Assembly (NCBI RefSeq): GCF_900107095.1
Contig: NZ_FNOR01000019.1
Span: 32,001 to 96,000, forward strand
Reading direction: 5' to 3'
Length of the DNA stretch: 64,000 nucleotides
Origin: Collimonas sp. OK242
GTDB lineage: Bacteria > Pseudomonadota > Gammaproteobacteria > Burkholderiales > Burkholderiaceae_D
Shown here: positions 1 to 64,000 of the stretch, one piece after another
Layout: every line of letters begins with the position of its first letter
How positions within the stretch are numbered: the first letter of the stretch is position 1
Program-made: the position numbers and the translations under genes
Notes under the pieces: generated by a model
The model's input: the letters and a program-made list of their open reading frames with translations, nothing else
Databases searched by the model: none
Told to the model about the DNA's origin: nothing

Positions 1-2144
1 GTTTCATCGTGTCGCTGGACGAAACGATCCAGCGCGCCGGCGCCAAGGGTGTCCAGGAAATCGTTATCGGCATGGCCCACCGCGGCCGCCTGAACGTGCT
101 GGTCAATACCTTGGGCAAGATGCCGCAAGAACTGTTTGCCGAATTCGAAGGCAAGCATGCCGACGACCTGCCGGCAGGCGACGTCAAGTATCACCAAGGC
201 TTCTCTTCCGACATCACCAGCCCGGGCGGCCCGGTGCATCTGTCGCTGGCATTCAATCCATCGCATCTGGAAATCGTCAACCCGGTGGTTGAGGGTTCGG
301 TCAAGGCGCGCATGGAGCGTCGCGGCGACACCGACGGCTCGCAAGTGCTGCCGATCCTGGTCCACGGCGACGCTGCATTTGCCGGCCAGGGCGTTGTGAT
401 GGAAACCCTGAACCTGGCGCAAACGCGTGGTTACGGCACTGGCGGCACCGTGCATATCGTGATCAACAACCAGATCGGTTTCACCACTTCAGATCCGCGC
501 GATTCCCGTTCCACCCTGTATTGCTCGGACGTCGTCAAGATGATCGAAGCACCGGTCCTGCACGTCAACGGCGACGATCCTGAAGCGGTCGTGTTCGCTA
601 CCCAGATCGCGCTCGATTACCGGATCGAGTTCAAGAAAGATATCGTGGTCGATATCATCTGCTTCCGCAAACTGGGCCACAACGAGCAAGATACGCCAGC
701 GCTGACGCAGCCGCTGATGTACAAGAAAATCGGCCAGCATCCAGGCACCCGCAAGCTGTACGCGGACAAACTGGTGGCGCAAGGCACTATCGCTGCCGAC
801 GCTGGCGACGCCATGGTCAAGGCGTTCCGCGATGCGATGGACGCCGGCAAGCACACCATCGATCCGGTCATCACCAACTTCAAGAGCAAATACGCGGTCG
901 ACTGGCTGCCGTTCCTGAACCGCAAGTGGACCGATGCCGCAGACACTTCGGTGCCGGTCACCGAATTGAAACGCCTGGCGGCACGCATCACTACCGTGCC
1001 GGAAAATTTCAAGGTTCACGCGCTGGTCGAAAAGGTGTTGAACGACCGCGCCGCCATGGGCCGCGGCGAACTCAACCTCGACTGGGGCATGGGTGAGCAT
1101 CTGGCCTACGCATCGCTGGTATCGTCGGGTTATGCGATTCGCCTGACCGGCCAGGATGCAGGCCGCGGCACATTCGTCCATCGCCACGCTGTACTGCACG
1201 ATCAGAACCGCGAGCGTTGGGATGCCGGCAGCTATATTCCGCTGCAAAACATCTCCGAACAGCAAGCGCCGTTCAAGGTGATCGACTCGGTCCTGTCGGA
1301 AGAGGCGGTACTCGGTTTCGAATACGGTTATTCCACCGCAGAGCCAAATACGCTGACCATCTGGGAAGCCCAGTTCGGCGATTTCGCCAACGGCGCGCAA
1401 GTCGTGATCGACCAGTTCATCAGCTCCGGCGAAGTGAAGTGGGGCCGTGCTTCCGGCCTGGTCATGATGCTGCCGCACGGTTACGAAGGCCAGGGCCCGG
1501 AACACTCGTCGGCACGCCTCGAGCGTTATCTGCAACTGTGCGCAGACAACAACATGCAAGTGGTGCAGCCGACTACCGCAGCGCAGATTTTCCATCTGCT
1601 GCGCCGTCAGATGATCCGCTTGTTCCGCAAGCCGCTGGTGATCATGACGCCGAAGTCGCTGCTGCGTAACAAAGATGCCGGTTCGCCGTTGTCCGATTTC
1701 AGCAAGGGCAGCTTCCAGACCGTGATCGGCGAAATCGATGACAAGATCGATCCCAAGAAGGTCAAGCGCATCGTCGCTTGCTCGGGCAAGGTTTACTACG
1801 ATCTGGTTAACGCACGTAAAGAGCGCGGTCAGACCGACGTGGCAATTATCCGTCTGGAACAACTGTATCCATTCCCGCACAAGGCGTTTGCTGCCGAGTT
1901 GAAGCAGTTCCCGAACTTCAACGAGCTGGTATGGACCCAGGACGAGCCGCAGAATCAAGGCGCATGGCTGCAGATTCAGCACAACATTTTTGAAAACCTG
2001 GAAGATGGCCAGAAGCTTGCATACGCAGGCCGTCCGGCCAGCGCATCGCCAGCGGTCGGTTACTACGACAAGCACTATGCGCAGCAAAAAGCATTGCTGG
2101 ACACAGCATTTTCCAAGCTCAAAGGCTTTGTTCTTACAAAATAA
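1..2144 (+). CDS. sucA: 2-oxoglutarate dehydrogenase E1 component, 5'-truncated by window edge
   Basis: This is the thiamine-diphosphate-dependent E1 subunit that decarboxylates 2-oxoglutarate and transfers the succinyl group to the lipoyl arm of SucB in the TCA cycle. The frame is open to the first base (codons for F-I-V precede the first possible start at 9), so about 240 N-terminal residues lie outside the window (full proteins are about 930-960 aa). Visible motifs are MAHRGRLNVLVN, the ThDP site from HGDAAFAGQG to VINNQIGFTT, and HGYEGQGPEHSSARLERY in the C-terminal half. It ends with TAA at 2142-2144, 51 bp before sucB, consistent with one operon. Confidence 0.97.
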   Translation, partial: FIVSLDETIQRAGAKGVQEIVIGMAHRGRLNVLVNTLGKMPQELFAEFEGKHADDLPAGDVKYHQGFSSDITSPGGPVHLSLAFNPSHLEIVNPVVEGSVKARMERRGDTDGSQVLPILVHGDAAFAGQGVVMETLNLAQTRGYGTGGTVHIVINNQIGFTTSDPRDSRSTLYCSDVVKMIEAPVLHVNGDDPEAVVFATQIALDYRIEFKKDIVVDIICFRKLGHNEQDTPALTQPLMYKKIGQHPGTRKLYADKLVAQGTIAADAGDAMVKAFRDAMDAGKHTIDPVITNFKSKYAVDWLPFLNRKWTDAADTSVPVTELKRLAARITTVPENFKVHALVEKVLNDRAAMGRGELNLDWGMGEHLAYASLVSSGYAIRLTGQDAGRGTFVHRHAVLHDQNRERWDAGSYIPLQNISEQQAPFKVIDSVLSEEAVLGFEYGYSTAEPNTLTIWEAQFGDFANGAQVVIDQFISSGEVKWGRASGLVMMLPHGYEGQGPEHSSARLERYLQLCADNNMQVVQPTTAAQIFHLLRRQMIRLFRKPLVIMTPKSLLRNKDAGSPLSDFSKGSFQTVIGEIDDKIDPKKVKRIVACSGKVYYDLVNARKERGQTDVAIIRLEQLYPFPHKAFAAELKQFPNFNELVWTQDEPQNQGAWLQIQHNIFENLEDGQKLAYAGRPASASPAVGYYDKHYAQQKALLDTAFSKLKGFVLTK

Positions 2145-2195
2145 TTGACGCCAGGGCAGGATGCCTGCCCGACGCACCATCTTACGGAGAATTAA

Positions 2196-3461
2196 ATGGC
2201 ACTTCTAGAAGTAAAAGTTCCGCAATTGTCGGAATCGGTCGCTGAAGCGACTTTGTTGACATGGCATAAAAAAGTCGGCGACGCTGTCAAGCGCGATGAA
2301 AACCTGATTGATATCGAGACAGATAAAGTTGTGCTTGAGCTGCCGGCTCCAGCCGACGGCGTGATCGTCCAGCTGATCAAAGGCGACGGCAGCACCGTGG
2401 TTGCCGATGAAATCATCGCTGTGATCGACACCGAAGCAACAGCTGGCGCAGTTGCCGCTCCGGCTGCAGCACCAGTAGCTGCTGCAGCTCCGGCAGCGGC
2501 TTCGGCGGCAGTGGCAGTGGCAGCACCGGCAGCATCGCAATCGGCAGCGGGCATCGCCATGCCTGCCGCAGCAAAACTGCTGGCGGAAAACAATCTGTCG
2601 GCGTCGCAGATCGGCGGCAGCGGTAAAGACGGCCGCGTCACCAAGGGCGACGTTCTGGGCGCACTGGCCAACAAGCCGGCTGCACCTGCACCTCTGGCAG
2701 CGGCGCCAGCCAAGCCGGCACTGCAGCAAGTTGCCGCGCCGACCAAGGCCCAGCTGGACGAGCGTCCGGAAGAGCGTGTGCCTATGAGCCGTTTGCGCGC
2801 ACGCATCGCCGAGCGCCTGGTGCAATCGCAATCGACCAACGCCATCTTGACGACATTCAATGAAGTCAACATGCAGCCAGTCATGGACCTGCGCACCAAG
2901 TACAAAGACAAGTTTGAAAAAGAGCACGGCGTCAAGCTCGGCTTCATGTCGTTCTTCGTCAAGGCCGCGGTTGCCGCACTGAAAAAATACCCGATCGTCA
3001 ACGCTTCGGTTGATGGCAACGACATCGTGTACCACGGTTATTTCGATATCGGTATCGCCGTTGGTTCGCCGCGCGGCCTGGTCGTGCCTGTATTGCGCGA
3101 TGCGGATCAAATGTCGATCGCTGACATTGAGAAGAAAATCGGCGAATTCGGCGCCAAGGCCAAGGATGGCAAGCTGACGCTGGACGACCTGACCGGCGGT
3201 ACATTCTCGATCTCCAACGGCGGTACTTTTGGTTCGATGCTGTCGACGCCGATCATCAACCCGCCGCAATCGGCGATCCTGGGCGTGCATGCGACCAAGG
3301 ACCGTGCCGTTGTCGAAAACGGCCAAATCGTGATTCGCCCGATGAACTATCTGGCCATGTCTTATGATCACCGTATCATCGATGGTCGTGAAGCAGTGCT
3401 GGCATTGGTAGCGATGAAGGAAGCGCTGGAAGATCCGGCCCGTCTGTTGCTGGATCTGTAA
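2196..3461 (+). CDS. sucB: Dihydrolipoyllysine-residue succinyltransferase (E2 of 2-oxoglutarate dehydrogenase)
   Basis: The core E2 of the 2-oxoglutarate dehydrogenase complex makes succinyl-CoA. Three parts are visible in 421 aa: an N-terminal lipoyl domain (about 1-75) with the lipoylated lysine in [11 protein letters not shown] (K44), an Ala/Pro-rich flexible linker, a peripheral subunit-binding domain (about 118-155, [17 protein letters not shown]...GRVTKGDV) and the catalytic domain from about 195 with the HRxxDG motif in [12 protein letters not shown] near residue 392. One lipoyl domain is normal for SucB. ATG at 2196 follows the Shine-Dalgarno-like ACGGAGAA. It lies between sucA and lpdA. 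Confidence 0.97.
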
Positions 3462-3485
3462 GCTTTAAATCTCGCCAGGCGAGGG

Positions 3486-3528
3486 CGCCCTGACTCCTAT
3501 TTCCGCGTAAGGAAAATGGAGCAGGGCG
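3486..3528. other. Imperfect stem-loop in the sucB-lpdA spacer
   Basis: The 201-bp spacer between sucB and lpdA holds a long imperfect hairpin. CGCCCTG at 3486-3492 pairs with CAGGGCG at 3522-3528, and the interior continues with ACTCC/GGAG and ATTTCC/GGAAAAT. There is no run of T after it, so it is not a typical intrinsic terminator. It may be an mRNA-processing or stabilising element that sets E3 expression apart from E1/E2; that role is a guess. Confidence 0.45.
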
Positions 3529-3662
3529 TATCGTTTAGGCGGCTAAGTAAATGATGATGAGAGCCTTGCTGCTGTCGCTTGCCGGAATTAACTGCTTTGA
3601 GCTACAGAGCAGGCGGCTTAAGTTGACAATCGGCCGGCAAGGCAATAACTCGAAGGATGGAA

Positions 3663-5090
3663 ATGAGCAAACAATTTGATGTCGTCGTGATCGGTGGCGG
3701 TCCTGGCGGTTATATTGCAGCAATTCGCGCCGCACAACTGGGTTTCAATACTGCCTGTATTGATGAATGGAAAAATGCCAAGAACGGTCCTGCGCCGGGC
3801 GGCACTTGCACCAATGTCGGCTGCATTCCATCCAAAGCGTTGTTGCAATCGTCTGAGCATTACGAGCATGCCGGCCATGCATTCGCCGAGCACGGCATCG
3901 AAGTCAAGGGCCTGGGGCTGAACCTGGGACAGATGCTGGCGCGCAAGGATAATGTCGTCAAGCAAAACAATGAAGGCATTTTGTACCTGTTCAAGAAGAA
4001 CAAGGTCACCTTCTTCCACGGCCGCGGTTCGTTCGTCAAAGGCGACGCCAACGCTTACGAAATCAACGTTGCCGGCGCTACCGAAGAAACCATCACAGCC
4101 AAGCACATTATCGTGGCTACCGGCTCTAACCCCCGTGCATTGCCAGGCACGCCGTTTGATGAAAAACTGATTCTGTCGAACACCGGCGCACTGGCAATTG
4201 AAGCGGTTCCGGCTAAACTGGGTGTTATCGGTGCTGGCGTCATCGGCCTCGAAATGGGCAGTGTCTGGCGTCGCCTGGGTTCAGATGTCAGCGTATTGGA
4301 AGCGCTCCCGACTTTCCTCGGCGCAGTGGACGATCAGATCGCCAAGGAAGCCGCCAAACTGTTCACCAAACAGGGGTTGAAGGTCAGCCTGGGCGTCACG
4401 ATTGGCGCCATTACGGCCGGCAAGAATGATGTCACGGTAGAGTATGTCGATGCCGCCGGCGCAGCACAAAAAGTGGTGTACGACAAACTGATCGTATCCA
4501 TCGGCCGGACGCCGAACACCATCGGCCTGAACGCCGAAGGCGTCGGCCTGCAGCTGGACGAGCGCGGCTTTATCGCTGTCGACGCTGATTGCAAGACCAA
4601 CTTGCCGAACGTCTGGGCGGTAGGCGATGTGGTGCGCGGCCCGATGCTGGCGCACAAGGCGGAGGAAGAAGGCGTGGCGGTTGCTGAGCGTATTGCCGGA
4701 CAGCATGGTCACGTTAACTTCAACACGATTCCATGGGTGATCTATACTTCGCCGGAAATCGCCTGGGTTGGCAAGACTGAACAACAACTGAAGGCAGATG
4801 GAGTAGCATATAAAGCTGGCACATTCCCGTTCCTGGCCAATGGCCGGGCACGCGCTTTGGGTGATACCTCAGGCATGGTCAAATTCCTGGCAGATGCCAA
4901 GACCGACGAAATCCTGGGTGTTCACATTGTTGGGCCTATGGCATCAGAGTTGATTTCAGAAGCCGTGGTGGCGATGGAATTCCGCGCATCTGCGGAAGAT
5001 ATCGCCCGTATCTGTCACGCGCACCCATCCTTGTCGGAAGCGACCAAGGAAGCGGCGCTGGCAGTCGACAAACGGTCCCTGAATTTCTAA
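3663..5090 (+). CDS. lpdA: Dihydrolipoyl dehydrogenase (E3)
   Basis: FAD-dependent E3 flavoprotein that reoxidises the dihydrolipoyl groups of SucB with NAD+. The start is set at ATG 3663 (MSKQFDVVV) because AAGGA at 3653-3657 is 5 nt upstream; an in-frame ATG at 3657 lies inside that ribosome binding site. The protein (475 aa, usual length) shows the FAD dinucleotide fold [13 protein letters not shown], the redox disulfide [13 protein letters not shown], a NAD-binding [13 protein letters not shown], the second FAD motif [17 protein letters not shown], and the C-terminal active-site [13 protein letters not shown]. It is the third gene of the suc operon. Confidence 0.97.
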
Positions 5091-5101
5091 GGGAGAAGCA
5101 C

Positions 5102-5530
5102 ATGCGCGATCTGACACCACCGTTGATCCTGTTGTTAGGCCTTGCACTGTCCGGCTGCGCGACTACGGCGTCGGATAACGGTCGTGTGCTGATCGTGGCT
5201 ACCTCCGACAGCCAGCAGCTGGAAGGCGCGCGCTGTGTGGTGAAAACCGACAGCAGCCGCTGGAATGTGGTTACGCCCGGCGATGTCCTGATTGTTGAAG
5301 CCGACGGCGACTTGCATGTGGTGTGCGACAAACCAGGCTATCGCACCTCGGAAGTGGTGTATCGGGCTCCGCCTGGATTGAATTCTCCTAGCGTCGGCAT
5401 CGGCGCCACCGGCGGCAGCGGCGGCATCGGTGCGGTCGGCCTCGGTTTGGGGGCCAACCTGCCGCTCAGTTTCGGCGGTAAGGAGAAGGCTTATCCCAGC
5501 CGCGTGCTGGTAGAGATGGGGCGGTCATAG
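5102..5530 (+). CDS. Small glycine-rich lipoprotein of unknown function
   Basis: 142 aa. Residues 1-18 form a lipoprotein signal peptide with lipobox LSGC (Cys 18) followed by ATTA, so the mature protein should be lipid-anchored; no Asp at +2 suggests outer-membrane sorting. The body resembles small envelope lipoproteins with a PEGA-like fold (cys-containing GARCVVKTD, a Val-rich middle, CDKPGYRTSEVV), then a Gly-rich stretch (GIGATGGSGGIGAVGLGLG) near residue 105. It starts 11 bp after the lpdA stop and a terminator follows it, so it is probably the last gene of the suc transcript. Function unknown. Confidence 0.8.
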   Translation: MRDLTPPLILLLGLALSGCATTASDNGRVLIVATSDSQQLEGARCVVKTDSSRWNVVTPGDVLIVEADGDLHVVCDKPGYRTSEVVYRAPPGLNSPSVGIGATGGSGGIGAVGLGLGANLPLSFGGKEKAYPSRVLVEMGRS

Positions 5531-5580
5531 TTGCGGGGTAGTTGTCACGGTGTTGTCAGGGCGGTTGCCTGGATTGAAGT

Positions 5581-5611
5581 GGGTGAGCGGAAGCTCGCCC
5601 ATTTTTATTTT
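5581..5611 (+). terminator. Rho-independent terminator after the suc operon
   Basis: GGGTGAGC (5581-5588), a 4-nt loop and GCTCGCCC (5593-5600) form an 8-bp stem with one G-U pair, followed by ATTTTTATTTT. It lies 50 bp after the lipoprotein gene and before zapE, so it separates the suc operon from zapE. Confidence 0.85.
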
Positions 5612-5702
5612 AAGCGGCTTGTTCAATGAGCATGATTAATTTTTTGTCAATCACAAAGATTGGCAAACGGGTTTGAGCTTTTCGTCAAGAATTGAAAACA
5701 CA

Positions 5703-6800
5703 ATGAACGTCTTAGAGTTTTACGAACAGACACTGGCACAAAGGGGTTTCCAGGCCGATGACGCGCAACGGCGCGCGGTCGATCGCCTGCAGCAGTCTTA
5801 CGATGAATGGGTCGGGTACAAGGCGCGGCGTTCCAGCTCCTTCAAACGCTTGATCAACCGGCCTGACGTGCCGCGCGGCGTATATATGTGGGGCGGGGTC
5901 GGACGCGGGAAATCGTTTTTGATGGACAGTTTTTATTCGGTGGTGCCGGTGGTGCGTAAAACCCGCCTGCATTTCCACGAATTCATGCGCGCGGTGCATC
6001 GGCAGCTGGATGAACTCAAAGGCGTTGCCGATCCGCTCGATGAAGTGGCGAAGCGGGTCGCCAGGAAATATCGGCTGATCTGTTTTGACGAGTTTCATGT
6101 GTCCGATATCGCCGACGCCATGATCCTCTATAACCTGCTGAAAGCCTTGTTCGATAACGGCGTGTCATTTGTCATGACCTCGAATTACGAGCCGGGCACG
6201 CTTTATCCTGACGGTTTGCATCGCGATCGCATGCTGCCGACCATCAAGTTACTGCGGGATAACCTGGATGTGATGAATATCGATGCCGGCATCGATTACC
6301 GCAAGCGCGCCCTGGAACAGGTGGATAGCTACCATTCGCCGCTCAATGCCGATACCGATCGCGCCTTGCGGCATGCCTTTACCGGGCTTGCCGAGACTAC
6401 TGACGAAGATCCTGTGGTCGATATCGAAGCACGTAAAATCAAAGCCTTGCGCCGGGCCGGCGGCGTGATCTGGTTCGATTTCAATACCTTGTGCGGGGGG
6501 CCGCGCTCGCAAAACGATTATCTGGAAATTGCCAGCCGCTTCCATACGGTGATATTGTCCGGTATTCCGCAGATGTCGGCGGCGATGTCGTCAGAGGCGC
6601 GCCGGTTTACCTGGCTGATCGATGTGTTCTATGATCACAAGATCAAGTTGATCATGTCGGCCGCGGTGGAGCCCGGCGAGCTGTATACGCAAGGCATGCT
6701 GGCCAACGAGTTTCACCGTACCGTATCGCGTATCATGGAAATGCAGTCGCGCGAATACATGGATAGCGAACGACGTTCCGAAGCCGACTCGATTGTGTGA
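5703..6800 (+). CDS. zapE: Cell division protein ZapE (AFG1-like ATPase)
   Basis: AAA+-type P-loop ATPase of the AFG1/LACE1 family; in E. coli ZapE associates with the FtsZ ring during late division and stress. The Walker A is GGVGRGKS (about 64-71) in MWGGVGRGKSFLMDSFY, the Walker B LICFDEFHVSDIADAMIL, and LHFHEFM lies between them. Start at ATG 5703 (MNVLEFYEQ) gives 365 aa, the usual length; a TTG 30 bp upstream would add an unlikely leader. The gene commonly follows the 2-oxoglutarate dehydrogenase genes in Burkholderiales, but here a terminator lies between. Confidence 0.93.
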   Translation: MNVLEFYEQTLAQRGFQADDAQRRAVDRLQQSYDEWVGYKARRSSSFKRLINRPDVPRGVYMWGGVGRGKSFLMDSFYSVVPVVRKTRLHFHEFMRAVHRQLDELKGVADPLDEVAKRVARKYRLICFDEFHVSDIADAMILYNLLKALFDNGVSFVMTSNYEPGTLYPDGLHRDRMLPTIKLLRDNLDVMNIDAGIDYRKRALEQVDSYHSPLNADTDRALRHAFTGLAETTDEDPVVDIEARKIKALRRAGGVIWFDFNTLCGGPRSQNDYLEIASRFHTVILSGIPQMSAAMSSEARRFTWLIDVFYDHKIKLIMSAAVEPGELYTQGMLANEFHRTVSRIMEMQSREYMDSERRSEADSIV

Positions 6801-6856
6801 GCCAAGCTGCAGGTAGCGGTGTTTGAAAGATAACGTACAGAAATGGATAGGTTTAC

Positions 6857-7720
6857 GTGGAATTTGTTTCCTTGAGTTTGGCCCCTAGGTCTTTATGGAC
6901 ATTGTCAGCGCCGGCGCGCGCGCGTCTTCAGCGACCTGTCTTGCTGGGTGTTGCTGCGCTGCTGCTGACGCTGTCGGCCAGCGTGCAGGCCGCAGACGCC
7001 GAGTTGAAGCCGGTCGCCGAGCCTGCCGCCGAGCTGACCGCACGCTACCCGCTGGAAACGCTCAATTCGGTGCAAACGTCGAATCGGGCTTTGGCCGATG
7101 TCGCCAATGCCAAGGCCGAAGTCGAGGCGCGCGATCTGGAACAGCGGCGCGCCTGCTACGCAAAGTTCTTCGTCAACCATTGCCTGGATGCCGCCAAGGA
7201 GCAGCGCCGCCTGGCGCTGAAGGCCATCCGTCCGGTAGACATCACGGCCAACGCCTTCTTGCGTAAGGACCGTGCCGACGAGCGCGACAAGGCGCTGGCA
7301 GTGCACGATGCCCAGCAGCCGGCCGAAGCAGCGCAAAAAGCGCAGGATCAAAAGGAAAAAGAGCTGAGCAACGCCGACAAGGTCAAGCAGGGCGCTGCAA
7401 AGGAAAAAGAAGTGGCAGCCAATACCCGCAAGCATCTGGGTGAGGCAGACAAGCGCGTGGCAGCGCATAACGCCCGCGTGCAAAAGGCGCAGCAGGATGG
7501 GGCAGCCAAAGCCTCGCAACGTGCAGCCAATGTAGCCGCTTTTGAGAAAAAGGCGCAGGACTCGGCAGCGCGTCAGCGTGAAGTAGCCGCAAACAAGGCT
7601 GCCAAAGCCAAGGATCTGGCAGACAAGAAGGCGGCTGCAACGGGCGTGCCGGTAGCGCCTGCTGCGCCTGTGTTGAAATCGCCGTCGCCGGCCAGCACTG
7701 CACCGGCGTCAGCGCCGTAA
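6857..7720 (+). CDS. Exported Ala/Lys-rich coiled-coil protein, function unknown
   Basis: 287 aa from GTG 6857. Residues about 24-46 (PVLLGVAALLLTLSASVQA) look like a signal peptide, so the mature chain is probably periplasmic. It then has a conserved-looking segment with two Cys (EQRRACYAKFFVNHCLDAAKEQRR) that could form a disulfide, followed by about 150 residues of highly charged Ala/Lys/Gln/Glu-rich sequence expected to be continuous helix or coiled coil, and an Ala/Pro/Ser-rich tail. The next gene is convergent. No family recognised; the start is uncertain because the N-terminus is long. Confidence 0.75.
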   Translation: MEFVSLSLAPRSLWTLSAPARARLQRPVLLGVAALLLTLSASVQAADAELKPVAEPAAELTARYPLETLNSVQTSNRALADVANAKAEVEARDLEQRRACYAKFFVNHCLDAAKEQRRLALKAIRPVDITANAFLRKDRADERDKALAVHDAQQPAEAAQKAQDQKEKELSNADKVKQGAAKEKEVAANTRKHLGEADKRVAAHNARVQKAQQDGAAKASQRAANVAAFEKKAQDSAARQREVAANKAAKAKDLADKKAAATGVPVAPAAPVLKSPSPASTAPASAP

Positions 7721-7732
7721 GCCAGGCCGGAA

Positions 7733-8539
7733 TTACACTGCGCGGCGCATCTTCTTGACGGTGTAGTTCTGCGCTTCCTTAGGCAGCGCCACCAGTTTGA
7801 CGATCGCAAAGGTGCAATTGTCCGCGGCATGGCCTTCGGCCCGCTTGCGGGTCTTGGTGATCAGCATTTCGGCGGCGTCGCGCGGTTTGTTCATGGCGAT
7901 GGCCGCACCCAGTTCATCTTCCGTAAAGTAGTGCCACAACCCATCCGAGCATAGCAGGAAGGCGTCGCCAGCCTTCAAACCGGTATAGCGGTTGATGGTG
8001 ACCGTAGGTGTGTCGGTGCTGGAGCCGAGCGCGTTCAGCAGGATGTTGGACAGATTGTGCGATTTCGCTTCGCTGCGCGACAGCTTGCCTTCGGCCACCA
8101 GTTTCTCGACATAGGAATGGTCGATGGTGTGCTCGGCGAAATTGGGACCGTCGAAACGGTACAGGCGCGAATCGCCGACGTGGCCCCAGGTTGCCGTGCC
8201 GTCCGGCGCCAGCACCAGGATCACCATGGTGGTATGCGGATCCTTGTCGTTGGAAAAGCCGCTCAGCTTGATGACAGTGTGGGTCTCCAGCGCAATGTTG
8301 CGCAGCATGACCTCGACATCGTCGATCAGCGGCGAGAACCCCTCAAATATCTGTTTGGCGGTGCAAATCACCTGTTCGGCAGCCAGTGCGCCGCCGCTGC
8401 GGCCGCCCATGCCGTCGGCGAGTACTGCCATCATGTAACCGGGCGCTTTGGGGGCGGTGAATAATGCGGCGCGGTCCTGTTGTTCCTGGCGGTCGCCGAT
8501 GTGTTGGCCGGTACCGGCTTCGATCTTGTATTGGCTCAT
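7733..8539 (-). CDS. PP2C-family serine/threonine protein phosphatase
   Basis: Metal-dependent (Mg/Mn) protein phosphatase of the PP2C/Stp1 type, 268 aa from ATG 8539 (MSQYKIEAG); an upstream in-frame ATG at 8563 is less likely. Metal-binding and family motifs are present in order: GDRQEQQDR, VLADGMGGRSGG, TTMVILVL, WGHVGDSRLYRF, LLCSDGLWHYF and DNCTFAIVKL. It would act in the cytoplasm on phospho-Ser/Thr proteins; no kinase gene is adjacent. It converges on the coiled-coil gene, with only 12 bp between stops. Confidence 0.93.
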   Translation of the reverse strand: MSQYKIEAGTGQHIGDRQEQQDRAALFTAPKAPGYMMAVLADGMGGRSGGALAAEQVICTAKQIFEGFSPLIDDVEVMLRNIALETHTVIKLSGFSNDKDPHTTMVILVLAPDGTATWGHVGDSRLYRFDGPNFAEHTIDHSYVEKLVAEGKLSRSEAKSHNLSNILLNALGSSTDTPTVTINRYTGLKAGDAFLLCSDGLWHYFTEDELGAAIAMNKPRDAAEMLITKTRKRAEGHAADNCTFAIVKLVALPKEAQNYTVKKMRRAV

Positions 8540-8761
8540 TCGTCTGGGTAGATTAAACTGCATCCTGTTCTGGGTAATTCCGGGCTGGCCGGGCCTCGAT
8601 CGAGCGTGAGGTTGGCATACATCGCAACTCGCAGCAACTCACCGCCATTCGCATACAGTAGTACAGTAAGAAGTCGATGGGAAATATTATACGCAGGAAT
8701 AATTTTTAAAGTGTTTCCAGATGTTAACATTTTCCAACGCTAGAATACGACCGTGATTGAT

Positions 8762-8968
8762 ATGACCATGATTGATCGAGAAGAAATCCTGCGCCGCATT
8801 ATAGAACTTGAAGTCGAACATCGCGATCTGGATGCGGCAATTCATACTATGACGAATCAGGTCTTGCATGAAGAATTGCAGTTACGCCGCCTGAAAAAGC
8901 GGAAATTGCAACTCAAGGACCAGATCACGCTGTTAAGAATGCAATTAATTCCCGACATCCCTGCCTGA
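8762..8968 (+). CDS. DUF465 (YdcH-like) small helical protein
   Basis: Sixty-eight residues, almost entirely helical and charged, with the DUF465 pattern EHRDLDAAIHTM...EELQLRRLKKRKLQLKDQI. These short proteins form helical hairpins; their function is not established. ATG codons at 8762 and 8768 and a GTG at 8753 are all possible starts and no strong ribosome binding site decides between them. The 220-bp region between it and the divergent phosphatase gene carries a TAGAAT that could be a -10 box about 20 bp upstream. It lies 57 bp before the helicase gene. Confidence 0.85.
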   Translation: MTMIDREEILRRIIELEVEHRDLDAAIHTMTNQVLHEELQLRRLKKRKLQLKDQITLLRMQLIPDIPA

Positions 8969-9025
8969 TAGCCCACCCCGAGGCTGTTAGGATAAACACC
9001 CAGCCTCTGCTTTAAGTAAGTTACC

Positions 9026-11098
9026 TTGACCGAAGATACATCTCCCCTTGTTGCAGAAGGCGCTTTGTCCGCTGCAATTGCCACGGCAGCTCCCGGCGCC
9101 CACGATGCCGACATCGATCGCCTGTTCGCCAGTTCCGGCCCGCTTGGACAGGCGGTCGGCGGCTTTCGCCCGCGCCAGGCGCAGACCGAAATGGCGAAAG
9201 CCATCGCCGACGCCATCGCCCAGCAAAGAACGCTGATTGCCGAAGCCGGCACCGGTACCGGCAAGACTTTCGCTTACCTGGTGCCGGCCTTGCTGTGGGG
9301 CGGCAAGGTGATCGTCTCGACCGGCACCAAGAATTTGCAAGACCAGTTGTACTTGCGCGACATTCCTACCGTGCGCAAGGCGCTCAGCGCGCCGGTCTCA
9401 GTCGCGCTGCTGAAAGGGCGCGCCAATTACGTCTGCCATTTTCATTTGGAACGGACCCTGCAGAATGGCCGCATGACATCGCGCGAGGATGTCGGCTACC
9501 TGCGTGAAATTTCCCGTTTCATGAAAACCACCTCGTCCGGCGACAAGGCTGAGTTATCCAAGGTGCCGGAAACCGCGTTGATCTGGAATCTGGTGACCTC
9601 GACCCGCGATACCTGCATGGGCGCCGAATGCCAGTATTACCAGGACTGTTTCGTGATGAAGGCGCGCAAGGAAGCGCAGCAGGCTGACGTGGTGGTGGTC
9701 AATCACCACCTGTTCTTTGCCGATGTGGCTTTGAAGGACACCGGCGTCGCGGAATTGCTGCCGTCGGCCAACACCATCATCTTCGACGAAGCGCACCAAT
9801 TGCCCGAAGTCGCCACTTTATTTTTTGGCAATACCGTCTCTACCTCGCAGATCCTGGAATTGTGTCGTGACGTGCTGGCAGAAGGCTTGTCGCATGCCCG
9901 CGACGGCGCCGACTGGGGACAAGTGGTGGTGCCGGTAGAAAAAGCCGCACGCGATTTACGGCTGGCCTTTCCGCAGGAAGGGGTACGGCTGGCGGTGAAC
10001 CAGATTGCGCCGTCGAGCGCATTCTTCCCGGCGCTGGAAACCATGCGCGCGCAATTGCACGGCATGATTGCCGTCCTCGAAAAGCAGGCGGAACGGGCGG
10101 AAACCATTGAGCAGTGCCGGACCCGCGCAGTGGAGCTGGGCCACCAGCTGGACAGCTGGAACAGTGCGCCAGGCGCCAGCAGCGGCAAGAGCGCAAAGAA
10201 AGCCAAGGCAAGCGGAGCGGAAGGCGAAGAAGGCAGCGTGCTGTGGGTAGAAGCCTTTTCATCGTCCTTGCAATTGCATCAGACACCGCTGTCGATTGCG
10301 CCGATTTTTAATAAACAGCGTGAAGGTGTCGCCCGCTCCTGGATTTTTACCTCCGCCACGCTGGCGGTGAAGAACGATTTCCAGCACTACGCCTCGCAAA
10401 TGGGCTTGTGGGACGAGCCGGCCCAATCCTGGCCTAGTCCCTTCGACTATGGCGAGCAGGGCCTGCTCTACGTGCCGCACAACCTGCCGCAGCCGAATTC
10501 GCCTGACTATACCGACGCCGTCATCGACGCCGCGCTGCCGGTGATTGAAGCCGCGGGCGGCCGTGCCTTTCTGTTGTGCACGACGATACGCGCAGTCAAT
10601 CGCGCCGCCGAACGATTACGCGCCGAATTCGAAGCGCGCCATCTGGATTTTCCCCTGATGGTGCAAGGCGAGGCGGGGCGCACCGAGCTGCTGGACCGTT
10701 TCCGCGCTGCCGGCAACGCCGTGCTGATCGGCAGCCAGAGTTTCTGGGAAGGCGTCGATGTGCGCGGCGAAGCATTGTCCCTGGTGATTATCGACAAGCT
10801 GCCATTTTCACCGCCCGACGATCCGGTCCTGGCGGCACGTATCGATGCGCTCGAATCCAAAGGCATGAACGGTTTCATGCACCACCAGTTACCGGCTGCC
10901 ATCATTAACCTGAAGCAGGGCGCCGGCCGCCTGATCCGCGATGAAGCCGATCGCGGCGTCTTGATGATTTGCGATCCGCGCCTGATTTCCAAAGGCTACG
11001 GCCGGCGCATCTGGCAGAGTTTGCCGCCGTTCAAGCGGACCCGGGAGCTGGATGCGGTAAAGGCGTTCTGGCGCGGCGACGCGATTGATCCTGATTGA
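9026..11098 (+). CDS. DinG/YoaA-family ATP-dependent DNA helicase
   Basis: XPD-like superfamily 2 5'-3' helicase with an iron-sulfur domain. The Walker A is AEAGTGTGKTF (about 72-82); four Cys that would hold the 4Fe-4S cluster occur in NYVCHF and DTCMGAECQYYQDCF; the DEAH box is IIFDEAHQLPE; the C-terminal motif VI is QGAGRLIRDEADRG. It is 690 aa, closer to YoaA than to the longer DinG with an exonuclease domain. A short Ala/Lys/Gly-rich insertion (about 380-400, GASSGKSAKKAKASGAEGEE) is unlike the E. coli proteins. Start is TTG 9026 with a weak ribosome binding site. Likely roles are replication-fork repair and R-loop removal. Confidence 0.93.
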   Translation: MTEDTSPLVAEGALSAAIATAAPGAHDADIDRLFASSGPLGQAVGGFRPRQAQTEMAKAIADAIAQQRTLIAEAGTGTGKTFAYLVPALLWGGKVIVSTGTKNLQDQLYLRDIPTVRKALSAPVSVALLKGRANYVCHFHLERTLQNGRMTSREDVGYLREISRFMKTTSSGDKAELSKVPETALIWNLVTSTRDTCMGAECQYYQDCFVMKARKEAQQADVVVVNHHLFFADVALKDTGVAELLPSANTIIFDEAHQLPEVATLFFGNTVSTSQILELCRDVLAEGLSHARDGADWGQVVVPVEKAARDLRLAFPQEGVRLAVNQIAPSSAFFPALETMRAQLHGMIAVLEKQAERAETIEQCRTRAVELGHQLDSWNSAPGASSGKSAKKAKASGAEGEEGSVLWVEAFSSSLQLHQTPLSIAPIFNKQREGVARSWIFTSATLAVKNDFQHYASQMGLWDEPAQSWPSPFDYGEQGLLYVPHNLPQPNSPDYTDAVIDAALPVIEAAGGRAFLLCTTIRAVNRAAERLRAEFEARHLDFPLMVQGEAGRTELLDRFRAAGNAVLIGSQSFWEGVDVRGEALSLVIIDKLPFSPPDDPVLAARIDALESKGMNGFMHHQLPAAIINLKQGAGRLIRDEADRGVLMICDPRLISKGYGRRIWQSLPPFKRTRELDAVKAFWRGDAIDPD

Positions 11099-11205
11099 AC
11101 ATGAGATAGCGCTATCACTCTTGTACCGGACAGGACGGTGCGGTACATTGATGCTGGCGCGGTCAATTGCGATCGGCTAAGCTGCCCCGGATTTCCCTTC
11201 TTGAG

Positions 11206-11223
11206 TTGTCATCAACTTGTAAT
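11206..11223 (+). promoter_or_regulatory. Possible Pho box upstream of ppx
   Basis: TTGTCATCAACTTGTAAT agrees with the enterobacterial PhoB consensus (two CTGTCAT-like heptamers 11 bp apart) at 13 of 18 positions. A further TTGTCAC at 11236-11242 is not in 11-bp phase. It lies 83 bp before the ppx start, a plausible place for phosphate control of a polyphosphate enzyme. The match is imperfect and the assignment tentative. Confidence 0.35.
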
Positions 11224-11305
11224 ACTCGGCGTCTATTGTCACAGCTTGCGTTTTCAGGCGGCTGACGCCGGTTTTGTCGAACGTTCGTTTGGATAAAGGT
11301 AAGCA

Positions 11306-12760
11306 ATGTTTGCAGCAGTGGATTTGGGGTCCAACAGTTTCCGTTTGCATATAGGCAAATACAATGGTGATGCGATTCGCGTCATCAAGAGTGCGCGCGA
11401 CCCGATCCGACTGGCTGCCGGCCTGGATAGCAAGGGCTATCTGACCGAACAGGCGATGCAGGTTGCGCTGGATTCCCTGTCGCGCTTCCGCAATATCCTG
11501 GCCGACTATCAATTGGAAGCCGTGCGGGTGGTGGCGACCAACACGCTGCGCGTCGCCAAGAACGCGGCGGAATTCCTGCCGATCGCCGAACAGGTCGTCG
11601 GCTACCCGATCGAAATCATTTCGGGAGAAGAAGAGGGGCGGCTGATTTACATGGGCGTCGCCAGCATGCTGCGTCTGCCCAATGAAAAGCGGCTGGTGCT
11701 GGACATCGGCGGCGGCTCCACCGAGCTGATCCTGGGGCGCGGTCAACAGATCGAGCGGGTCGAGTCGTTCGGCATCGGCACCGTCAATCAAAGCCTGGCT
11801 TTTTTTGCCGATGGCCAGATTACTGCGCAAGCCTACGATGCCGCGGTGCTTTCCGCGCGCAGCCATTTCGAAGACGCGGCGCCGCCGTATCGTCCGCAAA
11901 ACTGGAGCCATGCCTACGGTTCTTCCGGCACTATCCGGGCGATTTCCGAGACCATCGAAAGAAACGGCCTGGGCGATTACCGTCTGTCGTACACCAGCCT
12001 GGAAGCCTTGCGGGCACGTTTCGTCGAGTTCGGCCACGTCAGCCGTATCGATTTGCTGGGCATGAAACCGGAGCGTGCTGCGGTCATGGTTGGCGGCCTG
12101 GCTGTATTGATCGGCCTGATGCAGGAGTTGGGGATAGAAGTGATCCAGCCGATCGAAGCCGGCCTGCGCATGGGCGTGATGTGGGATCTGCAGCTGCGCG
12201 GCACGCGCCTGGACCGGCGCGATCAATCGGTGCACGATTTCTCGCAGCGCTTTCACGTAGACCAATTACGCGCAAGCCGGGTTGCTGAAACGGCGACCTC
12301 CCTGTTTGAAATGCTCAGGCCCAGCAGCGATGGCCTCAGCCAGTATTTGCACTGGAGCGCCTTGCTGCATGAAGTCGGGCTGGTGGTCTCGCAAAGCGGC
12401 TATCACAAGCATGCCGCCTACCTGATCGAAAATGCCGATCTGTCCGGTTTCACCACCCGTGAACAGCGTGCGATGAGCATGTTGATCCTGGGGCAGAAGG
12501 GAAACCTGCGGAAGATCAGCGATGCGCTGCTGGATCCTGATTTTTCCAAGGCGGTGCTGGCTCTGCGCCTGGCGGTGATGTTCCTGCATTCGCGGATCGA
12601 GGTCGATCTGGATGAGTTGCGCTTGAAAATGAAGAGCAAGATCGAGCTCGATATCAAGCGCGACTTGATTGAAGATCATCCAACCGCGAGTTACTGGATG
12701 AGCAAGGAGCAAGACTGGTGGCGCGAGATTGGCGTCGATTTCGCCATTCGCCGGACCTGA
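11306..12760 (+). CDS. ppx: Exopolyphosphatase (Ppx/GppA family)
   Basis: Releases phosphate from the ends of inorganic polyphosphate, or acts on pppGpp in the GppA branch. The ASKHA-fold phosphate loops are AVDLGSNSFRLHIG at the N-terminus and VLDIGGGSTELILG near residue 133, and YGSSGTIRAI lies near 210. The C-terminal half (from about 315) is the all-helical HD-like part. Length 484 aa is typical for Ppx. ATG 11306 follows GATAAAGGTAAGC. The gene stands alone; ppk is not next to it. A possible Pho box lies upstream. Confidence 0.93.
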   Translation: MFAAVDLGSNSFRLHIGKYNGDAIRVIKSARDPIRLAAGLDSKGYLTEQAMQVALDSLSRFRNILADYQLEAVRVVATNTLRVAKNAAEFLPIAEQVVGYPIEIISGEEEGRLIYMGVASMLRLPNEKRLVLDIGGGSTELILGRGQQIERVESFGIGTVNQSLAFFADGQITAQAYDAAVLSARSHFEDAAPPYRPQNWSHAYGSSGTIRAISETIERNGLGDYRLSYTSLEALRARFVEFGHVSRIDLLGMKPERAAVMVGGLAVLIGLMQELGIEVIQPIEAGLRMGVMWDLQLRGTRLDRRDQSVHDFSQRFHVDQLRASRVAETATSLFEMLRPSSDGLSQYLHWSALLHEVGLVVSQSGYHKHAAYLIENADLSGFTTREQRAMSMLILGQKGNLRKISDALLDPDFSKAVLALRLAVMFLHSRIEVDLDELRLKMKSKIELDIKRDLIEDHPTASYWMSKEQDWWREIGVDFAIRRT

Positions 12761-12833
12761 CGCAAGCCGCCGCTATTATCCGCAGGGCGGGCACAGCCTG
12801 GCCATCCGGCTCACCCCGCCGGGGCGAAGATTC

Positions 12834-13958
12834 TCAGTAAGTCAGCCCATTGGCCTTGTTGAACAGCGCCATGTCCACGTAGCCGGAGAGGTGATTGCTG
12901 TTGGCGGCTTCGCCCACGGTATAGCCGCCTATATCGAAACCGCCGCCGGGGATCGTGTATTCAGCCTGGCCGGGGGCTCTTTTGCCGGCTGGCAGCAGCC
13001 GTGTCCATGATTTGGCTGCAGTGAAACCTTCCAGCGTCAGTGCCGACACCGGCTCATCGCGGTACTTCCGCATCATGTTCAAATGTTCAAGCTGTATCGA
13101 AGAACTGCCGAGGTTGGGGTTGGGGACGACTTGCGAGAATACTGTCCATTCCACGGCTTTGACGCCTGCCAGCTGGCGCAGCGTGGTCAGGTTAGTGAGG
13201 GATAAGCCGGCGACAAAGGTTTGCGGCGCAAGTTTGCGAAATTCCTTCAGGAATACCCCGGCGCTCACCGTGTCCGCGATCATGATCACGAAACCCGGCC
13301 TGGCGCTGGCCAGCTGCGCCGTCTCACTGCGCATTTTTGCCTGATCATTGCTCAGGTGGACGGTGCCGCTAAGCTTGATGCCGCTTTCACGCATCTGATC
13401 GGTGAGCCGCCGATAGGCGTCCGCGGTGGCGGCAGATTCTTGATATACGATGCCCACATTGTTGATGCCCAGCTTATCGAAATGGGAAAATATGTGGCGG
13501 ATTTCCTGCTGGTAGCTGGGACGCCAAAACAAGACTTTGGCATCTTTCTGGTAATCGGCGCCAGCCAATGGGGCATATAAGGTCAAGCCGCTGCGTTTGA
13601 ATTCTGCCGAATCCAGCACCGCCCGGGTCACATCGTCGCCGACGCCGCCAAACAGGTAGGAGACGTGGGCCTGGGCGATCAGTTCGGTCACCGCCTTCAC
13701 GGCCAGGTCGGCCTGGCCGCGGTCGTCGCGCACCAGATATTGAATGCGGCGGCCGTTGATCCCGCCCTTTGCATTGAGAACGTCGAAATAGGTCTTGATG
13801 CCGGCGACATAATCGCGTCCCAGATCCGCATTAGGTCCGGACAAGTCGATGGCCTGGCCGATCACGATGGCGTCGGCGGCCGCATTTGCCAGCAACGGCA
13901 GACACAGCGAGAGGGCGACCAGATACTTGCACAAAAAGCGTTTCAAGTTTAAGTTCAT
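12834..13958 (-). CDS. Periplasmic substrate-binding protein, branched-chain amino acid type (Peripla_BP_6)
   Basis: 374 aa with a signal peptide (MNLNLKRFLCKYLVALSLCLPLLANA, written here only as a description of residues 1-26). The mature part opens with the typical IVIGQAIDLSGPNADLG and continues through YFDVLNAKGGINGRRIQY, the usual start of LivJ/LivK-like clamshell proteins. No permease or ATPase genes accompany it, so it either serves a distant transporter or acts as a ligand sensor. It converges on ppx with 73 bp between stops. Confidence 0.88.
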   Translation of the reverse strand: MNLNLKRFLCKYLVALSLCLPLLANAAADAIVIGQAIDLSGPNADLGRDYVAGIKTYFDVLNAKGGINGRRIQYLVRDDRGQADLAVKAVTELIAQAHVSYLFGGVGDDVTRAVLDSAEFKRSGLTLYAPLAGADYQKDAKVLFWRPSYQQEIRHIFSHFDKLGINNVGIVYQESAATADAYRRLTDQMRESGIKLSGTVHLSNDQAKMRSETAQLASARPGFVIMIADTVSAGVFLKEFRKLAPQTFVAGLSLTNLTTLRQLAGVKAVEWTVFSQVVPNPNLGSSSIQLEHLNMMRKYRDEPVSALTLEGFTAAKSWTRLLPAGKRAPGQAEYTIPGGGFDIGGYTVGEAANSNHLSGYVDMALFNKANGLTY

Positions 13959-14106
13959 TGGGAAGTCGACATATGGCGATGGAGGTGCCGCGATTCTGGT
14001 TGTAAATTGTGACGGCTTGATGAATTTGTTTCGTTTTTGAAACGGTTCTTGCCGATGGCTGGATAATTGTATATATTATTTATACGATTTAATTATGGAG
14101 AGTTGA

Positions 14107-14619
14107 ATGGTTACCAGTAAAAATGTAAAAACAGGTGTGGCGCCAGCTGTGAAACGCGCCGTCAAGAAGCCTGCAGCGGCGATCAAGACCGTTGCCAAGG
14201 CCAAGCCGGCAGCGCGTTCCGCCGCCAAACCAGGGCCGAAGGCCGCGCCCGCAATTAAGCCTGCGGCCAAGGCCGTAGTGAAGCCCGCAATGAAACCCTT
14301 GCTCGTCGCCAAGCCGCTCGCAGCGAAACCCGCGCTGCCTGTCAGCAAATCGGCGCCTGGCATCAAATCTTTGCCGGACCTGAAGGCCAAAGTAAAAAAG
14401 GCCAAGCTGGTACGCGATAGCTTCACCATGCCCGCCGATGAATATCAAGTCCTGGGCGACGTCAAAAAGACTTTCTTGAAGGCTGGCCTGGAAGTGAAGA
14501 AGAGTGAACTGTTGCGCGTTGGCGTTGCCTTGATCCGCGAGCTGGATCTGGCAAGACTGAAACTGGCCGTGGCCAGCTTGCCGCCGGTGAAGGCAGGTCG
14601 TCCGAAGAAAGAGAAATAA
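14107..14619 (+). CDS. Histone H1-like Lys/Ala/Pro-rich protein with C-terminal ribbon-helix-helix-like domain
   Basis: 170 aa in two parts. Residues 1-95 are almost only Lys, Ala, Pro and Val in KPAAK-type repeats, like the DNA-condensing tails of eukaryotic H1 and bacterial AlgP/HctB proteins. Residues 96-170 (KLVRDSFTMPADEYQVLGDV...VKKSELLRVGVALI) look like a beta strand followed by two helices, a pattern seen in ribbon-helix-helix DNA-binding domains. A nucleoid-associated role is inferred. ATG 14107 follows ATGGAGAGTTGA; an AT-rich stretch just upstream (TATATTATTTATACG) probably holds its promoter. Confidence 0.8.
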   Translation: MVTSKNVKTGVAPAVKRAVKKPAAAIKTVAKAKPAARSAAKPGPKAAPAIKPAAKAVVKPAMKPLLVAKPLAAKPALPVSKSAPGIKSLPDLKAKVKKAKLVRDSFTMPADEYQVLGDVKKTFLKAGLEVKKSELLRVGVALIRELDLARLKLAVASLPPVKAGRPKKEK

Positions 14620-14647
14620 GACAGATTCGCTGCGCTCAGCGGTCCGC

Positions 14648-14710
14648 TAAATGGGGTCCGGATTGGTACGACGGCAGGACGCGTCGTCGTACCAATCCGG
14701 ACCCCATTTA
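14648..14710. repeat. Perfect 26-bp inverted repeat (REP/RAYT-like hairpin)
   Basis: The arm at 14648-14673 (starting TAAATGGGGTCCGGATTGG) is matched without error by its reverse complement at 14685-14710, around an 11-nt loop. It begins 29 bp after the H1-like gene. A terminator would rarely have such a long perfect stem and there is no T tract. The AAATGGGGTC terminus resembles the palindromic repeats linked to REP-associated tyrosine transposases in other Proteobacteria; no transposase is present here. Confidence 0.7.
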
Positions 14711-14778
14711 TTTGCTGCCGATTTATCGAAAAACATCGGGATTGAAACGGTGAAAATTGGTTTTTTAACACTGTTGCT

Positions 14779-14840
14779 ATGTCATGGAACCGAAATAAAT
14801 CTGTCATTTTCTTGAAGTAATCGGTGGTTAGGCTTGTCAT
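14779..14840 (+). promoter_or_regulatory. Candidate Pho-box array upstream of the lipid-remodelling operon
   Basis: CCGAAATAAATCTGTCAT (14790-14807) matches the PhoB consensus at 15 of 18 positions. TGTCAT occurs at 14780, 14802 and 14835, that is, 22 and 33 bp apart, multiples of the 11-bp PhoB half-site period. The array ends 25 bp before the olsB-like start. PhoB binding is inferred from known enterobacterial and rhizobial sites. Confidence 0.6.
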
Positions 14841-14864
14841 CGTCACAATCAGAAAGGACGATGA

Positions 14865-15632
14865 ATGCAACTACTAACGAATCCAGGCGAAGCCAGTCCT
14901 AGTGTTTCCAAGTTGACGGTTAGTCTTGCCAGTACGCCGGAAGAAGTGCGCGAAGTGCAACGCCTGCGCTACAAGGTTTTTATCGAGGCGATGGGCTTGT
15001 CTACGCTAGCCAATGCAGATGGTCTGGACAGCGATGAATTCGATTCTTATTGCGATCACCTGATCGTCCGCGATACCAATACCTTGCGCGTGGTCGGCAC
15101 TTATCGTGTGATGAGTCCGCATGCTGCGCGGCGCATGGGGCGTTATTATTCAGAGCAGGAATTCGATCTCGGCCGGCTCGATAATCTACGCGACAGGATA
15201 GCCGAAGCCGGGCGCGCCTGCATCGATCCCGCCTACCGCAGCGGCAGCGTCATCATGCTGTTGTGGGCAGGCCTGGCGGCGTTCATGCGGCGCGAGCGGT
15301 GCGACTATCTGATGGGGTGCGCCAGCGTCAGTCTGGCCGACGGTGGCCATAACGCCGCGGCTTTGTATCATGGCCTCGATCACAGCAATTTTTCTCCTGC
15401 CGAATACCGCGTCACGCCGCATGTGCCGTTTCCGGTATATGAACGCGAAGCCGGCCACGTGGCGCAGATGCCGCCGCTGTTAAAGGGATATTTGCGCAGC
15501 GGCGCCTGGGTCTGCGGCGACCCGGCCTGGGATCCCGATTTCCATTCCGCCGATTTCTTCCTGCTGCTGCCTTTATCCAAGCTGGACCAGCGCTACGCTC
15601 GCCACTATCTTAAAGAAACGAGGGCGGCATGA
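14865..15632 (+). CDS. OlsB-like N-acyltransferase (lyso-ornithine lipid synthase family)
   Basis: 255 aa GNAT-fold protein of the hemolysin/OlsB type (Acetyltransf_5), which transfers a 3-hydroxyacyl chain from ACP to the alpha-amino group of ornithine. Family signatures are LRYKVFIEAMGLS, FDSYCDHLIVRD, VVGTYRVMSPHAARRMG, YYSEQEFDL, EAGRACIDPAYRSG and a late LLLPLSKLDQRYARHYL. Starts at ATG 14865 behind AGAAAGGACG; an overlapping ATG at 14861 is in another frame. Its last codons overlap the next gene's ATG (15629). OlsA, the second acyltransferase, is not adjacent. FeeM-like N-acyl amino acid synthase is an alternative call. Confidence 0.75.
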   Translation: MQLLTNPGEASPSVSKLTVSLASTPEEVREVQRLRYKVFIEAMGLSTLANADGLDSDEFDSYCDHLIVRDTNTLRVVGTYRVMSPHAARRMGRYYSEQEFDLGRLDNLRDRIAEAGRACIDPAYRSGSVIMLLWAGLAAFMRRERCDYLMGCASVSLADGGHNAAALYHGLDHSNFSPAEYRVTPHVPFPVYEREAGHVAQMPPLLKGYLRSGAWVCGDPAWDPDFHSADFFLLLPLSKLDQRYARHYLKETRAA

Positions 15633-16513
15633 AGCCGGGCGAGCAGTTCCTGGATGCCGCGCTGTTCCATTCTCTGGATGGCGCCGCGTCCGGCAGCGGA
15701 TCCGGTTCGAAGCGCGACCCGATCCGCTTCCGCACTATCTGGATTTCCGACGTTCACCTGGGAACCACGGGCTGCCAGGCTGCTCGCCTGCTGGAGTTTT
15801 TGCGTGCGACCGAATCCGATACCTTATATCTGGTCGGCGATATCATCGACGGCTGGCAATTGAAGCGTCGCTGGTATTGGGACCAGGTGCACAACAACGT
15901 GGTGCAAACGGTGTTGAAAAAGGCGCGCAAGGGGACTGAGGTGATTTTCGTTCCCGGCAATCACGACGAGGCTGTGCGCCAATTCATCGATCTGGACTTC
16001 GGCGGTATCCGGATTCGCGATGAATTGGTGCATACCACCGCGCAAGGCAAGCGCATGCTGGTGCTGCACGGCGATCGTTTCGATGGCGTGATTGCCTGCG
16101 CCAAATGGCTGGCGTATGTGGGCGATGGCTTGTACACCGTGATCCTGAAATTCAACCAATGGTTCAACGGCTGGCGCGCACGTGCCGGTTTGCCCTACTG
16201 GTCGCTATCGCAATACCTGAAACTCAAGGTGAAAAACGCAGTGAATTATATTTCCTCGTTTGAAGACGCATTGGCGGCGGAAGCAAAAAAGAAGGGCCTG
16301 GACGGCGTCATTTGCGGCCATATCCATAAGCCGGAAATTCGCGACATCGACGGCATCAAATATTGTAACGACGGCGACTGGGTGGAAAGCTTGTCGGCGC
16401 TGGTGGAGGAAGCCAGCGGCGAACTGCGCCTGGTGACCTGGCAGGAAATCATGCAACAAAAGAATGCTGTGTCCAGCAACCGGGTCCGTGAGTTATGCGA
16501 ATTGCCATCGTAA
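15629..16513 (+). CDS. PlcP-like metallophosphoesterase (phospholipase C type)
   Basis: Calcineurin-type metallophosphoesterase, 294 aa. Metal ligands are in WISDVHLGTTGCQA, LVGDIIDGW, VPGNHDE, LHGDRFD and CGHIHKPE. It is often labelled UDP-2,3-diacylglucosamine diphosphatase, but the DVHLGT-GCQA segment, YWSLSQYLKLKVKNAVNYI and the position before a glycosyltransferase match the PlcP group, which in Sinorhizobium cuts phospholipid head groups to give diacylglycerol when phosphate is scarce. The N-terminal 30 residues are Gly/Ser-rich and unconserved. It overlaps olsB by 4 bp and the next gene by 19 bp, implying coupled translation. Confidence 0.8.
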   Translation: MKPGEQFLDAALFHSLDGAASGSGSGSKRDPIRFRTIWISDVHLGTTGCQAARLLEFLRATESDTLYLVGDIIDGWQLKRRWYWDQVHNNVVQTVLKKARKGTEVIFVPGNHDEAVRQFIDLDFGGIRIRDELVHTTAQGKRMLVLHGDRFDGVIACAKWLAYVGDGLYTVILKFNQWFNGWRARAGLPYWSLSQYLKLKVKNAVNYISSFEDALAAEAKKKGLDGVICGHIHKPEIRDIDGIKYCNDGDWVESLSALVEEASGELRLVTWQEIMQQKNAVSSNRVRELCELPS

Positions 16514-17553
16514 CTGACGCGGGGCAATCGCAAATAAACGGAGTCGTCAATACTTTACGCGCCACCAGCGCTTGTCTGCGCCAGAACGGCCACGAAGTAT
16601 TGCTGCTCAATCCTGATGATTTTCCAACCTTTGCCTGTCCCACTTATCCGGAAATCCGCCTGGCCCACAAACCTTACGCCAGGATTGCCGCCAGCCTGAA
16701 AGCGTTTGCGCCGGACTGCATCCATATCTCGACCGAAGGGCCAATGGGCTTGGCCGCCAGGCGCTTTTGCCTGCGTCAGGGAATAGGCTTCACCACCGCC
16801 TACCATACCCGTTTTCCCGAATACCTGAGCGCACGTTCGATTTTGCCGAAGGCGCTGACTTATCGCTGGCTACGCTGGTTTCACGGCCCTTCGAAGGCGG
16901 TGATGGTGCCCACTCCGCATGTGCTCAGGGAGTTGGAGCAGCGCGGCTTTCGCCATCTGGTGCTGTGGGGCCGGGGCGTCGATACCGAGCGCTTCAAGCC
17001 GGTGGATGAGGATCATGCCTGTATCGCGCGTCCCCTGTATTTGTATGTCGGCCGGGTCGCGGTGGAAAAGAATATCGAATCTTTCTTGCAAGCCGATCTG
17101 CCAGGCAGCAAGTGGGTGATCGGCGATGGGCCATTACGCGAAGAATTGCAGCAACGCTATCCGGAGGTGCAATTTCTGGGGGCAAAACCGCACCACGAAC
17201 TCACTTCGTACTACAACTGCGCCGATGTCATGGTATTCCCCAGCCATACCGATACCTTCGGCCTGGTCATGGTAGAGGCTATGGCGTGCGGCGTTCCGGT
17301 TGCGGCCTATCCGGTGGCAGGCCCGTTAGATGTTGTGGCGCATGGCCGCTCCGGAATACTGGATGTGGACCTGACTTCGGCTTGCCTGCGCGCCCTGGTC
17401 CTGGATCGGCATGAGGTCCGCAAACATGCGTTGGAGTATTCCTGGGAAATTGCAACCCAGCAGTTCCAGCAGCATTTGTTTCAAATCCACAGCGTGAAAG
17501 CCCGTCCCGCGCATCTGCTGGCGAGAAGATCACGGCCGCTATCCGGTTTGTAG
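16495..17553 (+). CDS. Glycosyltransferase family 4 (Agt-like, probable diacylglycerol glycosyltransferase)
   Basis: GT-B fold retaining glycosyltransferase, 352 aa. The N-terminal acceptor domain starts MRIAIVTDAGQSQINGVVNTL; the C-terminal nucleotide-sugar domain has LYVGRVAVEKNIE, VIGDGPLREELQ and the E-x7-E motif in FGLVMVEAMACGVPVAAYP. Proteins of this type, coded beside plcP, glucosylate diacylglycerol to make phosphorus-free glycolipids. It starts inside the end of the plcP-like gene (19-bp overlap) and a terminator follows. The acceptor is inferred from context; a cell-surface mannosyltransferase role is the main alternative. Confidence 0.8.
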   Translation: MRIAIVTDAGQSQINGVVNTLRATSACLRQNGHEVLLLNPDDFPTFACPTYPEIRLAHKPYARIAASLKAFAPDCIHISTEGPMGLAARRFCLRQGIGFTTAYHTRFPEYLSARSILPKALTYRWLRWFHGPSKAVMVPTPHVLRELEQRGFRHLVLWGRGVDTERFKPVDEDHACIARPLYLYVGRVAVEKNIESFLQADLPGSKWVIGDGPLREELQQRYPEVQFLGAKPHHELTSYYNCADVMVFPSHTDTFGLVMVEAMACGVPVAAYPVAGPLDVVAHGRSGILDVDLTSACLRALVLDRHEVRKHALEYSWEIATQQFQQHLFQIHSVKARPAHLLARRSRPLSGL

Positions 17554-17583
17554 CTCCAGCTAGCTGCACCGGCTTGCCGCCAT

Positions 17584-17612
17584 AAAAAAACCTCGCATTG
17601 CGAGGTTTTTTT
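17584..17612. terminator. Bidirectional terminator between agt-like gene and bamD
   Basis: CCTCGC (17591-17596) and GCGAGG (17600-17605) form a stem flanked by seven A on the left and seven T on the right. It can stop transcription from both convergent genes. Confidence 0.92.
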
Positions 17613-17646
17613 ATGGCCGGGGCGCGACGGCTGTCGCATGCGGCTA

Positions 17647-18459
17647 TTACCAGAATTTCCACCAATGCGTCTTCGCCACCTTGGTGCTGTCGGTGCCGGT
17701 GCCGCCGACATACTTGCTGTTCGGGTAGGTTTTTTTCAGCACGCGCTCGGAGTCGTCGCGCAACTGCTTGAGGCCCAGCGCATCGTAAGATTGCACCATG
17801 ATATACAGCGCTTCCTCAACCGCTGGCGCATCGCGATATTCCTGGATGGCGTTTTGTGCGCGATTGGCGGCAGCCACATACGCGCCGCGCCGATAGTAAT
17901 AGCTGGCGACGTGGACGTCATATTGCGCCAGCGCATTCACCAGATACTTCATGCGTGCCAGCGAATCGGCAGCGTAAGTGCTTTCCGGGAAGCGGACTGC
18001 CACTTGCTTGAAGGCATCGAATGCATCGCGTGCAGCTTTTGGATCGCGCTCGGTAGCATCTTCGCTAGACAAGAAATCGAAAATACTGACCTTGTCATTG
18101 AAATTTACCAGGCCCCGCAAGTAGTACATATAGTCTACGTTAGGGTGATTCGGATGCAGCTTGATGAAGCGGTCAATCGCCGCCAGCGCCTCTGGCTGCT
18201 CGCCTTGCCGGTAATGCGCATAGGCGATATCCATTTGCGCCTGTTGCGCGTAAGTGCCGAACGGGTAACGCGATTCCAGCTTTTCAAAGTACTTAATTGC
18301 CTTATCGTAGCCGCCGCTGTTCATTTCATCCTTGGCCTCCGAGTATAATCGGGGGGCGGACCAGTTTGCGGTTTCATCGACTTTGTCTGGCAATAAGCCA
18401 CACGCAGATAAGGATAGAGCGAATGCGACAGCAGCTAGTTTTAAGAGTCTTTTTTGCAT
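17647..18459 (-). CDS. bamD: Outer membrane protein assembly factor BamD (ComL)
   Basis: Lipoprotein of the BAM complex that inserts beta-barrel proteins into the outer membrane. Start at ATG 18459 (MQKRLLKLAA) gives 270 aa; longer starts add a leader without signal-peptide character. The lipobox is LSAC (Cys about 20). TPR repeats follow, with YSEAKDEMNSGGYDKAIKYFEKLESRYP typical of the family, then PNHPNVDYMYYLRGL. It is divergent from rluD, a conserved arrangement in Beta- and Gammaproteobacteria. Confidence 0.95.
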   Translation of the reverse strand: MQKRLLKLAAVAFALSLSACGLLPDKVDETANWSAPRLYSEAKDEMNSGGYDKAIKYFEKLESRYPFGTYAQQAQMDIAYAHYRQGEQPEALAAIDRFIKLHPNHPNVDYMYYLRGLVNFNDKVSIFDFLSSEDATERDPKAARDAFDAFKQVAVRFPESTYAADSLARMKYLVNALAQYDVHVASYYYRRGAYVAAANRAQNAIQEYRDAPAVEEALYIMVQSYDALGLKQLRDDSERVLKKTYPNSKYVGGTGTDSTKVAKTHWWKFW

Positions 18460-18526
18460 AGTGGTTTGCAAGATTGCGCGTGTTTGCGTGTGGTTTGCGT
18501 GTGTTAACAACGATTGATTATAGCTG

Positions 18527-19579
18527 ATGGGACTTCAAGTGATGTCATTTACCAAGCCAAATTTGGCTGAAAGTCTGCCTGACGCTGATTTTGACGCCAA
18601 TATCGAGGATATTGATAACAGCGTCGACGACGGCGATGCGGCTACTGCCAGCGCGCCGATAGTACTGCAATTGACGCCGGATGTGTGCGGTACGCGTCTG
18701 GATAAAGTGGTTTCAAGCCTGGTGCCGCAATATTCGCGTAGCCGGATCCAGCAATGGATAGAAGCCGGCCACGTCACCGTGGACGGTAAACCCGGCACCA
18801 CGAAAATGACCACCTACGGCGATGAAACCGTCATTGTGCTGCCGCAGCCGGCGCCCGATGAGCAGGCATTCAAGGCGGAAGACATGCCGCTGGACGTGGT
18901 TTATGAAGATGCTGCCATTGTCGTCATCAACAAGCCGGCCGGGCTGGTGGTGCATCCTGCGGCCGGCAACTGGTCTGGTACCTTGCTGAACGGCTTGCTG
19001 TTTCGCTGGCCGTCGCTGGTCGGGGTGCCGCGCGCCGGGATTGTGCATCGCCTGGATAAAGATACCAGCGGCCTGATGGTGGTCGCCAAAACGCTGGAAG
19101 CGCAGACCGATCTGGTGCGCCAGCTGCAGGCCCGCACCGTTAAACGCCAATACCTGGCGCTGGTGTGGGGTTCGCCGCAACTGAATGGAACCGTGGATGC
19201 CGCCATGGCGCGCCATCCGCGCGACCGCATCAAGATGGCGGTATCGGAAAGTTTGATCGCCAAGCCGGCCATCACGCATTATCAGCGGCTGGCGACCGGC
19301 CTGCTGGAGCGCCGCCCGGTCAGTTTGATGGGTTGCCGCCTGGAAACTGGACGCACACACCAGATTCGCGTCCATATGCAGTCTCTTGGCTTTTCACTGG
19401 TGGGCGACGCCTTGTATGGCAAGCAACATCTGATGCCGGCTTTCCCGCGCCAGGCCTTGCATGCATCCCGCCTGGGGCTGATTCATCCTGTCAGCGGCAA
19501 GGCTTGCGAATGGTTTGCGCCGCTGCCGGACGATTTTGCCGCACTGCTGGCGCGCGCCGGCATGAGCGCGCCTGAATAG
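18527..19579 (+). CDS. rluD: 23S rRNA pseudouridine synthase RluD
   Basis: Makes pseudouridines at positions 1911, 1915 and 1917 of helix 69 in 23S rRNA. An S4 RNA-binding domain (GTRLDKVVSSLVPQYSRSRIQQWIEAGHV) precedes the catalytic domain with the active-site Asp in HRLDKDTSGLMVVAKT and the late motif ETGRTHQIRVHM. 350 aa from ATG 18527, or 345 from ATG 18542. About 40 N-terminal acidic residues before the S4 domain are an extension relative to E. coli. Upstream is divergent bamD; pgeF follows after 56 bp. Confidence 0.94.
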   Translation: MGLQVMSFTKPNLAESLPDADFDANIEDIDNSVDDGDAATASAPIVLQLTPDVCGTRLDKVVSSLVPQYSRSRIQQWIEAGHVTVDGKPGTTKMTTYGDETVIVLPQPAPDEQAFKAEDMPLDVVYEDAAIVVINKPAGLVVHPAAGNWSGTLLNGLLFRWPSLVGVPRAGIVHRLDKDTSGLMVVAKTLEAQTDLVRQLQARTVKRQYLALVWGSPQLNGTVDAAMARHPRDRIKMAVSESLIAKPAITHYQRLATGLLERRPVSLMGCRLETGRTHQIRVHMQSLGFSLVGDALYGKQHLMPAFPRQALHASRLGLIHPVSGKACEWFAPLPDDFAALLARAGMSAPE

Positions 19580-19635
19580 GGGCGACTGGCCGTGGCTTTG
19601 CTGATGCAAGAGAACAATCGGAGAACATTCGGCAC

Positions 19636-20427
19636 ATGCAATTAATTATTCCGGACTGGCCTGAACTGCCGCCCAATGTTGGTGCTTTTGCCACCTTGCG
19701 TAGCGGCGGCTGCAGCCGTGCTCCTTATGACGATGGCAACGGCGGCGGCGGCCTGAATCTCGGTACGCATGTCGGTGATCTGCTGCGAGACGTGGAACGC
19801 AACCGTGCGCGCCTGGATAGGTTGCTGCCGGCGTCGCCAGTCTGGCTGTCGCAGGTGCACGGCCATCATGTGATCAATGCTGACGGCTTTGGCGCCGGCG
19901 CGGTAGTGGGAGTCGAAGCGGATGCCGCAATTGCCACCCGGGCCGGCGTGGTGTGTGCGATACAGACTGCCGATTGTCTTCCGGTATTGTTCGCCGATTC
20001 GAATGGCGGCGTGGTCGGCGCAGCGCACGCCGGCTGGCGCGGCCTGGTGGGCGGGGTTTTGCAAAACACGGTGGCGCGCATGCGGGCAGCCGGCGCCGGG
20101 CCGATTTCCGTCTGGCTTGGGGCTGCTATCGGCCCTGAACGATTCGAGGTCGGCGCCGATGTTCTTGCGGCATTTGTCGAGGCTGCAGAACCCGGTCAGG
20201 CGCGGCCGCAAAGCCTGGCGCAAATCGAGGCTTGTTTTACGCCCATCGCCCAAAGGCCAGGCAAATATTTGGCTGATATCTACCAGCTGGCGCGGATCGC
20301 GCTACGCCAGGCAGATGTACAGCATATTCATGGCGGCGGTTTATGCACGGTCAGCGACAGGAATTTCTATTCCTACCGTAGAGATCATGTGACAGGTCGC
20401 ATGGCCTCGCTAATATGGCTAAAATGA
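19636..20427 (+). CDS. pgeF: Peptidoglycan editing factor PgeF (YfiH, laccase-domain protein)
   Basis: Cu-oxidase_4 family protein, 263 aa. In E. coli PgeF prevents mis-incorporation of Ser for Ala in UDP-MurNAc peptides; family members also show purine nucleoside phosphorylase activity. Metal-binding signature residues occur in LSQVHGHHV, IQTADCLPVLFAD, AAHAGWRGLVGG and the end DRNFYSYRRD. The rluD-pgeF order is conserved. It ends 10 bp from the convergent small membrane-protein gene. Confidence 0.92.
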   Translation: MQLIIPDWPELPPNVGAFATLRSGGCSRAPYDDGNGGGGLNLGTHVGDLLRDVERNRARLDRLLPASPVWLSQVHGHHVINADGFGAGAVVGVEADAAIATRAGVVCAIQTADCLPVLFADSNGGVVGAAHAGWRGLVGGVLQNTVARMRAAGAGPISVWLGAAIGPERFEVGADVLAAFVEAAEPGQARPQSLAQIEACFTPIAQRPGKYLADIYQLARIALRQADVQHIHGGGLCTVSDRNFYSYRRDHVTGRMASLIWLK

Positions 20428-20437
20428 GCAGCGCAAC

Positions 20438-20701
20438 TCATTCATCCGTTTTTTCTGAAGAGACGGGCGTTTGAGCGGCTGTGGCAGCCGTTGCGGCAGC
20501 TTTCCGTTGTGCCGCGAGCCGGGCAGAATTTTCAGCGCGCTGTCGATTTCTCTTGCGCTGCGGCGTGCCCATCAGGTATAAAACAATTGTCAAAGGGAGA
20601 ACACCGTAGAGTAAAAATGTCATCACCCCTGCGACTGCGTTAGCTTCGGTAATTGCCATCATGAAGACGACGTAGATCCATGCGATGGCGACGATATGCA
20701 T
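20438..20701 (-). CDS. Small two-helix inner-membrane protein
   Basis: 87 aa from ATG 20701 (MHIVAIAWIYVVFMMAI). Two hydrophobic segments (about 3-20 and 27-45) are followed by a very basic tail (GTPQRKRNRQRAENSARLAAQRK) and an Ala/Thr-rich end, which suggests both ends in the cytoplasm. The open frame continues upstream, but over the start of phaC and without family character, so the short form is preferred. Function unknown; it is divergent from phaC with 69 bp between. Confidence 0.75.
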   Translation of the reverse strand: MHIVAIAWIYVVFMMAITEANAVAGVMTFLLYGVLPLTIVLYLMGTPQRKRNRQRAENSARLAAQRKAAATAATAAQTPVSSEKTDE

Positions 20702-20770
20702 TTGTGTAAGCTGCTTTAGAGTAAATCCGATAAAAGATACACGAAAATAAGCCAAAACAACGGTCACCGC

Positions 20771-22561
20771 ATGAATACGCCTAATTTTTCCGTCTTCGAT
20801 CCCGCCGCATTGTCGCAACTCTCGCAACAATTCAGTCCAACCTTCAATCCGCAATTCCTCCAGCAACTTAGCCATATAGCTGATCCCAATATGTTCCTGG
20901 GCCTCAATCCGCCTGCGCCAAATCATGGCGGCGCTGCAGGCCTGGGCGATCTCGGCATTTCGCTGGACCCCGCTGTGCTGAAAAAGCTGCAGGCCGAATA
21001 CACGCAACAGTTGTCGGCCTTATGGCAGGACATGCTGGCGGCGCGCATCCCGGCCATCGCCGACCGCCGTTTCAGTGCCGCAGCCTGGCATGATAATCCG
21101 GTGTATGCATTCAATGCGGCGGCGTACTTGTTGAATGCCCATTTTCTGAACGCAATGGTCGATGCTCTCGACGCTCCGCCGAAGATCAAACGGAAAATCG
21201 GCTTCACGGTGCAGCAGATGATGGACGCCATGGCGCCTTCGAATTTCCTGGCAACCAATCCGGCGGCCCAGCAGAAAATTGTCGAGACCAATGGCGAGAG
21301 CCTGACCAAGGGCATCGCCCAGATGCTTGCAGACATGCATAAGGGCCGGGTGTCGCAGACCGATGAGTCCGCGTTCGAGGTCGGCAAAGATGTGGCAACC
21401 ACTGAAGGTGCGGTGGTATTTGAGAACGACCTGTTTCAACTGATTCAATACCAGCCGCTCACCGCCAAGGTGTATCAGCGGCCGCTGCTGATCGTACCGC
21501 CGTGCATCAACAAATTCTACATTCTGGATTTGCAGCCGCAGAACTCGCTGGTGCGCTATGCGGTCGAGCAAGGACACAGCGTATTCCTGGTTTCCTGGCG
21601 CAACGCCGATGAGTCAATGGCGCATGCGACCTGGGACCAATACATAGTCGATGGCGCAATCCGGGCGATCCGGGCGGTGCAGGATATATCCGGCCAGGAC
21701 AAGATCAATACGCTCGGTTTTTGTGTCGGCGGCACAATCCTGTCGACCGCCTTGGCGAAACTGGCGGCGGATAAAGTCAATCCGATAGCCAGCCTGACCT
21801 TGCTGACTGCCTTCCTGGATTTTAGCGATACGGGGATTCTGGACGTGTATATCGACGACATGCAAATACGCATGCGGGAGCAAGCCATCGGCCACGGCGG
21901 TTTGATGCCCGGACGCGAGTTCGGCTCGGCCTTTTCCAGCCTGCGCCCCAATGACTTGCTATGGAATTATGTCGAATCGAATTATCTCAAGGGCGAGCAG
22001 CCGACCCCCTTCGATTTGTTGTACTGGAACGCCGACAGCACCAATTTGCCAGGCCCGATGTTTTGCTACTATCTGCGCCATATGTATCTGGATAATTCCT
22101 TGAAAGATGCCGGCAAGCTGACGGTGGACGGGCAGAAAATCGACCTTGGCAAGATAGCTGCGCCGGCCTTTATCTATGCGTCCCGCGAAGATCATATCGT
22201 GCCATGGACATCGGCCTATGCCTCGGTTTCTCTGCTGAATCCCAAAAATCCGAAACAGAATCGCTTCGTGCTCGGCGCCTCGGGTCATATCGCCGGTGTG
22301 ATCAATCCCCCGGCAAAAAAGAAACGCAGCTATTGGACAAGCGACGGGGCCAACAACGGAAGCAACAGGAAAATGGCCGTGGATGCCGAAACCTGGCTGG
22401 CGGCGGCGGTCGAGCACCCTGGCAGCTGGTGGACAGAATGGGCGGAATTCTTGTCCGCGCATGCGGGAAAACAAGTGGCCGCGCCGCGTAAATTAGGAAG
22501 TGCCGAGTATGCCATCATCGAAGCGGCGCCGGGACGGTATGTCAAGGTCAGGGCGGAGTAA
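20771..22561 (+). CDS. phaC: Class I poly(3-hydroxyalkanoate) polymerase PhaC
   Basis: Polymerises (R)-3-hydroxyacyl-CoA into storage polyester at the granule surface. 596 aa fits class I enzymes such as that of Cupriavidus. The catalytic triad is visible: Cys318 in the lipase-like box GFCVGGT, Asp474 in SREDHIVPW and His506 in GASGHIAGV. The N-terminal 200 residues are the poorly conserved class I region, and the Trp-rich segment before the catalytic domain (FLVSWRNADESMAHATWDQY) is typical. phaB follows after 100 bp; no phaA thiolase lies between. Confidence 0.96.
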   Translation: MNTPNFSVFDPAALSQLSQQFSPTFNPQFLQQLSHIADPNMFLGLNPPAPNHGGAAGLGDLGISLDPAVLKKLQAEYTQQLSALWQDMLAARIPAIADRRFSAAAWHDNPVYAFNAAAYLLNAHFLNAMVDALDAPPKIKRKIGFTVQQMMDAMAPSNFLATNPAAQQKIVETNGESLTKGIAQMLADMHKGRVSQTDESAFEVGKDVATTEGAVVFENDLFQLIQYQPLTAKVYQRPLLIVPPCINKFYILDLQPQNSLVRYAVEQGHSVFLVSWRNADESMAHATWDQYIVDGAIRAIRAVQDISGQDKINTLGFCVGGTILSTALAKLAADKVNPIASLTLLTAFLDFSDTGILDVYIDDMQIRMREQAIGHGGLMPGREFGSAFSSLRPNDLLWNYVESNYLKGEQPTPFDLLYWNADSTNLPGPMFCYYLRHMYLDNSLKDAGKLTVDGQKIDLGKIAAPAFIYASREDHIVPWTSAYASVSLLNPKNPKQNRFVLGASGHIAGVINPPAKKKRSYWTSDGANNGSNRKMAVDAETWLAAAVEHPGSWWTEWAEFLSAHAGKQVAAPRKLGSAEYAIIEAAPGRYVKVRAE

Positions 22562-22661
22562 ATAAAACAGCGGAATAATGTAAAACGCAGCGGTACGACT
22601 GCGGGATAGGTAGATAAGACGTAGATGGATTTTCTGAATTGTTTTTTTGAAGGAGACAAAG

Positions 22662-23402
22662 ATGGCAAAGCGAATCGTTTATGTGACAGGGGGAATGGGC
22701 GGCATCGGTACCCCAATTTGTACTCGTCTTTGCACAGATGGTTTTACCGTGGTCGCCGGCTGCGGGCCGAATTCCACGCGCAAGGACAAATGGCTGGCCG
22801 ACATGCGGGCCAAGGGTTTTGATATTCACGCTTCAGAAGGCAATGTCTCCGACTGGGAGTCGACCAAGGCGGCATTTGAGAAGGTCAAGGCTGAAGTCGG
22901 CGAAGTCGATATCCTCATCAACAATGCCGGCATTACGCGCGACGGCCAGTTCCGCAAGATGTCCAAAGCGGATTGGGATGCAGTCATCGATACCAATCTG
23001 AACTCCCTGTTCAACGTCACCAAGCAGGTCATCGACGGCATGGCGGATCGCGGCTGGGGACGGATTGTCAATATTTCATCGGTGAATGGTCAGAAGGGGC
23101 AGTTCGGCCAGACCAACTATTCGACTGCCAAAGCCGGGATTCACGGCTTTACCATGGCGCTGGCGCAGGAAGTGGCGACCAAAGGCGTTACCGTCAATAC
23201 GGTATCTCCCGGCTATGTCGGTACCGACATGGTGCGTTCGATCAGGCCGGACGTGCTGGAAAAGATCGTTGCCGGGATTCCGGTAAAACGTCTGGGTGAG
23301 CCGGAGGAAATCGCTTCCATCATCTCCTGGATCGTGTCGGACGAGGGCGGTTATGCGACAGGCTCCGACTTCTCCTTGAACGGCGGCCTGCACATGGGCT
23401 AA
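22662..23402 (+). CDS. phaB: Acetoacetyl-CoA reductase PhaB
   Basis: NADPH-dependent short-chain dehydrogenase that makes (R)-3-hydroxybutyryl-CoA for PhaC. ATG 22662 (MAKRIVYVTGGMGGIG) is chosen because AAGGAGA lies 8-14 bp upstream; a TTG at 22647 falls before this site. It has the Rossmann TGGMGGIG, NNAG (ILINNAGITRDG), catalytic Ser in ISSVNGQKG and YxxxK in NYSTAKAG. The protein is 246 aa, as usual. The substrate fits its place between phaC and phaR. Confidence 0.95.
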   Translation: MAKRIVYVTGGMGGIGTPICTRLCTDGFTVVAGCGPNSTRKDKWLADMRAKGFDIHASEGNVSDWESTKAAFEKVKAEVGEVDILINNAGITRDGQFRKMSKADWDAVIDTNLNSLFNVTKQVIDGMADRGWGRIVNISSVNGQKGQFGQTNYSTAKAGIHGFTMALAQEVATKGVTVNTVSPGYVGTDMVRSIRPDVLEKIVAGIPVKRLGEPEEIASIISWIVSDEGGYATGSDFSLNGGLHMG

Positions 23403-23473
23403 TGCCGGTTCTCGCGTGGATCGCAGGCCGGTTTTGCGGGCGTGCTATCCACGCGGCTTATCGGAATGCTTGC

Positions 23474-23494
23474 TTCTATTGCAATGCAATAGAA
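23474..23494. promoter_or_regulatory. 21-bp palindrome upstream of phaR, candidate PhaR operator
   Basis: TTCTATTGCA and its exact complement TGCAATAGAA flank a single central A. It lies 28 bp before a perfect TATAAT (23522-23527). PhaR proteins of other bacteria repress their own gene at TGCA-containing sites, and more TGCA motifs follow at 23513-23524, so autoregulation is likely. Confidence 0.55.
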
Positions 23495-23521
23495 CTTCCT
23501 GCAATGGATGCTGCACGTGCA

Positions 23522-23527
23522 TATAAT
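23522..23527 (+). promoter_or_regulatory. -10 element of probable phaR promoter
   Basis: TATAAT exactly matches the sigma-70 -10 consensus, about 100 bp before phaR. CTGCAA at 23499-23504, 17 bp upstream, is only a poor -35 match, which fits a promoter controlled by the adjacent palindrome. Confidence 0.5.
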
Positions 23528-23627
23528 AGGGATGTTCTGTAGCAAAGCTGATTGCAAAAGTAGCAAACAAATAGAAAATAAGTAGCAAATATAAAATGCC
23601 TTATGGGCGCAGCAACCTGGGACTGAA

Positions 23628-24191
23628 ATGACTACTACAAAAAAAATGTCTGAACGTTTGATTAAGAAGTATCCGAATCGTCGCCTGTACGATACGCAAA
23701 CCAGTTCATACATTACCTTGGCAGACGTCAAGCAACTGGTGCTGGACAATGAGGAATTCGTTGTGCTGGACGCCAAGACCGACGACGATCTGACGCGCAG
23801 CATCCTGTTGCAGATTATTCTGGAAGAAGAATCAAACGGCACTCCCATGTTTTCCAGTGCGGCGCTGTCGCAAATCATTCGCTACTACGGCCACGCCATG
23901 CAGGGAATGATGGGTTCCTACCTGGAAAAAAATATCCAGGCTTTCATCGATATCCAGAACAAGCTGACTGAAAATTCCAAGGGGCTTTACGAAGGCAAGC
24001 CTTTCAGCCCGGAGATGTGGGCGCAGTTCATGAATATCCAGGGGCCGATGATGCAGGGCATGATGAGCAACTACATCGAACAGAGCAAAGGCTTGTTCGT
24101 TCAGATGCAGGAACAGATGCAAAACCAGACCAAGAATATGTTCGGCACCTTCCCATTCGCGCCGCCACCGCCGGACAAGACAAAAAAATAA
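23628..24191 (+). CDS. phaR: Polyhydroxyalkanoate synthesis repressor PhaR
   Basis: Granule-associated repressor that senses free polyester surface and controls phasin genes and itself. The highly conserved N-terminal DNA-binding domain reads RLIKKYPNRRLYDTQTSSYI...LADVKQLVLD, and the PHB accumulation regulatory segments follow (RSILLQIILEEE, SQIIRYYGHAMQGMMGSYLE). Met/Gln-rich amphipathic helices in the C-terminal half (IQGPMMQGMMSNYIEQSKG) probably bind granules. It is 187 aa from ATG 23628. Confidence 0.95.
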   Translation: MTTTKKMSERLIKKYPNRRLYDTQTSSYITLADVKQLVLDNEEFVVLDAKTDDDLTRSILLQIILEEESNGTPMFSSAALSQIIRYYGHAMQGMMGSYLEKNIQAFIDIQNKLTENSKGLYEGKPFSPEMWAQFMNIQGPMMQGMMSNYIEQSKGLFVQMQEQMQNQTKNMFGTFPFAPPPPDKTKK

Positions 24192-24292
24192 TCATTCTGA
24201 ACATACCCTGCAGCAGGTTTTAGACCGGCGCAGGGTAACCATGGCAGTGGACGGGGTACAATAGCGACTTTGCTTTGACCCTACCTCCCGTC

Positions 24293-25687
24293 ATGTCCAA
24301 TGTTATTCCCGCAGCGCCTGCTGCACCAGCCACCGCACTAGCCGCCGCCCCCAAAGTTGGTTTCGTCTCGCTTGGTTGTCCTAAGGCACTAGTCGACTCC
24401 GAACAAATCCTGACCCAGCTGCGTGCCGAGGGTTATGAAACTGCCAAGTCGTATGAGGGCGCCGATCTGGTGATCGTCAACACTTGCGGCTTTATCGACG
24501 CTGCGGTGCAAGAGTCGCTGGACGCCATCGGCGAAGCCCTGAGCGAAAACGGCAAAGTCATCGTGACCGGCTGTCTGGGCGCAAAAAAGGATGCTGACGG
24601 CGACGACATCATCCAGAAGATCCATCCCAAAGTATTGGAAGTCACCGGTCCGCATGCGGTCGGCGAAGTCATGTTTGCAGTGCATAAGCACCTGCCCAAG
24701 CCGCATGCGCCGTTCCTCGATCTGTTGCCGCCACAAGGCATCAAGCTGACGCCTAAGCATTTCGCCTATCTGAAAATTTCGGAAGGCTGCAACCATCGTT
24801 GCAGTTTTTGCATCATTCCATCGATGCGTGGCGACCTGGTGTCGCGGCCGATTGCCGATGTCATGCTGGAAGCTGAAAACCTGTTCAAGGCCGGCGTCAA
24901 AGAGTTGCTGGTGATTTCGCAAGACACTAGCGCCTACGGCGTCGATGTCAAGTTCCGCATGGGTTTCTGGAACGGCAAGCCGGTCAAGACCCACATGACG
25001 CAACTGGTCACCGCGCTGGGCGAACTGGCGGCCCAATACGGCGCCTGGGTGCGTCTGCACTATGTGTATCCTTACCCGCACGTCGACCAGATCATTCCGC
25101 TGATGGCGCAGGGCAAGGTGCTGCCATATCTGGACGTACCGCTGCAACATGCCCATCCCGACGTGTTGAAGCGCATGAAGCGTCCGGCCAGCGGCGAAAA
25201 GAATATCGAACGGATTCAAGCCTGGCGCGCAATGTGCCCGGACCTGACCATACGCTCAACCTTCATCGCCGGCTTTCCAGGCGAAACCGATGCAGAGTTC
25301 GACTACCTGCTGGATTTCCTTAAAGAAGCGGAAATCGATCGCCTCGGCTGTTTCGCCTATTCGCCGGTCGAAGGTGCGACCGCCAATGCGCTGGATAATC
25401 CGGTGCCGGAAGAACTGCGCGAAGAGCGCCGTGGACGCGTGATGCAGCTGCAAGAGGAAATTTCCAAGAAGCGCTTGCAGGCCAAAGTCGGCAAGACCAT
25501 GCGGGTGCTGATCGATGAAGTCGATCGTAATGGCGGTATCGGCCGTTCCAGCGCCGATGCACCGGAAATCGATGGCGTGGTCTATGTCAAGCCGCCATAT
25601 GAGCCGCACAAGAAACTGGTGGTTGGCGAGTTTGTCGATGTCACCATCACTGCCTCCGACGCGCATGATTTGTGGGCTGCTGCATGA
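24293..25687 (+). CDS. rimO: Ribosomal protein S12 methylthiotransferase RimO
   Basis: Radical-SAM enzyme that adds a methylthio group to an Asp of ribosomal protein S12. The N-terminal UPF0004 domain carries cluster Cys in [23 protein letters not shown] and VTGCLGAKK; the radical-SAM CxxxCxxC is [10 protein letters not shown]; a TRAM domain ends the protein (from about 390). ATG 24293 gives 464 aa, with about 20 non-conserved Ala/Pro residues first. Its stop overlaps the next gene's ATG in ATGA. Confidence 0.95.
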
Positions 25688-26130
25688 TGGCAGGGAAGTT
25701 TGCCGCAGCACTGGTGTTAGTGCTTGGTGCTGCTTCCGCTCCGCTATTTGCGGGCAATGATAAGGTAGGCGCTGAGGCTGCCGACGTCGCCACTGCCCCC
25801 GCAGCGCCGAATTTGTTCGCCAAGCCCTTGACCTTGCGCGGCAAGCTGGGCGACGCGCAGATCGAAATGCATTTGCAATTGAAGCCGGATCCGACCGAAG
25901 GCATACAAGGTACTTATACGATTGCCGGCCAATCCACTAAAATCCTGCTGGCCGGCGAATCGGAAAACACCGATGTCATCATGGAAGAATCCATCAATGG
26001 CAAAGATGTCTCCGGCGAGTGGGCCGGAAAACTGGTCGACAATACTTTCAGCGGCACCTGGTCCACCATGGACGATGCGGTGACCAAACCCTTCGTGCTG
26101 ACCGTCCTGACTGCTAAACCCGTTAAATAA
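25684..26130 (+). CDS. Small secreted protein coupled to rimO, function unknown
   Basis: 148 aa with a clear signal peptide ([19 protein letters not shown], cleavage near residue 22). The mature part ([20 protein letters not shown]...[19 protein letters not shown]...[21 protein letters not shown]) has the alternating beta pattern of small extracytoplasmic barrels. It starts in the ATGA that ends rimO, so translation is coupled. The protein family was not recognised. Confidence 0.8.
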
Positions 26131-26149
26131 ATTCTGCTTACTATTGAAC

Positions 26150-27313
26150 ATGCCAAAAAAGACCCCTCAAACCGCATTGATGCACAGCGAATATTGCGCG
26201 CCGCCAGGTTTTGACGCTTTTCCGGTGGCGATTCATCACGCTTCCACGGTGCTGTTCAAGAATGTCGCGGCGATGCGGGCCCGCGACTGGCAGGAAAAGA
26301 GCAGTTATACCTACGGCCTGCACGGCACGCCAACCTCATTCACGTTGGAAGCGCGCCTGGCTGAAATCGAAGGCGGCCGGCATTGCCTGCTCGCGCCGAG
26401 TGGCCTGGCGGCGATCACCATGGTTGATCTGGCCTTGCTGAAGAGCGGTGACGATGTGCTGTTGCCAGACAACGTATATAACCCGAATCGTGAACTCAAC
26501 AACTGGCTGGCCAGGGATTTCGGCATTACAGCCCGTTATTACGATCCTTTGATCGGCGCCGGCATTGCCGATCTGATACAGCCGAATACACGCTTGATCT
26601 GGACCGAAGCGCCGGGCTCGGTATCGATGGAAGTGCCGGATCTTCCTGCTATTTGCGCCGCAGCACATGCCAAGGGCGCGCTGGTGGCGATCGACAACAC
26701 CTGGTCTGCCGGGCTGGCTTTGCGTGCGTTCGATCTTGGCATCGATATCGTGATGCAAGCGCTGACCAAGTACCAGTCGGGCGGATCGGATGTGCTGATG
26801 GGCGCCGTGCTCACCAGAGATCCCGCTTTGAATCAGCGCCTGCAGACTGCGCACATGCGGCTGGGTTTCGGGGTCGGCATGGACGACGCCTATCTTGTGT
26901 TGCGCAGCCTGCCAACCATGAAGTTGCGCTTCGAAGCGCATGATGCAGCGGCACGTACAGTCGCCGCCTGGCTGCAGCAGCAGCCGCAGATCAGCAAGGT
27001 GTTGCATCCGGCTTTTGCGGATTGCCCGGGGCATGAAATCTGGAAGCGTGACTTTAGCGGAGCAGGTGGTTTGTTCTCGGTGCTGTTCGACGCCGGTTAT
27101 AGCGAAGAGCAGACCGACCGCTTCGTCGACAGCTTGAAATTATTCAAGATCGGCTATAGCTGGGGTGGTGCAAACAGTCTCTGTGTTCCTTACCGGATTC
27201 AGAGCATGCGGAAAAACTGGCAGGATCAGGGCGTATTGGTACGCTTCAATATCGGCCTGGAAGATCCGCAGGATTTGATTGCCGATATCGAGCAAGCGTT
27301 CGCTGCCATGTAG
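26150..27313 (+). CDS. metC: Cystathionine beta-lyase
   Basis: PLP-dependent enzyme that cleaves cystathionine to homocysteine, pyruvate and ammonia in methionine synthesis. Cys/Met metabolism family, 387 aa from ATG 26150. PLP-site features are SYTYGLHGTPTS, LLAPSGLAAITM, AIDNTWSAGL and the Schiff-base lysine in QALTKYQSGGSDVLMG; YSWGGANSLC near the end is characteristic of MetC. It starts 19 bp after the secreted-protein gene, so the transcript probably continues from rimO. A terminator follows. Confidence 0.92.
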   Translation: MPKKTPQTALMHSEYCAPPGFDAFPVAIHHASTVLFKNVAAMRARDWQEKSSYTYGLHGTPTSFTLEARLAEIEGGRHCLLAPSGLAAITMVDLALLKSGDDVLLPDNVYNPNRELNNWLARDFGITARYYDPLIGAGIADLIQPNTRLIWTEAPGSVSMEVPDLPAICAAAHAKGALVAIDNTWSAGLALRAFDLGIDIVMQALTKYQSGGSDVLMGAVLTRDPALNQRLQTAHMRLGFGVGMDDAYLVLRSLPTMKLRFEAHDAAARTVAAWLQQQPQISKVLHPAFADCPGHEIWKRDFSGAGGLFSVLFDAGYSEEQTDRFVDSLKLFKIGYSWGGANSLCVPYRIQSMRKNWQDQGVLVRFNIGLEDPQDLIADIEQAFAAM

Positions 27314-27357
27314 ATGTAGAGTCTGGATCGCATGTGGCAATGGCCACGATCAAATAG

Positions 27358-27390
27358 AAATGCCGACCCTTTAGCTTTAGGTCGGCATTT
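27358..27390. terminator. Terminator after metC
   Basis: AAATGCCGACC (27358-27368) pairs with GGTCGGCATTT (27380-27390), with a T-rich run next. The A/T flanks let it work in both directions between convergent genes. Confidence 0.88.
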
Positions 27391-27409
27391 TCTATTTATG
27401 GATCAGCGC

Positions 27410-27439
27410 CATAGGGTGGCACGATGCGCCCACCCTATG
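27410..27439. repeat. GGGTGG/CCACCC hairpin, dispersed repeat family
   Basis: CATAGGGTGG (27410-27419) pairs with CCACCCTATG (27430-27439) around a 10-nt loop. A related hairpin is at 35106-35136 and a half copy near 12780. It lies 7 bp from the end of the methyltransferase gene. Confidence 0.55.
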
Positions 27440-27445
27440 AGTCCT

Positions 27446-28213
27446 TCAGCTTTTTTCAAGCAAGTAGTAGCCAAATCCGAGCATAGCCTTGCCTGACGCC
27501 AGATAGCTGTCATACCAGCGCTGGGCTCGCTCGCTGAAGCCTGTGGCATCCGGGTCCTCAGGGTGCGTTGCTACATGGCGCATCATTGCCTGGTAGTACA
27601 TGCCTTCATATTGATCCCATTCATCGTCACTGCTCACCGTTGATGTCAGTAGCTTGTAGCCATGTGTCAGCGCACGGCTCGCGTTCTGTTCGTGACTGGT
27701 GAGTTCGTCGCGTGTCGCGCCGAGCATGGCGAGATATTGCTCCGAAGGGGATAGTTTCCAATAGCTTTCGCCAATGAGAAGTAAGCCACCGGGTTTGAGC
27801 CATTGCTTGCTGATAGCGAGAGAGCGATCAAAGCCGCCAAATGCGTGGCTCGACCCAATGCAAAGAATGGCATCGTAACCGGTTGCCGGCAGTGGGTGCT
27901 GCACTATCAGGCTTTCGACAAGGGTCAGGCGGTCATCGCCCGGATTACTACTAGCCCATTCATTTGCTGCTTCGGCAAGGAACCGTGAATTGATGTCGAC
28001 GCCGATGCCACGAACCGACGCCGGCGTCGACTGCAACAGATCACGCAGCAGCGCGGCTTTACCGCATCCAGCATCCAGCACCAAGGCATCCGGTGCCAGC
28101 TGCAACGCAGCTATTAGCGTGCTGGCTTTAGCAGGCGAAAGAGGGCAGCAATAGCGATGGTCGCTATGCGCGATAGTGGTGTATTTGAATTGATCTTGCG
28201 AGGAACTGGACAT
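27446..28213 (-). CDS. Class I SAM-dependent methyltransferase
   Basis: 255 aa. The SAM-binding motif I is VLDAGCGKAALLRDLL, with motif II-like GIGVDINSRFLAEA and YDAILCIGSSHAFGGFD; KQWLKPGGLLLIGESYWK is the post-motif region of small-molecule methyltransferases. The substrate cannot be read from the sequence. It starts at ATG 28213, 3 bp after the stop of the GNAT gene, and is last in a three-gene operon on the minus strand. Confidence 0.85.
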   Translation of the reverse strand: MSSSSQDQFKYTTIAHSDHRYCCPLSPAKASTLIAALQLAPDALVLDAGCGKAALLRDLLQSTPASVRGIGVDINSRFLAEAANEWASSNPGDDRLTLVESLIVQHPLPATGYDAILCIGSSHAFGGFDRSLAISKQWLKPGGLLLIGESYWKLSPSEQYLAMLGATRDELTSHEQNASRALTHGYKLLTSTVSSDDEWDQYEGMYYQAMMRHVATHPEDPDATGFSERAQRWYDSYLASGKAMLGFGYYLLEKS

Positions 28214-28216
28214 GCG

Positions 28217-28786
28217 TCAGGTCAGGTATTGCAGCATATAGATGGCACTTGGCTGGCCAGCCGATACTTGATAGCTGGCGAGATTTTCCTTGGCCGGAGA
28301 GTGCGCTACTTCCACGGCTGTGTAGCCCAGCGCGCCCCAAAATATGTGCGACTGTTGCACCGATACCAGCGCACTCCAATGCAAACCGCTGGCGCGCGCG
28401 TGTTCCAGCGCAGCCGCCACCAAAACATTACCCGCTTGCCGGCCCCGTGCGTTTGGCGCTACGGCCAGGTCATGCAAGTACAAGCAATCCGGCGTTGTTG
28501 CGATCTTGAAAGGCTGGTCCAGCGCGGTGATGACATCTTTGTTTGACGGATAACTGAATAAATACGCCGCCGGGTTTTGTCCCGGCGGCGACCATACCCA
28601 GCAAGTGGCCGGCGTCAGGGCGAGGCGGGCGCGGAATACGGCTTCCGACTCTTGCATGGGCGATGGATAACATGCCGCCTGAATGCGCATGATGGCAGGA
28701 ATGTCATTGTCAGACATGATTCTGACAGCACTGCCGGCGTCAGCCGACGCATGCAGCGCTGTTAATGCCGCGATAGCTGAAGTCAA
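28217..28786 (-). CDS. GNAT-family N-acetyltransferase
   Basis: 189 aa. The acetyl-CoA site is in LHDLAVAPNARGRQAGNVLVAAALEHARA, preceded by an N-terminal VRIMSDNDIPAIMRIQAACY. It probably starts at TTG 28786, whose TTGA overlaps the stop of the preceding gene; an ATG at 28717 would remove a residue stretch the fold needs. The operon mates are a small membrane protein and a methyltransferase. Substrate unknown. Confidence 0.8.
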   Translation of the reverse strand: MTSAIAALTALHASADAGSAVRIMSDNDIPAIMRIQAACYPSPMQESEAVFRARLALTPATCWVWSPPGQNPAAYLFSYPSNKDVITALDQPFKIATTPDCLYLHDLAVAPNARGRQAGNVLVAAALEHARASGLHWSALVSVQQSHIFWGALGYTAVEVAHSPAKENLASYQVSAGQPSAIYMLQYLT

Positions 28787-29145
28787 GCCGGCATCGCCTT
28801 ATTGTCATTCAAATCAACCAGGCCCTTGATCAGGCGATAGCCTTTCCATAGCCATGCAATACCCCACACAGCGAAAGCCAACGGGATGCCGATCACCGTC
28901 AGGAACAGGGCGCCGCCGACGAACATCCACAGCAGATACCACCAGAATGAACGAATTTGCCAATTGTGATGGCTGTACACAAAGGTGTCTGCCGCATCCT
29001 GGCGTTTGACATAATTGATGATCAGAGGGATCCAGGAAAATGCCCCCAGGGAAAATACCAGGCTGGCGGCGTGAAAAAGATAAAGCCACCAGGCAAGATT
29101 CTTCTCGGAGTGCAATTTGCTATCGAAAACCAATTCTTGTGCCAT
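28783..29145 (-). CDS. DUF4870-like small membrane protein
   Basis: 120 aa from ATG 29145 (MAQELVFDSKLHSEKN). Three hydrophobic helices are visible (WWLYLFHAASLVFSLGAFSWIPLII, SFWWYLLWMFVGGALFLTVIG and IPLAFAVWGIAWLW, each roughly 18-24 residues), a pattern like Tic20/DUF4870 proteins. First gene of the minus-strand operon with the GNAT and methyltransferase genes. Function unknown. Confidence 0.78.
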   Translation of the reverse strand: MAQELVFDSKLHSEKNLAWWLYLFHAASLVFSLGAFSWIPLIINYVKRQDAADTFVYSHHNWQIRSFWWYLLWMFVGGALFLTVIGIPLAFAVWGIAWLWKGYRLIKGLVDLNDNKAMPA

Positions 29146-29195
29146 GGCCGTCCTTTGCATTTTGTTAAGGGGGAAGGCGCTTATTTCAACGGAAA

Positions 29196-30056
29196 TTACG
29201 CCAATATAGGCAAGATGCCATCCAAACCGACAAAATTCAAGGCCACGCCGGCTTGCGCCCGCACCACCGGCTTGGCGCGGAAGGCTACCGACAGGCCTGC
29301 AATTCTCATCATGTTCAGGTCGTTGGCGCCGTCGCCCATGACGATTGCCTGGCTTGGGGCGATATTCAAGTCGGCGCAGACGCGCTCGACGGTCAGTTTC
29401 TTTACCTCGGCGTTGACGATGCCGCCGACTACTTTGCCGGTCAGTTTGCCGTCGACGATTTCAAGTACGTTGGAATGGGCGTAATCGAGTCCCAGGGCGG
29501 CTTTCATGCGATCGGTAAAGAAGGTGAAACCGCCGGATACCAGCAAGGTCTTGATGCCGGCAGCCTTGACTGCCGCCAGCATGTTTTCCGCTCCCGGCGA
29601 TAATTGCAGCCGCTCGTCAAACACCCGTTGCAATGCCGAAGCATCCAGGCCGTTGAGCAAGGCCACGCGCCGGGTCAGGCTCTCATTGAACTCGATTTCG
29701 CCACGCATCGCCGCTTCGGTAATCGTCGAGACTTGCGGCTTCAAGCCTTGCATGTCGGCGATTTCATCGATGCATTCGATGGTGATCAAGGTCGAGTCCA
29801 TGTCCATGACCAGCAGCTTGAAATCCCCCAGTTTTGCGCCCGGTTCCGGCGCTGACGGCAGCCAGGCGCAGTCGATCCCGGCGCCGTAGCACGCAGCGTC
29901 GATCAGCGTCTTCAGGCTTCCGGAATACGCGACATTGTCGCAACGCCATGCATGGCGGCCACCGCTGCTTATATCTACAGCGGCAACGCCAGCCAGGTTG
30001 GCGATGCGGTCAATGGCGTTGCGTTCTGCACTCAGGCTTTGCAAGATGAGATTCAT
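29196..30056 (-). CDS. serB: Phosphoserine phosphatase
   Basis: HAD-superfamily enzyme for the last step of serine synthesis. The catalytic motif I is VMDMDSTLITIECIDEIA (nucleophile Asp in DMDST), motif II SGGFTFFTD, and motif III/IV GDGANDLNMM. The first 90 residues are the short N-terminal extension seen in Proteobacteria. 286 aa. It is 90 bp from the stop of mfd on the same strand. Confidence 0.95.
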   Translation of the reverse strand: MNLILQSLSAERNAIDRIANLAGVAAVDISSGGRHAWRCDNVAYSGSLKTLIDAACYGAGIDCAWLPSAPEPGAKLGDFKLLVMDMDSTLITIECIDEIADMQGLKPQVSTITEAAMRGEIEFNESLTRRVALLNGLDASALQRVFDERLQLSPGAENMLAAVKAAGIKTLLVSGGFTFFTDRMKAALGLDYAHSNVLEIVDGKLTGKVVGGIVNAEVKKLTVERVCADLNIAPSQAIVMGDGANDLNMMRIAGLSVAFRAKPVVRAQAGVALNFVGLDGILPILA

Positions 30057-30146
30057 GTGTCTGTATGGCTTTACGAAAATTTAAATAATTTAATAATTGA
30101 GTAGCGATGCCGGCCGATTTTATCTTATTCACCTTGCTTGCCTTGC

Positions 30147-33100
30147 TCACCCCGCCAGGGCCTTGATGGTGGCCTTGACCTGCGTCAGGCGCGCCGCCAG
30201 GTCGGGCATGTTGACGGTAATCCGCAATTTGTCCTGGCCGTTGAGCTTGATATGGCGGTTTTTTTGAATCAGTTCGATGATGCGCATCGCGTCGATCGGC
30301 GGATTCGGCAAGAACTGCAGCAGGGCGGAGTCGGTATGGGCGTCGATCTTGACGATGCCTATCGACTTCGCGGCAATCCGCAGGCGATGGGTTTCGATCA
30401 AGGCTTTCGCCGGATCCGGCAGCTTGCCGAAGCGATCGATCAATTCCTCCTGCAGGTCGTCGATCTTGTCTTGCGCGTTGCAATTGGCCAGCCGCTTGTA
30501 GATCGATAAGCGTTCGTGCACATCGCCGCAATAATCGTTGGGCAGCAAGGCCGGCACATGCAGATTGATTTCGGTGGTGGTCGACAGCGGCGCCGCCAGA
30601 TCCGGCTCCTTGCCATTCTTCAATGAGCGCACGGCTTCGTTGAGCATGTCGGAATACAGCTGGAAGCCGATCTCTTGCATTTCTCCAGATTGGTTTTCGC
30701 CCAGCACCTCGCCGGCGCCGCGGATTTCGAGATCGTGCATGGCCAGGTAGAAACCGCTGCCCAGCTCTTCCATTTGCTGGATCGCATCCAGCCGGCGCTG
30801 CGCCAGTTTGGTCAAACCCTGGACGTCATGCACCAGCAGGTAGGCGTAAGCCTGGTGATGCGAGCGGCCGACCCGGCCGCGCAACTGATGCAGCTGCGCC
30901 AGGCCAAACTTGTCGGCGCGATGCATGATGATGGTGTTGGCGGTTGGAACATCGATGCCGGTTTCGATAATGGTGGTGCACAACAGGATGTTGAAGCGCT
31001 GGGCAACGAAGTCGCGCATCACTTTTTCCAGGTCGCGTTCGTGCATCTGGCCGTGGGCGATGGCAATCCGCGCCTCCGGCAACAGCGCTTCCAGCATCGC
31101 CTTGCGGTTCTGGATGGTGTCGACTTCGTTATGCAGGAAGTAGACCTGGCCGCCGCGTTTCAATTCGCGCAAACAGGCTTCGCGGATGGTCGATTCGCCT
31201 TCGCTGCGCACGAAAGTCTTGATGGCCAGGCGCTTTTGCGGCGCGGTGGCGATGATCGAAAATTCACGCAAGCCTTCCAATGCCATCCCCAGCGTACGCG
31301 GGATAGGCGTGGCGGTCAGCGTCAGGACGTCGACTTCCGCCCGCAACGCCTTGAGCGCTTCTTTCTGGCGCACGCCAAACCGGTGTTCTTCATCGATGAT
31401 CACCAGCCCGAGGCGCGAGAACTTGATGTCATCGGATAATAATTTGTGGGTGCCGATCACGATATCCAGCGTGCCGTCGGCCATGCCTTTGATCGCTTGC
31501 GCGACTTCCTTGCCGGAGCGGAAGCGCGACAGTTCGGCGATTTTTACCGGCCAGTCGGCAAAACGGTCGGCAAAGGTTTGCGCGTGCTGTTCTGCCAGCA
31601 AGGTAGTCGGCGCCAGGATCGCAACTTGTTTGCCGCCGAGCACGGCGACAAACGCCGCGCGCAATGCGACCTCGGTCTTGCCGAAGCCGACATCGCCGCA
31701 AATCAGCCGGTCCATCGGCTTGCCGCTGGTCATGTCCTGGATCACGGCGTTGATCGCCGCGGCCTGATCGACCGTTTCTTCAAAGCCGAAACTTTCAGAG
31801 AAAGCCTCGTAATCATGTGCCGAATATTCGAATGCATGGCCCTGGCGCAAAGCGCGCCGCGCATACAAATTCAATAACTCTGCAGCAGTATCGCGTACCT
31901 GTTGCGCAGCTTTGCGCTTGGCCTTTTCCCATTGCCCGGAACCGAGCGCATGCAGCGGCGCATCTTCAGGCGAGGCGCCGGAGTAGCGTGAAATCACATG
32001 CAGCTGCGATACCGGCACGTATAACTTGGTATCCTTGGCGTATTCCAGATGCAGGAATTCGGTTTCGCCTTCGCCCAGATCCATGCTGAGCAAGCCCATG
32101 TAACGGCCGATGCCGTGGTTGATATGCACCACCGGATCGCCGATCTTGAGTTCCGACAGGTCGCGCACCATCGACTCGACCTGGGTCGCGCCTTCCTGCT
32201 TCTTTTTGCCGATGCGGCGGCCGGAGCCGGCGTACAGTTCGGTTTCCGTGATGAAGATGAACTGCGGCAGCTCAAAGCCGGCGTGCAAGGGCGCCACGCC
32301 CAGCATCAGTTTCTTGGTGGAGGTGGCGAAGTCGGCATAGCCGTCGCACAGCGCCAACGGTAAATCGTATTCGTTGAAATACTGCTGCAAGGTTTCGCGG
32401 CGGCCATTCGATTCGGCGCAGATCATCACCCGCCGCTCGCTTTGCAGCAGATAGGCGCGCAGATTGGTCAAGGGGTCGTCGATACGCCGATTGACCGCGA
32501 TATTGGGAATCGGCGCCGACAACTCGGAGGCGGCGTCGCTGTGCTGAATCACCCAGCGGCCATACGCTTTGGCCAGGCTGAAAAAAATCTCGTCGGTCAA
32601 GAACAAGGCTTCCGGCGCCAGCAAGGGGCGCTCGCGATCCGACTTCAGGAATTTGTAGCGTGACTGGGTATCGCTCCAGAAGCGCTGGATGGCGCCGTCG
32701 ATATCGCCGACCAGGGCAAACGTCGCAGTGGCGGGGAGATAGTCGAACAAGGTCGCCGTGGCTTCAAAAAACAGCGGCAGGTAATATTCGATGCCGGCCG
32801 AGGCGATGCCGTTGCCGATGTCCTTGTATATCGCCGAACGCGACGGGTCGCCTTCGAATACCTCACGCCAGCGGCTACGGAAAGCCGAGCGCGCCGCCTC
32901 GTCCATCGGAAATTCGCGGCCCGGCAGCAAGCGTACTTCCTTGACCGGATATAGTGAGCGCTGGGTATCGGCGTCGAAGGTGCGTATGGTTTCGATGGCG
33001 TCGCCGAACAAATCCAGCCGGTACGGCAACACCGAGCCCATCGGGAAAATATCGATCAAGCCGCCGCGCACCGAATATTCGCCGGGCGACATGACCTGGT

Positions 33101-33587
33101 TGACATGGCTGTAACCTGCCAGCGTCAGCTGCGATTTCAGGCGCGCTTCATCCAGCGTCTCGCCCTGCTTGAAAAAGAAGGTGTAACCCGCCAGGAAGGA
33201 CGGCGGCGCCATTCTGACCAAGGCAGTGGTGGCGGGCACCAGCAGCACGTCGCATTGACCGCTCTGTACCTCATACAAGGTCGCCAGCCGCTCCGATACC
33301 AGGTCCTGGTGCGGCGAGAAGGCATCGTAGGGCAGGGTTTCCCAGTCCGGCAGCAAATGGCAGCGCAGGCCGTTGGGCTCATCGCCAGCGGTTTGGAACC
33401 AGGGGATTTCCGCGCGCAGCCGCTGGCCATCGGTGGCGTCGGCCACCACTACCACCAGCATCCGTTGTTGCAATTTGAGCGCCAGCGCAGCCTGCGCCAA
33501 TGCGTAAGCATCGGCCGAGCCGTGCAAAGCCGGCAGCACAAAACGGGCAGCCGGCCTGGGCAGCAATTTTTCTAGATCAAAGGACAT
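30147..33587 (-). CDS. mfd: Transcription-repair coupling factor Mfd
   Basis: DNA translocase that removes stalled RNA polymerase and recruits UvrA. 1146 aa from ATG 33587 (MSFDLEKLLPRPAARF); upstream Met codons give an unconserved leader. In order: UvrB-like N-terminal domains, the RNA-polymerase interaction domain (GDPVVHINHGIGRYMGL), the Walker A GDVGFGKTEVALRAAF, the DEEH box IIDEEHRFGVRQKE, LTATPIPRTL, QLRGRVGRSHHQAYAYLL, and the C-terminal TRCF domain. Length matches E. coli Mfd. Confidence 0.97.
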   Translation of the reverse strand: MSFDLEKLLPRPAARFVLPALHGSADAYALAQAALALKLQQRMLVVVVADATDGQRLRAEIPWFQTAGDEPNGLRCHLLPDWETLPYDAFSPHQDLVSERLATLYEVQSGQCDVLLVPATTALVRMAPPSFLAGYTFFFKQGETLDEARLKSQLTLAGYSHVNQVMSPGEYSVRGGLIDIFPMGSVLPYRLDLFGDAIETIRTFDADTQRSLYPVKEVRLLPGREFPMDEAARSAFRSRWREVFEGDPSRSAIYKDIGNGIASAGIEYYLPLFFEATATLFDYLPATATFALVGDIDGAIQRFWSDTQSRYKFLKSDRERPLLAPEALFLTDEIFFSLAKAYGRWVIQHSDAASELSAPIPNIAVNRRIDDPLTNLRAYLLQSERRVMICAESNGRRETLQQYFNEYDLPLALCDGYADFATSTKKLMLGVAPLHAGFELPQFIFITETELYAGSGRRIGKKKQEGATQVESMVRDLSELKIGDPVVHINHGIGRYMGLLSMDLGEGETEFLHLEYAKDTKLYVPVSQLHVISRYSGASPEDAPLHALGSGQWEKAKRKAAQQVRDTAAELLNLYARRALRQGHAFEYSAHDYEAFSESFGFEETVDQAAAINAVIQDMTSGKPMDRLICGDVGFGKTEVALRAAFVAVLGGKQVAILAPTTLLAEQHAQTFADRFADWPVKIAELSRFRSGKEVAQAIKGMADGTLDIVIGTHKLLSDDIKFSRLGLVIIDEEHRFGVRQKEALKALRAEVDVLTLTATPIPRTLGMALEGLREFSIIATAPQKRLAIKTFVRSEGESTIREACLRELKRGGQVYFLHNEVDTIQNRKAMLEALLPEARIAIAHGQMHERDLEKVMRDFVAQRFNILLCTTIIETGIDVPTANTIIMHRADKFGLAQLHQLRGRVGRSHHQAYAYLLVHDVQGLTKLAQRRLDAIQQMEELGSGFYLAMHDLEIRGAGEVLGENQSGEMQEIGFQLYSDMLNEAVRSLKNGKEPDLAAPLSTTTEINLHVPALLPNDYCGDVHERLSIYKRLANCNAQDKIDDLQEELIDRFGKLPDPAKALIETHRLRIAAKSIGIVKIDAHTDSALLQFLPNPPIDAMRIIELIQKNRHIKLNGQDKLRITVNMPDLAARLTQVKATIKALAG

Positions 33588-33866
33588 TAGGGCCTGTTGA
33601 AAATAACATGCGAATAACATACGGCGTGACATACGGCGGCACAAACGATAGTGCAAGCACGGGCATGGTCAAAAAAAGCCGCAATACGCCTGATTTGACA
33701 GTTAAAATTCAGAGCCGCATTATAAACCACGGGCATCAATGCCGATTCTTACGGCTCAGGACATGCTTCAGCTAATATCGTCTCAGGCACGCAGCCATTT
33801 TTTTCACCGCCATTTTTGCTATGCATTCATGACATTTTCTCAGAATTTCCAGCGAGCCCATTGCGC
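33588..33866. other. Intergenic region mfd-ispD
   Basis: The 279 bp between divergent mfd and ispD must hold both promoters, but no convincing -35/-10 pair, operator or hairpin was found. The only oddity is a short repeat, ACATACGGCG, twice within 33618-33640. Confidence 0.4.
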
Positions 33867-34577
33867 ATGAATTCCTCACGCTATTTTGCCCTGATTCCTG
33901 CTGCCGGCATCGGCGCCCGCCTTGGCGCGGATATTCCCAAACAGTATATGCCCCTGGCCGGCCGGCCGATGCTGACGCATGTCTTGACGACCTTTGCCGC
34001 GGCCAGCGTGATCAGCCATGTTTTTGTAGTGGTCAGCGCCGATGACGGCTATATAGGCGAACTGATGGCGGCCGCACCGCATTTGCAGGGAAGGGTCAGC
34101 GTGCTGTTTAACGGCGGCGCCAGCCGTCGGGAGTCGGTATTGAACGGTTTGCAGGCGATCCGGCCCCTGGTTGGCGATGACGACTGGGTGCTGGTGCATG
34201 ACGCCGCCCGGCCCGGCCTGACTGGCGGCTTGATAGAACATTTGATTGAGACGCTGCAAGATGACCCGGTGGGCGGTTTGCTGGCGCTGCCGGTGGTCGA
34301 TACCCTGAAGCGCAGCGATCAGGAAACGCGCGTGGAGCAAACTGTGGAGCGCACCGCATTGTGGGCAGCTCAGACTCCGCAAATGTTTCGCTACAGCCTG
34401 CTGTTGCGTGCATTAATGCGGGCATTGGCCTTGGCCGAAGCCGTTACCGATGAAGCCGGTGCGGTTGAATTGCTAGGCCTGCAGCCGCGCCTGGTCGAAG
34501 GCAGCCCGCGCAATTTTAAAGTGACCCTGCCACACGATGTGGCATTGGCGGAGATGTTTTTAAAGGAAGAATCGTGA
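33867..34577 (+). CDS. ispD: 2-C-methyl-D-erythritol 4-phosphate cytidylyltransferase
   Basis: Transfers CMP to MEP in the non-mevalonate isoprenoid pathway. 236 aa from ATG 33867 ([18 protein letters not shown]). The nucleotide loop is [29 protein letters not shown] and [10 protein letters not shown] are family signatures. ispF follows after 31 bp, the usual pair. Confidence 0.96.
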
Positions 34578-34608
34578 AGTCAATTGCACTGTATTCAAAG
34601 GAGCACGT

Positions 34609-35097
34609 ATGAGCCATCCCGGGTTTCGCATCGGCCAGGGCTACGATTGCCACGCCTTGCAGGCCGGCCGGCCATTGATCATCGGCGGTGTGACGATTCC
34701 GCATAAAACCGGCTTGCTGGGGCATTCCGACGCCGACGTGCTGCTGCATGCGATTATCGACGCCCTGTTTGGCGCGGCAGCCTTGGGCGATATCGGCCGC
34801 CATTTCTCCGATACCGATGCGCAGTTTGCCGGCGCCGATTCACGGAAATTGCTGCGCGAAGCGGTCAGGCTGATCGGTGCGGCCGGTTACGCTGTCGGCA
34901 ATATAGATTCCACCATCATTGCGCAAGCGCCGAAAATGGCGCCGCATATTCCATTGATGGCGGCGCAGATTGCCGCCGATTGCGGGATTGCCGTCAATCA
35001 GGTCAATGTGAAGGCTAAAACCAATGAAAAACTGGGTTATCTGGGCCGGGAAGAAGGAATCGCAGCGGAGGCTGTGGCTTTGCTGTTTCCGCTGTAA
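34609..35097 (+). CDS. ispF: 2-C-methyl-D-erythritol 2,4-cyclodiphosphate synthase
   Basis: Makes MEcPP from CDP-ME phosphate in the MEP pathway; trimeric zinc enzyme. 162 aa. Zn ligands are in GQGYDCHAL and [33 protein letters not shown] is the C-terminal signature. It follows ispD with AAAGGAGC as ribosome binding site. Confidence 0.97.
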
Positions 35098-35105
35098 TCA
35101 AGTCC

Positions 35106-35136
35106 CGCAGGGCGGGCATTATGTGCCCACCCTGCG
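35106..35136. repeat. GCAGGG/CCCTGC hairpin between convergent genes
   Basis: CGCAGGGCGGGCA (35106-35118) pairs with TGCCCACCCTGCG (35124-35136) with one mismatch. It is related to the hairpin at 27410-27439. It may act as a bidirectional terminator between ispF and the kinase gene, though no strong T run follows. Confidence 0.6.
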
Positions 35137-35145
35137 AAAATTCCC

Positions 35146-36486
35146 TTAGGTTTTCAGCTGCAGTTCGATCTGGGTCGCCAGGCCGCCGCCATCGCGGTTG
35201 TTGACGCGCAACTTGCCGCCGTGTTGCTTGACAATCCGGCTGACGATCGCAAGGCCCAGCCCTGAACCGTTGGCTTGTCCGCGCGCGACATCGAGCCGGG
35301 TGAACGGCCGCAGCAGGCGGTCGATCTCGCTATCCGGCACGCCATCGCCGTGATCGGCAATATTCACGATGACTTTGTCCTGGCGGATATGGCAGCTGAT
35401 GTCGATCTCGACGCAGTCGTCGCCTTCCTTTTTTCCATAGCGGCGAGAATTTTCCAGCAGATTATCCAATACACGCCTGAGTTCGGTTTCGTTGCCGGAT
35501 ATATGCACATTGGGCGTGATGTTGGTTTGAATCTTGATATCGGTTTGGCGCGTCGCGGTTTGCACCACGTTATCGATCAGCTCGCTGAGGTTGATTTTCT
35601 CGAAATTGCTGGTATCGGTCGGCTTCGCGTAGTCGAGGAACTGACCGATGATGCCATCCATCTGCGCCAGGTCGGATTGCATGCCGGTGCGCGCGTCATC
35701 GGATAAATTTGCCATTTCCACTTCCAGCAGCATACGCGCCAGCGGCGTCCGTAAATCGTGCGAAATGCCGGCCAGGATGATCGCGCGATCCGATTCGATG
35801 CGCTGCAAATCGTTGACCATCTGGTTAAAGCTGCGATTGGCTTCTTCAATTTCGGTCGGCCCGGTTTCCGGCAACGGTTCGGGCCGTATGCCTTTGGCCA
35901 CCGCGCGCGTGGCCGCGGTAAGGCGCGATAGCGGCTGGTTAATCAGGGTCGAAATAAACATGGCGCCCAACAGCGACAGCAACAGTGCGACGCTGGCCCA
36001 TTGCAGCCATTGAATGCCGGAAGTGCGTTCAAGCCGCTCGCTGTCGAGCATCAGCCAGTATTCGTCGCTATCGATCTTGAAGCTGATCCAGAAGCCATCG
36101 ATATCATTGACCTTGGATGAAAACCGGGTCTGGTTACCGAGGCGAGCCCGGACTTCTCTTTCGAGGTCTGGCATCAACGCGTTATCGGGCGGCGGATCGA
36201 TCTTGTCGCTGTCTTCCAGCGGGTAGATGCGGATGCCTTCATTGCTGGCCAGGTCGAACAATAGCTCGCTGCGCAAGTCCGGCGCGGAATGGGTGAGGGC
36301 GGCGCGGGTAATGGTGACGATGGAAATGATCTGCGCTGCGATTTGTTGCGCGCGCGGACCCCGTTCGACAATCCTGAAGCTGGCGACCCACGTCGCCATG
36401 CTGACCGTAATCAGAAAGGCGAGCATGAAAAAGGTCCGCCACAGCAGACCGCTTTTCAGCCAGGCCAGCCGGTTAGTCGTTACCAT
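35146..36486 (-). CDS. EnvZ-like sensor histidine kinase
   Basis: 446 aa inner-membrane kinase of an OmpR-type two-component system. Transmembrane segments lie at about 15-37 and 162-184 with a 125-residue periplasmic sensor between; a HAMP domain follows (180-235), then the phospho-accepting His243 in GISHDLRTPLARM, an N box LRRVLDNLLENSRRYG, G1 DHGDGVPD and G2 GSGLGLAIV. Gene order and the kinase core resemble EnvZ. The partner regulator lies 51 bp upstream. The signal sensed is unknown. Confidence 0.92.
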   Translation of the reverse strand: MVTTNRLAWLKSGLLWRTFFMLAFLITVSMATWVASFRIVERGPRAQQIAAQIISIVTITRAALTHSAPDLRSELLFDLASNEGIRIYPLEDSDKIDPPPDNALMPDLEREVRARLGNQTRFSSKVNDIDGFWISFKIDSDEYWLMLDSERLERTSGIQWLQWASVALLLSLLGAMFISTLINQPLSRLTAATRAVAKGIRPEPLPETGPTEIEEANRSFNQMVNDLQRIESDRAIILAGISHDLRTPLARMLLEVEMANLSDDARTGMQSDLAQMDGIIGQFLDYAKPTDTSNFEKINLSELIDNVVQTATRQTDIKIQTNITPNVHISGNETELRRVLDNLLENSRRYGKKEGDDCVEIDISCHIRQDKVIVNIADHGDGVPDSEIDRLLRPFTRLDVARGQANGSGLGLAIVSRIVKQHGGKLRVNNRDGGGLATQIELQLKT

Positions 36487-36537
36487 GTGGCCGCTTGATA
36501 CAGTTGTTGCCAGGTGGAAATTTCGAGCAAACCGACA

Positions 36538-37299
36538 TCAACGCGGCTGGCCTTCAGGAATGAATACGTAGCCGAGTCCCCATACTGTCTGTATGTAGAG
36601 CGGGCTGGCCGGATCGGGCTCGATCAGCTTGCGCAGGCGCGAAATCTGAACGTCCAGGCTGCGGTCGAATACTTCATACTCGCGGCCGCGCGCCAGCTCC
36701 ATCAATTTTTCGCGGGACAGCGGTTGCCGTGCGTGCCGCGCAAATACCTTGAGCACCGAGAATTCGCCGGTGGTGAGCGGAATCGACTCGCCATTTTTTT
36801 TCAATGTGCGCGTGCCGAGGTCCAGTATGAATTCGCCGAACTCGAAAGATTGCGGGGTCTCCGACGGTGCGCCCGGCAATTCATCGGGGCCTTTGCGTCG
36901 CAGCACTGCGCCGATGCGCGCCACCAGTTCACGTGGGTTGAACGGTTTCGGCAGGTAATCGTCGGCGCCCATTTCCAGTCCGACGATGCGATCTACATCT
37001 TCGCCTTTGGCGGTCAGCATGATGATCGGCGTCTGGTCGCCGGCGCCGCGCAAACGGCGGCAGATCGCCAGGCCATCTTCGCCCGGCAGCATCAGGTCAA
37101 GCACCAGCAGGTCATAACGTTCGCGTATCCACAACTTGTTCATCGCCTGGGCGTTCTCTGCCGTGACCACCTGGAAGCCTTGCTCCGTCAGGTAGCGTCG
37201 CAGCAGATCGCGCAATCGAATGTCGTCATCGACCACCAGGATTTTATGTTGGTGGGCTGCGCTTGCTTGATTTTGGGTGTTGATCGTATTCATGGTCAT
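36538..37299 (-). CDS. ompR: OmpR-family response regulator
   Basis: 253 aa with a receiver domain (about 18-130; acidic pocket VVDDD, phospho-Asp68 in LLVLDLMLPGEDG, Lys in DYLPKPFNPRELVAR) and a winged-helix DNA-binding domain (from about 150; LTTGEFSVLKVF, VFDRSLDVQISRLRKLIE, TVWGLGYVF). Sequence and partnership with an EnvZ-like kinase favour OmpR itself, but the regulated genes are unknown. First gene of the operon; start is ATG 37299 or 37293. A site with OmpR-like half-sites lies upstream. Confidence 0.88.
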   Translation of the reverse strand: MTMNTINTQNQASAAHQHKILVVDDDIRLRDLLRRYLTEQGFQVVTAENAQAMNKLWIRERYDLLVLDLMLPGEDGLAICRRLRGAGDQTPIIMLTAKGEDVDRIVGLEMGADDYLPKPFNPRELVARIGAVLRRKGPDELPGAPSETPQSFEFGEFILDLGTRTLKKNGESIPLTTGEFSVLKVFARHARQPLSREKLMELARGREYEVFDRSLDVQISRLRKLIEPDPASPLYIQTVWGLGYVFIPEGQPR

Positions 37300-37346
37300 A
37301 TGGTAACGTCAGAGTGCGCATCGAAAGTACAGTAAATGCTCATGGA

Positions 37347-37367
37347 TTACAAAGTGTTACACACTTT
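37347..37367. promoter_or_regulatory. Candidate OmpR-type operator in the divergent ompR region
   Basis: TTACA occurs at 37347 and 37357, exactly 10 bp apart, as expected for tandem half-sites of OmpR/RstA-type regulators. The second copy sits in a perfect palindrome, AAAGTGT (37351-37357) and ACACTTT (37361-37367) around TAC. Position between ompR and a divergent gene suggests autoregulation. Confidence 0.45.
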
Positions 37368-37463
37368 ACTAAAAACGTCTTATGCCAATTAATAGAGGAG
37401 CTTACACTCAATTTGTGGCGATTAAATCTTAACCGTTATCCAGTATTCACAGAAGAAGTCCAT

Positions 37464-37751
37464 ATGATGATGTTTCGGAAAATCAGTGTCTGTTTGTTGT
37501 TGCTGTCGGCAATGATGAGCGCCTCTGCACGTTCCGACCGGGCGCCTGATGAGCGCGGAGAGCGCCGCGCGCCGCCGCCGTCGCAGTATGAGCCGCAGCG
37601 CGGCCAGGCGCCGGATCAGCAATGGCAAAATCGCGGGCGTGGGTCTGAGCCTAATGATGGCGGACGTGGCAGGATGTCGCCGGACGACCGGCGCGCTCTG
37701 CGCCAGCAAATCGACAGGGCTGGCCGCGATATTTATCCGCAGCGTCGGTGA
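37464..37751 (+). CDS. Small basic exported protein
   Basis: 95 aa from ATG 37464 (two more Met codons follow). A signal peptide (MMMFRKISVCLLLLSAMMSASA, residues 1-22 in description) leads to a mature chain of about 73 residues very rich in Arg, Pro, Asp and Gln, ending RMSPDDRRALRQQIDRAGRDIY. The SPDDRRALRQQI stretch resembles the helical, basic motifs of small periplasmic proteins. It is divergent from ompR and ends before a terminator. Function unknown. Confidence 0.75.
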   Translation: MMMFRKISVCLLLLSAMMSASARSDRAPDERGERRAPPPSQYEPQRGQAPDQQWQNRGRGSEPNDGGRGRMSPDDRRALRQQIDRAGRDIYPQRR

Positions 37752-37820
37752 TGCGCCTTTGATATTTGATATCCGAAAAAATCAGACACGCCAGCTTGTA
37801 TGGCATAGCGAAGCGAACCG

Positions 37821-37851
37821 AACCGGTGATGAGGATCACCGGTTTTTTTTT
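37821..37851 (+). terminator. Strong intrinsic terminator
   Basis: AACCGGTGAT (37821-37830), loop GAGG, ATCACCGGTT (37835-37844) and a long T run. It ends transcription of the small exported protein gene and is the last ordinary chromosomal feature before the element scar. Confidence 0.9.
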
Positions 37852-37929
37852 GTTGCGTGTTACTTTTTAAAGGAAGGCGAGTCGGGAATGCTGTGCGCCA
37901 TGCGGATGCTGCTTCGGTTTTCCGGCTTT

Positions 37930-37968
37930 GGCTGACAGGAATCGAATTCACGACCCCTTGGTTCGTAG
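37930..37968 (-). other. Left attachment-site scar: partial copy of tRNA-Arg 3' half
   Basis: These 39 bp match 40004-40042 of the tRNA-Arg gene at 36 positions (from the acceptor side through the T arm to the anticodon region). The 5' half of a tRNA is missing, so this is not a gene but a duplicated core as left by a tyrosine-integrase element. Three mismatches indicate an old integration. Confidence 0.75.
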
Positions 37969-38084
37969 GAGCGCCGGCAAACAGGGAGTTCATATAAATC
38001 AATGCCTTGCGCACCTCGCAAATTGCAAAACAAGGCCAATCAATAGCAATTATTCAGTCAGTCACTCCAAAGCGCGGCATTTAT

Positions 38085-38225
38085 CGGCAACACTCGGTCG
38101 CATTCAAACGCGCCGTTGTTGAACAATCATCAACCTCTGACGCTGCCGTCGCGCGCATCGTTCGCCAGCATGATGTCGATGCCCATCAAGTTTTTGCATG
38201 GCGCGAGCAGTTCAAGAAGGACGAC
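38085..38225 (+). pseudogene. IS66-type TnpA (OrfA) fragment
   Basis: The translated segment RQHSVAFKRAVVEQ...VARIVRQHDVDAHQVFAWREQFKK resembles the helix-turn-helix N-terminus of IS66-family TnpA proteins. Only about 47 residues remain, without a proper start and followed at once by a tandem repeat; no TnpB or TnpC is near. It is an insertion-sequence relic inside the scar. Confidence 0.6.
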
Positions 38226-38232
38226 TCATGGC

Positions 38233-38286
38233 AGCTATCAAATATAGCAGCTATCAAATATAGCAGCTATCAAATATAGCAGCTAT
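38233..38286. repeat. 16-bp tandem repeat, 3.4 copies
   Basis: AGCTATCAAATATAGC is repeated three times without change from 38233 to 38280, followed by a partial copy AGCTAT to 38286. Each unit contains GCTAT...ATAGC, so it is itself palindromic and the array could fold in several ways. It directly follows the TnpA fragment. Confidence 0.9.
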
Positions 38287-38431
38287 TAATGGGACGCCGG
38301 CCCGAGTAACTTTGATTGAGTGTGGGCAACTAACTTAGCGCTGGCATCTGATTTTTGATAAAAGCGATAAACAAAATGGCTACACAAAACTGGGTATTCA
38401 TTGATGTTCGCACAACAATTGGGAGATACAC

Positions 38432-38956
38432 ATGACTGCATATGTGATTCAAAGTTTGCAAAACACAGGTCTATGCATCGGCGCCACGAGCACAGCGGCG
38501 GGTTCACTCGTCACTTTGCAAACCCTCTCTGGCGTTGGAGGGAAGTTGTCTCAATGGATTATGGATCCGAATAGCGGCTATATCACGCTGGCGGCTGATC
38601 CAAGCAAGTGCCTCGATGTCCAGGGATATACTGGCCAGCAGGGACAGGTCATCATTGCCGACTTGGTTCTGGGGCGGACAAGCCAGCTGTGGAACTGGGT
38701 TGGCAATCCTCCACGCATTTCAAACGTGGAATATCCGACCATGGTGCTTGATAATTCCGGCGGTAACGCCAGCCCTGGGAATCCCATTCTGATTTGGCCA
38801 TCTAATGGCGGGCAAAATCAAAAATGGAGTTCACTGGCCGTACCGGCACTTGCCATGCTTCAAAAAAGCACTGCTCACCTGTCGGGAAGTCCGACACTTG
38901 AGGTGGTTCATAACGACGATGCCCAAGAGCAGGATCGCATTGCATTGAGAAAATAG
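38432..38956 (+). CDS. Ricin B-type beta-trefoil lectin
   Basis: 174 aa, no signal peptide. A single ricin-type beta-trefoil (about 1-135): VIQSLQNTGLCIGA, SQWIMDPNSGYITLAADPSKCLDVQG, SQLWNWVGNPPRI and NQKWSSL show the repeated QxW-type lobes and CLDVQG sugar-site pattern. A 40-residue tail ends it. The gene has GGGAGATACAC before ATG 38432, its own terminator, lower GC than its neighbours, and sits between relics of a mobile element, so it is probably acquired cargo. It would bind carbohydrate; a role in toxicity, defence or competition is not shown. Confidence 0.8.
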   Translation: MTAYVIQSLQNTGLCIGATSTAAGSLVTLQTLSGVGGKLSQWIMDPNSGYITLAADPSKCLDVQGYTGQQGQVIIADLVLGRTSQLWNWVGNPPRISNVEYPTMVLDNSGGNASPGNPILIWPSNGGQNQKWSSLAVPALAMLQKSTAHLSGSPTLEVVHNDDAQEQDRIALRK

Positions 38957-38963
38957 CATCGTT

Positions 38964-39007
38964 ACGCGCGGGGAAATACATCGGTGTCCGATCCCCGCGC
39001 GTTTTTG
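38964..39007 (+). terminator. Terminator of the lectin gene
   Basis: ACGCGCGGGG (38964-38973) pairs with CCCCGCGCGT (38993-39002), with an inner hairpin ATCGG/CCGAT (38980-38984 and 38988-38992) and a T run. It starts 8 bp after the lectin stop. Confidence 0.88.
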
Positions 39008-39092
39008 CAACACTGTGCTTCCAAGGCTCACACTCAGGTTTTGTCGCATCAGCGAATTGTGGGCGTTTTGACGATCTGATGCTGCCGATCCC

Positions 39093-39330
39093 TTACGCGG
39101 TACGATTTTGTCCCGTCAACGCGTAAAATTGCTCAAAAAAATTTTGAGATTCACCGCAAATAACAGCATCCCTTATGAAGGGCAGGGCGCGCTTACCACC
39201 GCAACCAAAGACAACCCCGACGATTTCAAGAGCGAAGATTAAAATTGACTTAACGCCCCGCACGGTGAAATGCCGCTTGCTCTTTGTCGAAATCATTGCG
39301 CCGCTCAGCGCGATCCGCAACATCGCTCAT
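39093..39330 (-). pseudogene. Possible decayed small phage gene (TraR/DksA-like start)
   Basis: An ATG at 39330 overlaps the portal fragment's stop in ATGA and encodes MSDVADRAERRNDFDKEQAA... for 26 residues before a stop at 39250. This opening looks like small phage TraR/DksA zinc-finger proteins. In another frame the downstream region reads CGGKRALPFIRDAVICGESQ, reminiscent of a decayed zinc finger. A frameshifted relic is the best guess; evidence is weak. Confidence 0.25.
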
Positions 39331-39575
39331 TGTTTTTTCTCCTCGCCTGTTATCAATTCATATTTGTTAAAGCGCACCACCTCCTGCCCAAGCCAATCGT
39401 TGAGCGCCAGGAATTGCGTTTGTAGCGGCACCAGCTCGTTACGCGCAAACACCCGCGCGGCCGGTTCTACAGCCCCGAAGCCGCCGGCATTGCTGGGCAT
39501 GATTCCCATCAGTTGAGGCAGTGCGCGATGGGCGGCCAGCACGTCGTCGCGGGTCACGCCCTTGGTGTTGAAAAT
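39327..39575 (-). pseudogene. Phage portal protein, C-terminal fragment
   Basis: About 82 residues reading IFNTKGVTRDDVLAAHRALP...QLMGIMPSNAGGFGAVEPAARVF...NDWLGQEVVRF match the C-terminal end of P2-type (PBSX/gpQ family) portal proteins. The upstream frame is closed by a stop at 39576 and all the N-terminal 250 residues are missing. It shows that the lost element was a P2-like prophage. Confidence 0.75.
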
Positions 39576-39632
39576 TCATTCTTTGCCGCCACGTCCGACA
39601 CCGGCCTATCCGATGCGCCAGGACGTGAATAA

Positions 39633-39947
39633 AGGCTGGCTGCAGCAAAGGAATTCATCGATTCCATTTTTGTATATCGCGGCAGGCCAGTACATCAAAC
39701 CGGCACGTTAGCCTGGAAAAATGCGCTGAAAAAAGTGGCTATTAGCGATTTTCGTTGGCATGACTTGCGACATACCTGGACATGTCGGCAGGTTCAGCGT
39801 GGGACGCCGCTGCATGTATTAAAAGAATTGGGAGGATGGGAGACGATGGAGATGGTGCAGCGCTACGCGCACTTGTCAGCCGATCATTTGGCGCAATGGG
39901 TACAGTCAGTTAGCAATGATGGCTGTAATCTGGCTGTAGTAGGGTGA
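39633..39947 (+). pseudogene. Tyrosine integrase, C-terminal fragment
   Basis: The open frame 39633-39947 reads FVYRGRPVHQTGTLAWKNAL...DFRWHDLRHTW...LKELGGWETMEMVQRYAHLS, the catalytic C-terminus of phage integrases. HDLRH and the nucleophile Tyr in RYAHLS are present, but the first catalytic Arg and the arm-binding domain are absent and a stop precedes it at 39630. It lies directly before the tRNA gene, as in integrative elements. Confidence 0.85.
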
Positions 39948-39960
39948 TGTAAACCAGAAA

Positions 39961-39988
39961 GGGGTTGCAAGATTTCTCTTGCAACCCC
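39961..39988. terminator. Perfect 12-bp hairpin after integrase fragment and tRNA
   Basis: GGGGTTGCAAGA (39961-39972), loop TTTC, TCTTGCAACCCC (39977-39988). It lies 10 bp beyond the 3' end of the tRNA on the minus strand and probably ends its transcript. Confidence 0.75.
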
Positions 39989-39997
39989 TCGTAATAC

Positions 39998-40074
39998 TGG
40001 TGCGGCTGGCAGGAATCGAACCCACGACCCCTTGGTTCGTAGCCAAGTACTCTATCCAGCTGAGCTACAGCCGC
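39998..40074 (-). tRNA. tRNA-Arg (anticodon ACG)
   Basis: 77 nt on the minus strand. The acceptor GCGGCTG pairs with CAGCCGC, followed by discriminator A and an encoded CCA. The anticodon stem CTTGG/CCAAG holds the loop CTACGAA, giving ACG, and the T arm has GTTCGATTC. It reads CGU/CGC codons. It also served as the attachment site for the element whose scar spans 37.9-40.0 kb, and the gene was kept intact. Confidence 0.96.
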
Positions 40075-40084
40075 GAAAAACAAA

Positions 40085-40090
40085 ATTATA
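40085..40090 (-). promoter_or_regulatory. -10 element of tRNA-Arg
   Basis: On the minus strand this reads TATAAT, 10 bp before the tRNA 5' end, the expected place for a -10 box. The region at 40108-40113 is only a weak -35 match. Confidence 0.55.
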
Positions 40091-40320
40091 TATTAGCTTT
40101 GTTAATTTTGGAAGAGGGAAATATCTAAAAACTTAATATTTCCTCTCGCTTACAGAGGTAAAACACTTTTTCTGCTTGCACTCAACCAAGTCCGTTACTA
40201 TGCCACAGACATTGCACATTGGGAAGCCTTATTTCTAATTTCGCTCTAATTTTGCGCTCGCTGTTTTAATCTTTCTCACTTCTCGTACCGGGTCGCCGCA
40301 GATTTCATCGGATGATATAA

Positions 40321-40339
40321 TTAAACAATAATCATTATC
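40321..40339. promoter_or_regulatory. Fur box upstream of ftrA
   Basis: TTAAACAATAATCATTATC matches the 19-bp consensus GATAATGATAATCATTATC at 14 positions, with the right half AATCATTATC perfect. It lies 35 bp before the ftrA start, so iron repression by Fur is expected. The rest of the 300 bp between tRNA and ftrA shows no gene. Confidence 0.75.
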
Positions 40340-40373
40340 ATTTGTGGTTTATAGATTGAGAAAGGTTGATGAC

Positions 40374-40916
40374 ATGAATATGAAATTGTTGACGGCGGCT
40401 GTGCTTGTTTCGTTTGGTCTTGCGGGTGCTGCTTCAGCGGCTGAATATCCGATCGGCAAGCAGCAAATCATGAACGGTCTGGAGATTGCAGCTGTTTATT
40501 TGCAGCCGATCAAAATGGAGCCGGAAGGCATGATGCGCAAGGCGGAGCTGTCGGACATTCATGTCGAGGCGGATATTCGTGCAGTGAAGAACAATCCAAA
40601 CGGTTTTGCCGAAGGTGACTGGATGCCGAACCTGGTCATCTCTTACGAATTCACCAAAGCCGGTTCAACCCAGGTAATCAAAGGCGACATGATGCCGATG
40701 GTGGCTAGCGACGGTCCGCACTATGGCGATAACGTCAAACTGGCGGGGCCGGGTAAATATACATTGAAGATGATTATTTCCCCGCCGTCAGCTAATGCGG
40801 GTGCGCATTTTGGCCGCCATGTGGATAAGGAAACCGGTGTCGGCGCCTGGTTCAAGCCGTTCACGGTGGTCAACGAATTCACTTTCGCTGGCGTCGGTAA
40901 AAAAGGCGGATATTAA
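40374..40916 (+). CDS. ftrA: Periplasmic iron-binding protein FtrA (P19/Tp34 family)
   Basis: 180 aa from ATG 40374. The signal peptide ends near ASAAEYPIG. The mature protein has the P19 pattern for metal binding: NGLEIAAVYLQPIKMEPEGMM, DIHVEADI, and GAHFGRHVDKETGVGAWF with Met, His and Glu ligands. In Bordetella and Burkholderia, FtrA works with FtrB, FtrC and FtrD in ferrous iron uptake at acidic pH. It is first in the ftrABCD operon, behind a Fur box. Confidence 0.93.
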   Translation: MNMKLLTAAVLVSFGLAGAASAAEYPIGKQQIMNGLEIAAVYLQPIKMEPEGMMRKAELSDIHVEADIRAVKNNPNGFAEGDWMPNLVISYEFTKAGSTQVIKGDMMPMVASDGPHYGDNVKLAGPGKYTLKMIISPPSANAGAHFGRHVDKETGVGAWFKPFTVVNEFTFAGVGKKGGY

Positions 40917-40962
40917 TTCAGCAGAAATGCGCCCCATGAAATTCTTATCGGAGAGTATGGCT

Positions 40963-41298
40963 ATGGTGTCAGGCAAGGTGCGTGGTTTATTCGGTATCAG
41001 CCTGTTGGCGGTGGCGGCGATTTCGGCGGCCGCTGACTTGCCGACCTTCAGGCTGGAAATGAAGGATGGCGTTTTGAATCCGGCGCGGATAGCGGTTCCT
41101 GCCGGCCAAAAAATAAAAATCGAAATTCACAATCTCGGCCAGTCCGCGGCCGAATTTGAAAGCGTTCAGCTGCGCAAGGAAAAGGTGCTGGCGCCAGGCG
41201 CGCAATCTTTCGTGGTGATTGCACCGCTGCAGCCGGGCGAATACAAGTTTTTCGATGATTTTCATACGCAGGCGCAGGGTGTGATTGTTGCCAAGTAA
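40963..41298 (+). CDS. ftrB: Periplasmic cupredoxin-domain protein FtrB
   Basis: 111 aa. ATG 40963 (MVSGKVRGLFGI) is chosen because GGAGAG at 40950-40955 is 7 bp upstream; the ATG at 40957 is too close. A signal peptide ends near SAAADLPTF. The cupredoxin-like fold reads LEMKDGVLNPARIAVPAGQKIK...EFESVQLRKEKVL...GEYKFFDDFHTQAQG. It probably supports oxidation of Fe(II) before permeation. It lies 46 bp after ftrA. Confidence 0.9.
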   Translation: MVSGKVRGLFGISLLAVAAISAAADLPTFRLEMKDGVLNPARIAVPAGQKIKIEIHNLGQSAAEFESVQLRKEKVLAPGAQSFVVIAPLQPGEYKFFDDFHTQAQGVIVAK

Positions 41299-41414
41299 AT
41301 GTCTCTATATATAGCTGTGCAGTAATGTAGAGGCAGTCGTTTTTTGTTGCGGGGCAGGGTTGAAGAGTCGCCATGGCGTGACGCGATGCTTTCCCCGCAA
41401 TTGACTGGAGATGG

Positions 41415-42248
41415 GTGATGGGTCAGATATTGTTCATCGTCTGGCGCGAGAGCGTCGAGGCGTTGCTGGTAGTCGGTATTTTGCATGCGTGGCTGAAAAA
41501 TGGCGGCGAGGCTGCGCGCCACGGTCTGCCTTATCTGTGGAGCGGTGTCGGCGTCGGTATTTTGGGAGCGATCGGCCTGGGTGGGGCGTTGCTGGGTTTC
41601 AGCGAGCTGCTGTCCGGCGATGCCCAGGATTACTTTCAGATCGTCATGGTGATATTGGCGGCGATACTGATTGTGCAGATGGTGTTCTGGATGCGCAAGC
41701 ATGGCCGCACACTCAAGCGCGAAATGGAAACCTCGCTCAGCGCAAATCTGCAAAACGCCAACTGGTGGGGCGTATTTGCGCTGGCGGCATTGGCGATTGC
41801 GCGCGAGGGCAGCGAAACCGTGATATTTCTTTACGGCCTGGGCCTGGCGCAGCACGGCGACAGCACGGGAGCGATGATGCTGGCCGCAGCGCTTGGTTTT
41901 GCGCTGGCGTTCCTGACTTTCTATCTGTTGCAGCTCGGTGGTAAAATTTTTTCCTGGCGCCGCTTCTTCCAAGTCACTGAAATTATCTTGCTGTTCCTCG
42001 CCGCGGGTTTGCTGCTGACCGGTATCGAGCGATTGATGTCGCTCGATATTATTCCGACGCTGATCGATCCGATATGGGATAGTTCGCACTTGCTTGACGA
42101 CACGACTTCCTTTGGCAACCTGGTTTCCACATTGACCGGCTATCGCGCGCAACCGGCGCTGATGAGCTTGCTGGTGTATGTGGCATATTGGGTGTGCGTT
42201 TTGTTATTCCTCAAGCGAGCCAGGCCGCAGGCAACCCCAGCTAAATAA
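41415..42248 (+). CDS. ftrC: FTR1-family iron permease FtrC
   Basis: 277 aa polytopic membrane protein with seven hydrophobic helices. Two REXXE iron motifs are seen, WRESVEALL near residue 11 and AREGSETVIFL near 120, as in yeast Ftr1 and bacterial EfeU/FtrC. It carries iron across the inner membrane. It is preceded by 116 bp after ftrB and followed directly by ftrD (4 bp). Confidence 0.94.
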   Translation: MMGQILFIVWRESVEALLVVGILHAWLKNGGEAARHGLPYLWSGVGVGILGAIGLGGALLGFSELLSGDAQDYFQIVMVILAAILIVQMVFWMRKHGRTLKREMETSLSANLQNANWWGVFALAALAIAREGSETVIFLYGLGLAQHGDSTGAMMLAAALGFALAFLTFYLLQLGGKIFSWRRFFQVTEIILLFLAAGLLLTGIERLMSLDIIPTLIDPIWDSSHLLDDTTSFGNLVSTLTGYRAQPALMSLLVYVAYWVCVLLFLKRARPQATPAK

Positions 42249-42252
42249 TCTA

Positions 42253-43656
42253 ATGAATACTTGTGCAACGCCTCAAACAAGACTTTCCCGCGTGGCCGAC
42301 TGGATGCGGGACCATGCGCAACTGATTCGCTGGGTGCAGTGGGGGATTGTGCTGGTGTATGGCTTGCTGATCCTGGTGCCGATCTTTTTACCGTTGCCGG
42401 ACGAGACAGCGCACATCTGGTCGAATCTGACATTGATCGCCCAGTTTGCATTCTGGGGCGTCTGGTGGCCGTTCGTGCTGATCAGCATGGTGTTGATGGG
42501 CCGCGTCTGGTGCGGCGTGCTGTGTCCTGAAGGTGCGTTGACCGAGTTCGCCAGCCGCCACGGCCGCGGCAAAGCCATTCCGCACTGGATGCGCTGGGGC
42601 GGCTGGCCGTTCGTGGCGTTTGCGCTGACCACCATCTACGGCCAGATGGTGAGCGTCTATCAATATCCTAAAGCCGTATTGCTGGTGCTGGGCGGATCTA
42701 CAGCCGGCGCCATCATCGTCGGTTATCTGTATGGACGCGACAAACGCGTCTGGTGCAAATACCTGTGTCCTGTGAATGGTGTGTTCGGCTTGCTGGCGAA
42801 ACTGGCGCCGTTCCATTACAAAGTCAATGAAACCGCCTGGCGCGCTTCGTACGGCACGCACAGCCACACGCAGGGCCGCACGGTGATTCCTGTCAATTGC
42901 GCGCCGCTGCTGCCGTTGCGGGCCATGAAAGGCGCTGCCGATTGCCATATGTGCGGCCGCTGCAGCGGTCATCGCGATGCGATTGCATTGACCTGGCGCG
43001 CGCCGACCGAAGAAATCGTCGAGCACGGCGCGCAGCACAACAATCTGTGGGAAAGCGCCTTGGCCTTGTACGGGTTGATGGGAATTGCGATTGGCGCTTT
43101 CCACTGGTCGGCCAGTCCCTGGTTTGTGCAGGTCAAGCAAGCTATCGCTACCTGGCTGATCGACCGCGACATCATGTGGCCTTTCGATACGCACGCGCCG
43201 TGGTGGGTGTTTACCAATTATCCGGCGCAGAACGATGTCTTCAGCTGGCTCGACGGCAGCCTGGTGATCGCCTATATCCTCACCACCGGCCTGGTGCTGG
43301 GTAGCGCGCTGACGCTGTTGTTCGCACTTGGCAGCCGTGCGCTCGGCGACTGGGATCGCAAGCGTTTCAATCATCTGGTGCAAGCCACGATTCCCCTGGC
43401 CGGATGCGGCGTGTTCGTCGGCTTGTCGGCTACCACCGTCAGTTTGTTGCGCGGCGAGCATTTGCCGATATTCTGGGCTAACGACTTGCGCGCCATCCTT
43501 CTGATCGCCACAAGTTTATGGAGCGTCTGGCTGGCCTGGCGCGTGACCGGCTGCTATACGACATCGTCTGCACGCCGTCTAGTGAGCATGACGCCGGTGA
43601 TTGCCGGTTTGGCGCTGGTCAATTTTGCCTGGCTGCTGATGTTCTGGCTGTGGTGA
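42253..43656 (+). CDS. ftrD: Polyferredoxin-like membrane protein FtrD
   Basis: 467 aa from ATG 42253 (MNTCATPQTRLSRV). NapH/CcoG-like membrane protein with 4Fe-4S cysteine motifs CGVLCPEGALTEF, CKYLCPVNGVFG and CHMCGRCSGH, and about eight transmembrane segments. FtrD is thought to pass electrons for iron oxidation/reduction by the Ftr system. It is the last gene of ftrABCD. Confidence 0.92.
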   Translation: MNTCATPQTRLSRVADWMRDHAQLIRWVQWGIVLVYGLLILVPIFLPLPDETAHIWSNLTLIAQFAFWGVWWPFVLISMVLMGRVWCGVLCPEGALTEFASRHGRGKAIPHWMRWGGWPFVAFALTTIYGQMVSVYQYPKAVLLVLGGSTAGAIIVGYLYGRDKRVWCKYLCPVNGVFGLLAKLAPFHYKVNETAWRASYGTHSHTQGRTVIPVNCAPLLPLRAMKGAADCHMCGRCSGHRDAIALTWRAPTEEIVEHGAQHNNLWESALALYGLMGIAIGAFHWSASPWFVQVKQAIATWLIDRDIMWPFDTHAPWWVFTNYPAQNDVFSWLDGSLVIAYILTTGLVLGSALTLLFALGSRALGDWDRKRFNHLVQATIPLAGCGVFVGLSATTVSLLRGEHLPIFWANDLRAILLIATSLWSVWLAWRVTGCYTTSSARRLVSMTPVIAGLALVNFAWLLMFWLW

Positions 43657-43844
43657 AATCCCATCGTTTTCGAGACATAACCCGACTATTCTTCGATGCC
43701 TGGGTTTTAGTGCGTAAAATGAAGCTTGTTATCCCGTCTATTGATCCCGTCCATATTTGGACAGTCTCGGCGTTTTCCTGATCGCTGAGACGGCTGACGG
43801 TGACCGGGATACCCTTTTCAACTTTAGCGCACGTTCCTTCTATC

Positions 43845-44864
43845 ATGGTTCGCCCACGTTTTTTGCCTGACAACTTCACGTTGTTATTGGTTACCACAGT
43901 TCTTGTCGCCAGTCTGTTGCCGGCCAAAGGCCAGGTTGCGGTTTCTTTCAACCTGATTACCACGCTGGCTATCGGCCTGCTGTTTTTCCTGCATGGCGCC
44001 AAGCTGTCGCGCGAGGCGGTAGTGCAGGGTGCGCTGCACTGGCGCTTGCATTTGACGGTGTTGCTTGCCACCTTCGTATTGTTTCCATTGCTCGGGCTGC
44101 TGTTCAAGCCGGCATTGCTGCCGCTGGTGACGCCCGATCTGTATCTCGGCATCTTGTTCTTATGCACTTTGCCATCCACGGTGCAGTCGTCGATTGCCTT
44201 TACTTCGGTTGCCCGCGGCAATGTGCCTGCCGCGGTGTGCAGTGCATCCGCATCCAATCTGCTCGGCATATTCCTGACCCCGGTGCTGGTCGGACTGGTG
44301 GTTGTGGCGCACGGCCAAGGCAAGGGCTCCTTCGAGTCCATCATGAATATCGTGATGCAGTTGCTGCTGCCCTTTGTCGCCGGCCAGATCGCCCGCCGCT
44401 GGATCAGCAAGTGGCTCGACAAGCACAGGATCATCCTGAAGATGGTGGACCAGGGCTCGATCCTGCTGGTGGTCTACACCGCATTCAGCGAGGCCGTGGT
44501 GCAGGGCTTGTGGCAGCAACTGCCGCCGCTGTCCTTGCTCGGTTTGATGGTAGTGCTGACCTTGCTGTTGTTCGCGATGCTGGTTATCGCTACCTTCACC
44601 AGCCGCCGTCTGGGTTTCAATAAGGAAGACGAAATCACGATCGTGTTTTGCGGCTCGAAGAAAAGCCTGGCGAGCGGCGTGCCGATGGCGAAAGTCTTGT
44701 TTGCCGGGCATACCGTCGGCATGATCGTTTTGCCCCTGATGCTGTTCCATCAGATGCAATTGATGGTCTGTGCGGTGCTGGCAAAACGTTATGCCGCCCG
44801 CCCGGTCGAAATAGCCACCGGCGGCCCGCCGCCGGTCTGGTCCGATGTGAGTCCGGAAGATTAA
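43845..44864 (+). CDS. SBF-like (YfeH-type) bile acid:sodium symporter family protein
   Basis: 339 aa from ATG 43845 (MVRPRFLPDNFTLLL). About ten transmembrane helices; GLLFFLHGAKLSREAV, LCTLPSTVQSSIAFTSVARGN and FCGSKKSLASGVPMAKVLF are characteristic of the SBF-like CPA transporter family. Substrate unknown. It has a 188-bp upstream region after ftrD and converges with the aldo-keto reductase gene. Confidence 0.88.
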   Translation: MVRPRFLPDNFTLLLVTTVLVASLLPAKGQVAVSFNLITTLAIGLLFFLHGAKLSREAVVQGALHWRLHLTVLLATFVLFPLLGLLFKPALLPLVTPDLYLGILFLCTLPSTVQSSIAFTSVARGNVPAAVCSASASNLLGIFLTPVLVGLVVVAHGQGKGSFESIMNIVMQLLLPFVAGQIARRWISKWLDKHRIILKMVDQGSILLVVYTAFSEAVVQGLWQQLPPLSLLGLMVVLTLLLFAMLVIATFTSRRLGFNKEDEITIVFCGSKKSLASGVPMAKVLFAGHTVGMIVLPLMLFHQMQLMVCAVLAKRYAARPVEIATGGPPPVWSDVSPED

Positions 44865-44895
44865 ACCCGGAAGGCTGACTTGCCGGGCGCCGTGC

Positions 44896-45945
44896 TTAAG
44901 GAGCCGGGTTAGGCTGGCGCGAGTGGATCAGCTCGATCTCGTGCAAGATCTCTTCATTCAGCGTCAGGTTGATGCTGTCGAGATTGCTTTGCAATTGTTT
45001 TAGCGTAGTGGCGCCAATGATATTGCTGGTCACGAAAGCGCGGCTGTTGACGAAAGCCAGCGCCATCTGCGCCGGATCCAGTCCGTGTTTTAGCGCCAGA
45101 GCTACGTAGTCGCCGATGACCCGGTCGACTTGCGGATTGGTATAGCGGCTGAAACGTTCAAACAAGGTGAGGCGGCCGTCAGCCGGCCGTGCTCCGTTCA
45201 GATATTTTCCCGAAAGTACGCCGAACGCCAGCGGCGAATAAGCCAGCAACCCGAGCTGCTCGCGGAAAGCAAATTCCGAATGGCCGATTTCAAAAGTGCG
45301 GTTAAGCAGGCTGTACGGATTCTGGATGCTGACCGCGCGCGGCAAATCAAATTTTTCCGAAGCTCTGAGAAACTGCGCCATACCCCACGGCGTTTCGTTC
45401 GAAATGCCGATGTGGCGCACCTTGCCGGCCTTGATGAAGTCCGCCAGGATGGTCAGCGTCTCTTCAATCGGCACCGTATCTTCGTCTGCAATATGACTGT
45501 AATTCTGGGTGCCGAAGCTATTTACGCTACGGTCCGGCCAATGCAACTGGTAGAGATCGACGTAATCTGTCTGCAACCGTTCCAGGCTGCCGTGCAAAGC
45601 CTCGGTCAAGCCCTTGCGATCAAAATTATTGACGCCGCCGCGTACGTGGCGCGGGTTGTGCGGCTTGCGTGCCGGCCCGGTAGCCTTGGTGGCGATCATC
45701 ACTTCGTTGCGCTTGCCGGATTTTTTCAGCCAGCTGCCGACATAGCGTTCGGTTGAACCTTGGGTCTCGGCGCGCGGCGGCACCGGGTACATTTCCGCAG
45801 TGTCGATCAGGTTGACGCCATGCGCCAGCGCCATGTCGATTTGCCCATGCGCTTCTGCTTCGGTATTTTGTTCGCCCCAGGTCATGGTGCCGAGCGTAAT
45901 CAGGCTGACCTTGAGATTGCTGCGTCCTAGTTCACGATATCGCAT
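44896..45945 (-). CDS. Aldo/keto reductase (Tas-like)
   Basis: 349 aa from ATG 45945 (MRYRELGRSNLKVSLI). NADPH-dependent (beta/alpha)8 barrel oxidoreductase; the catalytic tetrad is in NLIDTAEMYP (Asp, Tyr), IATKATG (Lys) and YQLHWPD (His). A longer loop at PPRAETQGSTERYVGSWL matches E. coli Tas, a member with unclear natural substrate. Convergent with the SBF-like gene. Confidence 0.9.
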   Translation of the reverse strand: MRYRELGRSNLKVSLITLGTMTWGEQNTEAEAHGQIDMALAHGVNLIDTAEMYPVPPRAETQGSTERYVGSWLKKSGKRNEVMIATKATGPARKPHNPRHVRGGVNNFDRKGLTEALHGSLERLQTDYVDLYQLHWPDRSVNSFGTQNYSHIADEDTVPIEETLTILADFIKAGKVRHIGISNETPWGMAQFLRASEKFDLPRAVSIQNPYSLLNRTFEIGHSEFAFREQLGLLAYSPLAFGVLSGKYLNGARPADGRLTLFERFSRYTNPQVDRVIGDYVALALKHGLDPAQMALAFVNSRAFVTSNIIGATTLKQLQSNLDSINLTLNEEILHEIELIHSRQPNPAP

Positions 45946-46278
45946 TGTTGCTTCCTTTGCCGCAGAGGACGGAGAGTATAGCTGGAACGCCGTTTTAGCG
46001 CAGGGCGCGGGCCGCCTGCAGCCAGGTGCATGCGATCTCCCGATCATGACGAATAAGGCGAAACCCCATTCTTGGACGCTTAACTCATTATCAAAACAGA
46101 ATAATTGCTTTTCATTATATGTTTTGCTTATATGAGGTGATAAATAGGGTAAGATCGGTGCTGGAAATCGCTGCTTGAAAGTCTCGCCATACGCGAAAAA
46201 AAACCAATCAAAAACGCAACTCTTTCTCCCTGCGCAACTTTTATTTGCGTGCCGAGTGTTTTAAATGAAATTATCGGT

Positions 46279-46394
46279 TATAATGCGACATCGTTTAAGA
46301 TTCGAGCTAGTAGTGCAGTATTAGTCTGTCATTTCTTTCTTGCTTCAAACGATCTAACGGGCGACAGCCCAACTTAACTGAAATAGGAAATGTA
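46279..46394 (+). promoter_or_regulatory. cspA promoter -10 and structured 5' leader
   Basis: A perfect TATAAT (46279-46284) places the start near 46291 and a leader of about 105 nt. ATCGTTTAAG (46290-46299) can pair with CTTCAAACGAT (46343-46353), and GGGC/GCCC forms a small hairpin at 46359-46370. Long leaders of cold-shock mRNAs act as RNA thermosensors. Upstream (45946-46278) only the reductase promoter region is expected; no gene seen. Confidence 0.55.
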
Positions 46395-46598
46395 ATGGCA
46401 ACTGGTATCGTAAAGTGGTTCAATGATTCGAAGGGTTTTGGTTTTATTACTCCTGACGAAGGTGGTGAAGATCTGTTCGCGCACTTCTCCGCAATCAATT
46501 CTTCCGGCTTCAAGTCGCTGCAAGAGAACCAACGTGTTTCTTTCGAAGTTACTGCTGGCCCAAAGGGTAAGCAAGCTTCGAACATCCAAGCTATCTAA
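46395..46598 (+). CDS. cspA: Cold-shock protein (CspA family)
   Basis: 67 aa single cold-shock domain. RNA-binding motifs RNP1 KGFGFITP and RNP2 DLFAHFSAI are intact. It binds single-stranded RNA/DNA as an RNA chaperone. The ribosome binding site is AGGAAATGTA. It has a long leader and a strong terminator, so it is monocistronic. Confidence 0.97.
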
Positions 46599-46635
46599 TT
46601 CATAGCTCACTCAGTTGAAATAAACTGAGCATCGT

Positions 46636-46665
46636 AAAAATCCCTGGTTCGCCGGGGATTTTTTT
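46636..46665 (+). terminator. Terminator of cspA with TTCG loop
   Basis: AAAAATCCCTGG (46636-46647), a stable TTCG tetraloop and CCGGGGATTTTT (46652-46663) with a T run to 46665. It starts 37 bp after the cspA stop. Confidence 0.93.
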
Positions 46666-46896
46666 CGTCTGCACCAAACGTAATGAGTATGTCTGTACTA
46701 AACGTATAACGTATAACGACTATAAGACCGGAAAGACGGGAGTTGTCAGGAAGCTGTAAGGGTGGCCTGAAATGCTGGGGTGTCTGTATATCAGATAACA
46801 TATATTGCAATCGCTGGATCACGTTTTACCTTAAGCGGGCTGCCCGGTTTCTGTGAATGCCGGCGCCCACCAATATAAAAACACGGAGGAGACGAC

Positions 46897-48054
46897 ATGA
46901 ACACCATAAGCAAAGCATGTGTGGCAGCGGCACTGATAAGCTGGTCGCTGGCCGCAGGCGCTGCCGAGCCGATCAAAATTGGCGTCACAGGACCATTTAC
47001 CGGCGGCTCCGCACCTATGGGCGTATCGATGCGTGACGGCGTCAAGCTGGCGGTTGCGGATATCAACGCCAAGGGCGGCGTGCTGGGGCGCCAGATACAA
47101 TTGGTCGAGCGCGATGACGAAGCCAAGAATGAACGCGGCGTCCAGGTTGCGCAAGAACTGATCAACAAGGAAAAAGTGGTCGGTACGGTCGGCTTCATCA
47201 ACACCGGCGTCGCCCTGGCCTCGCAGCGCTTCTACCAGGATGCCAAGATCCCGGTCATGAATAATGTCGCCACCGGCAGCATTATCACCAAGCAGTTCGT
47301 GGCGCCGGATCAAAAAGATAATTATATATTCCGCACTTCTGCCAACGATACGATCCAGTCGGCGATGATCGTCGACGAAGCGGTGATCCGTCAAAAACAC
47401 ACCAAGGTCGCCATCCTGGCCGACTCGACCAACTATGGTCAACTCGGCCGCGAAGACCTGGAGCGCGCCTTGGCTGCCAAGGGCATCAAACCGGTTGCAG
47501 TTGAAAAATACAACCTGAAAGATGTCGACATGACGGCCCAGCTGTTGAAGGCCAAGCAGGGCGGCGCCGAGGTGGTGCTGACTTACGGCATCGGCCCGGA
47601 ACTGGCGCAGATTGCCAACGGCATGGAAAAGCTCAACTGGAAAGTGCCTATCATCGGCAGTTGGACCCTGTCGATGGGGAACTTCATCGACAACGCCGGC
47701 AAGAACGGCGATGGTGCGCGCATGCCGCAAACCTTTATCCAGGACGGCAACACAGCCAAACGCAAGGCCTTCATCGAAGCCTATCAGAAAGCCTACAAGA
47801 TCGATCGCATGCCATCCCCTGTGTCAGCGGCGCAAGGCTATGACTCGGTCTATCTGCTGGCCGCAGCGATCAAGCAGGCCGGCAGCACCGACGGCGTCAA
47901 AGTGCGCGAGGCGCTGGAAAACCTGAACGGCACCGTGGAGGGAGTGGTGACCAATTACACCAAGCCTTATACCCATGACGACCACGAAGCGATCAAGCCA
48001 AACATGGTGATGATCGGCGAGGTCAAGAACGGCCGCGTGGTATTAGCCAAGTGA
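46897..48054 (+). CDS. Branched-chain amino acid-type ABC transporter substrate-binding protein
   Basis: 385 aa. Signal peptide 1-22 (ends SLAAGAAEPIKIG). The mature protein is of the LivJ/Peripla_BP_6 type: IKIGVTGPFTGGSAPMGVSMRDG, VADINAKGGVLGRQIQLVERDD and GFINTGVALASQRFYQDAKIPVM. It is the first gene of a five-function Liv-type operon with permeases and ATPases; ligand may be branched-chain or other amino acids. The ribosome binding site is GGAGGAGA. Confidence 0.9.
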   Translation: MNTISKACVAAALISWSLAAGAAEPIKIGVTGPFTGGSAPMGVSMRDGVKLAVADINAKGGVLGRQIQLVERDDEAKNERGVQVAQELINKEKVVGTVGFINTGVALASQRFYQDAKIPVMNNVATGSIITKQFVAPDQKDNYIFRTSANDTIQSAMIVDEAVIRQKHTKVAILADSTNYGQLGREDLERALAAKGIKPVAVEKYNLKDVDMTAQLLKAKQGGAEVVLTYGIGPELAQIANGMEKLNWKVPIIGSWTLSMGNFIDNAGKNGDGARMPQTFIQDGNTAKRKAFIEAYQKAYKIDRMPSPVSAAQGYDSVYLLAAAIKQAGSTDGVKVREALENLNGTVEGVVTNYTKPYTHDDHEAIKPNMVMIGEVKNGRVVLAK

Positions 48055-48218
48055 TAGGAGGCCGCAGCGCAGCGCTGTCTGTTGTGCTCTGCTCCGGCCG
48101 AACATCCGTTTGAGCGACAAGGAAACCAGCCTGTGCAGCAAGCAGGCTGGAATTATTGCGTCAAGCGGCAGTATTGTCTTGCCGTACTTCGGCTATCGCT
48201 GTCTCTTGGATCTATATC

Positions 48219-49109
48219 ATGGAAATTCTGCTGCAACTCGTCTTCAGCGGTATCGCGTTAGGCATGATCTACGCGGTGATCGCTTTCGGTTATCAACTCA
48301 CGTTCGCCACTTCCGGCACCCTCAATTTCGGCCAGGGCGAGGCACTGATGCTGGGCGCTTTGGTCGGGCTCAGCCTGGTCGGCAATATCCACGGCGGCCC
48401 CTATCTGAATTATTGGCTGATGATACCGGTGGTGATTGTATTCGGCGCGCTGCAAGGCGTGGTGGTCGAATGGATAGGGGTGCGTCCGGCGCTCAAGATC
48501 AAATCGGAATTCGGCTGGATCATGTCGACCATTGCGCTGGCGATCATCTTCAAGAATGTCGCTGAAAACATTTGGGGCAAAGACGACCTGACATTCCCTT
48601 CGCCGTTGTCGTCCACGCCGTTCCAGGTGTTCGGCGCCAATGTCCAGCTGATGCAGATTGTGGTGGTGGTGGGCGCGCTGGCGATGATGCTGGCGGTCGA
48701 GCTGTTCAACCGCAAATCGATTTATGGCAAGGCAGTAGTGGCCACCTCGAACGATCGCGATGCCGCCGGCCTGATGGGTATCAACACCAGCATGGTCATT
48801 ACTTTCTCCTACGCGTTATCGTCGGCGACCGCCGCCTTTGCCGGCGTGCTGGTAGCGCCGCTGACCCTGACCGGCGCTACCATGGGCACTGCCTTGGGCC
48901 TGAAAGCCTTTGCGGTAGCGATTATCGGCGGCCTGACTTCGGGCATGGGAGCGATCGTCGGCGGCCTGATACTGGGTATTGCGGAGACGCTGACCGGGTT
49001 TTATATCTCCACCGGATACAAGGAAGTGCCCGGCTTGGTGCTGTTACTGCTGGTGCTGGCCATCAAACCCGCAGGCTTGTTCGGCAAAACAGCGATCAAG
49101 AAGGTGTAA
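48219..49109 (+). CDS. livH: ABC transporter permease LivH
   Basis: 296 aa from ATG 48219 (MEILLQLVFSGIALG); longer in-frame starts lack membrane character. Eight to nine transmembrane helices; TLNFGQGEALMLGALVGLSL is the family signature, and the EAA-like loop is GIAETLTGFYI. It forms half of the membrane channel. The fused LivM-LivG follows with a 2-bp gap. Confidence 0.92.
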   Translation: MEILLQLVFSGIALGMIYAVIAFGYQLTFATSGTLNFGQGEALMLGALVGLSLVGNIHGGPYLNYWLMIPVVIVFGALQGVVVEWIGVRPALKIKSEFGWIMSTIALAIIFKNVAENIWGKDDLTFPSPLSSTPFQVFGANVQLMQIVVVVGALAMMLAVELFNRKSIYGKAVVATSNDRDAAGLMGINTSMVITFSYALSSATAAFAGVLVAPLTLTGATMGTALGLKAFAVAIIGGLTSGMGAIVGGLILGIAETLTGFYISTGYKEVPGLVLLLLVLAIKPAGLFGKTAIKKV

Positions 49110-49111
49110 AT

Positions 49112-51103
49112 ATGAATAAAAAACTATTTGCACTGGCGCTAGTCGGCATCCTGCTGCTGCTGGCCTTTCCGCAGCTTATTCCGAATCCGTATTACATTCA
49201 CCTGGCCGAAACCATCCTGATTTACGCCATCCTGCTGTTCGGCCTGGATATCGTGGTCGGCTATACCGGCCAGGTCTCGCTCGGGCACGCCGGTTTGTTC
49301 GGCATCGGCTCCTACACCACCGGCGTGCTGGTGTTCAAGCTCGGCTGGCCATTCCTGCTTGCCGCGCCCGCCAGCCTGGCGGTTACCGCCATATTCGGCG
49401 CCATCCTGGCCTTGCCTGCATTGCGCGTGACGGGCCCGTATCTGGCCATGGTGACGCTGGCGTTCGGCACCATTATCCAGATCCTGATCAATGAAATGAG
49501 CTTCCTGACGGAAGGGCCGATGGGGATCAAGCTGAACAAGCCGGACTTCTTTGGCCATCGGCTCGATGAAGTGGAATATTTCTATCTGGTCGCCGCCTTG
49601 ATGGTGTTGTCGCTGATTGTGGTGCACCGTATCGTCAAGTCGCATCTGGGGCGCGCCTTCCAGGCGCTGCGCGATAGTCCGATCGCCTCCGACTGCATGG
49701 GCGTCTCGGTGTATCGCTACAAAGTATTTGCGTTTGTGATCAGCGCTGCGCTGGCCGGGTTGGCGGGCTGTCTCTACGCTTATTCGGAAGAATATATTTC
49801 TCCGAATACTTATAACTTCGAATTGACCATTTTGTTCCTGCTGGCGGTCATCATGGGCGGCCGCAAGAGCCGCACCGGGTCGCTGATCGGCGCCTTGATC
49901 GTAGTCATGTTGCCGAGTTTGCTGGCGGACATCGAGTTATTCCGTCAGATTGCTACCGTTGCTGCAGTAATCGGCGTGCTGGCAAGCGCCTTCCTGCTAT
50001 GGAAGAAACGCAAGACACCGCGCGAGGTGGCGGTGCCGCTGGCGGCGACTGTCGGCATGGCGATTTTTTCCTATCGGCTGGAAAACATTACCGATTGGCG
50101 TCTGACCGTATTTGGATTGATGACGCTGTTTGTGGTGTATTACCTTCAGGACGGGATTGTCGGCTTCGCGCGCAGCTTGTTAGGCATGAGGGCAAGCGCA
50201 AGCAGCAAGCAGGCCAGCGTGGCGGCGAGTCCCGGGCAAGCATGGGCGCCAGCCGGCGGCAGCGTCGCGGTTGGCGCTACCTTGTTGAGCGGCCAGAGAA
50301 TACTGATGCAGTTCGGCGGCCTGAAGGCGCTTAACGAGGTCAACCTGGATATCGTCAAAGGCAGCGTGCATGGCTTGATCGGGCCGAACGGCTCGGGCAA
50401 GAGCACCATGATGAATGTGCTTACCGGCATCTACAAACCGACCGCCGGCAAGGTCGTGTTCAATGGCAAGGCGATTTCCGGCTCGACACCGGCGGCGATT
50501 GCGCTGGGCGGCGTTGCCCGCACTTTTCAGAACGTGCAGTTGTTCGGTGAAATGACTGCCACTGAAAACGTGCTGGTCGGCCTGCACCACACTTTCCGCA
50601 GCAATATATTGGACGTGATCTTCCATACGCCGCGTTATCGGCGTGAAGAGCAAGCCGCGCGAGAGCGCGCTGCCAGCATCTTGCAATTCGTCGGACTGAG
50701 CGGCCTGGCTGCTGAAGAGGCGCGCAATCTGCCCTATGGCAAACAACGCTTGCTGGAAATCGGCCGCGCACTTGGCTTGAACCCGGAGCTGCTGTTGCTG
50801 GACGAACCTGCGGCAGGCCTGACTGCGCCAGACATCAAGGAACTGATCGCGATCATCCAGAAGATCCGGCAGCATGATGTTACGATCATCCTGATTGAAC
50901 ATCATATGGATGTGGTCATGTCGATTTCCGATACGGTGACGGTGCTCGATTTCGGCCAGAAAATTGCTGAAGGCAAACCGGCTGCGGTGCAAAGCGACCC
51001 CAAGGTGATTGAAGCCTATCTCGGCGGCACCGCCGGCGAAGCCGCAGAGGCTGACAATACCGCCCATGGCGCGCCGTCCACTTCCAACGCAGCGGGGTCA
51101 TAA
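49112..51103 (+). CDS. Fused ABC permease-ATPase (LivM-LivG)
   Basis: 663 aa. Residues 1-350 are LivM-like permease (GYTGQVSLGHAGLFGIGSYT, ALRDSPIASDCMGV); a 50-residue Ala/Ser linker follows; residues 400-663 are LivG-like ATPase with Walker A GPNGSGKST, a degenerate signature LPYGKQRLLEIGRAL, Walker B LLLLDEPAAGL and H-loop EHHMD. Fusion of the two subunits is seen in other Burkholderiales. ATG 49112 lies after livH; livF starts one base after its stop. Confidence 0.92.
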   Translation: MNKKLFALALVGILLLLAFPQLIPNPYYIHLAETILIYAILLFGLDIVVGYTGQVSLGHAGLFGIGSYTTGVLVFKLGWPFLLAAPASLAVTAIFGAILALPALRVTGPYLAMVTLAFGTIIQILINEMSFLTEGPMGIKLNKPDFFGHRLDEVEYFYLVAALMVLSLIVVHRIVKSHLGRAFQALRDSPIASDCMGVSVYRYKVFAFVISAALAGLAGCLYAYSEEYISPNTYNFELTILFLLAVIMGGRKSRTGSLIGALIVVMLPSLLADIELFRQIATVAAVIGVLASAFLLWKKRKTPREVAVPLAATVGMAIFSYRLENITDWRLTVFGLMTLFVVYYLQDGIVGFARSLLGMRASASSKQASVAASPGQAWAPAGGSVAVGATLLSGQRILMQFGGLKALNEVNLDIVKGSVHGLIGPNGSGKSTMMNVLTGIYKPTAGKVVFNGKAISGSTPAAIALGGVARTFQNVQLFGEMTATENVLVGLHHTFRSNILDVIFHTPRYRREEQAARERAASILQFVGLSGLAAEEARNLPYGKQRLLEIGRALGLNPELLLLDEPAAGLTAPDIKELIAIIQKIRQHDVTIILIEHHMDVVMSISDTVTVLDFGQKIAEGKPAAVQSDPKVIEAYLGGTAGEAAEADNTAHGAPSTSNAAGS

Positions 51104-51104
51104 G

Positions 51105-51830
51105 ATGCTCTCGATTTCGAATTTGTATGCCGCGTATGGCAAGGTTGAAGTACTGCACGGCATTTCGCTGGAGGTGCCAAAAGGTAAAGTGGTCACATTG
51201 ATCGGCTCCAATGGCGCCGGCAAGACTACCACCATGCGCGCAATCTCCGGCATGATCAAGGCCAAATCCGGCAGCGTCACTTTGGCTGGCGTCGACGTTA
51301 CGGGATTGGCTTCACATAAAATCGCCCGTGCCGGACTGGCGCATTCGCCTGAGGGGCGGCGTGTGTTTGCCACCATGAGCGTGGTCGACAATCTGCTGCT
51401 CGGCGCCTTCCCGCGGTTTACCCGCTTGCGTCCGCGCGGCGACATCAAGCTCGATCTGGAGCGGGCGCTGGACCTGTTTCCGCGCCTGAAAGAGCGTCAA
51501 AGCCAGCTGGCCGGAACCTTGTCGGGCGGCGAACAGCAGATGCTGGCGATGGCACGCGCCGTCATGCTCAATCCGGAAGTGATCTTGCTGGACGAGCCGT
51601 CGATGGGACTGGCGCCGATCCTGGTGGAAGAAGTGTTTCGCATCATTTCCCGGCTCAAGGAGGAGGGCGTGACCATGCTGCTGGTTGAGCAATTTGCGGC
51701 AGCGGCGTTGAATGTCGCCGATTATGGTTATGTGTTGGAGAACGGGCGGATTTCGGTGCACGGCCCGGCAGAGAAATTGAGGAATGATCCTGCGGTCAAA
51801 GCTGCATATCTGGGCGGCGGGCAGCACTGA
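51105..51830 (+). CDS. livF: ABC transporter ATPase LivF
   Basis: 241 aa. Walker A IGSNGAGKTTTM, signature LSGGEQQMLAMARA, Walker B VILLDEPSMGLAP and switch His region LVEQFAAAALNVADYGYVLENG are all present. Together with the fused LivG domain it forms the ATPase dimer. ATG 51105 follows the preceding stop by one base, implying coupled translation; it is the last gene of the operon. About 190 bp without recognisable features separate it from the next gene. Confidence 0.94.
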   Translation: MLSISNLYAAYGKVEVLHGISLEVPKGKVVTLIGSNGAGKTTTMRAISGMIKAKSGSVTLAGVDVTGLASHKIARAGLAHSPEGRRVFATMSVVDNLLLGAFPRFTRLRPRGDIKLDLERALDLFPRLKERQSQLAGTLSGGEQQMLAMARAVMLNPEVILLDEPSMGLAPILVEEVFRIISRLKEEGVTMLLVEQFAAAALNVADYGYVLENGRISVHGPAEKLRNDPAVKAAYLGGGQH

Positions 51831-52021
51831 TGGATGCAGGTCATTGCTGCATGGAAAATATTCGCCGAATAAGTTGTTTTGTGGGAATTATTTCTTGCCA
51901 AAGCTAGACTTGTAAGCAAGGTTTAGTTTTCTACAGCGTCCCGAACGTGAGAATCTGGTAATGCCGCGATGCAATGCGTGCATAAAGCGGCCAACCATGT
52001 TTTCACTTCGGAGCACTCAAA

Positions 52022-52846
52022 ATGAAACAAGACCAGGTAGCAAACACGTCCTCCCATTCCTCCCATTCCTCCGAGGACAGCTTCATTCCATCATCTTTTC
52101 CCCGAAACGTAGCAACAGCAACGCTGCCGGAGGAACGTCTGCCGTTCACCATCAAGATAGTGAACGACAAGCAGGCTTTGCAGAAGGCGGTGGGAATCCG
52201 TCATGCGGCATATAGCCGTCACCTGCCCGAGCTGGCACAGAACCTGCTGCGCTTTGAACCGGCGGATCTTGCGCCAGACACGATTGTGCTGCTGGCGGAG
52301 TCCAAGCTCGATGGTTCATCGTTAGGTACGATACGGATTCAAACCAATCGTTTCCATGCCTTGGGACTGGAGCAGTCGGTAACCTTGCCGGATTGGTTGC
52401 AGGGCCGCAGCCTGGCGGAAGCGACACGGTTAGGCGTCACCTCAAATCAAATTGGCAAGATCGTCAAGACCATGCTGTTTAAAGCCTATTTTGAATATTG
52501 TGTGCAAAATGGCATCGACTGGATGGTGATCACAGCGCGCTCCCCTCTGGATCGGCAATACGATGCCTTGCTGTTCCAGGATGTTTTTTTGGGACGGCAA
52601 TTCATTCCGATGCAGCATGTCGGCAATCTGCCTCATCGCGTCATGGCATTCGACGTTGCGACAGCCCGCCAACGCTGGGCCGCCGCCGGGCATCCGCTGT
52701 TTGGCCTGATGTTCGAGATGCATCATCCGGATTTGATGATGGCGTCGCCGCCCAGCATGCTGGCAGAGCAATTCAAGCCGGCTAGCCACGATAGACCGGC
52801 AGGGAAGCAACAGGTCCGCAAGCCTGTGAAACAGCCATTTAACTAG
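52022..52846 (+). CDS. FeeM-like N-acyl amino acid synthase / GNAT protein
   Basis: 274 aa, related to FeeM and autoinducer-synthase-fold acyltransferases: IKIVNDKQALQKAVGIRHAAYSRHLPEL, LLAESKLDGSSLGTIRIQTNRF, EATRLGV and FKAYFEYCVQNGIDWMVITAR. The N-terminal 40 residues are Ser/His-rich and probably disordered. FeeM makes N-acyl-tyrosine from acyl-ACP in environmental clones; that activity is inferred. A GGDEF-EAL protein is encoded 101 bp downstream on the same strand. Confidence 0.65.
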   Translation: MKQDQVANTSSHSSHSSEDSFIPSSFPRNVATATLPEERLPFTIKIVNDKQALQKAVGIRHAAYSRHLPELAQNLLRFEPADLAPDTIVLLAESKLDGSSLGTIRIQTNRFHALGLEQSVTLPDWLQGRSLAEATRLGVTSNQIGKIVKTMLFKAYFEYCVQNGIDWMVITARSPLDRQYDALLFQDVFLGRQFIPMQHVGNLPHRVMAFDVATARQRWAAAGHPLFGLMFEMHHPDLMMASPPSMLAEQFKPASHDRPAGKQQVRKPVKQPFN

Positions 52847-52947
52847 GTATTGCTAAAACCTTGCATTGAGGGGGTGTTATTGTTTGTCGTTAAAAGAAAT
52901 AATGTGTCTTTTTTTACAGTACAGTAGAACCCTCTCACCCTACGGAT

Positions 52948-55932
52948 ATGAAGTTTATGTGGCTTTTTCATGCCGATACGCCGAAAAAAATTAACAGGAA
53001 CATGAAACCTCAAGACTGGATGGGGTTTTATTTTTCGGTGGTATTGGTGCCGATCCTGGTTGCCGTATTTACGATCGTCGCCTTCGCTACGCTCGATAGC
53101 CATTTCGGGCATAGCGATCCGAGTCCGTCGCCGTTCCATGTATTGAGCGATCCTGAACAGCGCTTGCTGCCCGCGCAGGCATTGCAGGAATTGGCGGCTA
53201 CGCCGTTGCAAACCTTTAGCAATACGCACTTGCTGGAGACGCCGTTCTGGTTTTCCTTGTCGGTGCCGGCCGCCGCGAATTCCGGGCTGACGGTGCTTGA
53301 GCTGCCTTCGCGTCATGCGCAGCAGGTGAGCTGTTGGGACGGCGCCAGCCAGCGCCTACTCGGGACTGCCAGCCGCGACCGGGTGGAAGGCCAGATCAAA
53401 GCCGAAAAAACCGGATTCATCTTGTCGTTGGCGCCCGACGCTCTGCCGCTTAACTTGCTTTGCAAGGGCGTGTTTTCCGGTCCCGCGCGGATTTCAATGC
53501 GGTTATGGACGCGTGCCGACTACGAGCAGTCGCAAAAAGAATTTTTTCGCGGCATCGGCTTGATGGAAGGCGGACTGCTGACATTGACCTTGTTTGTCAT
53601 GGTGGCGGCATTCATCAATCGCGAGTGGATGTACGTATTGTTCGCCATATGGCTGCTGGGAAACTTGCGCCTTGGCGCCAATGCCATGGGGTGGGATGCA
53701 CATTGGCTGATATGGACAATTCCGAATCAATGGCTGCCCTGGGTCCGCAAAATCACATTCGCAACCTACTACGTTGTCACTTTCACTTTGTTCGGCCGAT
53801 TGTTCCAGGCTGAATTGAAACAGGTCGGCTATGTCTTCTTGCAAAACGTTTTACGCTGGTTGGGGCTGACCCTGCTGGCCGCCGCCATGGTTCTGCCGTA
53901 CCAACGCTTTCTTCCCGTTTTGTGGTGCTGGACGATAGCCGGCATCGTCATATTGGTGTTCCTGCTGGCGCGTATCGTCTGGAAGGCGCGCACCCGAGCG
54001 GTGCTATGGTATTGCGCCTCCATGTTCATGGTGTTGTTTACGCGGGTCGACGAAGTGGTTGCCGCCGCGTTCGGGATCAAGACTTTGGACGAGGTGCCCA
54101 ATAACGTGATTGTGGCGTTGTTGTCGAGCTTGATGGCGTCGTTCGCCTTCGCAGAACAGATGCGTGCCGGAAAGCGCGAACTGGCCCTGGCTCAGGCAGA
54201 GCTGCGAACTACTTACGAGGTAACGCCAGTCGGCTTGTTTACTTTAGCTGCGGACGGCAGTTTTGTGCGTACCAATCCGGCCCTGGAAAAAATCCTGAGG
54301 CATGACGCCAGCGCTCAATCGGTGAAAAAATGGGACGATTATTTCGAACCCGGCGCGCGCGAGAAATTACTGCAAATCGTTGCCGCAGGCGGCAGCAATG
54401 AAGCAGAATTGCGCGGCATTGCCAATGCCGACGGTGAAGCCAGTTTTTACCTGGTCACAGCCACCTTCGCCAATGGCCGCATCGAGGGCTCTTTGCAAGA
54501 TATTACGGATCGATCCCAGGCTGTACAGCGTTTGCGGTTCTTTGCCGAGCACGATCCCTTGACCGGTGTCCTTAACCGCCGCGGCATTGAAATCATGCTG
54601 GAGCAGGCGATTGAACGTCAAGCCGATGGCAGGCCGCTGGCATTGGCCTATCTCGATCTGGACCGCTTCAAGCTGATCAATGATCTGTTTGGCCATCAAT
54701 CCGGCGATGAAGTCCTGAAACAGCTATGCCAACGGGTGCAGGAATTGCTGACCGGCGATAGTTACATAGGCCGCATCGGCGGCGACGAATTCATTATCCT
54801 GTTCCGGGATAAAGAGATTGGTGCGGCGACTGATATCTGTTCCGCCATTATTGAAAAAATCAGCTACCACTCGTATCACATCGGCGCCCGCGCATTCCAG
54901 GTAAAAGGCTCGATAGGCTTGATTGAAGTGGATGCCGGCATGCGCGTCCAGGATGCCATCTCAGCCGCGGATCGCGCGTGCAGGGAAGCCAAGAAAGCGC
55001 ACGATGAGCATATTGTGGTGTATGAAAAAAATGCGCCGGTATTCCGCGAGCGCTTGGAAGAACTCAGTTTGATAGAACATCTGGGCGGAGAATTCCTGCC
55101 GGAGGGTTTGTTTGTCGAAATGCAGCCGATCATGTCGCTGCGCGAACCCGAAGCTTCGCTCAATTTCGAAGTGCTGCTGCGGCTGCGAGATGCCGGCAAC
55201 AAGGTGGTGCCGGCAACCAGGGTGGTTGCGGCGGCGGAAGAAAACGGCAGCATTGCCGTGATCGACCGCTGGGTCATGAGCACGGTGCTGGAATGGCTGG
55301 CGCAGCACCAGTCGCAGTTGCCGCTGACAAAATTTGTCTGCGTGAATTTGAGCGGCGCTTCGCTGAATGATGAAAAATTCATCCAGGATCTTTTTGTAAT
55401 ATTGGATAAGCATCCGCAAGTGGTGCCCATGCTGTGCATCGAAATCACCGAAAGCGTCGCGCTGCACGATCTGGAACATACCAGCCGCATTATTCAGCGC
55501 CTGCAGGCGCTGGGCGCCAAGATTGCATTGGACGATTTCGGCGCCGGCTATACCTCGTTCACCTACCTCAAGAGCTTGTCGGCAGATGCCTTGAAAATAG
55601 ACGGCGCTTTCATTCAAAGCATGAATACGCACCCGGCCAATGAGGCGATTGTCGAAGCCATCGTCGAGCTGGCGCGCAACCTCGGCATGAAGAGCATCGC
55701 CGAATGGGTGGAGGATTGCGTGATGATCGAAGCCTTGGCAAAGCTGGGCGTCGATTATGTGCAAGGTTATGTGGTGGCCAAGCCGCAATCGCCGCAAGCA
55801 ATACTGGCAGCCAGTTCCGCCGCCAGCTTCATTACGGATCCGGCCCTGGCCCGGTTTGTATCCAGCAGGCGCATCGACGGCCAATCGTGGGGCGAAAACG
55901 GTGACGATGTGCCGGCTGCGGGTTTGCATTAG
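52948..55932 (+). CDS. Membrane GGDEF-EAL cyclic-di-GMP protein with 7TM sensor
   Basis: 994 aa. An N-terminal membrane anchor (about 25-45), a periplasmic domain (to about 195), seven hydrophobic helices (about 199-405, 7TMR-DISM-like), a PAS domain (410-520), GGDEF (530-690, IGRIGGDEFIILF) and EAL (710-970). The EAL motif is FEVLLRLRD (E-V-L form), and NLSG, EITE, DDFGAGYTSF, LKIDGAFI, AEWVE and VQGY keep the phosphodiesterase residues. The inhibitory RxxD is replaced by LTGD. It may make or break cyclic di-GMP; phosphodiesterase activity is more likely. Confidence 0.92.
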   Translation: MKFMWLFHADTPKKINRNMKPQDWMGFYFSVVLVPILVAVFTIVAFATLDSHFGHSDPSPSPFHVLSDPEQRLLPAQALQELAATPLQTFSNTHLLETPFWFSLSVPAAANSGLTVLELPSRHAQQVSCWDGASQRLLGTASRDRVEGQIKAEKTGFILSLAPDALPLNLLCKGVFSGPARISMRLWTRADYEQSQKEFFRGIGLMEGGLLTLTLFVMVAAFINREWMYVLFAIWLLGNLRLGANAMGWDAHWLIWTIPNQWLPWVRKITFATYYVVTFTLFGRLFQAELKQVGYVFLQNVLRWLGLTLLAAAMVLPYQRFLPVLWCWTIAGIVILVFLLARIVWKARTRAVLWYCASMFMVLFTRVDEVVAAAFGIKTLDEVPNNVIVALLSSLMASFAFAEQMRAGKRELALAQAELRTTYEVTPVGLFTLAADGSFVRTNPALEKILRHDASAQSVKKWDDYFEPGAREKLLQIVAAGGSNEAELRGIANADGEASFYLVTATFANGRIEGSLQDITDRSQAVQRLRFFAEHDPLTGVLNRRGIEIMLEQAIERQADGRPLALAYLDLDRFKLINDLFGHQSGDEVLKQLCQRVQELLTGDSYIGRIGGDEFIILFRDKEIGAATDICSAIIEKISYHSYHIGARAFQVKGSIGLIEVDAGMRVQDAISAADRACREAKKAHDEHIVVYEKNAPVFRERLEELSLIEHLGGEFLPEGLFVEMQPIMSLREPEASLNFEVLLRLRDAGNKVVPATRVVAAAEENGSIAVIDRWVMSTVLEWLAQHQSQLPLTKFVCVNLSGASLNDEKFIQDLFVILDKHPQVVPMLCIEITESVALHDLEHTSRIIQRLQALGAKIALDDFGAGYTSFTYLKSLSADALKIDGAFIQSMNTHPANEAIVEAIVELARNLGMKSIAEWVEDCVMIEALAKLGVDYVQGYVVAKPQSPQAILAASSAASFITDPALARFVSSRRIDGQSWGENGDDVPAAGLH

Positions 55933-55973
55933 GCTGCCCGGAAACGATATGATGACAATTTCACAAAGTGTTT

Positions 55974-56573
55974 ATGAACGCTGCAATTTCTGGTTTTTCC
56001 CTCGGTCTTTCACTGATTCTCGCCATCGGCGCGCAAAATGCCTTTGTTCTCAAACAAGGACTTAAGCGCGAGCATGTTTTCCTGGTTTGCCTGACTTGCG
56101 CGGCTTCTGACGCCATCCTTATATTATTCGGCGTAATGGGCTTGGGCATCGTCATCGACCGGGCGCCGTGGCTGATGCCGGTCATGCGTTACGGCGGCGC
56201 TGCGTTCCTGATCTTGTATGGCGCCAAAAGCTTCATCGCCGCCTGGCGTTCGTCAGATGTACTGCGGCAGGCCGAGGACGTAAAAGCGGCTTTGCTGCCA
56301 ACGCTGCTGACCTGTGCCGCGCTAACCTGGCTTAATCCGCACGTCTATCTCGATACCGTGCTGCTGATCGGTTCCGTTTCAACCCAGTTTCCAGGCGCAA
56401 GAAGCCTGTTCGCCGCCGGTGCGATGCTGTCGTCGTTCGTCTTCTTTTTTTCGCTGGGTTATGCCGCGGCGTGGCTACGGCCGATTTTTGCCAGGCCGAT
56501 GGCGTGGCGTGTACTTGAGGTCATCGTCGGTATCACGATGTGGGCTATCGCCCATAAATTGCTGAGTGAATAG
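55974..56573 (+). CDS. LysE/ArgO-family amino acid exporter
   Basis: 199 aa from ATG 55974 (MNAAISGFSLGLSLILAIGAQNAFVL). Six transmembrane helices; GAQNAFVLKQGLKREH and WLNPHVYLDTVLLIG are signatures of basic-amino-acid exporters LysE and ArgO. It exports arginine or lysine from the cytoplasm; the usual ArgP regulator gene is not adjacent. Follows the GGDEF-EAL gene by 41 bp. Confidence 0.9.
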   Translation: MNAAISGFSLGLSLILAIGAQNAFVLKQGLKREHVFLVCLTCAASDAILILFGVMGLGIVIDRAPWLMPVMRYGGAAFLILYGAKSFIAAWRSSDVLRQAEDVKAALLPTLLTCAALTWLNPHVYLDTVLLIGSVSTQFPGARSLFAAGAMLSSFVFFFSLGYAAAWLRPIFARPMAWRVLEVIVGITMWAIAHKLLSE

Positions 56574-56661
56574 GTGCGGGAGGCGAACTTGGCCGGGCTT
56601 GACGGTAAAATGACGGCAGACGCTGAATGCGCCATCTATCCAATATTGAACTGAGAATCTT

Positions 56662-56985
56662 ATGAGCGCGACCCTTACACCGACCCTTAAGCACCTTGTA
56701 TTCTGGAAATTGAAGGAACATGCCGAAGGCGCCGACAAGGCCAGCAATGCTGTGCAGATGAAAGCCTTGCTGGACGGCTGCGCCGGCATTGTGCCGGGCA
56801 TGCTCAGGTTCGAAGTCGCGATTGCCCAGCCAGGGCTGGAAGCAACTTACGACGTGGTGCTCAATTCCGAGTTTGCCTCGCAGGCGGCGCTGGACGCCTA
56901 TCAGAGCCATCCGACCCACATGGCGATCAAGCCATTTTTCGGCGCGGTACGGGAAGCGCGCCAATGCATGGATTACCTGAGCTGA
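56662..56985 (+). CDS. Dabb-domain (stress-responsive alpha/beta barrel) protein
   Basis: 107 aa. LKHLVFWKLKEHAEG, IVPGMLRFEVAI, YDVVLNSEFASQAALDAYQSHPTH and the MAIKPFFGAV end match the dimeric Dabb fold. Functions in this family vary and the role is unknown. It is followed by the thioesterase gene after 9 bp, so they are probably co-transcribed. Confidence 0.88.
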   Translation: MSATLTPTLKHLVFWKLKEHAEGADKASNAVQMKALLDGCAGIVPGMLRFEVAIAQPGLEATYDVVLNSEFASQAALDAYQSHPTHMAIKPFFGAVREARQCMDYLS

Positions 56986-56994
56986 TCGGCGATC

Positions 56995-57423
56995 ATGTTT
57001 CCTTCACATATTTTCCCTATCGATAATCCCTTCCTGAGCTATCTCGGGGTTGAATTTGTCGAGATGGGCGAGGGCGCGGCCGAACTGGCGTTGACTTTGC
57101 AAGCGCATCATATGAATAGCTGGCAAGTTACCCACGGCGGGGTTTCGATGACCATGCTGGATGTGGTCATGGCCTTGGCCGGCCGTTCGCTTTATCCGCA
57201 AGCCGAAGCGGCGGTCACGGTTGAAATGAAAATCAGTTTTCTGCAACCTGCCGGACAAACCGGCGCACGTATCGTGGCCAAAGGCCGCGCCTTTCATCGT
57301 TCCACCACCATGTGTTTTTGCGATGCCGAGTTATGGCACGGCGAGCATCTGGTGGCGAAGGCGATGGGAACCTTCAAATATCTTAAACATCATCGTGCGG
57401 CGCTGAAGATCAAGCCGGGTTGA
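56995..57423 (+). CDS. PaaI-like acyl-CoA thioesterase (hotdog fold)
   Basis: 142 aa. Active-site region WQVTHGGVSMTMLDVVMALAG and TVEMKISFLQPA are typical of the PaaI/YdiI group, which hydrolyses aromatic or short acyl-CoA thioesters. The substrate is unknown. Close after the Dabb gene; a GNAT gene follows after 32 bp. Confidence 0.88.
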   Translation: MFPSHIFPIDNPFLSYLGVEFVEMGEGAAELALTLQAHHMNSWQVTHGGVSMTMLDVVMALAGRSLYPQAEAAVTVEMKISFLQPAGQTGARIVAKGRAFHRSTTMCFCDAELWHGEHLVAKAMGTFKYLKHHRAALKIKPG

Positions 57424-57455
57424 TGCTAAATAGAAACGTTGAATAGAAAGCCGCC

Positions 57456-57881
57456 ATGAAATTTCATCTGACAGTCGATAACTGGACAGTCCAAAAAACC
57501 GACGCCCGCGCAGTGCGTTTCGATGTATTTGTCATCGAACAGAAGATTCCGGTCGAACTGGAGTGGGACGATATGGACGAGCTCTGCATACATGCAGTCG
57601 CTTATAACGAAGCCGGCCAGGCGATCGGCACCGGCCGCTTGCTGCCGGACGGCCACATCGGCCGCATGGCCGTGCGTTCAACCGGGCGCGGCCAAGGCAT
57701 AGGCGCCGCCATCCTGCAAGCCTTGATGGCGCAAGCGCGGCAACGCGGCGACACCGAAGTGGTGCTGAACGCCCAGACACAGGCTGAAGCGTTTTACGGA
57801 CGCTACGGCTTCAGCCGCGATGGCGAGGAATATTACGAAGCCGGGATTGCGCATATCTGCATGCGCCACGTGTTTGCCTGA
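57456..57881 (+). CDS. ElaA-like GNAT N-acetyltransferase
   Basis: 141 aa. The N-terminal FDVFVIEQKIPVELEWDDMD is characteristic of ElaA-type GNATs, and acetyl-CoA binds at GRMAVRSTGRGQGIGAAILQAL. YGRYGFSRDGEEYYEAGIAHICM ends the domain. Substrate unknown. It converges on the CoA-transferase gene with 16 bp between. Confidence 0.88.
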   Translation: MKFHLTVDNWTVQKTDARAVRFDVFVIEQKIPVELEWDDMDELCIHAVAYNEAGQAIGTGRLLPDGHIGRMAVRSTGRGQGIGAAILQALMAQARQRGDTEVVLNAQTQAEAFYGRYGFSRDGEEYYEAGIAHICMRHVFA

Positions 57882-57897
57882 TTGGTGCAATGCTGGC

Positions 57898-59325
57898 TTA
57901 CCAGCTTGGCGCATCGGTCCCTAAAGGTACCGATGGCCGGCTCCAGTGTGCCGGGGTCAGTGATAATTTTCCGGCATGGCTCACTGCAGTCAAGCGGCCA
58001 AAGCCCGATGCGGTGTGTTCCAGCAGATCCTGAATCTGTTCAAAGCTGATATCGGGGGTCGCCAGGCCGTTCTCGACCCGCCCGAGCTGGCGTAGCCAAT
58101 GACCGGTTTGCGCCAGCGATACCCGTACATGCCAGCTGCCGCCTTCAGTGACCCGACGCGCCAACGCCGTCATGGCGCCAGCCGCCATCAGGTATCCGGC
58201 GGCATGGTCCAGCACCTGCATCGGCAGCGGTTTCGGTTGCTCGCTGTGCGCCGCCCGCGCTTCGGCATGGTTGAAGCCGCTGGCGGTCTGCACCAGGGAA
58301 TCGAAGCCGCGGCGGCCGGCCCAGGGGCCGGCATGGCCGTAGGCGGATAGCGATACATACACGATGCCAGGGTGTTTTTTTGCGGCTACCGCGGGATCAA
58401 AACCCAGTGCGTCGAGACCGCCCGGGCGATAGCCTTGTACAAAGATATCTGTATCGTGCAGCAAGTGACTCAAGGTCCGGTGGTCGTCCGCCTGCCGCAA
58501 ATCGAGCTGGCATGAGCGCTTGCCGCGCCCGGTATCGATCACCAGCGGGCCGATGGCGGGCAGTTGCGGTGCGGTCACCAGCAAGACCTCGGCGCCGTGC
58601 GCTGCCAGCGTACGGCCGCAGACAGGTCCGGCGATGATGCGGGTCAAGTCGAGCACCCGCACGCCGTCCAGCGGCCGTTGCGCCAGCGGCGCAGGTAGTT
58701 CGCGTGGCGGCGCATCGCCGATCTTTTCTATGGTCAGCAGCGGCAGTGTTTGCACCGCTTGTCCTTGCGGGTGGCGATCCCATTCCTCGAACGAACGCAT
58801 GGCCGCGACTACCAGGCCGGTGCTGGCCGCAGCGTCCTCGAAACCCTCGGCAGTCCAGCTTTGCAGCGCCTGCCGCACGCTCTCAACCGTATGCTCGCAT
58901 TGCAATAATCTGAGCACGCCATCTCGATGATGCGGAAAATTGGTGTGCAGGCGTAGCCACTTACCGTCGCCGCAGCAATAGGTGCCGGCGATTTTGTCCC
59001 ATATCTCGTCGCTGCGGGCGTCATTGATACGGAAGTGGCGTTCGCTGCGGAATTCGGTCGCTGCATGGCGCATGTCGACGCTCACCTGTTGCTGTTGCCG
59101 GCTGCGCAGTTGCCACAGCTGCGCGGCCGACAGGGCCGCCACGGCGATACTGGCCTGGGCGGCGGTGCCGACTGCGAACGATGAAGGCAGTACCGGCTCG
59201 CTGCCGCTCAGCGACAGCTGCTGCAGGGCCGCGTCCGGCTGGCCAAGGGTGCGCCACAGCTGCTGTACAACATCAGATGGCGCAAGCGTCGCTTGCGACG
59301 AATTCGGATCGGATGACAGCAACAT
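57898..59325 (-). CDS. Family III CoA-transferase (CaiB/BaiF type)
   Basis: 475 aa from ATG 59325 (MLLSSDPNSSQ), with GGAGCAGAAC before it; upstream frame has no good start. The family core begins LDGVRVLDLTRIIAGPVCGRTLAAHGA, and YVSLSAYGHAGPWAGRRGFDSLVQ holds the likely catalytic Asp. It is longer than usual because of an N-terminal 190-residue module that itself resembles the C-terminal part of the family, so the domains may be permuted. Substrates unknown. Confidence 0.85.
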   Translation of the reverse strand: MLLSSDPNSSQATLAPSDVVQQLWRTLGQPDAALQQLSLSGSEPVLPSSFAVGTAAQASIAVAALSAAQLWQLRSRQQQQVSVDMRHAATEFRSERHFRINDARSDEIWDKIAGTYCCGDGKWLRLHTNFPHHRDGVLRLLQCEHTVESVRQALQSWTAEGFEDAAASTGLVVAAMRSFEEWDRHPQGQAVQTLPLLTIEKIGDAPPRELPAPLAQRPLDGVRVLDLTRIIAGPVCGRTLAAHGAEVLLVTAPQLPAIGPLVIDTGRGKRSCQLDLRQADDHRTLSHLLHDTDIFVQGYRPGGLDALGFDPAVAAKKHPGIVYVSLSAYGHAGPWAGRRGFDSLVQTASGFNHAEARAAHSEQPKPLPMQVLDHAAGYLMAAGAMTALARRVTEGGSWHVRVSLAQTGHWLRQLGRVENGLATPDISFEQIQDLLEHTASGFGRLTAVSHAGKLSLTPAHWSRPSVPLGTDAPSW

Positions 59326-59365
59326 GTTCTGCTCCTTGAGGATGGCGGCGACCGTGTCGCCTATG

Positions 59366-60157
59366 TCAGCGCGAACAGCGGGATTCTGATGGCGATTTAG
59401 CGTGTGTATGTATGCGCGACGGAGAATCGGATGGCACCGCCACTCTTTCATGCAGCATGGCGCTGCCGTTGGCCCTGATTTTTACCAGTGTCGAGTTGCG
59501 CGTGCCGTAATCGGGCGATTCGATGAATACGGCTGACAGCACGCGCTCCAGTTCAATGCCGACGCCGGTGGACGGCAGCCGGCAGTCGCCGGCGCGGGTG
59601 GTGTCGCTCAACATGTCAAAGAAGCAGGCGTCAGGCGCGCCTTGGCACAGCAGGCTGGCAAATTGCGCCTTGGTGCGCACCACCTTCGGCCAGCAGCCGT
59701 CTAGCGACGCGTTCGACAATCCGTAGATGCCTGGCGGCAGCGGCTGACCGTTGCGGGCGTCTTCCGCATTTTTGTTGGAATACCAAATCAATTCCTTGCC
59801 GTCGCCGACCAGCAGGTTGAAGCCATTGTATTTTTCCGCGTCGCCGTCAATCTCAGCAATATACTCCGCGGCTGTCTGTTTGCTGCCGAGAAAATCCGAG
59901 ACCAGCGTGCCGCGGGTCGGTGCATCGGCACGCCGTTCAGCCGGCGCTCGCACATTGGTGATGGCGGCAAAGCGGCCGCCGCGGGTGATGCCGATCCAGG
60001 TGCCACCGTCTTGCAGGTCGCGGCCGGCGTAGATGTCGGGTTGGTCTTCCCACCAATTGGCGGGTGCGGTCGGCCGCGCATAGAATTCGTCGCGGTTGGC
60101 GGCGGCTATCAAGGGCGAGCCAGGAATCACTTGCCACGCAAAAACAATCAAGCACAT
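59366..60157 (-). CDS. NRDE (TANGO2) family protein
   Basis: 263 aa. MCLIVFAWQVIPGSPLIAAANRDEFYARP contains the N-terminal Cys2 and the NRDE motif of Ntn-hydrolase-like TANGO2 proteins; GGTWIGITRGGRFAAITN and YNGFNLLVGDG follow. TANGO2 homologues have been linked to haem trafficking and lipid metabolism. Its start overlaps the end of the DUF4936 gene by 10 bp, implying coupled translation. Confidence 0.92.
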   Translation of the reverse strand: MCLIVFAWQVIPGSPLIAAANRDEFYARPTAPANWWEDQPDIYAGRDLQDGGTWIGITRGGRFAAITNVRAPAERRADAPTRGTLVSDFLGSKQTAAEYIAEIDGDAEKYNGFNLLVGDGKELIWYSNKNAEDARNGQPLPPGIYGLSNASLDGCWPKVVRTKAQFASLLCQGAPDACFFDMLSDTTRAGDCRLPSTGVGIELERVLSAVFIESPDYGTRNSTLVKIRANGSAMLHERVAVPSDSPSRIHTHAKSPSESRCSR

Positions 60158-60441
60158 GATGAAATATTCACAAAAAATTCGGTATGACGGGGGCCATCGA
60201 TAAGAGCAGCGAGGCCGTGCTGGGTAACCGCCTGTTCGACAATTTCGGTGAAATCCGGCGGCACCGAAGAATACACCTCCATCCAGGTGTGATGCGCATC
60301 TTTAATTTCGGGGCTGCGCTTGAGAGCGGTGGCGATCTGATGTTGCAATGAAAGCCCGGCCTGCATTGCCGCCGCAGCAACGTCGAATTGCTGGGCGTTG
60401 GCGGCGGCTACGCGGTAATAGATATAGAGATCGCTGCTCAT
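60148..60441 (-). CDS. DUF4936 family protein
   Basis: 97 aa. LYIYYRVAAANAQQFDVAAAAMQ and AHHTWMEVYSSVP match DUF4936, small proteins of Betaproteobacteria found beside ygfZ. An alpha/beta ferredoxin-like fold is likely. It lies 16 bp after ygfZ and overlaps the NRDE gene. Function unknown. Confidence 0.88.
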   Translation of the reverse strand: MSSDLYIYYRVAAANAQQFDVAAAAMQAGLSLQHQIATALKRSPEIKDAHHTWMEVYSSVPPDFTEIVEQAVTQHGLAALIDGPRHTEFFVNISSCA

Positions 60442-60457
60442 TTTGTTTATTCTGCGC

Positions 60458-61501
60458 TCACGCCGGCAGTTCCGCGTCCGTTACATCGATAATTGAATAG
60501 GGCAAAGTGTGGAAATGCAATTGCGCGCCATTCACTGAACCTATATGTACCGTACCGTTGTTCTCCAATGCGGCCAGCTTGATCTCCAGCAGGCAGCTGC
60601 TGCTATCGGCGCTATCGGCTTCGGCATTGACTATCATGCCGCATGGCTGGTCTGGATCGGCACTGGAAAATACTTCCGTGCCGGCGGCAATGCCGGTCGC
60701 TGCGACACTGGCCAGGACGGCACGACGCTTGAGCTTGCCAAGGTATTGGCTGCGCGCGACAATTTCCTGCCCCGGGTAACAGCCTTTTTTGAAATTAACG
60801 CCGCCAATCACTTCAAAATTAATCATTTGCGGCACAAACTGTTCTTGTGTCGGCAGAGTGATTTGCGGAATGCCGGCCTGGATTTCGCTCAAGCGCCAGG
60901 CTGACGCGGCAACCGGCTGCAAGCTTGCGCTCAGTTGCGGCCAGGCGGTGATGGCGTGCCCGGTGCTGGTGATCCATTGATAGCGTGGCGTGGAGTTAGC
61001 GTCGGCGACACGGATCAGGGTGCCGTAGTCGTTGTCGATCTTGGCATAGGGTGCATTGGGCAGCGTTGGAAACCAGGGCGCCAGCGCCGCGCCGGCAGCA
61101 TTGCCGGCCAGGCCTAACACGATCTGTGCATCCGACACATCCGTCAGCTTGGCTTTGGCGCGCATGACAAACATTTGCAGGCGCTTCTGGATCGCTGCCT
61201 GCAAGCTGCGCGGCAGTTGCAGGAAGATAGTATCGTTACTCTTCCACATCAGGAAAGTGGCCAGCAAACGTCCTTTCGGCGAGCAATACCCGGCCAGCCT
61301 GGCTTGTCCGACGGCAAGATTCTGGACATCATTGGTAAGCTGGGTATGCAAGAAGCTGGCTGCTTCCTCCCCTGTGAGCGCGATCAGGCCGAGATCTGTC
61401 AATGGTGCAACAAAAGATGCGCCGGCATCGACCGTTGCGGGCAGCGTCTCAAACGCTTGTTGCTGAGAAAAATCCGGCCAGGTACTTGTTATTTGATTCA
61501 T
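60458..61501 (-). CDS. ygfZ: Folate-binding iron-sulfur maintenance protein YgfZ
   Basis: 347 aa, GcvT-like fold. The signature KKGCYPGQEIVARSQYLG with the conserved Cys is intact, and ALTGEEAASFLHTQLTNDV opens the folate-binding part. YgfZ uses tetrahydrofolate to help make or repair certain Fe-S enzymes, including MiaB. It is first in an operon with the DUF4936 and NRDE genes and is divergent from mltG. Confidence 0.94.
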   Translation of the reverse strand: MNQITSTWPDFSQQQAFETLPATVDAGASFVAPLTDLGLIALTGEEAASFLHTQLTNDVQNLAVGQARLAGYCSPKGRLLATFLMWKSNDTIFLQLPRSLQAAIQKRLQMFVMRAKAKLTDVSDAQIVLGLAGNAAGAALAPWFPTLPNAPYAKIDNDYGTLIRVADANSTPRYQWITSTGHAITAWPQLSASLQPVAASAWRLSEIQAGIPQITLPTQEQFVPQMINFEVIGGVNFKKGCYPGQEIVARSQYLGKLKRRAVLASVAATGIAAGTEVFSSADPDQPCGMIVNAEADSADSSSCLLEIKLAALENNGTVHIGSVNGAQLHFHTLPYSIIDVTDAELPA

Positions 61502-61624
61502 AAATTGTAGGCATTCTCGAAACAGCGATTATCATATTGGGTTGATTATAGTGATGTCGCAAAAAAGGCGTTGGAGTTGGCCGTTTTTGCGAGCTAGCTG
61601 AAAACCATACGGAGCGGACCGGTC

Positions 61625-62605
61625 TTGTTTAAAAAACTATTGTTGAGCGTGATCTTGTTGGGCGGGCTGGCCGCTGGCGGTATAGCTTACTGGGCGCAGC
61701 AAGCGATTTTCGATGCCGGCGAGGCGCGCCCATTCACGATCGAGCCAGGTAGTACTTTGGCAAGTTCGGTGCAGCAGATCGACGCGGCCGGGGTCGGCGT
61801 CAATCCCCAGCTGCTGGAATTGCTGGCGCGGGTGACCGCTAAGGGCGGCAAACTAAAGGCCGGCAGTTATGAGTTGAAACCTGGCGCCACGCCGCTGCGC
61901 TTGCTGACCCAACTGGTGCGCGGCGAGTTTGCGCAAGAATCGCTGACCGTCATCGAAGGCTGGACTTTCCGTCAGATGCGGCAGGCAGTGGCGGCGCAGG
62001 CGGCATTGAAGCACGATACCGCTGCGCTGTCCGACGCCGAATTGCTGGCGAAAATCACGCCCGACTACAGCGTGCCGGAAGGCTTGTTCTTCCCCGATAC
62101 CTATTTGTTTGCAAAAGGATCTAGCGACCTGCAGGTCTATAAGCAGGCCCACGGTTTACTGATCAAGCGCCTCAGCCAGGCGTGGGAAGGGCGCGATGCA
62201 GCGCTGCCCTACAAGACGCCCTACGAAGCCTTGGTGATGGCGTCGATCGTGGAAAAAGAAACCGGCCGCCGCGCCGATCGCAGCACAATTGCCGGCGTGT
62301 TCATCAACCGGCTCAAGATCGGCATGCTGCTGCAGACTGACCCGACCGTGATTTACGGCATGGGCGATCTATATCAGGGCATCATCCGCAAGCGCGACCT
62401 GACCACCGATACCCCTTACAACACCTACACCCGGGCCGGCCTGCCGCCGACGCCGATCGCCTTGCCCGGCGCGGAATCGATCAGCGCGGCCATGCATCCG
62501 GCGCCGACCGACGCCTTGTATTTCGTGGCCCGGGGCGACGGCAGCAGCCATTTCTCGAATAATCTGGGTGAACATAACCAGGCGGTCAATCAATATCAAC
62601 GATAG
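61625..62605 (+). CDS. mltG: Endolytic murein transglycosylase MltG
   Basis: Inner-membrane lytic transglycosylase that cuts nascent glycan strands and sets their length. 326 aa. One N-terminal transmembrane helix (about 4-27), a LysM-like region, and the YceG domain with EGWTFRQMRQ, the catalytic Glu in VMASIVEKETGR, and LLQTDPTVIYG. Starts at TTG 61625 with GGAGCGG upstream, since no ATG precedes the transmembrane helix. tmk and holB follow, as in many Proteobacteria. Confidence 0.94.
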   Translation: MFKKLLLSVILLGGLAAGGIAYWAQQAIFDAGEARPFTIEPGSTLASSVQQIDAAGVGVNPQLLELLARVTAKGGKLKAGSYELKPGATPLRLLTQLVRGEFAQESLTVIEGWTFRQMRQAVAAQAALKHDTAALSDAELLAKITPDYSVPEGLFFPDTYLFAKGSSDLQVYKQAHGLLIKRLSQAWEGRDAALPYKTPYEALVMASIVEKETGRRADRSTIAGVFINRLKIGMLLQTDPTVIYGMGDLYQGIIRKRDLTTDTPYNTYTRAGLPPTPIALPGAESISAAMHPAPTDALYFVARGDGSSHFSNNLGEHNQAVNQYQR

Positions 62606-62680
62606 CGATGGCGATGCGCGATAATTGAAGCATCCGCCGGTTTTCTTCAGAACCGCATCAGCAACTCAACAGGCAAGGCA

Positions 62681-63298
62681 ATGGCATCAGGAAAATTCAT
62701 CACATTTGAAGGCATAGACGGCGCCGGCAAGTCGACCCATATCGGTTTTGTCGCGGATTTGCTGTGCAAGCACGGCTTGCGCGTCGTTACCACCCGCGAA
62801 CCGGGCGGCACTGAGTTGGGGGAGACGCTGCGGGAAGTGTTGCTGCATCAGAAGATGCATCTGGAGACGGAAGCGATGCTGATGTTCGCCGCCCGTCGCG
62901 AGCATCTGGCGCAAGTGATAGAGCCGGCGCTGGCGCGCGGCGACTGGGTGATTTCAGATCGGTTTACCGACGCCACCTTCGCCTACCAGGGCGGCGGCCG
63001 GCAATTGCCCCTGGCTAAACTGGAAGCGCTGGAGCAATGGGTGCATCCGCACTTGCAGCCGGACCTGACCTTGTTGTTCGACGTGCCGCTGGAAGTGGCG
63101 CGGACGCGCCTGGATGCGAGCCGCACGCTGGATAAATTCGAGCAGGAAAAGGCCGATTTCTTCGCCGCCACGCGCGCTGAATACCTGCGTCGCGCTGCCC
63201 AGTTCCCTCATCGTTTTCACATTATCGATGCGACTCAAACGATTGCCGAAGTCCGGCAAGCGTTGACCCGCATCATTTCTAGCCTGTGCGCCGGGTAG
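62681..63298 (+). CDS. tmk: Thymidylate kinase
   Basis: Phosphorylates dTMP to dTDP. 205 aa. The P loop is [11 protein letters not shown], followed by [12 protein letters not shown], the DR motif [17 protein letters not shown] and a LID region [18 protein letters not shown]. The gene lies 75 bp after mltG and 47 bp before holB. Confidence 0.97.
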
Positions 63299-63345
63299 GC
63301 CGCCATGCCAATGACGATAACGCTCTATAAGCGAAACGGAAAGCA

Positions 63346-64000
63346 ATGAGTAACTCCTTGTTCCCGTGGCAGGACGGCGTCTGGCAGCAGCTGCAGCAAA
63401 TGCGCGCACGCTTGCCGCACGCGATTCTGTTTCACGGCGCTGAAGGCATCGGCAAAACCGTTTTTGCCGAACTGTTCGCGCAATCGCTGCTGTGCGAACA
63501 GCCGCAGGCTGATGGCCATGCCTGCGGCGTATGCGCTTCTTGCGGCTGGTTCATGCAATACAACCATCCAGATTACCGGCGGGTGCGGCCGGAGATCCTG
63601 GATGGCGAGGATGCAAGCGATGGCGACGAAGGCGGTGAAGCTGGCGACGGCAAAAAAACTGCCAAGGCAGCCAAGGCGCCTTCCAAGGAAATCAAGATCG
63701 ACCAGATCCGCGCCTTGTCCGGCTTCATGAACATCTCCACCCATCGCCAGGGGCAGCGGGTGGTGTTGCTGTATCCGGCCGAAGCGCTGAATACTGCTGC
63801 CTCCAACGCCTTGTTGAAGACATTGGAGGAGCCGCCGCCAAACACCGTCTTTCTGCTGAGTTCAAACAGCCTCGATCGATTGCTGCCGACTATTTTGTCG
63901 CGCTGTCGTAAATTTGCCATGCCGCTGCCGTCGCGCGAGCAGGCCATGGCCTGGTTGCGTCAGCAAGACGTGAAAGACGCCGATGTCTGGCTGGCGGAGC
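63346..64000 (+). CDS. holB: DNA polymerase III subunit delta', 3'-truncated by window edge
   Basis: Clamp-loader subunit. ATG 63346 (MSNSLFPWQDGVWQQL) opens a frame that runs past the window end; 218 residues are seen of about 340. The P-loop-like HGAEGIGKTVF, the zinc-binding Cys cluster (LLCEQ, HACGVCASCGWF), NALLKTLEEPPPNTVFLLSS and the sensor TILSRCRKF identify HolB. A low-complexity acidic/Lys insertion (about 86-110) follows the zinc module. The tmk-holB order is conserved. Confidence 0.94.
   Translation, partial: MSNSLFPWQDGVWQQLQQMRARLPHAILFHGAEGIGKTVFAELFAQSLLCEQPQADGHACGVCASCGWFMQYNHPDYRRVRPEILDGEDASDGDEGGEAGDGKKTAKAAKAPSKEIKIDQIRALSGFMNISTHRQGQRVVLLYPAEALNTAASNALLKTLEEPPPNTVFLLSSNSLDRLLPTILSRCRKFAMPLPSREQAMAWLRQQDVKDADVWLAE

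What the first reader, a model, noticed from the sequence alone, without database searches (positions are those of the whole stretch)
14865..17553. Compact olsB-plcP-agt operon: probable phosphate-starvation lipid remodelling module
Three overlapping genes code for an OlsB-like N-acyltransferase, a PlcP-like metallophosphoesterase and an Agt-like family 4 glycosyltransferase. In rhizobia and marine bacteria PlcP cleaves phospholipid head groups and Agt converts the diacylglycerol to glycolipid, while OlsB makes the phosphorus-free ornithine lipids. Seeing all three as a coupled unit (overlaps of 4 and 19 bp) behind Pho-box-like sites suggests one switch that replaces phospholipids by two kinds of P-free lipid. 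Automatic annotation would call the middle gene an LpxH-like enzyme and miss this.
Basis: partly seen in the sequence, partly recalled or inferred. Interest (0 to 1): 0.75.

Follow-up and report, generated by a model that had tools for sequence, protein, structure and literature searches.

The report
Phosphate-starvation membrane lipid swap operon
Three tightly packed genes in a soil bacterium (Collimonas) look like one switch that, when phosphate runs out, strips phosphate from membrane lipids and replaces them with two phosphate-free kinds; the parts are known, but having both routes in one operon appears to be an undescribed arrangement.

Summary
In a Collimonas genome three overlapping genes encode an OlsB-like N-acyltransferase, a PlcP-type metallophosphoesterase and an Agt-type GT4 glycosyltransferase. 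The middle gene is not LpxH: the genome has a separate LpxH, the window gene scores far below LpxH cut-offs, has GNHD where LpxH has GNRD, and groups with P. aeruginosa and S. meliloti PlcP-type proteins (split 100/100). The third gene is 50.5% identical to what is very probably P. aeruginosa Agt1, published to make monoglucosyl-diacylglycerol. Relatives of the first gene sit in olsB-olsA pairs; a probable OlsA lies elsewhere in the genome. A four-unit, 11-bp-periodic Pho box (14780-14823) precedes the operon; its spacing is kept in 14 of 14 Collimonas regions (own included) and in other genera, but not in Herbaspirillum. In a family sample, 39 of 51 genomes with both OlsB and PlcP carry them within 4 kb, in two main orders. 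In some lineages an MGDG-synthase-family enzyme takes the Agt position, or it is empty. Products and phosphate induction are inferred, not measured. Verdict: new variant of a known kind.

The parts
14780..14823 (+). Predicted PhoB operator: four tandem 11-bp units TGTCATGGAAC / CGAAATAAATC / TGTCATTTTCT / TGAAGTAATCG
   Evidence: Same TGTCA spacing (-85, -63 from olsB) in 14 of 14 Collimonas upstream regions, own included; consensus from 36 distinct sites in relatives; score 58.2 with a matrix that excludes Collimonas, next best place in window 0.7.
14829..14834 (+). Possible -10 element TAGGCT (inferred by eye from comparison with other genera)
   Evidence: Position read; the sigma-70 consensus scan lists no promoter here.
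14865..15632 (+). olsB-like N-acyltransferase gene, 255 aa
   Evidence: PF13444 120.2 bits; best NCBIfam models are two OlsB equivalogs, 158 and 153.6 bits, below their cut-offs of 320 and 350; 54-56% identical to four OlsB genes followed by an OlsA-like gene.
15629..16513 (+). plcP-type metallophosphoesterase gene (phospholipase C), 294 aa
   Evidence: 55.5% to the PA3219-type protein of P. aeruginosa, 46.4% to the S. meliloti one; five motifs with GNHD; tree separates it from LpxH.
16495..17553 (+). agt-type GT4 glycosyltransferase gene (diacylglycerol glycosyltransferase), 352 aa
   Evidence: 50.5% over 325 aa to the gene directly downstream of the P. aeruginosa plcP homologue; GT4 Pfam domains.
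17580..17616 (.). Bidirectional terminator-like palindrome CCATAAAAAAACCTCGC-ATT-GCGAGGTTTTTTTATGG closing the operon
   Evidence: Read directly from the sequence; not listed by the terminator scan.
11306..12760 (+). Neighbouring ppx/gppA exopolyphosphatase gene (context, not part of the operon)
   Evidence: PF02541 225.7 bits; a ppx gene also lies near olsB in several other genera.

Best explanation
The trio is a PhoB-controlled transcription unit for membrane lipid remodelling. When phosphate is scarce, PhoB binds the tandem box and all three genes are made together. PlcP removes the phosphorylated head group from phospholipids and leaves diacylglycerol; the Agt-type enzyme glucosylates the diacylglycerol to a glycolipid, most likely monoglucosyl-diacylglycerol; OlsB makes lyso-ornithine lipid, which a separately encoded OlsA (candidate next to a dihydroorotase-like gene, L005) completes to ornithine lipid. 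The cell thus recovers phosphate and fills the membrane with two phosphorus-free lipids. Shown here: gene identities by homology, phylogeny and motifs; overlapping gene order; conserved operator-like box; conserved linkage. Inferred: PhoB binding, co-transcription, substrates, products, physiology.
For: PlcP: tree with 35 PlcP-type rows against 9 LpxH rows, split 100/100; GNHD versus GNRD; separate LpxH. Agt: 50.5% to the enzyme that follows the P. aeruginosa plcP homologue; Agt1 is reported to use UDP-glucose and make MGDG (PMC8528852, passages). OlsB: family, olsB-olsA pairs in four relatives, only PF13444 match in the genome. OlsA candidate with OlsA models as best hits and homology to OlsA-like genes beside olsB. 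Operator. Linkage: 39 of 51 family genomes with both OlsB and PlcP have them within 4 kb. Neighbours that fit diacylglycerol or phosphate use: dgkA, ppx, ppk1, pstS, MGDG-synthase-family enzyme.
Against: OlsB and OlsA candidate score below curated cut-offs. 17 of 97 sampled family genomes have a single OlsB and no PlcP or Agt at the thresholds used, so OlsB also works apart from this module. Of the 51 genomes with both OlsB and PlcP, 12 have them unlinked (some may be contig breaks). In 18 of 18 Herbaspirillum-labelled loci the olsB promoter does not exceed the shuffled maximum of 6.3 (best 5.8). The own pstS promoters do not score with the olsB-type matrix. The tree program warns of long branches. 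No expression or lipid data.
Confidence: 0.86

Rival explanations
1. The middle gene is an LpxH (UDP-2,3-diacylglucosamine diphosphatase) paralogue working in lipid A synthesis, as automatic annotation suggests.
For: Same superfamily; weak hits to LpxH models (51.4 and 46.3 bits) and to LpxH structures (best E 1.1e-6); 24 of 32 plasmid records with a homologue carry that label.
Against: Below both cut-offs (134, 190.35); genome has a true LpxH over cut-off, 47.4% identical to E. coli LpxH; GNHD instead of GNRD, separate clade.
Confidence: 0.02
2. The glycosyltransferase acts on another acceptor (for example phosphatidylglycerol, lipopolysaccharide or a capsule), so the operon makes ornithine lipid and frees phosphate but no diacylglycerol glycolipid.
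For: GT4 is a large family and the best NCBIfam model is an N-acetylglucosaminyl-phosphatidylglycerol synthase, far below its cut-off (69.1 vs 480 bits). Many relatives keep olsB-plcP without any such gene in the flank (29 of 80 named loci).
Against: 50.5% identity to the Agt1-type enzyme next to plcP; the same position is taken by an MGDG-synthase-family enzyme in four named loci.
Confidence: 0.12
3. The first gene makes a different aminolipid (OlsB homologues can use glutamine or glycine), so the second lipid is not an ornithine lipid.
For: Only 33.3% identical to the S. meliloti OlsB-like protein and below OlsB cut-offs; a review says OlsB homologues make other aminolipids (PMC11631085, passages).
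Against: OlsB models (158, 153.6 bits) outscore OlsF (62.7), exosortase-associated (39.5) and glycine-lipid (22.5) models (no glutamine-lipid model appeared); 47.5% to a Streptomyces protein with an OlsA-like frame behind it, an organisation whose S. coelicolor member is shown by mutation to make ornithine lipid (PMC4686642, passages).
Confidence: 0.13
4. The operon is expressed constitutively or under another regulator, and the TGTCAT repeats are not a PhoB site.
For: Herbaspirillum trio lacks a full box; ornithine lipids of some Burkholderia and Ruegeria are reported not to be tightly phosphate-regulated (PMC11631085, passages).
Against: Four-unit 11-bp repeat conserved in several genera; own pstS promoter has CGTCATAAAGC-TGTCATAAATG; some Undibacterium pstS promoters have TGTCATATTCT-TGTCATATTCG-like repeats.
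Confidence: 0.06

Closest known systems
plcP-agt1 (PA3219-PA3218) of Pseudomonas aeruginosa
   Same: PlcP followed by a GT4 glycosyltransferase; 55.5% and 50.5% identity; TGTCAC half-sites 22 bp apart upstream; low-phosphate glycolipid pathway shown there by mutants and enzymes (PMC8528852, passages).
   Different: No olsB in the unit; the review passages speak of an olsBA operon apart from plcP and agt1 (PMC9804370). Its promoter scores low with the olsB-type matrix (-15.6). Collimonas puts olsB first, with overlapping genes.
plcP neighbourhood types 1-6 of marine bacteria (PMC4796936, passages)
   Same: plcP next to an agt or another glycosyltransferase, with Pho boxes predicted.
   Different: The passages read name btaAB, agt and other glycosyltransferases as partners; olsB does not occur in the main text (0 hits). 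Its supplementary tables were not seen.
olsB-olsA operons (Streptomyces coelicolor SCO0921-SCO0920, PMC4686642, passages; relatives L114, L119-L121)
   Same: OlsB homologue of ornithine lipid synthesis; phosphate-responsive in S. coelicolor.
   Different: In Collimonas olsB is followed by plcP and agt, not by olsA.
LpxH (lipid A synthesis)
   Same: Same phosphoesterase superfamily and database label.
   Different: Separate clade, GNRD motif, separate gene present.

Membership tests
PlcP | Metallophosphoesterase motifs SDxHLG, GDxxDGW, GNHDE, HGDxFD, CGHIH | tested here: met
   these motif strings were written for this test from the sequences, not taken from a paper read here.
PlcP | Clusters with published PlcP proteins and apart from LpxH | tested here: met
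   IQ-TREE split 100/100, with long-branch warnings; the same 35-row group is recovered by FastTree with the own LpxH added (printed support 0.784). That L039 is the published S. meliloti PlcP and L040 is PA3219 is inferred from context and from their 46.6% mutual identity, near the 46% in PMC8528852.
PlcP | Hydrolyses phospholipids to diacylglycerol | not testable with these tools
   Needs an enzyme assay.
LpxH | Passes TIGR01854 or PRK05340 cut-off | tested here: not met
   46.3 of 190.35 and 51.4 of 134 bits.
LpxH | GNRD motif | tested here: not met
   Window has GNHD; 8 of 8 LpxH-type relatives printed and E. coli LpxH have GNRD. That GNRD marks LpxH is recalled, and borne out by these rows.
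Agt | GT4 enzyme homologous to Agt1 and linked to plcP | tested here: met
   50.5% over 325 aa; 19-bp overlap with plcP.
Agt | Glycosylates diacylglycerol | not testable with these tools
   Donor and acceptor unknown.
OlsB | PF13444 N-acyltransferase | tested here: met
   120.2 bits over residues 34-135.
OlsB | Passes a curated OlsB model | tested here: inconclusive
   158 of 320 and 153.6 of 350 bits; by their names the two models are built around Brucella and Rhodobacter types.
OlsBA pathway | OlsA in the same genome | tested here: inconclusive
   L005 protein: best models are OlsA, 123.2 of 300 bits; homologous to OlsA-like genes beside olsB in other bacteria.
OlsB | Uses ornithine | not testable with these tools
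   Needs lipid analysis.
Pho regulon | 11-bp tandem TGTCAT-type Pho box upstream | tested here: met
Pho regulon | PhoB-dependent induction on low phosphate | not testable with these tools
   No expression data.

The most novel reading that the evidence does not exclude
Burkholderiales carry a modular, phosphate-controlled lipid-swap island built on OlsB and PlcP together, in which the diacylglycerol-handling position is interchangeable: a GT4 Agt, an MGDG-synthase-family enzyme, both, a diacylglycerol kinase in series, or nothing. Lineages with the empty position (Undibacterium) would run an ornithine-lipid-only strategy and recycle the diacylglycerol. The OlsB-PlcP coupling exists in two main gene orders, so it may have been assembled more than once.
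Probability: 0.6. Interest if true: 0.6.

Novelty: new variant of a known kind. Interest (0 to 1): 0.52.

Why it matters
In the papers seen, ornithine lipid synthesis and PlcP-Agt glycolipid remodelling are described as separate phosphate-responsive units. A single operon with one conserved operator would tie phospholipid breakdown to both replacement routes, gives a simple testable case of membrane remodelling in soil and freshwater beta-proteobacteria, and shows that genes labelled UDP-2,3-diacylglucosamine diphosphatase can in fact be PlcP. The interchangeable glycosyltransferase position predicts which lipid each lineage makes.

Tried and rejected
LpxH identity of the middle gene: rejected. 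OlsF or PEP-CTERM acyltransferase identity of the first gene: those models score much lower than OlsB. Use of pstS promoters as a positive control for the full four-unit matrix failed: the matrix, trained on olsB promoters, gives L122 -20.9 and L123 -15.3, and all but one (L073, 3.4) of the listed pstS-like upstream stretches of relatives are negative, although two-unit 11-bp repeats can be seen by eye in L122 and some Undibacterium ones; so the matrix describes the olsB-type box, not every Pho box. Of the five plcP-first operons L126-L130 four score negative and L130 2.6; the four Polynucleobacter-type ones score 4.7-26.7; L134 33.7; most other plcP upstreams tested are negative. Sigma-70 and terminator scan: about as many sites as in shuffles. 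Sequence-only PDB search: LpxH structures and four weak others, not informative on PlcP. Structure prediction was not run because it would not separate the open questions (substrate, regulation). The tree lacked the own LpxH (L002) and L145, which fell below the BLAST filter; the own LpxH was added, L145 was not used further.
Full report
Observation. A palindrome at 17580-17616 closes the unit before a convergent gene (the terminator scan does not list it). The window lies in a 4.98 Mb genome whose nearest named relatives for the first protein are Collimonas (99% to Collimonas sp. OK307).

Middle gene. NCBIfam LpxH models match weakly, 51.4 of 134 and 46.3 of 190.35 bits. The same genome has another gene over the LpxH cut-off with 281.8 bits, next to ORFs that look cyclophilin-like by eye, as E. 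coli lpxH is next to ppiB, and 47.4% identical to E. coli LpxH. A maximum-likelihood tree of 44 proteins separates 35 PlcP-type rows, among them the window, the P. aeruginosa and the S. meliloti ones, from 9 LpxH rows at 100/100; the program warns of several long branches and of joins between them. With the own LpxH added, FastTree recovers the same 35-row group (printed support 0.784). In the motif print, 34 of 35 PlcP-type rows have GNHD (L133 lacks it), and 8 of 8 printed LpxH-type rows and E. coli LpxH have GNRD. The P. aeruginosa locus L040 is a plasmid-borne stretch; that it is PA3219-PA3218 I infer from the neighbouring adenylate cyclase gene (PA3217 by recall) and from 46.6% identity to the S. 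meliloti protein, near the 46% given in PMC8528852 (passages).

Third gene. It is 50.5% identical over 325 residues to the glycosyltransferase that follows the P. aeruginosa plcP homologue. PMC8528852 (passages) reports that Agt1 uses UDP-glucose, makes MGDG from diacylglycerol, and that MGDG is not found in the plcP and agt1 mutants. I therefore predict monoglucosyl-diacylglycerol; the donor is untested here.

First gene. It belongs to PF13444 and matches two OlsB equivalog models best but below their cut-offs. It is the only PF13444 match in the genome. Relatives at 54-56% identity in four loci (L114, L119, L120, L121) are followed by an OlsA-like gene. It is 47.5% identical to a Streptomyces protein with an OlsA-like reading frame behind it and 44% to a Methylomagnum one with a lysophospholipid acyltransferase behind it; S. 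coelicolor olsB of that organisation is supported by a mutant and complementation (PMC4686642, passages). Identity to the S. meliloti OlsB-like protein is 33.3%. Of five PF01553 acyltransferases in the genome, the L005 protein has OlsA models as best hits, 123.2 of 300 bits, and is related to the acyltransferase that stands divergently beside plcP in Polynucleobacter and to OlsA-like genes beside olsB elsewhere. So the OlsA step is probably present but not in the operon. The genome also has one dgkA-type gene elsewhere, so diacylglycerol could be recycled as well.

Regulation. Upstream of olsB, TGTCA stands at -85, -63 and -30 in 14 of 14 Collimonas regions, own included; of four regions of other genera in the same call, two have a pair at -83 and -61, one has no site, and one (L022) has none near the gene; its named counterpart Glaciimonas soli L049 has the box at -266. 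Over 86 loci with olsB forward and at least 159 bp upstream, 39 have TGTCA-N17-TGTCA within 200 bp; most of the 39 are Undibacterium or Collimonas, so they are not independent. The 36 distinct sites give tandem 11-bp units, TGTCATaAAAC-cGAcATnnaac-TGTCATntTnt-TGAAGTAaTC. A matrix from the 29 distinct non-Collimonas sites scores the window site 58.2 and nothing else in the window above 0.7. The sites were picked by their two TGTCA cores, so those columns are fixed by construction; the second and fourth units were not. The gapped pattern occurs once in 64 kb (0.05 expected) and twice in the genome against 1 for the reversed control; the second lies within the coding stretch of L007. The own pstS gene L122 has CGTCATAAAGC-TGTCATAAATG upstream, but does not score with the matrix. 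Against: in 18 of 18 Herbaspirillum-labelled loci the best score is 5.8, under the shuffled maximum of 6.3, and a 900-bp scan of eight of them reaches 6.0 at most. PMC7814305 (passages) reports predicted Pho boxes before olsB in 21 of 43 Burkholderia sensu lato genomes with the first matrix and in all 43 with a second, and replacement of PE by ornithine lipids in P. xenovorans on low phosphate (its data not shown).

Linkage. In 97 genomes of the same family (as grouped by the tool), 70 have OlsB, 53 PlcP, 31 the Agt at the thresholds used (1e-50, 1e-50, 1e-60); 51 have both OlsB and PlcP and 29 all three. Arrangements: olsB-plcP-agt in 16 genomes of 6 genera; olsB-plcP in 9, and in 2 more with an Agt elsewhere; plcP-agt-(about 1.1-1.9 kb)-olsB in 8 genomes of 6 genera; plcP and olsB within 4 kb in other orders or orientations in 4; unlinked in 12. 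So 39 of 51 are within 4 kb. Also 17 genomes have a single OlsB alone, 1 has two OlsB alone, 1 has olsB-agt without PlcP, 1 PlcP alone, 1 plcP-agt without OlsB. I read five of the eight plcP-agt-olsB loci: in all five dgkA and sixA fill the gap and ppx follows. Of the 80 named loci (the best 80 of 239), one search shows 29 with olsB-plcP-agt, 4 with olsB-plcP followed by an MGDG-synthase-family enzyme, 29 with olsB-plcP and neither, 4 with plcP-agt-dgkA-olsB (three Polynucleobacter, one unnamed Burkholderiaceae), and 14 without plcP in the flank (one contig, L113, ends inside olsB). In 49 of the 80 at least one of ppx, ppk1, sixA or pstS lies in the fetched flank. The MGDG-synthase assignment rests on PF06925 hits of 81.8 and 86.9 bits for two of these enzymes (L132, L106) and 46-50% identity of the others to L132 (a partial match in L071 is 63% over a short end).

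Novelty. PlcP-Agt units, olsBA operons and phosphate control of both are known. In the passages I read of PMC4796936, PMC8528852, PMC9239053, PMC5082522, PMC9804370, PMC7814305 and PMC11631085 no olsB-plcP operon is described; the first of these holds the word olsB 0 times. Searches gave no paper that, from its listing, reports one; the phrases olsB-plcP and plcP-olsB had 0 occurrences in the 40 listed of 349 papers. Subscription papers, such as a B. cenocepacia phosphorus-stress proteome and a PlcP enzymology paper, were not held, and the supplementary tables of PMC4796936 were not seen, so priority is not settled. I class it as a new variant of a known kind.

What is shown and what is inferred. 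Shown by computation: gene identity at family level, PlcP rather than LpxH, conserved operator-like box, conserved linkage, exchange of the enzyme in the third position. Inferred: PhoB binding, co-transcription, ornithine as substrate, glucosyl-diacylglycerol as product, participation of L005 as OlsA, and the physiological swap.

Noticed in passing
window about 14650-14711: Long near-perfect inverted repeat (arms of over 20 bp) between the lysine/alanine-rich gene and olsB; an 18-base piece of the arm occurs in the genome only here, once per arm.
   Followed up: partly
window 14107-14619: Lysine/alanine-rich, histone-H1-like protein without a Pfam hit at 1e-5; similar-looking ORFs stand before olsB in Undibacterium (L094) and Pseudoduganella (L099) (by eye).
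   Followed up: partly
L070 and L107: Contigs labelled Pseudomonas fluorescens ISL-62 and P. lactucae carry OlsB homologues 80% and 67% identical to Collimonas, followed by ORFs similar to each other (acyl-CoA-dehydrogenase-like by eye) and no plcP in the flank: possible transfer into another context.
   Followed up: partly
L131 (G015): olsB directly followed by the Agt-type gene, with no plcP match in that genome.
   Followed up: partly
L132, L134, L106, L059, L100, L103, L111: MGDG-synthase-family glycosyltransferases near plcP; in L059, L100, L103 and L111 in the place of Agt.
   Followed up: yes
G001: A 1.7 Mb genome placed in the same genus has none of the three genes at the thresholds used; its only match to the PlcP query is weak (E 9.5e-4, 23%).
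   Followed up: no
L040 (NZ_CP137508.1): Three P. aeruginosa plasmid records carry a plcP-agt pair; in the one whose neighbours were read they look like ordinary chromosomal genes.
   Followed up: no
L123 (G000:C7): A second pstS-like gene in the own genome, without an obvious tandem Pho box upstream.
   Followed up: no
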